From positions 9,906 to 43,835 of the forward strand of contig JAMYWO010000090.1 in assembly GCA_024220525.1 (NCBI GenBank): a stretch of DNA of 33,930 nucleotides, given 5' to 3'. This DNA is from Cochliopodium minus. Its lineage: Eukaryota; Discosea; Himatismenida; Cochliopodiidae. Positions 1-33,930 of this stretch are shown here, in pieces. The position numbers and the translations under genes are program-made. Numbering within the stretch: position 1 is the stretch's first letter; each line of letters starts with the position of its first letter. The notes under the pieces are model-generated. The model was not told where the DNA came from and did not search any database. It was given only the letters and a program-made list of their open reading frames with translations.

Positions 1-88
1 TAAAATAAATAAAATAAATAAAATAAATAAAATAAATAAAATAAATAAAATAAATAAAATAAATAAAATAAAATAAATAAATAAAATT
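1..88. repeat. Simple repeat, 9-bp TAAAATAAA unit
   Basis: About seven near-perfect copies of a 9-bp unit run from the window edge, then degenerate. The tract lies just past the last recognised receptor exon. It looks like the intron repeats elsewhere in the window, which is consistent with the receptor gene continuing to the left. Confidence 0.8.
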
Positions 89-92
89 ATTT

Positions 93-3000
93 TTACATGA
101 AATATAGAGAAAAATAACAAAACAAAACAGTGTAATTGGACATTTTGTGCAAAAAATTTTCTGTTTTGAAGAGATAAGGCTGAAGGTAGTACTCCAAAAA
201 GAGGAAAAACATGATTATGAAGAAAAATAATATAACATTGGTGATATTGAGCGGCTTTAAAAACATGAAGACCACTTGAATGATCACTTTACGAGCAATC
301 CTTTTTTTTCCAAAAAAAAAAAAAAATGATTAAAATATTAAAATAGAAAAATTTAAAAAATAAAAAAACTTTTTTACCATATTATTTCATAATAATAGTA
401 TTGATTTCTAAAGTTCTAAAAAAAAAAAAGATTAAGCAATTTTAATTCATAAAAGAGAATTTTTAAACAAAAAAAAACTTACAATAAACAAAAAACCTGT
501 TTTTTTTTTCAAATAAATTTTTTTAAAAAGTTTAAAAAAAAAAGAAATATTTAATTAAATTTTAATACCATATCTGTTTGAAACAGTTGTCTCTCCCAAG
601 TTTTTTTTGGATTTCAGAATAATTATCGAAAAAACGAAAGAGAAAACGACCAAAAATAAGACCGCCAAGGTAGTTCCTCCAATGAAAATGATTCTGTAAT
701 TTACATCTGATTCCTGACACCTTTAAAAATAAAAATCAAAAAAATAAAAAATAAAAAAAATAATAAATGAAGAATAAAAAATAAAAAATAAAAAATAAAA
801 AATAAAATATAAAAAATAAAATATAAAATATAAAATATAAAATTAAGTAAAAATTCTTACATAATGCTATAATTATAACTGAAGAAATTTTTCCCATTTA
901 TTCTTGAACAATCCCAAATGTTGACTATCTTGTAGGAGATCCAGACGTAGGAAAAGTAAATATAATAAACAATATACCCTATAACTTTGTCTTTTCTATT
1001 AATAAAATAAGAATAAACAATTTAAAAACAATAAAAAATATAATTTTAAATGTGAAAAAAAAAAATTAAAATAAAACTATTTTAAAATGTAAAATACCTC
1101 GGAATATATTTATCTGCAGTACCCCATACTGTTATTTCTTTTACTTGGGAGTTGTAAGAAGGCCTGTTGTTTTCAATCACTCTCAACATTTCAATCTTTT
1201 CAGGGGGAGTGATATTGTATGTGCTTCCTTCCAAAAGATCCACATTCTCCTCTGAAATTGGTTGTTTTTTGATTTTCTTTTGATATTCTCTCTTATTTTT
1301 CCAGGTCAAATAAACATCGTTCAAAACTAGAATTACAAGACCTTTTAAATATAAAATAAAAAAAGATTTAATAAAAAAAGTTTAAAAATAAGTTGAAAAA
1401 AAATTTTAAAAAAGTTTTAAAAAAAGTTTTAAAAAAAGTTTTAAAAAAAGTTTTAAAAAATTTTTTAAATGAAAAAAGTTTTTAAATGAAATTATCTTTT
1501 GAAATTTAAAAATTATTTTTTAGAAAAAAAATTACCAACAAATAAACTTGTAAAATACAAGTAATTTTGAAGGATCCACTTTTGACCTTGATTCAAGGAC
1601 TTTGGAAGGAAGCAATCATAACCCACAACATCGAAGGGATTTAAGTTTCCCAAGAAAATTCCCAAAAAACAGGTTATTAGAAGTTGCATGTACCATATGT
1701 TTATCTTCACTACTCCTGAGTATGTAGCATAATCATCTTTTCTTCTCACAGTCAGTTGGGTCAAAAGGAATGATGTAATCACAAAAGCTATTTAAAACAA
1801 AATTGATGAAAAAAATCAAACAAAATCTAAAATTAAATGTAAAAAATAAAAACTAATATTAAATGACAAGTATAAATAAAATTTATGAACAAAAAATAAA
1901 AATATAAAATAAAAAATAAAAAATAAAAAATAAAAAATAAAAAATAAATAAAAAATAAAAAATAAAATTAATAGAAAATAATAAATAAATTTATGAATAA
2001 AAAATAAAAAATATTACAAATGAAAAAAAAAAAAATGAAATGAATAAAAAATAAATTATAAATTATAAATAATAAATAAAAAATAAAAAAATAAAAAAAT
2101 AAATAAAATCTAAAAATAAAAATAAAATATAAAAAATTATTTTTTTGAAAATAAACTTACGCACTGTGAAGAATTGGATAAGAAGTGTCGAAGAACTGAA
2201 AACAGAAAAAATCAGCATAAAAACAGATACATGGTAGAGGTGAGGGAGAGTCTTATAATTGCTGAAAATGATAAAAATAAACATGATTCCTACTACTGAA
2301 AAATATAATAGTAGTTGGATATATGATCTGTGTGAGCACAAAATACAAAAAGATCCCAATGAATGGTAAATAACCGTTTCATTCACAACACAACTTGACT
2401 TATATTAAAAGTGTTTGATAAATATTTTTAAAAATAAAATAAAAAATAAAATAAAAAATTAAAAAACTAAAAAAATTTAAAAAACAAATAAAATGAAATT
2501 TTTTAATATCATTTAAAAATAAATAAAATTTAGATCAAAATATAAATTAATTTTTACAAAAAAATTACAAAAATGTTGAGTAAATAAAATTTAAATTAAA
2601 AAAATAAAAAGTTTTCAAAAAAAAATTAATTTAAAAAATAAAAGAATAATTTTACACAAAGAAGACCAGTATACCCTTCTTTACATAATTGACCTTTTTC
2701 TAAAGATCTAGTTTTTAGATTATAAATACAAGTGGCTTCGCTACAACAAGCAACATTTTCACATTCTACAATTTTTAAGAAGCTGTCATTTACTTGAAAA
2801 GGGAAATACTTGCTCGGATATTCAACCAAGTTTCCCATACAAGTTAGAGTATTATTAATGTAACATGAATAACATTCATCAGGAGGAGTTCCCTTAAAAT
2901 TTAAAATAAAAATGAATCATTTTAAAAAAATTTATTTTGTAAAAATAATTAAAATAAAGAATCAATAATTTTCAACAAAATTCACAACTAAAAAAAATCA

Positions 3001-4543
3001 GTAAAATTAAAAAAAGTTACCATATAACCATCAACACAAGAACATCCTTCATAATTTATTATTTCTGGGTAAATGTCGAGTAATTGTTTGGTTCTTATTC
3101 TATTTGAAGTGTTGTAATCAATGATGTTGTTGAACTCTGTAGAAGAATAGATGTTGTAACACTCGTAGTAACTGTCTTCATTAATTTTACTTCTGTAAAG
3201 TTTTTTAGGTAGATCAAATCTGTAATGAGAAATGGTGATGTTGTTGCCTCTCATGTTTAAATAAGTGTTTTGGTAGTACAAATCGAATTCTCCACGTAAT
3301 CTGTTGAAAGAGACGTCAATGAAAGAGATTTTGGGCTTGGAGGATATTTTCTTGAGATCATTCGAGTTGTTAAGGTGATTTATATTGATGGAAAGCTTTT
3401 CTATGTTTTCTGGGAGACAAGGGATGTTGTGAAGGAAATTTTCTGACAATATGAGGTTTTTGACAAAGATGTTCAGAAAAGTTCTGTCGTCAATCAAAGT
3501 AATGTAATTTTTTGTCAGATCTAAAATCTCGAAGCAATATCCATCATCGTTTGTGATATTGAAAACTTGGAGGGAAGTAAGAAAGTTGTTTGACAAGAAC
3601 AAACTTACATCGTACGGAGTGTTTCTTTCGAAGCTTGAAGGAATTTTCGTTATTCTGTTGGACACTAATGAAAGGTATTGGAGGTTTCTACATCCCAAAA
3701 TTTGAGGAGGTATTTCAGCAATCATGTTAAAGTCAAAAACGATGTTAGAAAGATTTGGTAAGTCACATAATTGAATGGGTATTTCTGTTAAATTAGAATT
3801 TGTTATTATCAAGTTGTTTATTGTTGATTCGTTATAGTATTGATTGGGTAAAGATGAGATATTGGAGTGACTCAAATCTAATTCTTGTATTGGAAGATAA
3901 AATATGGATGGAGGTATTTCCAAGATTGGATTTGATGATAATGTGAAGGATCTCAAATTATTCAATTCTTTCCAATCTATATTTGAAATATTTTCTATTT
4001 TATTGTTTTCTATTTTCAAATTTTGAAGGTTTTTCAAATTTGCCAAACATTCAGGAAGTGAATTTATTTGATTTCCATTCACATATAATTCTTTCAATTG
4101 AGAAAATGAACAAAGTGATTCTGTAATATTTCCTCTTTTATTTTCAATAAAAAATTTATTCTTATAATTTGAATATCAAAGCAATTTGATTACCTTATTG
4201 TATTTAAAGATAGATCCAATGATTGAATGTATACAAGACTTTTGATGGATTGAGGTATTTCTCCAGTCAAATTGTTATCAGAAAGAGTTAAGGAGATCAC
4301 ATGATAATCATTTTCAGAACATACGACTCCTATCCATCCACAATAATCAAAATCAAAGAATGGGGTTCTATTCCAATTGTATTTCGTCCAATATTTTCCA
4401 TTCATAGCGTTATAAATATCAATCAATGCTCTCATTTCCAATGATGTTTCATTGCTTCGAGAATATATGAGTGGAATGCATAAGAGAATAAATAAAATAG
4501 TGGAAACAACAATTCTATTCAACATTTTTTTTTTATATTTCAT
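93..4543 (-). CDS. LRR / EGF-like / multi-pass transmembrane receptor-like protein
   Basis: Spliced model, 11 exons on the minus strand: 4543-4194, 4134-3021, 2892-2656, 2398-2161, 1787-1536, 1341-1098, 995-861, 720-569, 496-483, 415-378, 300-93. All phases agree and give about 993 residues. Residues 1-30 are a signal peptide (start at 4543; Met7 is an alternative). A plant-type LRR cap follows (W..W.GV.C) and then leucine-rich repeats to about residue 450. A Cys-rich EGF-like part (CKEGYTGLLC at the end of exon 3) leads into 8-9 hydrophobic helices from about residue 590. Exons 8-10 encode RYGFLF...YYYYE..W.ARK, which resembles a motif I know from protist EGF/multi-TM surface proteins. A sensor or adhesion receptor is inferred; ligand and output are unknown. 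The stop at 93-95 overlaps a GTAAAA donor, so the gene may continue left of the window. Divergent from the carboxypeptidase gene, 181 bp between starts. Confidence 0.82.
483..496 (-). other. 14-nt microexon of the LRR receptor gene
   Basis: On the minus strand this stretch follows an AAACAG acceptor and precedes a perfect GTAAGT donor. Entering in phase 1 and leaving in phase 0, it encodes GFLFI of the RYGFLF motif. Exon 8 (569-720) cannot be joined in frame to exon 10 (378-415) or exon 11 (93-300) without it, and with it all phases agree. Confidence 0.75.
772..842. repeat. ATAAAAA/ATAAAAT simple repeat in a receptor intron
   Basis: A 7-bp ATAAAAA unit and variants fill the intron between exons 7 and 8 of the LRR receptor gene. 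It is typical of the low-complexity intron filler in this genome. Confidence 0.75.
1406..1464. repeat. 12-bp GTTTTAAAAAAA tandem repeat in an intron
   Basis: G residues recur at 1414, 1426, 1438 and 1450, giving an exact 12-bp period over about four copies. The repeat lies inside the intron between receptor exons 5 and 6. It has no spacers and is not a CRISPR. Confidence 0.75.
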
Positions 4544-4724
4544 TTTGTAAAAAAAAAAAAGAAATTAAATTAAATTTCGATTGAAAATTCTTAAAAAAAT
4601 GATTGACCATAAGAATACAAATTTTAGTATCTCAAAAGATTTTGATTTTTCTATCTCTTTGATTGCTTTTTTATTTTATTTTCTGAAAAAAGAAAATTCA
4701 AAAGAAAATTAACGAAAAAAAAAA
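4544..4724. promoter_or_regulatory. Divergent intergenic region between receptor and carboxypeptidase
   Basis: This 181-bp AT-rich gap separates the start codons of two genes running away from each other, so it must hold both promoters and 5' leaders. I see no specific element beyond A/T runs next to each start. Confidence 0.4.
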
Positions 4725-7700
4725 ATGAAGATTATTTATATTCTATTTGCTTTGTTATTTATATGCATAGTATCATCAAAATCAGCATTCCCCAAAATAA
4801 ATATTGGTAAAGCCACAAAAATAATATACAATCAAATAAAAAGAAATACGAGAATATTATATTGTAAATTTAATATGCAATTGGAATCTATCTAATGACA
4901 TAACCAAGCTATTATTCAACATAATTAATTTCTTCTGTAAAATTTTAAAGGTGGAGTTGATAGCAATGGAGAGGAAAGATCCGGCATGGGAGAAACAATA
5001 ATCAACAATATAAAAGATCCCCTTGAAATCCAAAGAAGAACAAGGGTACATAAATTGCCAAATTCCAATATGGCTTTCCCACCAGTATCTTATTCAGGAT
5101 ATGTTACAGGTATTTTAAAAAATTATAAAAAAAAATTTTCATAGAAAAAATAAAATAAAATAAAATAATTTTAATTAATTTAACAAAAAAAATAGTTAAT
5201 CAAACATATGGAGGAAATTTATTTTTTTGGTTTTTTGTTTCACAAAACAAGGGGATCAATGCTCCTTTGATCTTATGGCTTCAAGGGTTTGTTTTTAGGA
5301 AACATCCAAAACATAAATAATAATGCCAATGGTATTGTTTTTTTTTTTTAAAGAGGTCCAGGATGTCCATCTTTAATGGGAGAAGGTAAAAAAAAAAAAA
5401 TTTTATTTCTCATTTTTATTATTAAATTTATTTTTTGTTTTTATTGAAATAAATTTTATTTTTTGTTTTCATTGAAATAAATTTTTATTTCGCTTCGTTT
5501 TTATTTTTTGTTTTACTAAAAAAAAAGTAATGGAACAAGGACCTTACCACTTGAACGAAAACAACTTGACAATGACAGAGAATCCTTTCACATGGAACAA
5601 AGTAAAAAAACAAACAAACTACCACTCTTTATTCAAAATTTTTAAAACTACAAATTAGGATTATAACATGATCTACATTGATCAACCTGTTGGTAAAAAA
5701 AAAAAAAAATAATATTTTTTTGAATTTAAATTTTATTTTTAATTAATTTATTTTATGATTCAATTGATATTTTACTGCTAAATTGGTTTTTAATATTTTA
5801 TAAATATCAAAAAAAAATTTTACAATAATTTTTTTATCATATTATTTTTTATTTTAATTAATATTTTTCAACAATTTTTTAAATATTATATTTTACTAAA
5901 ACTTTTAATAAGGTGTTGGCTTCTCTTACATTGAAAACGCCACTGGTTATGTCACCAACCAAGACCAAATGGCAAGAGAGTTGTACATCGGAATTCAAGA
6001 ATTTTTCAGAGGGTTTTATAACGTCTCCAAAAACGATTTTTACATCATGGGCGAAAGGTAAAATAAATTATTTTTACATTTTTAGTTATTTGAAGTTTAC
6101 TTTTTATATTAAAATTATTTATTTACATTTTTAATTATTCATTGATTATTTTTTAATTATTTAAATTTAATTATTTAAATAATTATTTTAAAACTTATTT
6201 TGTAATTATTTTTAAATTTTTAATTTTAAAATTACTTTTAATTCAAAATTTTCATTTTTTTAATTTTTATTTGTTTTAATTTAAATTTAGTTTTTTCTAA
6301 ATTAATTTTTTCAACCATTTTATTTTTAACAATAAGTTATGGAGGAAAGTATGTCCCTTCTATTGCTTACGAAATCTTGCAACAAAATTTGAACCCCAAC
6401 AACCGTTTCATCAATTTGAAAGGAATTGCTGTTGGTGATGGATTAACGTAATAAATTAATTTTCTTTTCCAGAAGAATTTTTTTCATTTTTTTTTTTTTG
6501 AATTAATAAAATCACAGTGATCCAATCAACCAAGTAAATATTTTTTTTTTTGAAAAATTTAAATCAAAATTAATCATTCTTTTGTTTTACTAAATTTTTT
6601 TGCAAAAGGTAAAATCTTATGCTGAATATTCTTACAGGTACTTTTATTGAACATTTTTATTTTTATTTTTATTTTTTATTCAATTTTTTATTTTTTTAAT
6701 TTAAATTTTTAATTTTAATTTTTAATTTTTAATTTTTAATTTTAATTTTTAATTTTAATTTTTAATTTTAATTTTTAATTATTAATTTTTATTTTTCAAT
6801 TTTTTATTTTTACTTTTTTAAATTTATTTTTTTAAATTTATTATTTTTTATTTTATTATTTTTTAGTAATGGACTTGTAGACGAAAAACAAAGAAAAGTA
6901 ATCGAAAGTTTGCAAGAGATAGCAGTGAGTGCAATCCAAAATGAGGACTGGCCAAATGCAACCAATGCCATCTCCAACGTCTTCGGACAAGTTTTGGAAT
7001 ATTCTGGAAACCCAAATGTGTTGGACATCAGAAGTAAAAAATTAAAATAAATTAAAATAAAATAAAATAAAATATTATAAAATCAAATCAAATCAAATAA
7101 AATAAAAATTTTTTTGTTTTAAATTAAAAAAATGAAACAATAAACAAAATAAAACAAATAAATTATAATTGTATAAATAAAATAAAAATAATAAATCATA
7201 AATGAAAATAAAATTAAAATAAAATAAAAAATCCATAATAAATAAAATTATTCTTAAATATTAAATTTTGTTTATTTAAAATTAAAAAAAAACAAATATA
7301 AAATATAAAAATAAAAAATCAAAATAAAATATAAAAATAAAAAATAAAATAAAAAATAAATTAATAAAAAATAAAAAATAAAAAATATAAAAAAAAACAA
7401 ATAAATAAATAAATAAATAAAAAAATAAAAAATAAATAAATAAATAAATAAAATAAAAAATAAAAATAAAAAATAAAAATAAAAAATGCAATGTTACTTA
7501 TATTATTAAACTTTATTTTTTAAGCTTATGACCAATACCATTTCAGCTACATCGGAAAATACTTCAACCAACCAGAAGTGAGACAATCCTTAAACGTAGG
7601 AAACCACACCTTTAAAGGTGCAAATTGTAACGATCCTGCTGGTAAAAATTAAATATTATTTTAAAAAAAATAATTTAAATATTAAAAAATAATTTTAAAT

Positions 7701-8277
7701 AATTTTTTCTATTTTTTTAACATTAGGAACTGCTCTTAATGATGACGTTGGAAAAAGTGTTGCTTGGAAGTTCCCTTTCATTTTGAACTATATTGACGTG
7801 ATGCTCTACAATGGGCAATTCGACTTGGAAGTCAACTTGGTCGGTTCTCAACTTTGGATTTCAAATATTAACGTAATAAAAAAAAATATATTTGTTTGTT
7901 ATTGTTTATTATATTTTATTTTTTGATTTTTTTATTTTTAATTTTTTTATTTTTTAATTTAATATTTTTTAATTTTTTTTTATTTAATATTTTTTTTAGT
8001 GGACAGGTATCCCTTATTATTTGAATGCTTCCAGAGCTGTGTGGAACAATTCTTTGGGAGAAGTTGCAGGGTTTGTGAGAAACTACCAAAACTTCTACCA
8101 AGTGATTGTTGCGGGATCAGGACATATGGTAACGACACAAGAAAAATATGAATTTTATTTTTAATTTTTTTTTTTGTTTAATTTTTTTTTTTTTTTTAAT
8201 TTAAAAAGGTTCCTTTCAATCAGCCAAGAAATTCACAAGATATGGTCAAATATTTTATTGAAAAAAGTTGGCATTAA
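4725..8277 (+). CDS. Secreted serine carboxypeptidase (peptidase family S10)
   Basis: Fifteen exons: 4725-4806, 4951-5109, 5196-5286, 5354-5385, 5528-5601, 5659-5692, 5913-6057, 6337-6447, 6518-6533, 6609-6637, 6867-7033, 7525-7641, 7727-7872, 8000-8128, 8209-8277. All phases agree; 466 residues, a normal S10 length. A signal peptide covers about residues 1-20. Family motifs appear in order: SGYVTV, the oxyanion-hole segment LQGGPGCPS (about 109-117), IDQPVGVGFSY, GESYGG with nucleophile Ser206, YNGQFD with Asp385, and GSGHMVP with His443. The best resemblance is to vitellogenic/CPVL-like carboxypeptidases. It should remove C-terminal residues in a lysosomal, vacuolar or secreted compartment. 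The Ser206 codon is split by an intron (AG|T), one exon is 16 nt, and one donor is GTTTGT. It converges on the C2-FYVE gene with 105 bp between stops. Confidence 0.93.
6518..6533 (+). other. 16-nt microexon of the carboxypeptidase gene
   Basis: The sequence between a CACAG acceptor and a GTAAAT donor completes a split Thr codon and encodes DPINQ. It enters in phase 2 and leaves in phase 0. Together with the next exon it gives GLTDPINQV, the expected S10 context after the AVGDGLT strand. Confidence 0.85.
6700..6800. repeat. TTTTTAAT-type simple repeat in an intron
   Basis: Irregular repeats of TTTTTAAT/TTTTAAT fill the intron between carboxypeptidase exons 10 and 11. No coding or structural signal is apparent. 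Confidence 0.7.
7034..7524. repeat. Long A-rich intron made of AAATAAAA repeats
   Basis: This 491-nt intron is the longest in the carboxypeptidase gene. It is made mostly of AAATA/AAAATAA repeats on the coding strand, unlike the T-rich introns elsewhere in the same gene. An open frame on the reverse strand here encodes only Phe/Leu/Ile/Tyr and is a by-product of the repeat. Confidence 0.75.
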
Positions 8278-8382
8278 ACAAAATAAAAAAATCCAAAATT
8301 ACCATTAACAAATCAAAATCAAAACAAAAAATTTTTTTATTTTTCATTTTTTATTTCGAATTTTTATTTTAATTTTTTTTTT

Positions 8383-11300
8383 TTAATTGAAAATTTCTTC
8401 GTTTGAGATGATAACTTCGTTTCCAAATCTTACTTGGATGTGGTCCAGACATTCATCTTGTTCCACGTCGTCCTTAATTTCAATAGCAACTTTGAGAGCT
8501 TCTGAGTCAATGATCTTCTTTTCCTCCATCACTTTCATCACTTTTATTGCTTTTTCATAAATATAGCTCAATCCAAACATTTTCACTAAAAACAAAAAAA
8601 TGAATTAAAATAAATTTAAATAAAAAAAAAAAAAAATGAAATTTATTACTTCTTTTCATGATTTGCTTTTTGGTAAGTGAAGGAAAGTTTTTGTTGAAAT
8701 AATAATCTACTTCAATTTGAGTGTAAAAAACAGGGTTGATGGAGGGGATTTTGTAGACTATTTTGACGAGCGTAGCAAACAAGTCCTTCCACTTTGAGTT
8801 CAAGTGTTCTTTCCTGAAGTTGATTTCATTTTTTATATTTGTTTCCGAGTTAGGTCTTAATTTCCTCGAAATAGATTTTGCTTCAAGAAAAAATAAAATT
8901 TTGTTCAAAAAAAATTATAAAAAAAATTGAAAATTTTAAAAATAAATACCTAGAGTGATTCCATGTTTCAAAAAACTAACTGCACTTTCTGTGCCATGAT
9001 CCTCCATTTTTATGAATAACCATTTTCTATTAGTTTCCTTGATTGGAAGTTTGCCAAATAAAACGGTTGCTAATTTTAAAATGAAGAAAAAAAAATTAAA
9101 TTAAAATATTTTGGTTTTAAAAAAAAAATTTAAAATGTTTTATAAAAAAAAAAACTAATAATTTAAAATTTTCAATTTAAATTACTTTTCTCTCCAAATA
9201 AGCCACATTTAAATTCTCCACTAAAATCTATTCCAAGTTGATGATATCCCCTTACATTAGTCCCATCTTATATTTGAAATAAAAATAAAAAAATAAAAAA
9301 AATTGTTTATTATGTTTGAAAAAATTTTTAATTTAAACTATGAAATCAAAAATAATTAATAAATAATCTTATTTAAAAGAAATAAAAATGAAAATAAAAT
9401 AGTAAAAAAAAAACTACCGTTTAATTGAAAATCAACATAAAGATCAGGAGCATGTCCCCTGAGAGAATCAATTTTATCGCAATTTTTGATGAGACTCATG
9501 AAGTGAGTGCTTCCATATGACAATTTAGGATTGGAAGTCATTTTAGACATCACTTTTAGTTCTCTGTTGTACGCTACTTTTGACAACCAGTCAAACAATT
9601 CGTAGTTATTATCTTCAATCAAATAGGATCCGCTCAAAAACATACTTATTTAAAAAAATTGGGATATGAAACCATGAAAATACAAAATAAATAATTAAAT
9701 TTAATTAATATTTAAAATAAATTCTAGAAATAATGATTAAAATAAATTTTGATAATGATTAAAAAAAAAAAAATAAAAAAAGAAATAATTAATAAACAGA
9801 AAAGATTTGAGATTTGATTATTAAAAATTAAAAATAATTATTTTAAAAAAATTGTGGTTTTAAATAAAAATAAAATAAAATAGATAAAAGAAAAAAAAGA
9901 GAAAAGAAAAATTAATTTTAAATAACATTTCCAAAAAGAATAAAATAAAAAAATAAATAAAAAACCTTCTTTTATGAAAAGAAGTCTGTATGATTTTCCA
10001 TAAAACATGGATGACCTGCATTTTAGAATTAGGAGAAGAAGCACAGTGCTTTCTCACATCTTCTAGAATTTTCTTGCCCTTTTGGAGGTGTTCTTGGACA
10101 GTGAAGGGGTTGTAGATGCAGTTGAAGTGTTTTTTTATGTACTCACAGAATTCCAACGCTTCTTCTGATTTGCATATTTTTTCTAACGATTTTGGCCAAT
10201 GTATGTCAAAACATTTTTCACACAAACCTTTTTAAAAAAAAATGTTAAAAATAAATTAAAATTAATTAGAAATAATAAATTAAATGAAGAAAAAAAAATA
10301 TCTAAATTAAAATTAAATAATAAATAAATTAATATTTACTTGCGTGACGTCCATCATCGTAATAAACTCTTTTAAAACATGTTTGGCAAACAGGAGAACT
10401 TTTGTTGTTGAAAAAAAAGTCGGAAAAAGCAAAATTAAAACATAGTCTGAAAGATTTTATGAAAAAAAAAATTACCCGCACCTGTTTTAATTTTAAAAAA
10501 AAAAATTTCATAAAATTTCCATTTTTTTTATTTTTTAATTTTACAATCTACAATGATGCAATTTTTGTTCAACATTCCCACAATCATTACATTTTTTACA
10601 ACCACAAGAAAATCCCAAGTAAGTTCCCACACTCTTATATTTTCCATTACCTTTTGTTTTAATAAAAAAGAATAACAAAAAAAAAAAAAAAAAATTTTAA
10701 ATGAGATTATACAAACTAAGCATGAGTAAATTTTCTTTTGGTTTGGAAATAAAACTACATTAGAATTGTTAAATTCAAAAGCCACTTTTTCTATTGAACT
10801 TGATTTTCTGTCCTCCTCGATTTGAAAGTTTTCCAAAATCAGTTTCTTTTCTTCTTTCGAGTTTTGTACAGCTAAAGATAAATATACACTTCCCGATACA
10901 TATTCGTTATCTAAATCAGTGTTGAGATAGAACCATTTTTCTAATGTACCTCCTTCATCAACGATATCCATCACAGGGATGATAACTTGTCCTACTTTTG
11001 ATTTTTTTCGATTTTTTTTTTATTAGATTAGTTCCACTTATTGATTTTTAATTAGGTTTTGTTTTTACAGAAATCATCTTTTCCCATCTTTTTGTCGTAC
11101 AACATTAATTTCAAAGCGGAGTATTCTATTGAATCAAATGGGAAGGGTACAAAATTGAAATCAAATTTTGGGTTCAATGTCTTTTCAACCACTTTTGATT
11201 TTTGTTTCAATCCCCTTTTCGATTTGCATCTTTTTGAAATTTCAATCTTTATTTTATCTCACATTGATTTCAAAAAAAATACCCCAACATTATTGCATAT

Positions 11301-11419
11301 ACGTAAGGATTTCTAATATCAATTCAGTAAATTTTATCAAAAATTAGAATTGAAAGATTTTTGAACCTATAAAGATTCTTATTGGACAAATCTTTTGCTT
11401 CAATAACTATTGTAAACAT
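8383..11419 (-). CDS. C2-FYVE domain protein with unrecognised C-terminal region
   Basis: Thirteen exons on the minus strand: 11419-11367, 11312-11283, 11229-11069, 10994-10713, 10650-10545, 10481-10476, 10398-10340, 10227-9966, 9644-9418, 9266-9186, 9069-8950, 8880-8650, 8585-8383. Phases agree; 606 residues. Residues 1 to about 110 form a C2 domain (VIEAKDL, NPYVYAIMLG, TLNPKF, YDKKMGKDDFLGQ). Residues about 190-240 are a FYVE zinc finger: C193-x2-C196, HHCRLCG (209-213), C217-x2-C220, C235-x2-C238, with the same C2-C3 and C4-C5 spacing I recall for EEA1. FYVE domains bind PI3P on endosomes and C2 domains bind membranes or calcium, so an endosomal adaptor is inferred. The last ~360 residues match no family I know. 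They contain YGSTHFMSLI, RGHAPDLYVDF and WLFIKMEDHG. A 6-nt microexon supplies Cys-Gly of the FYVE signature. Confidence 0.82.
10476..10481 (-). other. 6-nt microexon encoding Cys-Gly of the FYVE motif
   Basis: GTGCGG on the minus strand is flanked by an AACAG acceptor and a GTAATT donor. It completes HHCRLCG: the upstream exon stops at HHCR plus two bases of the next codon, and the downstream exon begins one base before SPVCQTC. Skipping it keeps the frame but removes the Cys-Gly and thus one zinc ligand. Confidence 0.72.
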
Positions 11420-11824
11420 AAAATTGAATTATTCTTTCAAAAATAATTATATCCATATGAACCTCTGACTTCAAGTGATCCATTTTTCTTCATTCAAAAA
11501 GCTTCAAATTTTTTTTATTTTGACTAAATTTGAAAACAAAATAAAAGGATAAAGCTAAAAGGTAAATGGTTCAGAATCATTAACTTCATTGTATGAAATT
11601 AAAAAGCTAATTGTTTTGAATAAAAATTTCAAATAAAACAAAGAAAAAATTATAAAATCTGATTGATGTGTTTACAAATTGTTTGTTTTAAAATACAAGA
11701 AGAAAGGTTTTGAATTTTATTTTGTGAGTGAAAATTTTTTTATATAATGAGTTTTTGCAAATAAAATTAAAAAATATAAAAAAAAAAATTCTCTTATATT
11801 TTTATACTAAATATTTGCTAATAA
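11420..11824. promoter_or_regulatory. Divergent intergenic region between C2-FYVE and CSN2 genes
   Basis: A 405-bp gap holds the two divergent promoters. It contains short open stretches but no domain-like translation and no clear motif. The C2-FYVE start at 11419 was chosen because it opens directly into the first C2 strand (MFTIVIEAKDL). An upstream ATG at about 11490 is in another frame that soon stops. Confidence 0.45.
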
Positions 11825-13507
11825 ATGTCATCATCAGAAGAAGAATCGAGTGAAAGATCTGGATCAGAGGAGGAATCATCTGAGGAGGAAGATCCAAAAG
11901 TTGAAGTAGAAAATGATTTTTATTCTGCTCAAGATTTATTTGAAGAAAAAAATTGGGAAGATGCAGCTGAAGGATTTGAAGGAGTAATCGAATTAGAAGC
12001 TGATTTTTTATCTAAAAAAAAATTGGATGAAGCAAAATGGTAATAAATCCAAAATTTATAGATGAATGAAATGAATGAGTTTATAATTTTTTTATCCATC
12101 AAATTTTTTTTGAAAGAATATAAAAAATTTTTTATAAAATATACATTTTTCTCCAAATTTAAAAAATAATTTTAATCTGAAAACATAGGACATTCAAATC
12201 AATGCAAAATTTAGGTTTAATATATGGAAAATTGAAGAAGAATGATAAAATCCAAGAAATATACAAAAAAATATTGACATACAAGGGAGATGATATCACT
12301 GAGAACATTTTGGATAAAGCAATTTCTTCTATCCTCGATTCTCTTGAAGAAACTGGAGATGATAGACTTTTGGTTGATATGTATAACATTACTGATGAAA
12401 TCTTAACCAAAAATGGTAACACTAGATCCCTCAATAAGGTAGAATTGAAAAAGGCAAGAGCATTTCTTAACTTGAAAAATTGGGGTCAATTGAAACAAGT
12501 ATTGAGAAAGATCACTCAATCTTTGATTGAACAAAACAAGCGTGATCAATTGCTCGATGTATACGCCCTTGAAATCCAAATGTTCATGGCTTTGAAAGAT
12601 AAGGTTGGAGTGCAATCTGTTTATGATAAAGCCAAAAAAATTGTTGAAAATGATAAGGGTAAACAAAAAATTTTTTTTTTTTTTATAAACTCAAAAATAT
12701 TTATAAAGTATAATAACAGAATAACAATTATTTTCCAAGAGATATCTTGAATTTTCAAAACAATTCTTTAAAAAATTCAATTTATTCCAATTTTTGAATG
12801 TTTAATCAATTCATTTATTCCCTTTAATAATCTAAATTTTTCATAAATTGATAGGTGTATTGTCCACCAAATTGGCTATTTTCAACTATTGTGGAGGAAA
12901 GATTTTGATGGAAGATAGACAATTTGCAACTGCATACAATAAATTATATGAAGCATTTGAATATTTTGTTGAATCTGGAAGTGATTTGATGATTCCTTGT
13001 TTGAAATATATGTTGATGGCAAATATGCTTTCCATCTCTGATAAAGTCAATCCTTTCGTTGATAAAAATGCTCAACCATTGCAACAACACAAAAGCATCA
13101 AGCCTCTTTCTGATCTCCTCGATGCCTATGAAAAGAAAGATATCAAAAACTTTGAGGAAATCTTGAGATTACACCCACAAGAAATTACTGAAGACGATTT
13201 CCTCAATCAATTCATCCAAGAAATCCTCACCAAAGTCAGAATTGAAGTCATCAAGGATAAAATCAAACCTTATACCTCCATTCGTTTGGGTTATCTTGCT
13301 AAATCTCTTAATATCACTTCAAAGGAAGTTGAGGGTTTGATTGTCAGACTCATTCTTGATGGTGAAATCTTCGCCAAGGTTGATCAGATCAAGCAAGTCA
13401 TGATTTTGTCTGGTTCTGGTGGTACTACCGGAAAATATCAATCTATGGAGAAATGGGCTAAGCAACTCCATTCCATCTCTGGACATCTCTCCAATGCTAT
13501 CCATTAA
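11825..13507 (+). CDS. CSN2: COP9 signalosome complex subunit 2
   Basis: Three exons, 11825-12039, 12189-12658 and 12855-13507, join in phase to 445 residues, close to the ~443 of animal CSN2. The N-terminus is Ser/Glu-rich and acidic, as in other CSN2 proteins. Helical-repeat segments follow, including LLDVYALEIQMF and IFNYCGGKILME. A C-terminal PCI/winged-helix region has PCLKYMLMANML, KPYTSIRLGYLAKSLNI and LILDGEIFAKVDQ. The signalosome removes NEDD8 from cullins. CSN2 is a scaffold subunit that in other eukaryotes contacts cullin-RBX1; catalysis sits in CSN5. The gene diverges from the C2-FYVE gene and converges on the Rdx gene, with 134 bp between stops. The paralogous proteasome subunit Rpn6 is the main alternative, but the size and acidic head favour CSN2. 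Confidence 0.93.
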
Positions 13508-13641
13508 AATTAATATAAAAAAAAGCGAAATGATCAACTTATTAAAAAATATTGATTCAAACAAAATGTGTTGGTTTTTCAAATTATTTTAATTTTCAAC
13601 AAAGTATTGAGAATGAATCTTATATTAACATCAATTTCTTT

Positions 13642-14191
13642 TTATCTCATCATGAAATTTCCTTGATCAAATTTTTCGTTCTTTATAACATACTCCTTTA
13701 CAATTTTTTTGATTTGTTTGATTGATTCTGTTCTTAAATCTGGATATTTTCTAAACAAATTTCTTTGAGGGCTGCTGAATATCAGTTTTTCATTTCCTTC
13801 TCCTGCAAATATTTTTACTTCAATTGGATAATTATTTATTTGTTTGCTATCAATAATTGCTGCAGGGTATGCTTCTTTTATTGAAGAGATCTTATTTTAA
13901 GAGATTTTTGAATAATTATGAAGATTAAGGCAATATTTTGCCGAATTATTGTTTATTTAGATGATATATCAAAGTTATTTGAAAAATCTGTTACAGCAGT
14001 ATCACGTTCTTGAAATCCTCCATCACAATTTGCACTAATAAAAAATTAATAAAAGGAATATTTCAAGAAAAAAATTTATATTTTAGTTATTTGATGTATA
14101 TTTCTGACCAAAATTCAACAAAAAATTTTAATTTTGCAAATGATACTATTGATAGCATCAGAATCAACAAAATTATAGATTTGGTTTTCAT
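13642..14191 (-). CDS. Rdx-family thioredoxin-like protein (SelW/SelT-like, Cys form) with signal peptide
   Basis: Three exons on the minus strand, 14191-14109, 14034-13995 and 13890-13642, join in phase to 123 residues. A hydrophobic signal peptide (MKTKSIILLILMLSIVSFA) is followed at once by the first strand KLKFFVEF and CANC (28-31), the Rdx CxxC. The first Cys codon is created at the exon 1/2 junction. Then come ISSIKEAYPAA, a beta hairpin (YPIEVKIFAGEGN), LIFSSP and a C-terminal amphipathic helix, as in selenoprotein W and SelT. Family knowledge suggests a redox role. The signal peptide implies the secretory pathway, as for SelT. Selenocysteine is replaced by Cys. The first donor is GTCAGA, weaker than its neighbours. 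No single open frame shows the whole domain. Confidence 0.8.
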
Positions 14192-14241
14192 TTTTTTTTT
14201 TTTTATTGGATTAAGAAAAAAAAAAAAAAAAAATATCGATA
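14192..14241. promoter_or_regulatory. Very short bidirectional promoter between Rdx and ankyrin genes
   Basis: Only 50 bp lie between the two inferred start codons, and they are mostly a T-run followed by an A-run. If both starts are right, leaders and promoter are extremely compressed. If not, the first ankyrin exon (14242-14256) is misplaced. Confidence 0.35.
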
Positions 14242-17200
14242 ATGTTGCCAAATGATGTAAGAAATACTTAAAAATAATTAATAAGATATAACCCAAATTG
14301 ATACGAGAATATTTGAAGAATAATGAAGGAAATTTGAGAGATTTTTTTATTATATTATTATTTTACGTTTATCATCACCTATATATACCTTTATTTTTCT
14401 TTAATGAACAATTTAGATAGAAAATCATTTGAAGAATAATGAGATAGATAAGTTGAAATTGATATTGTCTGATTATAAGGGTGATGAATGGATAGAATTG
14501 AAAGATGTGAATGAAAATACCATCTTGCATCATCTCTGCGAACATGTGCACGATCTAGAGGTAATAAAAATTCAAAAAATTAATTAATATGATAAGAGAA
14601 ATTTCAGATATTTTTTCAAAATTTTAAATAATCATTTGAATGATTTAACGACAAAATCAAATATTTTTCATTTTATTTTTTCAATTAAAATAGACATTGG
14701 AGAAGCTATTCCCTTTTGAAAGAAATTATCAACTGAACAACAAAAACAATGTTGGAAACACACCATTACATGTAGCATGCAAATCCAACAAAAGTGTGAG
14801 GGTGATAGAAAAACTGATCGAAATAGGATGCATAATGACAAAAAGGAACAAAGAAGACGATTCATGCTACCATCTCGTGACACAAAACGAAAACATGGAC
14901 ATCTTGATGTACATGATCGAAAAGCAAAACATAGATTTCTACGCAAAGAATAAAGAAGGGAACACTCCGTTACATTTCGCCTTCAAAACAAATAAAAACA
15001 AAGAAATAATAAAATATATGGTAGAAAAAAACTTTGATTTGAACGTAAAGAACAATTATGGATCAACCCCGCTCCTTTTCTCTTTTTTCAACGAAAACTT
15101 GGAAATATTGAAATATTTAGCGGAGGATATTAAAGTTGATTTGAATATCAAGAATAAAATTGGTAACACGCCTGTTCATATCGCCTCTTTGCTTAACAAG
15201 AATGTGGAGGTTTTGAAATACATGGTAAATGTTTTGAAGATGGATATTTCATTGAGGAACTCTAATGGTGATTCTCTTTTGCATTTGGCTTGTGAGCAGA
15301 ATGAGAATTTCGAAATCATCAAATATTTAGTAGATGAATTAAATATGGATATTAATGCAAAGGTAAAAATAACTGAATTTATAGATTCAGAAAAATAAAT
15401 TTATAAAAAATTTAAGTTTATTATTATTTGTTAAAAATTGGAATAAAAATTAAAAATTAAATTATAAACTTTAAAAAGTTAAAAGTAAATAATTTAAATA
15501 TTATAATAAAATTAAAAAAAATGGAAATTTTTAATTTAAAGTTGTTTTCAATTAATTAAAATACAATTTAGAACAAAAATGGAAACCTTCCTTTACACAG
15601 AGCCTCATTTTTGAATAAAAACCTAGAAACCTTCAAATTTCTTGTGACTCAAAACAAAGTAGACGTGAACATTCGAAACAACTATGGAAACAACATCCTC
15701 TTGTTGGCTTGTGGATCCAACGAGAATTTGGAGATAATAAAATATTTGGTAGAAGTCTTAAAGATGGATATGAACGTCAAAAATAATAATGAAAACACCA
15801 TTTTGCATTTTGTGGCTTCCAACAAAAATTTGGAGATTGTCAAATATATTTTCGATAATTGTAAAGTAATCTTAATTTTATTTCAAAATTATTAATTATT
15901 TTATATTTTTTAAATCTTTTTTAATTTACATTTTTATTTTTATTTTTATTTTTATTTTTATTTTTATTTTTATTTTTATTTTTATTTTTTTAAAATTTTT
16001 TTTTTTATTTTTTGTTTTTTTTTTGATTTTAGGTTGATTTAAGTGCCCGAAATAAAGAGGGAACTTCAATCCTTCACTTGGCTTGTGAATCTAATGAGAA
16101 TTTAGCCATTGTAAAATATTTAATAGAAGGTAGAGAAATCCAATTAAAATAAAAAATAAAAATAAAATTAAAACAAAAAATAAAAAATAACGATGAAAAC
16201 ATTTTAATCAAAATAATTTTGATCAAAAAAAAAATTAATAAAAAAAATTTTTTGAAAGAGAAAAAAATGCACATTAATCTAAAAAATAATGATGAAAACA
16301 CTCCTTTGCACAGAGCTTGTGCATTCAACAAAAATGTGCAAATAGTGAAATACCTTACAGAAATGAAGGAAACAGATGTGTTAGCGAAGAACAGGGTGGG
16401 GAACACTTGTTTGCATTTGGCTGCGGAAAATGACTGTGTGGACATTTTCAAGTTTTTGTTGGAGAACACCGAGTTGACTTTGGAAATTAAAAATAATGAT
16501 GGCAATACTCCTCTTCATCGGGCTTGTGCTTTCAGTAAAAATCTCGATTTAATAAAGTAAAAAAAAAAAAAAAAATATTGTATAAAAAAATAAACATGTC
16601 AATAAATTTTTAAAATTTAAACATATTTTATTTGACCATCCTAAATAATATTCATTTTTATTAATTTTAATTAAAAATAAATTAATTTGATTAATTTTTT
16701 TTATTAATAAACCAAATAAATATTAATTTTTAAAATTTTTAAATTTGTTTTAATTTTAATAAAAAAAACTATTGAATTTTAAAATTTTAATTTATAATGT
16801 TTGTCAATGAAGAACATTTAAATTTATTTTTTTAAAACTTTGTTTCTGAAGAAGATTTAGATTTTAGATGATTATTTTGTTTTATTTTAAATCAAACATT
16901 TTATTTTTATTTTATTACAAAAAAGATACCTCATCAGAGTAAATACTATGGATTTGTCATCGATCAACAATTATGGAAACACCATTTTGCATTTGGCTTC
17001 CGAACATAATGAAAACGTTGAGATCATACAATATCTCATCGAACAATCCAAAGTAGATTTCAACATAACAAATAATGATGGGAACACTCCTCTTCACAGA
17101 GCATGTGTTTTTAACAAGAACATTGGTAAATGATAAATTATTTTTAATTAATTTTTCATATTTTTTCTGAAATATTTTATACATTTTTTTTTTAATCATT

Positions 17201-18281
17201 TTTATAATCAATTTTTTATTTAATATTTTTTTTTTTTTTAATTTTTATTTATTTAATTTTTAAAGAATTATTTTTATTATTCCACATTCTTAAAATTAAT
17301 TATTTATTTCATTTTTTCTCATTTAAAATTTTTATTTTATTTATGATTTTATTATTTTTTTTTATTTTTTGAAAAGAGGTGATAAAGTTTATGGTGAATT
17401 TAAAAATCAATTTGGATATGAAAAACAAAAACGGAAACACTCCGCTGCATTTGGCCTCAGAGAACGAAAACATGGAAATATTAAAGTTCTTGATTGAAGA
17501 CGTCAATGCCAATTTGAACGAAAAAAACAATGATGGCAACACTCTCTTATTAAGAGCTTGTGCTTTCAACAAAAATTTGGAAATAATAAAGTAAAAATAA
17601 AAAACAAAAAATGATAATCAAATAAAAAAATAAAGAAATAAGAAATAAAAAATAAAAAAAATAAAAAATGTAAATTCAAATAAAATAAATCAAAATAAAA
17701 AAGAAATTTAATTTCTACAGTTTAAAATCTGAAACTTTAAAAAATAAAAATTAATTTAAAATAAAAGTTTTTAAAAAACTAATTCCAAAATTGTTATACA
17801 ATAAGATATTTAATTGAAAGAGACCCGAATATGGAGATTCAAGACTCAATCAATAATTTCGGAAACACTTTTGTGCATATGGCTTGTGAACATAACGAAA
17901 GTCAGGAAATCTTGCGATATCTGTTTATTAAATATCCCAATTTAAATATTTACAATAATTTGGTAAATAAAAAAAAATTATTTTTAAATTTTTTTTTAAC
18001 GAATCTTTTTTTGAAACCTTTTTTTTTTTCAGGGAAAAACTCCAATAATGATTTTGAAAGAAAAAAAAATTCATCTTGAACTTATTGAACAAATGAAAGA
18101 GGGAAAGTATTGGTCAGTTATGACTCATACTCACTTCTCTGGCGAAATAAAATTCAAAATTTTGATTTTTATGATTTGTTTGCATCTCAAGCGGCCTTTC
18201 TTGGGGAAAGTTCCAAAACCCATTTTATTTATTATTTTCCAATTTTTTGCTTCGAAATTTTTTGACAACATTGATAATTAA
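14242..18281 (+). CDS. Ankyrin-repeat protein, about 20 repeats
   Basis: Ten exons: 14242-14256, 14417-14560, 14694-15362, 15572-15865, 16033-16129, 16259-16556, 16926-17125, 17377-17590, 17806-17962, 18033-18281. Phases agree; about 778 residues. I count 20 ankyrin units with the GNTPLHxAC core followed by NKNLEIIKYL, so nearly the whole protein is a solenoid. Each repeat often begins with a loop like NKNGNTPLH. The last ~65 residues (from about HLELIEQM) are not ankyrin and contain a hydrophobic segment, ILIFMICLHLKRPF, then KVPKPILFIIFQFF. This may be a short helical interaction tail. Ankyrin arrays bind proteins; no partner can be named. Exon 1 encodes only MLPND and rests on a good GTAAGA donor and a matching phase, so the start is the weakest part. 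Confidence 0.82.
15928..15989. repeat. TTTTTA hexamer repeat in an ankyrin-gene intron
   Basis: About ten tandem copies of TTTTTA lie in the intron between ankyrin exons 4 and 5, shortly before the acceptor at 16031-16032. It could serve as an extended polypyrimidine-like tract. Confidence 0.8.
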
Positions 18282-18699
18282 ACACTTTCCTTTGTTTTTG
18301 ATTTTATTTTTTTTGATTTTGAAAAAAGAAAAAAAATTTGTTCCCAAAGAAATTTAGATCTAAATTTTCCCTTTCCTTTATTTGTTTCAATTATTACAAA
18401 CTTTTAAAAGAATTGTGTTTTAAAAATTTTGAAAATAAATTAAAATTGTTTTATAAGAACTTTTGTACAAAGATTTGTTGAGTCTTCTGTTGTCGGAACT
18501 TTTTATTGTTGATAATAAAAAAATAAAAACTAAGCTATTCCACCCTTTTTAATTTGCCAAAATCTTAAATTTTATTTATGGCTTTTTTTACTTTGTCCAA
18601 TTGATATTGAAATTTTAGAATCCTCAAAAAAGCAAATTGTCTTCTATCTGAATTTAGAATATTATTTTCTCTTAATGTGAATATAAAAAAATAAAAAAA
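18282..18699. other. Intergenic region, no gene seen
   Basis: 418 bp between the ankyrin stop and the start of the CH-RhoGEF gene. It would contain the 3' end of one and the promoter of the other. I read no domain-like translation on either strand. Confidence 0.5.
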
Positions 18700-21600
18700 A
18701 TGAAAAAAGATGAAAACAAAATGGCCAGGAGAGATTGGGAAGATAATGAAGAAGAGGTAGGAATAAGATAAATTTACTCTTTTTGATATAAATAATATTT
18801 TTTTTTACCTTATAACTCTCTTCATACATAAGGAATTCATCAAATGGTCAAATAAATATATAAAATCTAAAGTTGTGAGTAGTCTCGAAGATTTTAGTGA
18901 TGGAGTAACATTATTAGAAATGTGGGAAGAAATAACAGGTTAATATCAAATGAAATTTTTAGGATTATTTTAATATGCCTTTATATCAATATTAATGAAC
19001 ATTAATATTATGCATATCAACATTATTTATTTTAATATTTCATAATTAGGCAAGACAATGAGATATACTAAAAATCCCAGGCTTCCCATCCAAAAACTTG
19101 ATAATTTCCAAACATTCTTCAGTGCTTTGAAAGAAAAAGGATTGACAGTAGATGGATTGAATGTTCAAGGTAAGGATCTCAAAGATAATTTAAAAAACGA
19201 AGATTTTTTTTGAAAAGAAATTTATTATTTTGAATTCAATTGGAATATTATCAATTCATTTCACCTTTATAAAAATTTATTTTATATATTTTTGCTATTA
19301 AATGCTTTTCATCTGTAATTAAAAAATAGATTATATATTTTGATCGAAAATCAAACATAAAAAGCATATTTGCATAATATATTGAGATTTTCTTTGTATA
19401 AATAATTTCTTTTCCATTTTAGCTATTGCTCAGGGTAATTCAAATCAAATCTTGGCATTATTGCATAATATAGTAAGATATGTGATGTCGCAAAATAACA
19501 ATACAAACGAAGAAATTAAGAATCCTCCAAATAATCCCATCAATAGGAATTTGGCAACAAGCCCCAAGAAATCAGCACCTATGTATCTTGAAGATACAAA
19601 AAATGGAAACACGAGGATCTTTTTAAGAGGAGATCAGAGGAAATCAATGTATAATTTTTCTAATGAGCCCAATCATGATCATTTTGGGGTGAAGGATAAT
19701 CATCTTCAAATTCCTGGCTACAATAAGAATAAGAGTATTGGTGGTGAGAGCATTATGGGGAATAATAGTCTCGATGATGAGCATCATGAAGAAATCATTT
19801 TGAAGGAAGGAGATGTTCCCAAGGAAATCATCAGGGTGGAGGTGAATAATCAACATAAAGAGGTAATAGTGACTGAAGATAAAGATCCACAACAAATTGA
19901 GGATCCAAAAAAATCAACACATGATGAACATCCTCATGCAAATGAAGAACAACATCATAATCAAAAAGATAATAAAGAGGAAGAGATTAAAAAAGATAAT
20001 AAGAAAGATACTACAGTAATTGTTGAAGATAAAGTGGAGGTTATAGTGGATATCAAATCTGAATCACCTGAAGAACCCAAAGAAACACAAAATGGGAAAG
20101 ATATTAGCGATATCCAAACAAATGAACCATCCACCAAAGATGAAAACGAAACGAAAGCAAACAACAATGATGATTCATCTTCCACATTGACCTCAGATGA
20201 AGGGGAATCAGACAGCAGCACGACAGAAGATGAAGAAGAGGAAGATTCTCTTCAGGAATCTCCTCTCAGCGAGGTCAAAGAAGAGAAACCTTCTGATGAT
20301 CAAAACAACGAAAAAAACGAGTTGAGAAAGAGTAATCCGAAACAGCCAAAGACAAAGAAAAGACCAAAGATGAAATACAAAAAGGTGTTGGTCAAAAAAC
20401 CCAAAAAAACAGAAAACGGAAAAAAGACCTTGAAGAGAAGAGAAAGCATAAAGAAAGACCAAGAGGCCATTGACAGTTCAAGAAGAATGAGCATCCAAGG
20501 AAGCATCGAAACAGGACCCGAGATGGTTGTGAGAGCCTCTTTTGAAATAGCCATGAAGAACGCTGTGAGTGGGGATGAGGACTCGGAGATGAAAGGGGAG
20601 GAGATCATTCTCGAGCCTGAGGAAGAGACAGGTTCGGAGTCTGTTGATGTCAACACCTCTGAAGAGAGCAACAAAGCTCCTAACCTCCTTCACCACTTGA
20701 GTCGCAACATCAGCTCCAACAAGTCTGACTTTAGGTTGTCTCTCCCTGTAGATATCAATGCTTCCAGCAGAAAACTCCCGATTGCTGTCGAGATCCCTCA
20801 CAGTACCCGCGCCAAAACTGAAGTTCAAAAAACCCTTTCGCAAGTTCGTAAGAACGAGTTGGAGTTGGCCTATCTGCAAAACAAAGAAGCTCACCTCGCT
20901 CTCACCAAGGTACAGTCCCACTTCAGAAAAGTCATCGCAAAGAAAATTTTGAAAGCTCTCAAGGAGAGGAGAACGCGACGTGGGTACATCTCCAAAGAGA
21001 TCTTGACCTCCGAAAAGTCCTACATCGAGGGTCTCCAGCTCTGCCTCACCCACTTCGGAGAGCCCATGAAGACTTTCTCCTACGTCGACTCTGTCCAACA
21101 CAAAACTTTGTTCTCCAACTTGGAGTTCATCCTCAGCTTCAACATGCAGCTCTTCTCCCGCATCAAAGACAGAATCGAGAAGAACTGGGAGAAGGAGGGG
21201 CAACGTATCGGAGATATCTTCGTCGAAATGGGTCTCTACTTGAAAGTTTACACCACCTACATCAACAGTTATACCACCGCTTTGAACATTTACAGGGACT
21301 TGTGTAATAACAAGCAGTTCAAGGAGTTCTGCGGCAAGATGAAGGAGCTGCCTGTCTTGAAGGGCCAGGAGCTTCCTGCCTTCTTGATCTTGCCCATCCA
21401 GCGTTTGCCTCGTTATGTCATGTTGATCCAGGATCTTTTGAAGTTCACCGAGACAGAACACAAAGACCATTATGATCTTGGTCAAGCATTAAAAACACTT
21501 CAAGTAAGAAAACAAATTAATGATTGACCTTTATCAATTTTATTTTTAATTCTATTTCCTTTGTGAAATTTTTTTTAAAATTATTTTTTATCGTTTTAAA

Positions 21601-24381
21601 TTTTATTTTATTTCAAATTTTATTTTCATTTTTATTTTCTTTTATTTTCATTTTTTATCATCAAAACACTTAACATTTTCAAATTTTGTTGATTAAAATT
21701 TTTTTGATTAAATTTATTTTAATTAAACTATTTTGTTAATTAATTCAATTTTATTTTAAATAAATTATTCATAAATTTCACATTTTTTCTTTTTATTTGT
21801 ATTTTTTAAAAAAAAGACAACCACAGATTATGTCAACGAGCAAAAACGTGCGTTTGAAAACATGGACATGATCGCCAAAATCCAAAACAAAATTTCACAT
21901 TGCCCAAACCTTGTACAACCCTCCAGAAGATTTCTCAAGGAGGGACCCCTCTTCAATATAGACAAGAAGAAAGAGTTTTTTTATTTTTTGTTCAGTGATT
22001 GTATCATTGCATCTAAAGTAAAAAAAGTTTTGATCAAACACAAAAGAAAGAAAGGCGAGAAGGAAAAGGACAGTGCCATTGAAGATAAAAACTTGACTTT
22101 CAGGTAATCTTTTTTTACTTCATTTTCAAAATATTTTATAATTTTAGATGTTTTATAATTTTTTTTCATTTTTAATTTTTATTTTTAATTTTTATTTATT
22201 TTCAAATGTTTTTGTTTTTATTTATTAATCAATTTTATTTTTAATTTTTACTTTTAATTTTTACTTTTTTTAATTTAATTCATTTGATTTTTAATTTAAT
22301 TCATTTGATTTTTATTTTAATTCAAATTAGTTTTTATTTTAATTCAAATTAGTTTTTTTTTCTTTTCAACATTTTATTTTTTAATATAGATTCAAAGAAC
22401 AGATCAGTTTGGTCGGATGTGAGTTGAAAGAAATTTCTTCGGATGATGTGACAGACAAGGAGCACACCCCAATCACCAAAAGAATCAAAAACAGTGTCTC
22501 ATCATCCACTTTAGGGAAAAAAGGTTCTTTTTTAAATATTTATTTTTATTTTTATTTTAAATTTTTTAATTCAATTTATTTTTTATTTTTTCATTTATTT
22601 TTTATTTTTTCATTGAATCATTTATCTTATTTATTTTTTAAATTTTTTAATTTTTTATTATTTTTATTTTTTTTCATTTTCTTTTAATTTCAATCTTTTT
22701 ATTTTTTCATTATTTTCATTTATTTTTTCAATTTTTTATAAAGTGAAAGAAAAAGAGTTTCCCTCTTCTGGAATGATGCAAATTATCACCACCAGCCAAG
22801 TTCTCAGCCTCAATGCCTCCTCCCCCGAAGAAAAGATGGAGTGGCTCAAAACCATTGACAACAGTTGGTCCAAGTTGATCGACAACGAAAGATCACGTGT
22901 ACAAAATAAAGGTAAAATTTTTTAAAATTTATTTATTTTTAATTATTTTCAAGTTTTTTAAAACAAATTTTTTTTGAACATTTTTTTTTTATTTTAAATT
23001 TTTTTCATTTTTTTTTTTTTTAAACGCAGAAAAAGTTTTGGATGAACCCCCTATTAGTCTCACTCAGGATTATTCCAACATCAACACTCTTTCTCGTGTT
23101 TTGTACGAGAAAGTGGATGGGAAATGGAGAAAAGTGTTTTGTAAAGGTAAATAAAGAAATAAAAATAAAAATAAAAATAAAAATAAAAATAAAAATAAAA
23201 AATAAAATAAAAAAATTTAAAATAAAAAATTTAATTTGTTCTATTTAGTTATTAATACACACATCCTTTTCTATCATGAAAAGACGGACAAAGAGGCCTT
23301 CAAATCCATTTTCATCCTCAAATCCACTTGTGAACTCAGCAAGAAAACTGATTTTGGGTATTCTTTCATCATCAAGGTAAAAAAAACTTTTAAAAATTAT
23401 TAAAAAATTTCAATAAAAATTATCTCCTTCAAAATGAAAAAATAAAAAATAAAACAAAAAAAAAATAAAAAATAAATAAAATATAAAAAAATCTTAAAAA
23501 TAAAAAATAAAAAAAAATATCATATTTTTTCATAAAAAATTAAATTAATTTTTAATAGGTAAAAGACGGAAAAACATACAAAATGGGAGCAGAAGATCTT
23601 AACACAATCTTCCAATGGTTCAGGTGTGTGAGAATTCTCATCCGTAGCGCCATCGAGGTGGAGAAGAGAACTCTCCTTCAAGATATCATGTTAATTGATG
23701 ACAGCAACAAGCAGTGTGCTGATTGCGAAATGAATGGTCCTCAATACGCCAATCTTTATTTTAATGTATTTGTTTGTATTGGTACTCTTTTTTAATTTTT
23801 TTATTATTTTTTTATTTATTATTTTTTATTTTATCAAATTTTTATATTTATTTTTTTTTTCAATTTTTTTTAAATTTCTTATTTAATGATAAAGATTAAT
23901 TTTTAATTTATTAATTATATTTATTTTTTAGGTTGTGCTGAAGTCCACCGTTTATTTCCTAACAAAGAGTATTCCAAAATCATCAATGTGCGAGAAGAAG
24001 TCACAAAAGAACAAGTGACAAACAACGAAGTAAAAAAATACTATTAATATTTTTTTTATGATTTTTTTCATAATTTAAAATTTTAATCATTTATTTTTTA
24101 TTTATTTTTATTTTTATTTTATTAAATTTATTTTTTCATTTTAATTTGTTTTTTTTTTATAGATAAGAAACAAAGTATCCAACGAAAAATATTTGTCCAA
24201 TCTTCCTTCTAGTTTTTCAAAGTTGCAACCTCATGATGATCACGAAACAAGAAGAACTTACATTTTTGCTAAATACATCACTGCCAAGTTTGATGACGAA
24301 AAGGGTTATGACATCGCCAAATTTTTGTTTAATGTTGCTTTCCATAAGAACGGATCCAATAATTCTCTTGAGAAAAAATAA
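18700..24381 (+). CDS. CH-IQ-RhoGEF(DH)-PH-PH-ArfGAP multidomain regulator
   Basis: Twelve exons: 18700-18756, 18833-18938, 19050-19169, 19423-21503, 21817-22103, 22390-22523, 22744-22911, 23030-23146, 23249-23376, 23559-23781, 23932-24029, 24163-24381. Phases agree; 1245 residues. A calponin-homology domain spans about 20-125 (FIKWSNKYI, LEDFSDGVTLLEMWEEITG, QGNSNQILALLHNIV). A long charged, disordered linker follows. An IQ-like helix (TKVQSHFRKVIAKK) lies near 590-605, and the DH domain covers about 615-825, with LILPIQRLPRYVMLIQDLLK as CR3. PH1 spans about 840-985 (GPLFNI, MEWLKTI). PH2 includes KWRKVF. The ArfGAP finger is C1119-x2-C1122-x16-C1139-x2-C1142 with arginine finger R1147. It should activate Rho/Rac and stimulate Arf GTP hydrolysis at actin-rich membranes. 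From memory, Dictyostelium GxcDD has a similar domain set. Donors GTTAAT and GTTCTT are unusual. Confidence 0.9.
23150..23220. repeat. AAAAAT hexamer repeat in an intron
   Basis: A run of AAAAAT units fills the intron between exons 8 and 9 of the RhoGEF/ArfGAP gene. It is A-rich on the coding strand. Confidence 0.75.
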
Positions 24382-24517
24382 ATTTAAAAAAAATAAAAAA
24401 AAAAATGAATATTAAAGTGTAAAAGAATATTTAAAAAAATACAAAATTTTTTGAAATTCCAAAAAAATTTAATTTAAAATTGATATAAATTTAATATAAA
24501 TAAAAAAATAAAAAAAA

Positions 24518-25651
24518 ATGGGAAATCTTTTGTCCTTTAATGCAACACCCAATGAACCAAAAAAGTAAAAATTTTCTGATATAAATAATCTCATTTCCTT
24601 TGTAAATAAAAATGGAAGGATTTCAAAAGAGGGGATGATTGAATTAAACTCGATTGAGAAGCAAATATGGAGATTGATTCTCTCCCAATTGGAATTCAAA
24701 GATTTATTCGAAATCTCCTCAGTATGCAAAAGTTTTTTCTTTCTATTAAAAGAAGATGAGATCTTTTGGAGTATATTTGCTGATAGAAATACCCAAATCA
24801 AAAAATTGCCAAATCAATATTCAAGCTGGAAACAAATGATGAACCATTATTACCTAATAGGTTGGGACTTCGATCCATCTTCGAATACATATGAATTGGA
24901 CGGACAATTTAACAAAACAATCACAAATATCCAAAATAAATCATCAAAATGGGCAAATATAATGACGAAAAATCATTTTATAGAAGGTGTCCTTTATCCT
25001 ATTTACATTATTACATTACCAGTGTATTTAATTTTTAAATTTTTCTTCCAATTAAATTATCCATTTACATACTGAAAAAAGAAACTACTTAGCAATAGGA
25101 GTGTCAACTCTAAAAACAAACTTAAAAGAAGTACAATTTTTTTTCAATACAAAGTTTATATTCTAACAATTTTTTTAAAATGCTTTCTAAGAATTCTGGT
25201 TTTGGAACAGACAAGTATAACAATTTCTTTATTTGTTTTTATTTCAAAAAATTTTTGATAAATTTTTTTAAATAAAAAAAGACATAGATACTCTTATTAT
25301 TTTTACCAAGAATCATCAGATCCTTATTACACAAACAAAGAAAAAGGAAATTTAATGGATGGAAAAAGGCAAATGAAAAATAACAGTACTGTTTACATTT
25401 ACATTCACAGAGGTAGTTATGATCAAAGCAACTCTTCAAAAGCAAAAGTCAGTTTTTTTATTAAATACGAAGATGAAAAAGAGATGCAATATGTTTTTAG
25501 TGTTTGTGACATTACTCTTGATGCTGGTGAGAAATTGCATGGGTTTGTTGGGAGTGTCAAAGAATTCACTTGCATCAGACTTGAAACTCCTTTGTTTGGT
25601 TTTGATGAGAAGTCTCTCCCTTCTTCTTTGTATTCTTTCTCTCCTTTGTGA
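24518..25651 (+). CDS. F-box protein, copy A, with N-myristoylation-type N-terminus
   Basis: Five exons, 24518-24564, 24619-25023, 25082-25130, 25192-25214 (23 nt) and 25282-25651, join in phase to 297 residues. It begins MGNLLS, a good N-myristoylation signal (Gly2, Ser6). The F-box follows directly: MIELNSIEKQIWRLILSQLE, then EISSVCKSFFFLLKEDEIFW. Next come GWDFDP, EGVLYP and YLAIGVSTLK, the microexon NSGFGTD, and a beta-rich tail (STVYIYIHRGSYDQ, AKVSFFIKYEDEKEMQYVF, LDAGEKLHG). F-boxes bind SKP1 in SCF ubiquitin ligases, so the tail is probably the substrate-binding part. I do not recognise that domain. Copies B-D follow in tandem on the same strand, clearly by duplication. Confidence 0.82.
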
Positions 25652-25807
25652 ATCCTGTTTTTAAAATATTTTTGTACAATAAATTATAAAATGGAAATAA
25701 AAATTCAAAGAAATTGAGGTTTTTGTTTTGGTGAATAAATTTAATTCCTCCTCAAAAAACAAAATTTAATTTATATATTTTGAAAATTTTCAATAAAAAT
25801 AAAAAAA

Positions 25808-26960
25808 ATGGGAAATAATAGTTCTAAAACAATGGAAGTAAATGAATCCACCCCAAAATAAAATGAAACAAGGTTATTCAATTAATCAATTAATCAATAT
25901 TTAAAAATATTTTATTGATTACATTCGAATAAATAAGAAGAGATATCCGAACCAAAAATAGAAGAGAAAAAAATTATAAAGATTATTGAGATTTCAAAAG
26001 AGGGGATGATGGAATTAAACTCGATTGAAAAGCAAATATGGAGATTGATTCTCTCCAAATTGGAATTCAAAGATTTATTCGAAATCTCCTCTGTATGCAA
26101 AAGTTTTTTCTTCTTATTGAAAGAAGATCTTTTGGAGTATATTTGCTGATAGAAATACCCAAATCAAAAAATTGCCAAATCAATATTCAAGTTGGAAACA
26201 AATGATGATCTATCATTTCAACTATGGATGGGTTCGATCCATCTTTGAAATTTGAATTGAGAAAGTTACAAAATTACCCATGTAACAAAAGAAATTCATT
26301 TATTCTTTTTTTTATTTATTAATTTTTTAAAAAAAGAATGTATTTGGCAATTGGTGTGGCCACACTAAAAAAAGACTATAAATTAGTAAATTTTATTGAT
26401 TATATTTTTTTTTTTCCACCCTTTTAATCTTTCATTCTTTAAGAATTACACATTCGCGACCTAACAAGTTTTTTCAATAAATTTGTTGTTTTCATTTCAA
26501 ATTTTATATTTGATAAATTATTTTTTTACATTTCATTATGTTAATTTTATCTTTTTAAAAATTTTGCTTTTCGTATCAATTTTCATTTGTTTTAAATATT
26601 ATTCAGGCATAGATACTCTTATTATTTTTACCAAGAATCATCAGATCCTTATTTCACAAACAAGCGAATTGGAAATTATTTGAATGGGAAAAGAAACATG
26701 AAAAATCATTGTACTGTTTACATTTACATCCACAGAGGGAGTTATGATCAACACAACCCTTCGAAAGCAAAAGTAGTTTTTTTATTAAATACGAAAATGA
26801 AAAAGAGATGCAATATGTGTTTACTTTTTGTGACATTCCTTTGGATGCTGGTGAAACTTTACATAGTTTCTTGGGTTGTGTGTATGAGTGTAGCATCAAA
26901 CTTGAAACTCTCATTTTTGAATTTAAATGAAAAATCTGTTTGATAACTTGCATTGGGTTT
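25808..26960 (+). pseudogene. F-box protein copy B, decayed
   Basis: All parts of the family can be found in order, but with several lesions. The MGNNSS exon (from 25808) runs into TAA and has lost the donor found in copy A. The F-box exon (from about 25990) lacks 5 nt after KED, at about 26130, shifting the frame into a stop. The region after the F-box is shortened. The YLAIGVATLK exon is recognisable at about 26336-26390. The microexon equivalent (about 26444) has an extra base and an in-frame TAA. The C-terminal exon (from about 26608) lost one base near 26773, just after the family's SKAKV segment. Nucleotide identity to copies A and C stays high, so the decay looks recent. Confidence 0.85.
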
Positions 26961-27166
26961 ATCCCTCTCGATAATAGTTTTAAATCAAAAATTTAAACTT
27001 GAGTTCAATTAAGATTTAAATTTGAAAATGTGTTCTAATTTATTTGAAATGCAAATTGATTTATTATTCAAGAAATATCAAAGAAATTGAGAAAAAAATA
27101 TAAAAAAAATTGTGAAAATAAAAAATAAAAATTTCAAATTAATAAAATCTGATTTCAAAAGAGGAA

Positions 27167-28183
27167 ATGATTTCAAAAGAGGGGATGATTGAATTAAACT
27201 CGATTGAAAAGCAAATATGGAGATTGATTCTCTCCAAATTGGAATTCAAAGATTTATTAGAAATCTCCTCAGTATGCAAAAGTTTTTTCTTTCTATTAAA
27301 AGAAGATGAGATCTTTTGGAGTATATTTGCTGATAGAAATACCAATAACAAAAAATTGCCAAATCAATATTCAAGCTGGAAACATATGATGATCTGCCAA
27401 TTTTTTTATGGATGGGACTTCGATCCAACTTTGAAATTTGAATTGAGAGAATTCAATACAATCACATACGTCCATAAAAGCAATCATTTTGAATGGGACA
27501 ATGCATTTACCAAAAATTATTTAAGAGAAGGAATTTTGTATCCTTTCTTCATTATTGAGAAGTACATGTAAAAACAATATAATCTTGTAAAATTTCTTTT
27601 TAAAAACTTCATTATAATAATAGTTCAGAATTTGAAATTGGTGTTTGTACCTTAATTAAAGAACAAAAGGTAGAGATTTTTTAATTTAAAAAATTTCTTA
27701 TTTAAAAAAAAAAATTTTTTAAAAGAGTAAAAAGGCATTGAAGTAAAATTTTTGTAATTTTTGGGCATCTCAATTACTTATTTTTTCTTTCTATAAATTC
27801 TCAGGAATAGATACACTTATCATTCAATGATAGAGGAATTTACTCCCGTTTTTTATAGTGGACAACCACAAAGTTTGAAGGGGAAAAAAAATGTAAAAAA
27901 TAACAGTACTGTTTATATTTACATACACAGAGGAAGTTATGATCAAAACAACTCTTCGAAAGCAAAAGTCAGTTTTTTTATTAAATACGAAAATGAAAAA
28001 GATATGCAATATGTGTTTAGTGTTTTTAAAATTCCTTTGGATGCTGGTGAAAATTTGTATGGGCATTTAGGATGCAACCTCAATTTAGTCAGCGTTAGAC
28101 TTGAAAATCCCATCTTAAACTTTGAAGAAGAAGAAAATTTACCTCCACTCTTAAACATCTTCTATCCTATTACTCAAAGATAA
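27167..28183 (+). CDS. F-box protein, copy C, lacking the myristoylation exon
   Basis: Four exons, 27167-27567, 27624-27669, 27726-27742 (17 nt) and 27805-28183, join in phase to 280 residues. The F-box is almost identical to copy A (MIELNSIEKQIWRLILSKLE), followed by GWDFDP, EGILYP, the IGVCTLIKEQK exon and the STVYIYIHRGSYDQ tail. No MGN exon can be found in the 220 bp upstream. Translation would begin at MISKEGMIEL, where the ATG lies in a short tandem duplication. The protein would therefore be soluble if the family is normally myristoylated. The microexon could instead be 8 nt (27735-27742); both keep the frame. It may still be functional, as no stop or frameshift is seen. Confidence 0.75.
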
Positions 28184-28300
28184 TGATTTAATCTCAATTA
28201 CTGAACATCAATTTTTTTTATATGTTTGGAAGAAAATTAAAAAAATTTAAAATTATATAAAAATTAATATAAGAATTAAGATTTGTGGAAAAAAAAAAAA

Positions 28301-29512
28301 ATGGGAAATAAAAACTCCAAGGAAAGGTTTTATAATCAAATTTGATAGGATATTAAAATTTTTTTCTTATTTTTAAAATTTTAGAATTGAAAGGATAATA
28401 ATCCCTATTACAAAAGAAAGGATGATAGAATTAAATTCCAATGAGCGACATGTATGGAGATTAATTCTCTCCAAATTGGAATTCAAAGATTTATTCGAAA
28501 TTTCTTCAGTATGCAAAAGTTTATTCTTTCTATTGAAAGAAGATGAGATCTTTTGGAGCTTATTTGTTGAATGGAAATTGGGCATAAAAAAATTGCCGAA
28601 TGAATGTCCAACATGGAAATTGATGGTGATCAATCGTTTCTCATTCAGATGGAATATCGAAGCTAATAAGAAGTTATTCGAATTGGAAGGGAAAGATGGA
28701 AAAACGATCACAAATATCGAAAAAGATTATTATGATTTCACAATTGCATTAACAAAAAACTATTTTATGGAGGGTGTATTGTATCCATTTTTAATTTGTC
28801 AAATACCAAAGTAAAAATAAAAAAAAAAATTTCTTTTTGAAATAATAACAAAAATCTCAAGGTTTTTTTTATCTTTTGGGGTGGCAACTTTAAAAACAGT
28901 TTTGTCAGGAGTAACTGTTTTTAAAAAAAGTTATTGTTAAAGATTCCTTAAATAATTTTGTTTGTTTAAAACAGAAAAAAATAGAATTTGGGGCCGACTC
29001 GTAACAAAAAAATTTTCAAATTTTTTTTATTTTTAAATTATCTCTTTAAATTAATCTTTTAAATTATCTTTAGAAATTAATTTAATTATTTTTTTTTTTA
29101 TCTTTTTAAAAAATTTTTTTAAATTTTTCTTAGACACAGATACATGTTATATTACTACAAAGAACATGACCCACCGTATTATGTCAATAACTCTAAGGGA
29201 GTAGCACTCAAAGGAACGAAATGCTTCAATAATTATAGCACTGTCTACATTTATATTCACAAGGGAAGTTACGATCAGCACAACCCTTCGAAAGCGAAAG
29301 TCAGTTTTTTGATAAAATACAAATTTGAAAAAGAAATGCAGTATATTCTATCTATTTACAACATACCTTTGGATGCAGGTGAGAAATTGTATGGATGTGT
29401 CGGAACAAATAGAAACACGGCACGAGTTAGACTTGAAGATCCCATTTTCGATTTTGATGAAAAAAACCTTCCTTTAAAATTGAAAATTGTTTATCCATTG
29501 GGAAAAAAATAG
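28301..29512 (+). CDS. F-box protein, copy D, with N-myristoylation-type N-terminus
   Basis: Five exons, 28301-28326, 28385-28810, 28862-28910, 28975-29000 (26 nt) and 29134-29512, join in phase to 301 residues. It begins MGNKNS, again a myristoylation-type start. The F-box (IELNSNERHVWRLILSKLE) is followed by EGVLYP, FLSFGVATLK, the microexon KKIEFGAD and the family tail (STVYIYIHKGSYDQHNPSKA, LDAGEKLYGCVG). The exon carrying FLSFGVATLK is 49 nt, exactly as in copy A, and the exon phases match, which supports both models. It is the most diverged copy of the cluster. Role as for copy A: a likely SCF substrate receptor, possibly membrane-anchored. Confidence 0.82.
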
Positions 29513-29593
29513 TTATTTTAAAACACATATAACAAAAAAAAAAATTTCGACAAATAAATTAAAAAAATTTTACACACCAAAAAATTTTTAATT

Positions 29594-30833
29594 TTATAAT
29601 ATTAAACAACCCTTCATTCCATAATATACATTCCACAATGCAACCTCAAAGATTTTTTGCACTCCGTCGCCCTTTTTGGCACTACACTCCAAATACCCAA
29701 CTGCCTTTATACTTTTGGCTAGCTCGTTAGCTTGTTCTGTACTTATTGGCTTCATATTTATCTTTAAATTTAAAGAAAATAAAAAATAATAGAAATTTAA
29801 TATAAATAAATTTTTTTAAAAAAAATTAAAATTAAAATTATAAATAAATGGAAAAAAATAAAGTTTATTAAATATTAAAAATTTTTAAAATTAAATTAAA
29901 AGTGTTTCAAAAAAATATTATAAAAAATAAATTTGAAAAAATATAAAAAGTACATGAAAAAAAAGTAAAAATAATTGCAAAGTTGGAAAATAATTTAAAA
30001 AATTTTATAAAAAAAACAACGAAAAATTAAAAAAATAAAAATAAAATAACAACAAATTTACTTTTGATAAATTTTCAATAATATCTTTATCATTTCTTAA
30101 ATCAGTCTTTGTACCAACCAACAAATATTTGATATTTTTCTCGTTGTCACATTTCAGAACTTCATTATGCCAGTCAAATATCTTATTGAATGATTTGTGG
30201 TCCACCACAGAGAAACATAACAACACCAACTGGGTATTCACATAGCTTATACTTCTCACTTTTAGAAACTCCTCTTTATCAACTATTTATTTTTAAAAAA
30301 TTAGTTTTAAAAGTTAATTTATAATTTTCATTTTTATTTAAAAATTTTATATTTTTTTTTATTTTTTTATATTTTTTTTTATTTTTTTATATATGTTACC
30401 CGAATCATTCAATTCCAATTGCATCTCTTTCCCTTCAAGATTTTCTTTCACAATAAAATTTACACTTGCCTATATATTGAATTTTTTTAATATATTGAAT
30501 ATATATTGAATTAGGATAAAATATTTAAAATTCCTAAGTTGATATATGCGGAATAAAATAGATATAATAAAAGATTTATCTGATCTGATCTGGTCATATG
30601 TTTGAATAATTTGAATGAAGAATATTCCAATATTTTTTAAAAGAATTTCAAAGATATTTACAGGCAAATGATCTTGAGGGAATTGTTTCTTAGCATATGT
30701 GTACAATAATGATGTCTTTCCCACTCCACTATCTTCAGATTCCAAAAATGGTAATAGCAAATTAAAATTATTCTAAAATAAAGTTTGATAAAAAGATAAA
30801 ATTACTCCCTATTACAACCATTTTGATTTTCAT
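29594..30833 (-). CDS. Rho-family small GTPase with non-canonical switch regions
   Basis: Five exons on the minus strand, 30833-30806, 30732-30662, 30469-30400, 30282-30062 and 29761-29594, join in phase to 185 residues. The P-loop GNSGVGKTS (9-17), G4 GTKTDLR, a Rho-type insert (NDKDIIENLSK), G5 ECSAKK and a terminal CAAX box CLIL place it in the Rho/Rac family, prenylated by geranylgeranylation. Two core motifs deviate. Switch I has PASVNF where Rac has PTVFDNY, losing the Mg-binding Thr35. G3 reads D55-S-V-D58 in place of DTAG, losing Gly60, with Lys59 at the Gln61 position. Classical GTP-driven switching and hydrolysis are thus doubtful; it may be constitutively bound or a pseudo-GTPase. 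It converges on F-box copy D, with 81 bp between stops. Confidence 0.85.
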
Positions 30834-30928
30834 CACTATAAAAAAAATTTTCTTCAGAAATTACTATTTCAAAACAATTTTTTTATTTATAATAGAGTAG
30901 AAAAATCCAATTTAGGACAAAAAAATCA

Positions 30929-32303
30929 TTATTTGGAATACACCACATTTAGGAAGAAATTTGAACAANTAAAAAATAAAAAATAAAAAATAAAAAATAA
31001 AAAATAAAAAATAAAAAATAAAAAATAAAAAATCAAAAATAAAAAATTTAATTAAAAAAAATATTAATATAAAATAAAAAAAATAAAATAAATATCAAAA
31101 AATAAAAATAAAAAATAAAATCTCACCAAAACACCTATAAATTTCGTCTCCTTTTTCAACTCCTAAAAAAAAACAAATTTAATTTAAGATGTTTCATAAA
31201 TTTTGTTAAAATTTAAAATTAATTTAATTTTGTTATAACATAAATTTTTGATTAAATTTTCATTTATTGAATTATTTTATTGTACCATCCAAAGAATAAA
31301 TTTTGTAAGAGAAATGATCTTTTGAAATGTAGGAAGATTTCTCATTGGCACAATTAAGAGAAGGGTGATGCGAAAAAAGATCCACCAATGGCAGCACTCC
31401 CTCTTCTTCTATCACTGATTTCTTTTCTTCTTTTTTATATTTCACTTCTACTTTCTTTCTTTGAAAATTTGAATAGATTTTTTTTGCCTTTTAAAATTAT
31501 AATTAAAAAAAAAAAAAACAAAAAAAATAATAATAATAAAAAAAAAATAAAGAATTATTAAAAAGAAAAAATAAATAAAAAAATGTAAAAGAATTCAATA
31601 TTAAAAAAATGATACAATTAAAATAAAAACTAATAATAATAATAAAAAAATAAATAAAAAATGAAAATTTTTAAAAAATAAAATAAAATAAAATAAAATG
31701 AAAACTAAAAAGTGAAAAAAAAATATATTTTACGAGAAAAAATTAATAAAAAGAATAAAAATGAACAATTTTAAAATTAATAATAAAAAGTTTTAAAATA
31801 AAAATAAAATAAAAGGAAAATAACGAGATAAAAATATTTTACGAGAGATTTATTGGTAGTCACTTCATTTTTTTCGACAAAGCGAAAACAATCCTCAAAT
31901 TTATTTATTCTTGTTTTTGCATCCTCTTTTTTTAAAAGAATAATTTTTTTAAAAATAAATAATAAAATAATTTAAAAATAAAATAAAATATTAAATAATA
32001 AAAATCTAGAAAAAATTTAAAATAAATAAATTAAAATTATTATTAATTAAAAAATATTAAAAAATAAAAAAATAATGTGAAGAATACTGTTTAATGAAGA
32101 ATTTTGGAGGTATTCAAAATCTTCTTTGTTGTCCAAGTAACTGTATACGTCATATGCCTCTTCGTTTATTGTTTCCAAAAACTGTTTTACAAAGACATCT
32201 GCATCTTTATTTTGAAATTGACGAATGAGGTAGGAAACGATACAACATTCTTTTTCTTCTATCGTTTTATCAGAACAAAAATCTTTTTGAAATTAAAAAA
32301 TAA

Positions 32304-32334
<31 letters not shown>

Positions 32335-32693
32335 TAAAAAATAAATTTTTTTTTTTTTTTATATTTGATGAGACTTTGATTGGTTGATGCCAATTTATAA
32401 TCTATAATGTATTCTTTGTTTATTTCTATCAATAATTCATCAGCTTCTATCTTTTCCATCGCAAACACCCCTTTTCTCTCATCTTTGAATGGATACTCTG
32501 TATTCACTATCTGAGGTTATTTCCAAATTAGATTGAAAAGATGTGGTTTCCTTCTTCTTTTCTATTTTACCTTTATTTCCATTTCTTTGTGTATATTTAT
32601 TTTTCCATTCTGTGGATAGATTTCTTTCAGATTTTTGCAATTAATAACCAATATAAGGATGGTTAATATCACAAGATTAAAACCAATCTTCAT
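30929..32693 (-). CDS. SET-domain methyltransferase-like protein with signal peptide; last exon unresolved
   Basis: Exons on the minus strand: 32693-32571, 32510-32375, 32282-32088, 31925-31843, 31487-31286, 31162-31127 and a last one near 30968-30929. Phases agree up to the last. About 270 residues. A hydrophobic leader (MKIGFNLVILTILILVINC) precedes a SET domain of the LSMT/SETD type: NGKINIHKEMEIK, RKGVFAMEKIEADELLIEI, a helical iSET insert, LPLVDLFSHH at the NH position, and GVEKGDEIYRCFG. The next piece, CSNFFLNV, fits the usual YGxxSNxxLL. The canonical Asn of the NHS motif is not evident. Lysine methyltransferase activity is the family expectation, but a secretory leader is odd for it. 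An ambiguous base N sits at 30969, exactly where the final acceptor is needed, so the C-terminus cannot be settled. Confidence 0.68.
30969..31035. repeat. TAAAAAA repeat with an ambiguous base
   Basis: A 7-bp TAAAAAA repeat of about eight copies is preceded by the only N in the window, at 30969. The run lies in the last intron of the SET-domain gene. Its length is likely to be uncertain in the assembly. Confidence 0.8.
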
Positions 32694-33216
32694 TTTTCTT
32701 TTTTTTTTTAATATATAAGGCGGATTTGAAATTATGGAAATCATTTAACATAACAACCTATAAATGACCACAATAATAATCTGTTCTATTATATATATAG
32801 AAACTTTTATGTTTGCAACAAAGGAAATATAAAAAAAATAGATTTAAACTAAAATATACAGAAGCTTTTTATCGAATGGATACCAATGTATAAACCAATC
32901 ATAATCAATAAAGATAAATCGAAATAATCTCAAAAATTTTGAAAATAAATCAATATATCGACAAAATATCCTTATGTATTCTAATTACAAAATATCCTTA
33001 TATCTGACCGATAAATTCAATCTTTACTTCTCAATAAAATCTAAATAACATTTATAAATTTTCAACCCCCAATTAAAATTTGAGGATAAATAAAAAATAA
33101 TTTACAAAACATCATTCATTTGGATATAAATCCTCTTTACAGCGATATAAACATCTTTACCTAACCCTCCTATTTATTTTTTTAAGGAGAAAAAATCATC
33201 ACCCACAACCAAAAAA
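32694..33216. promoter_or_regulatory. Divergent intergenic region, no gene seen
   Basis: 523 bp between the SET-domain start and the start of the last gene, so promoters of both should lie here. I see only AT-rich sequence with no convincing reading frame or RNA gene. Confidence 0.4.
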
Positions 33217-33685
33217 ATGTCCAAAGTGATAACAACAATAAACACTCCCCTCTCCAAAATCTACTCGAATCTGTTCTATCAGATCTTCCCAAAGTCGAAC
33301 ATCGATTCTTTTTTCAGTGCAAAATTGAAAGAAGCAAAGGGAAACAAAATATTTTCTTCTCTGAGACAATTATTGGGAGAATCCATCAAAAACGAAGATT
33401 GTATCATCATTTTATCAAGTATGCTCGTAAAAAAAAAATTTTTATTTATTTTTTTTTTTATTTTAATTTATTAATTTATTTCAAATTTATTTCAAATTTG
33501 ATTTATTTTCCTATCATTTTTAATTATTTTATTTTTGATTTATTTTATTTTTAAATTTTATTTTTATTTTATTATAGGAAGAGTCTTACATAAAATTTCA
33601 CAAATCAGTTAAAAGAGCTTCTTTGAATTCCAACACCCCAAACAAGTTCTTTGACAACGAAGACTATACTTATCAAGTGAAATAA
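33217..33685 (+). CDS. Unrecognised protein, possibly continuing beyond the window
   Basis: Two exons, 33217-33426 and 33578-33685, join in phase 0 to at least 105 residues. The first donor is ATGCTC|GTAAAA rather than the nearer GTATGC, because only the former keeps the next exon open. The protein starts MSKVITTINTPL and is mostly predicted helix (SNLFYQIFP, SLRQLLGESIKNED, ESYIKFHKSVKRASLN). There is no signal peptide or membrane segment. I do not recognise a family. The stop TAA at 33683 follows a possible GTGAAA donor at 33677, and the sequence after it is T-rich like an intron, so this may be only the N-terminus of a longer gene. Confidence 0.55.
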
Positions 33686-33930
33686 AATTTCAATTTTTTA
33701 ACTTTAATTTTTATTTGTTATTTGTGAAATAAATTAATTTTTTGGTTTTCCATTTTTTAAAATTTCTTATTTGTGATTTATTTTTTAAATTTGATTTTAA
33801 AATTTTTTATTTTTATTTTTTAAATTGATTTTTTATTTTTATTTTTGTTTTTGTTTTTGTTTTTATTAAAATATTTTTTATTTTATTTTCAATTTCTATT
33901 AATTTGAATTTTTAAATTTTATTTTTAAAT
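33686..33930. other. T-rich end of window
   Basis: Low-complexity T/A-rich sequence, with TTTTTG and TTTATTTTT runs near the end. It is either an intron of the preceding gene or intergenic. Nothing else is visible. Confidence 0.4.

Follow-up and report, generated by a model that had tools for sequence, protein, structure and literature searches.

A candidate 6-nt microexon supplying Cys-Gly to a FYVE-like zinc domain in Cochliopodium minus

Plant microexons of 1–15 nt lie in some cases within conserved protein motifs and are often missed by annotation (PMC8831610). Many are described there as conserved across land plants and supported by RNA, and the introns flanking the 1-nt exon of APC11 occur in some copies of the gene but not in others (PMC8831610). 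In the fungus Trichoderma virens, a microexon of Xlr2 encodes two zinc-ligand cysteines (PCRRCE) of a Zn2Cys6 domain, and the short mRNA is reported to yield a protein without the zinc domain (PMC11121469). Neuronal microexons of animals are likewise very short, and those treated in the reports cited are alternatively spliced with known regulators (e.g., PMC8378409, PMC7935315).

Microexons are taken here to be exons of no more than 30 nt. The exon described here lies in a 33,930-nt stretch of Cochliopodium minus DNA (contig JAMYWO010000090.1, positions 9,906 to 43,835), hereafter the window. It resembles the plant exons in its tiny size and in its place within a conserved motif, APC11 in having flanking introns that vary among gene copies, and Xlr2 in encoding a zinc-ligand cysteine. 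It differs from both systems in being known from genome sequence alone, from the plant exons in belonging to one protist gene, and from Xlr2, whose exon is longer and is included in a glucose-dependent manner according to that report (PMC11121469), in supplying a single ligand of a FYVE-like domain. Microexons in conserved motifs (plants) and a zinc-ligand cysteine microexon (Trichoderma) are already known, and the window microexon would join them. Among the matches listed in the open-access literature, no report on a microexon in a FYVE domain was found, as judged by titles; intron position or gain in FYVE domains was not found among the matches listed either, and no match concerned an intron hot spot or parallel gain in these domains.

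The host gene lies on the minus strand (8383..11419) and was modelled with 13 exons encoding 606 amino acids followed by a TAA stop, including a C2 domain, a FYVE-like cysteine-rich domain and a conserved C-terminal region. Open frames, GT-AG sites and resemblance to relatives guided the manual placement of the start codon and of several junctions; no stop interrupts the 606 codons. The C2 domain is encoded in part by exon 3 (11069..11229) and ends in exon 4 (10713..10994), which also contains the first CxxC. Exon 2, within the C2 domain, is itself just 30 nt long (window 11312-11283). Exon 5 (10545..10650) encodes the N-terminal half of the zinc domain and ends after HHCR plus two bases of a Leu codon, exon 7 (10340..10398) encodes SPVCQTCFKRVYYDDGRHA, and exon 8 (9966..10227) encodes the last zinc-ligand pair (CEKC) and the region beyond.

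Between exons 5 and 7, we consider it quite probable that the hexamer GTGCGG (10476..10481, minus strand) is a genuine, normally included microexon, which supplies Cys212 (the fourth FYVE-type ligand) and Gly213 to the FYVE-like domain of this C2 protein and which was split off by a second intron beside an older one. Its sequence, its splice sites, a unique splice solution and two relatives carry the argument. On the minus strand ...TTAAAACAG leads into the hexamer and GTAATT follows it. The hexamer comprises the end of the Leu211 codon, the Cys212 codon and the start of the Gly213 codon, and it lies between GT-AG introns of 63 nt upstream (10482..10544, GTAAAA...ACAG) and 77 nt downstream (10399..10475, GTAATT...AAAAG), with coordinates and sites as described in an earlier note on this DNA. 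Exon 5 ends at 10545 with ...CATCATTGTAGATT and exon 7 starts at 10398 with TTCTCCTGTTTGC. Both junctions are phase 2 (TT|G TGC GG|T), giving L-C-G in the translation HHCRLCGSPVCQTC. Skipping of the hexamer would give HHCRFSPVCQTC: the frame is kept and the zinc ligand is lost, as had been noted earlier, and L-C-G is in addition replaced by F (TT|T), on which the earlier note was silent.

Splice sites were ranked against those of 33 introns from a survey of FYVE-type loci in the same genome. The acceptor before the microexon ranked 30/33 and the donor after it 25/33; the upstream intron's donor ranked 16/33, and the downstream intron's acceptor was weak (8/33). The microexon acceptor is the only CAG acceptor among the 12 introns of the modelled gene. 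Both flanking introns are close to the survey median length of 72 nt.

All GT-AG solutions between the flanking exons were enumerated with introns of at least 35 nt. Eight keep the frame open, three with one intron and five with two, and the pattern CxxCGxxxCxxC is given by only one of these eight stop-free solutions, that with the 6-nt exon. The 146-nt interval was then shuffled 40,000 times with its dinucleotides preserved, with six bases at each end kept in place and a minimum of 35 nt required of both introns. Some in-frame AG...GT segment appeared in 12,680 of the shuffles, a 6-nt AG/GT-bounded exon with Cys appeared in 5, and in 2 of those 5 it read xCG. Thus, a small candidate exon is unsurprising, whereas one that restores the ligand is surprising. 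A purpose-written profile-guided spliced aligner, with a FYVE profile from six seeds (one of them a hand-typed consensus), picked the 6-nt exon unprompted in the real sequence; across 2,000 shuffles, every exon it chose was longer than 20 nt. Taken by itself, the total spliced-alignment score does not stand out, because 23 of the 2,000 shuffles matched it via other paths.

Inclusion of the hexamer produces the eight-ligand FYVE spacing C-x2-C-x10-HHC-x2-CG-x3-C-x2-C-x14-C-x2-C, which bears out the earlier observation that Cys-Gly from a 6-nt exon gives C-x2-C-x10-HHC-x2-CG-x3-C-x2-C; this is a spacing in sequence, from which zinc binding is predicted. The C2 domain (PF00168) scored 55.3 bits, above the cut-off of 22, whereas the FYVE family (PF01363, curated cut-off 27.8) scored below its cut-off at every query length (14.7, 16.5, 20.2 and 15.2 bits), including 16.5 bits in the full gene model and 20.2 bits for the isolated 84-residue domain with the microexon. 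For the isolated domain in its skipped form, or in the form given by a rival acceptor at 10447, no Pfam family was listed at E up to 10. A genome-wide FYVE family search, run exon by exon, listed no match at E ≤ 0.001 on C90, the contig of the window, which counts against the reading. When a profile of the window domain and its two relatives was compared with solved structures, the first six matches were FYVE domains (VPS27, E = 0.0016; EEA1, E = 0.0018), followed by MAT1 RING proteins (E = 0.043).

FYVE domains bind PI3P through the motifs WxxD, R(R/K)HHCR and RVC. The window gene lacks WxxD, reads KLHHCR and has SLC instead of RVC. It therefore has in common with the FYVE zinc fingers of VPS27 and EEA1 the eight-cysteine spacing, including HHCRxCG, and differs from the family in its score, in the absence of WxxD and RVC, in four extra cysteines shared with its relatives, and in the absence of HH from both of those relatives. 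The low score, the missing WxxD and RVC, the KLHHCR reading and the lack of HH in the relatives leave the earlier view of a proper PI3P-binding FYVE domain unsupported and make PI3P binding doubtful on present sequence grounds. Because the spacing and the structure matches fit and the PI3P motifs are missing, the domain is, as judged from its sequence, a diverged, cysteine-rich, FYVE-like zinc domain.

Two relatives in the same genome, on contigs C261 (L013, L062) and C47 (L015, L063), match the zinc region and the C-terminal region. They were compared over these two regions, and their proteins were spliced by hand and later by the aligner. Identity over the aligned region was 41% and 33%. The three-sequence alignment has 28 invariant columns, which include 12 cysteines, the microexon Cys among them, and the microexon Gly. 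Thus, both microexon residues are present at the aligned place in 2/2 relatives, and both relatives encode CxxCG; they read YDRCEPCGG and DDNCISCGG at this stretch, so HH is missing.

Intron positions in the relatives suggest how the microexon arose. One intron of the C47 gene, at residue 211 in phase 2, coincides in residue and phase with the intron upstream of the microexon, and CGGILCMNC is then encoded in one exon. In the C261 gene an intron falls inside the Cys codon (residue 212, phase 2), and GGPTCKEC follows. With profile-guided splicing, the intron at residue 213 was absent from both C47 and C261. Both relatives have phase 1 introns at residues 423 and 463, and C47 has another at residue 176 (phase 1); by exon lengths, the window gene has all three. 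Since the upstream intron is common to C47 and the downstream intron occurs in neither relative, the microexon is most simply derived from an intron inserted 6 nt past an older one. The simplest history would therefore involve a single gain in the window gene, that of the phase 2 intron at residue 213, and the downstream intron is probably the newer of the two. The opposite order of events, in which the residue-213 intron was lost in both relatives, is possible. A DNA search of the genome for a copy of the downstream intron, as a possible source, returned only the window itself; this search skips simple repeats. The comparison with the two relatives thus provides a plausible origin for a microexon, in which a second intron is placed only a few bases away from one that was already there.

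The surroundings of this motif were surveyed in 36 FYVE-type loci of the genome, each represented by one best alignment even where a locus contains two or more domains. One locus was dropped as a duplicate (L008, of L048), a tandem array on contig C25 (L051, L052) was left out, and one locus ends at a contig end (L037). Introns of 35–400 nt were allowed by the aligner, and the four longer than 260 nt may be wrongly placed. The loci were picked up by their recognisable half-domains, a possible source of bias in intron positions. The survey yielded 33 introns in 23 of the 36 loci, with lengths of 49–312 nt and 28/33 at 139 nt or less. Within or at the edges of HHCRxCG lay 20 of the 33 (binomial P = 1e-11), a raw count inflated by shared ancestry since a position that recurs in related genes does not count as independent; counted as distinct positions, 6 of 17 lay inside, a modest enrichment (binomial P = 0.008). 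Both P values are optimistic because the region, which starts at the boundary preceding HHC and runs through CG, was defined with the positions already known. The window gene adds two further positions (residues 211 and 213, both phase 2). Many FYVE matches of the genome-wide search stop or restart at profile positions 28–32. Many Ras-domain matches in the genome listing likewise begin near profile positions 52–79 (uncounted), so a clustering of introns near conserved motifs may extend beyond FYVE domains.

Other small exons were seen in the survey: a 13-nt exon, CATCATTGTAGAG, encoding HHCR in L042 and L046 (contigs C422 and C175), an 18-nt exon carrying CGxIFC in L038 and L040 (contigs C93 and C290) and, less certainly, a 20-nt exon in L038. 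All three PI3P motifs were matched by simple patterns in 15/36 loci. It would be a speculative reading, to which we give little credence, that HHCRxCG is a recurrent intron-insertion hot spot in this lineage (8 positions in approximately 21 nt, including the window gene) that has repeatedly isolated ligand codons as 6-, 13- and 18-nt microexons, some of which, the 6-nt exon first, are used as splicing switches of lipid or zinc binding. The survey does suggest that this domain offers repeated cases of intron gain for study inside one genome. The array left out of it (C25:136700-153700) is a single 5,856-codon open frame with 42 FYVE matches listed, and the five repeats that were read out all lack the HHCR motif.

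If the hexamer is a normally included microexon, an older intron in the codon before Cys-Gly, common to a relative in the same genome, would have been joined by a second intron 6 nt downstream, which would have cut off Cys-Gly as an exon of its own. Short introns favour recognition across the intron (intron definition). Each of the two introns would probably be handled by the spliceosome as a unit, so that a 6-nt exon could be tolerated with no need for exon definition; they would probably be removed stepwise, one after the other, because factors on either side of so small an exon would collide. Without the microexon the domain would lack one ligand and probably would not fold, and constitutive inclusion is therefore expected. 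The exon had earlier been placed near the lower limit of exon definition, which agrees neither with the survey, where the size of most introns (28/33 at no more than 139 nt) is one usually tied to intron definition, nor with the 1-nt plant microexons documented (PMC8831610). In human genes, CAG acceptors usually go with higher inclusion and zinc-ligand exons are described as highly included, very small exons are in general included less efficiently, and 18 tested Zn/Ca exons (47%) were skipped in at least one transcriptome, as stated in one study (PMC10853796). By analogy, these human trends may carry over to this protist, as we infer. Exons so small are easily missed in gene prediction, and here a miss would cost the predicted protein a zinc ligand, so that a working domain would pass for a broken one.

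By analogy, a switch is a possible function of the window microexon, and a regulated cassette, in which skipping gives an isoform without the zinc ligand and the domain is turned on or off by splicing, would be compatible with 6 nt flanked by two phase 2 junctions, for which skipping is frame-neutral, and with a skipped intron of 146 nt, inside the observed 49–312 range. There is precedent in the Xlr2 microexon, whose two Zn(II)2Cys6 cysteines are reported as part of a glucose-dependent switch (PMC11121469), and in human Zn/Ca-ligand exons, which can be skipped (PMC10853796). We nevertheless regard it as unlikely, given that the microexon's own sites score well, that no Pfam FYVE match is listed for the skipped product, and that in two other FYVE loci skipping of the 13-nt exon would shift the frame, so that cassette use is not what the local pattern points to. 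The clean off switch envisaged in the earlier note is thus unsupported, and the Cys and the Gly are both present in the two relatives.

Two further readings dispense with the microexon altogether. Exon 7 could instead start at 10446, after the acceptor TTTCAG (last base 10447, minus strand), which adds 48 in-frame nt and leaves a 98-nt intron, with the frame open and in phase, giving HHCRLLCFNFAFSDFFFNNKSSPVCQTC. This model was rejected as very improbable: its spacing is at odds with both relatives, no Pfam match was listed for it, and only 4 of the 33 survey acceptors score equal or lower. The hexamer also begins with GT straight after AG, as a recursive splice site (CAG|GTGCGG, a zero-length exon) would, in which case the six bases would never be retained. 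As a donor, GTGCGG scored lower than every one of the 33 survey donors, a point against recursive splicing, and the product would lack a zinc ligand kept by both relatives; this candidate, too, was rejected, and we give it almost no weight. The weak FYVE match would be consistent with a decaying gene in which the domain is already broken and the Cys-Gly hexamer is residual. Such decay is highly improbable against an open frame through the 13-exon model, 12 cysteines common to both relatives and C-terminal exons that match both, and a pseudogene was rejected on these grounds.

Elsewhere in the window, a PCI-domain protein, presumably proteasome-lid or COP9-like, is encoded at 12181-13507 on the other strand and is transcribed away from the C2 gene. 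A long single open frame at 19386-21527 encodes a RhoGEF protein, and G+C content at 20001-22000 is 38.6%, compared with 26.4% and 22.2% in the adjoining 2-kb stretches. Three similar open reading frames follow in a row at 24569-28814 (24569, 27146 and 28377), the first of which matches F-box.
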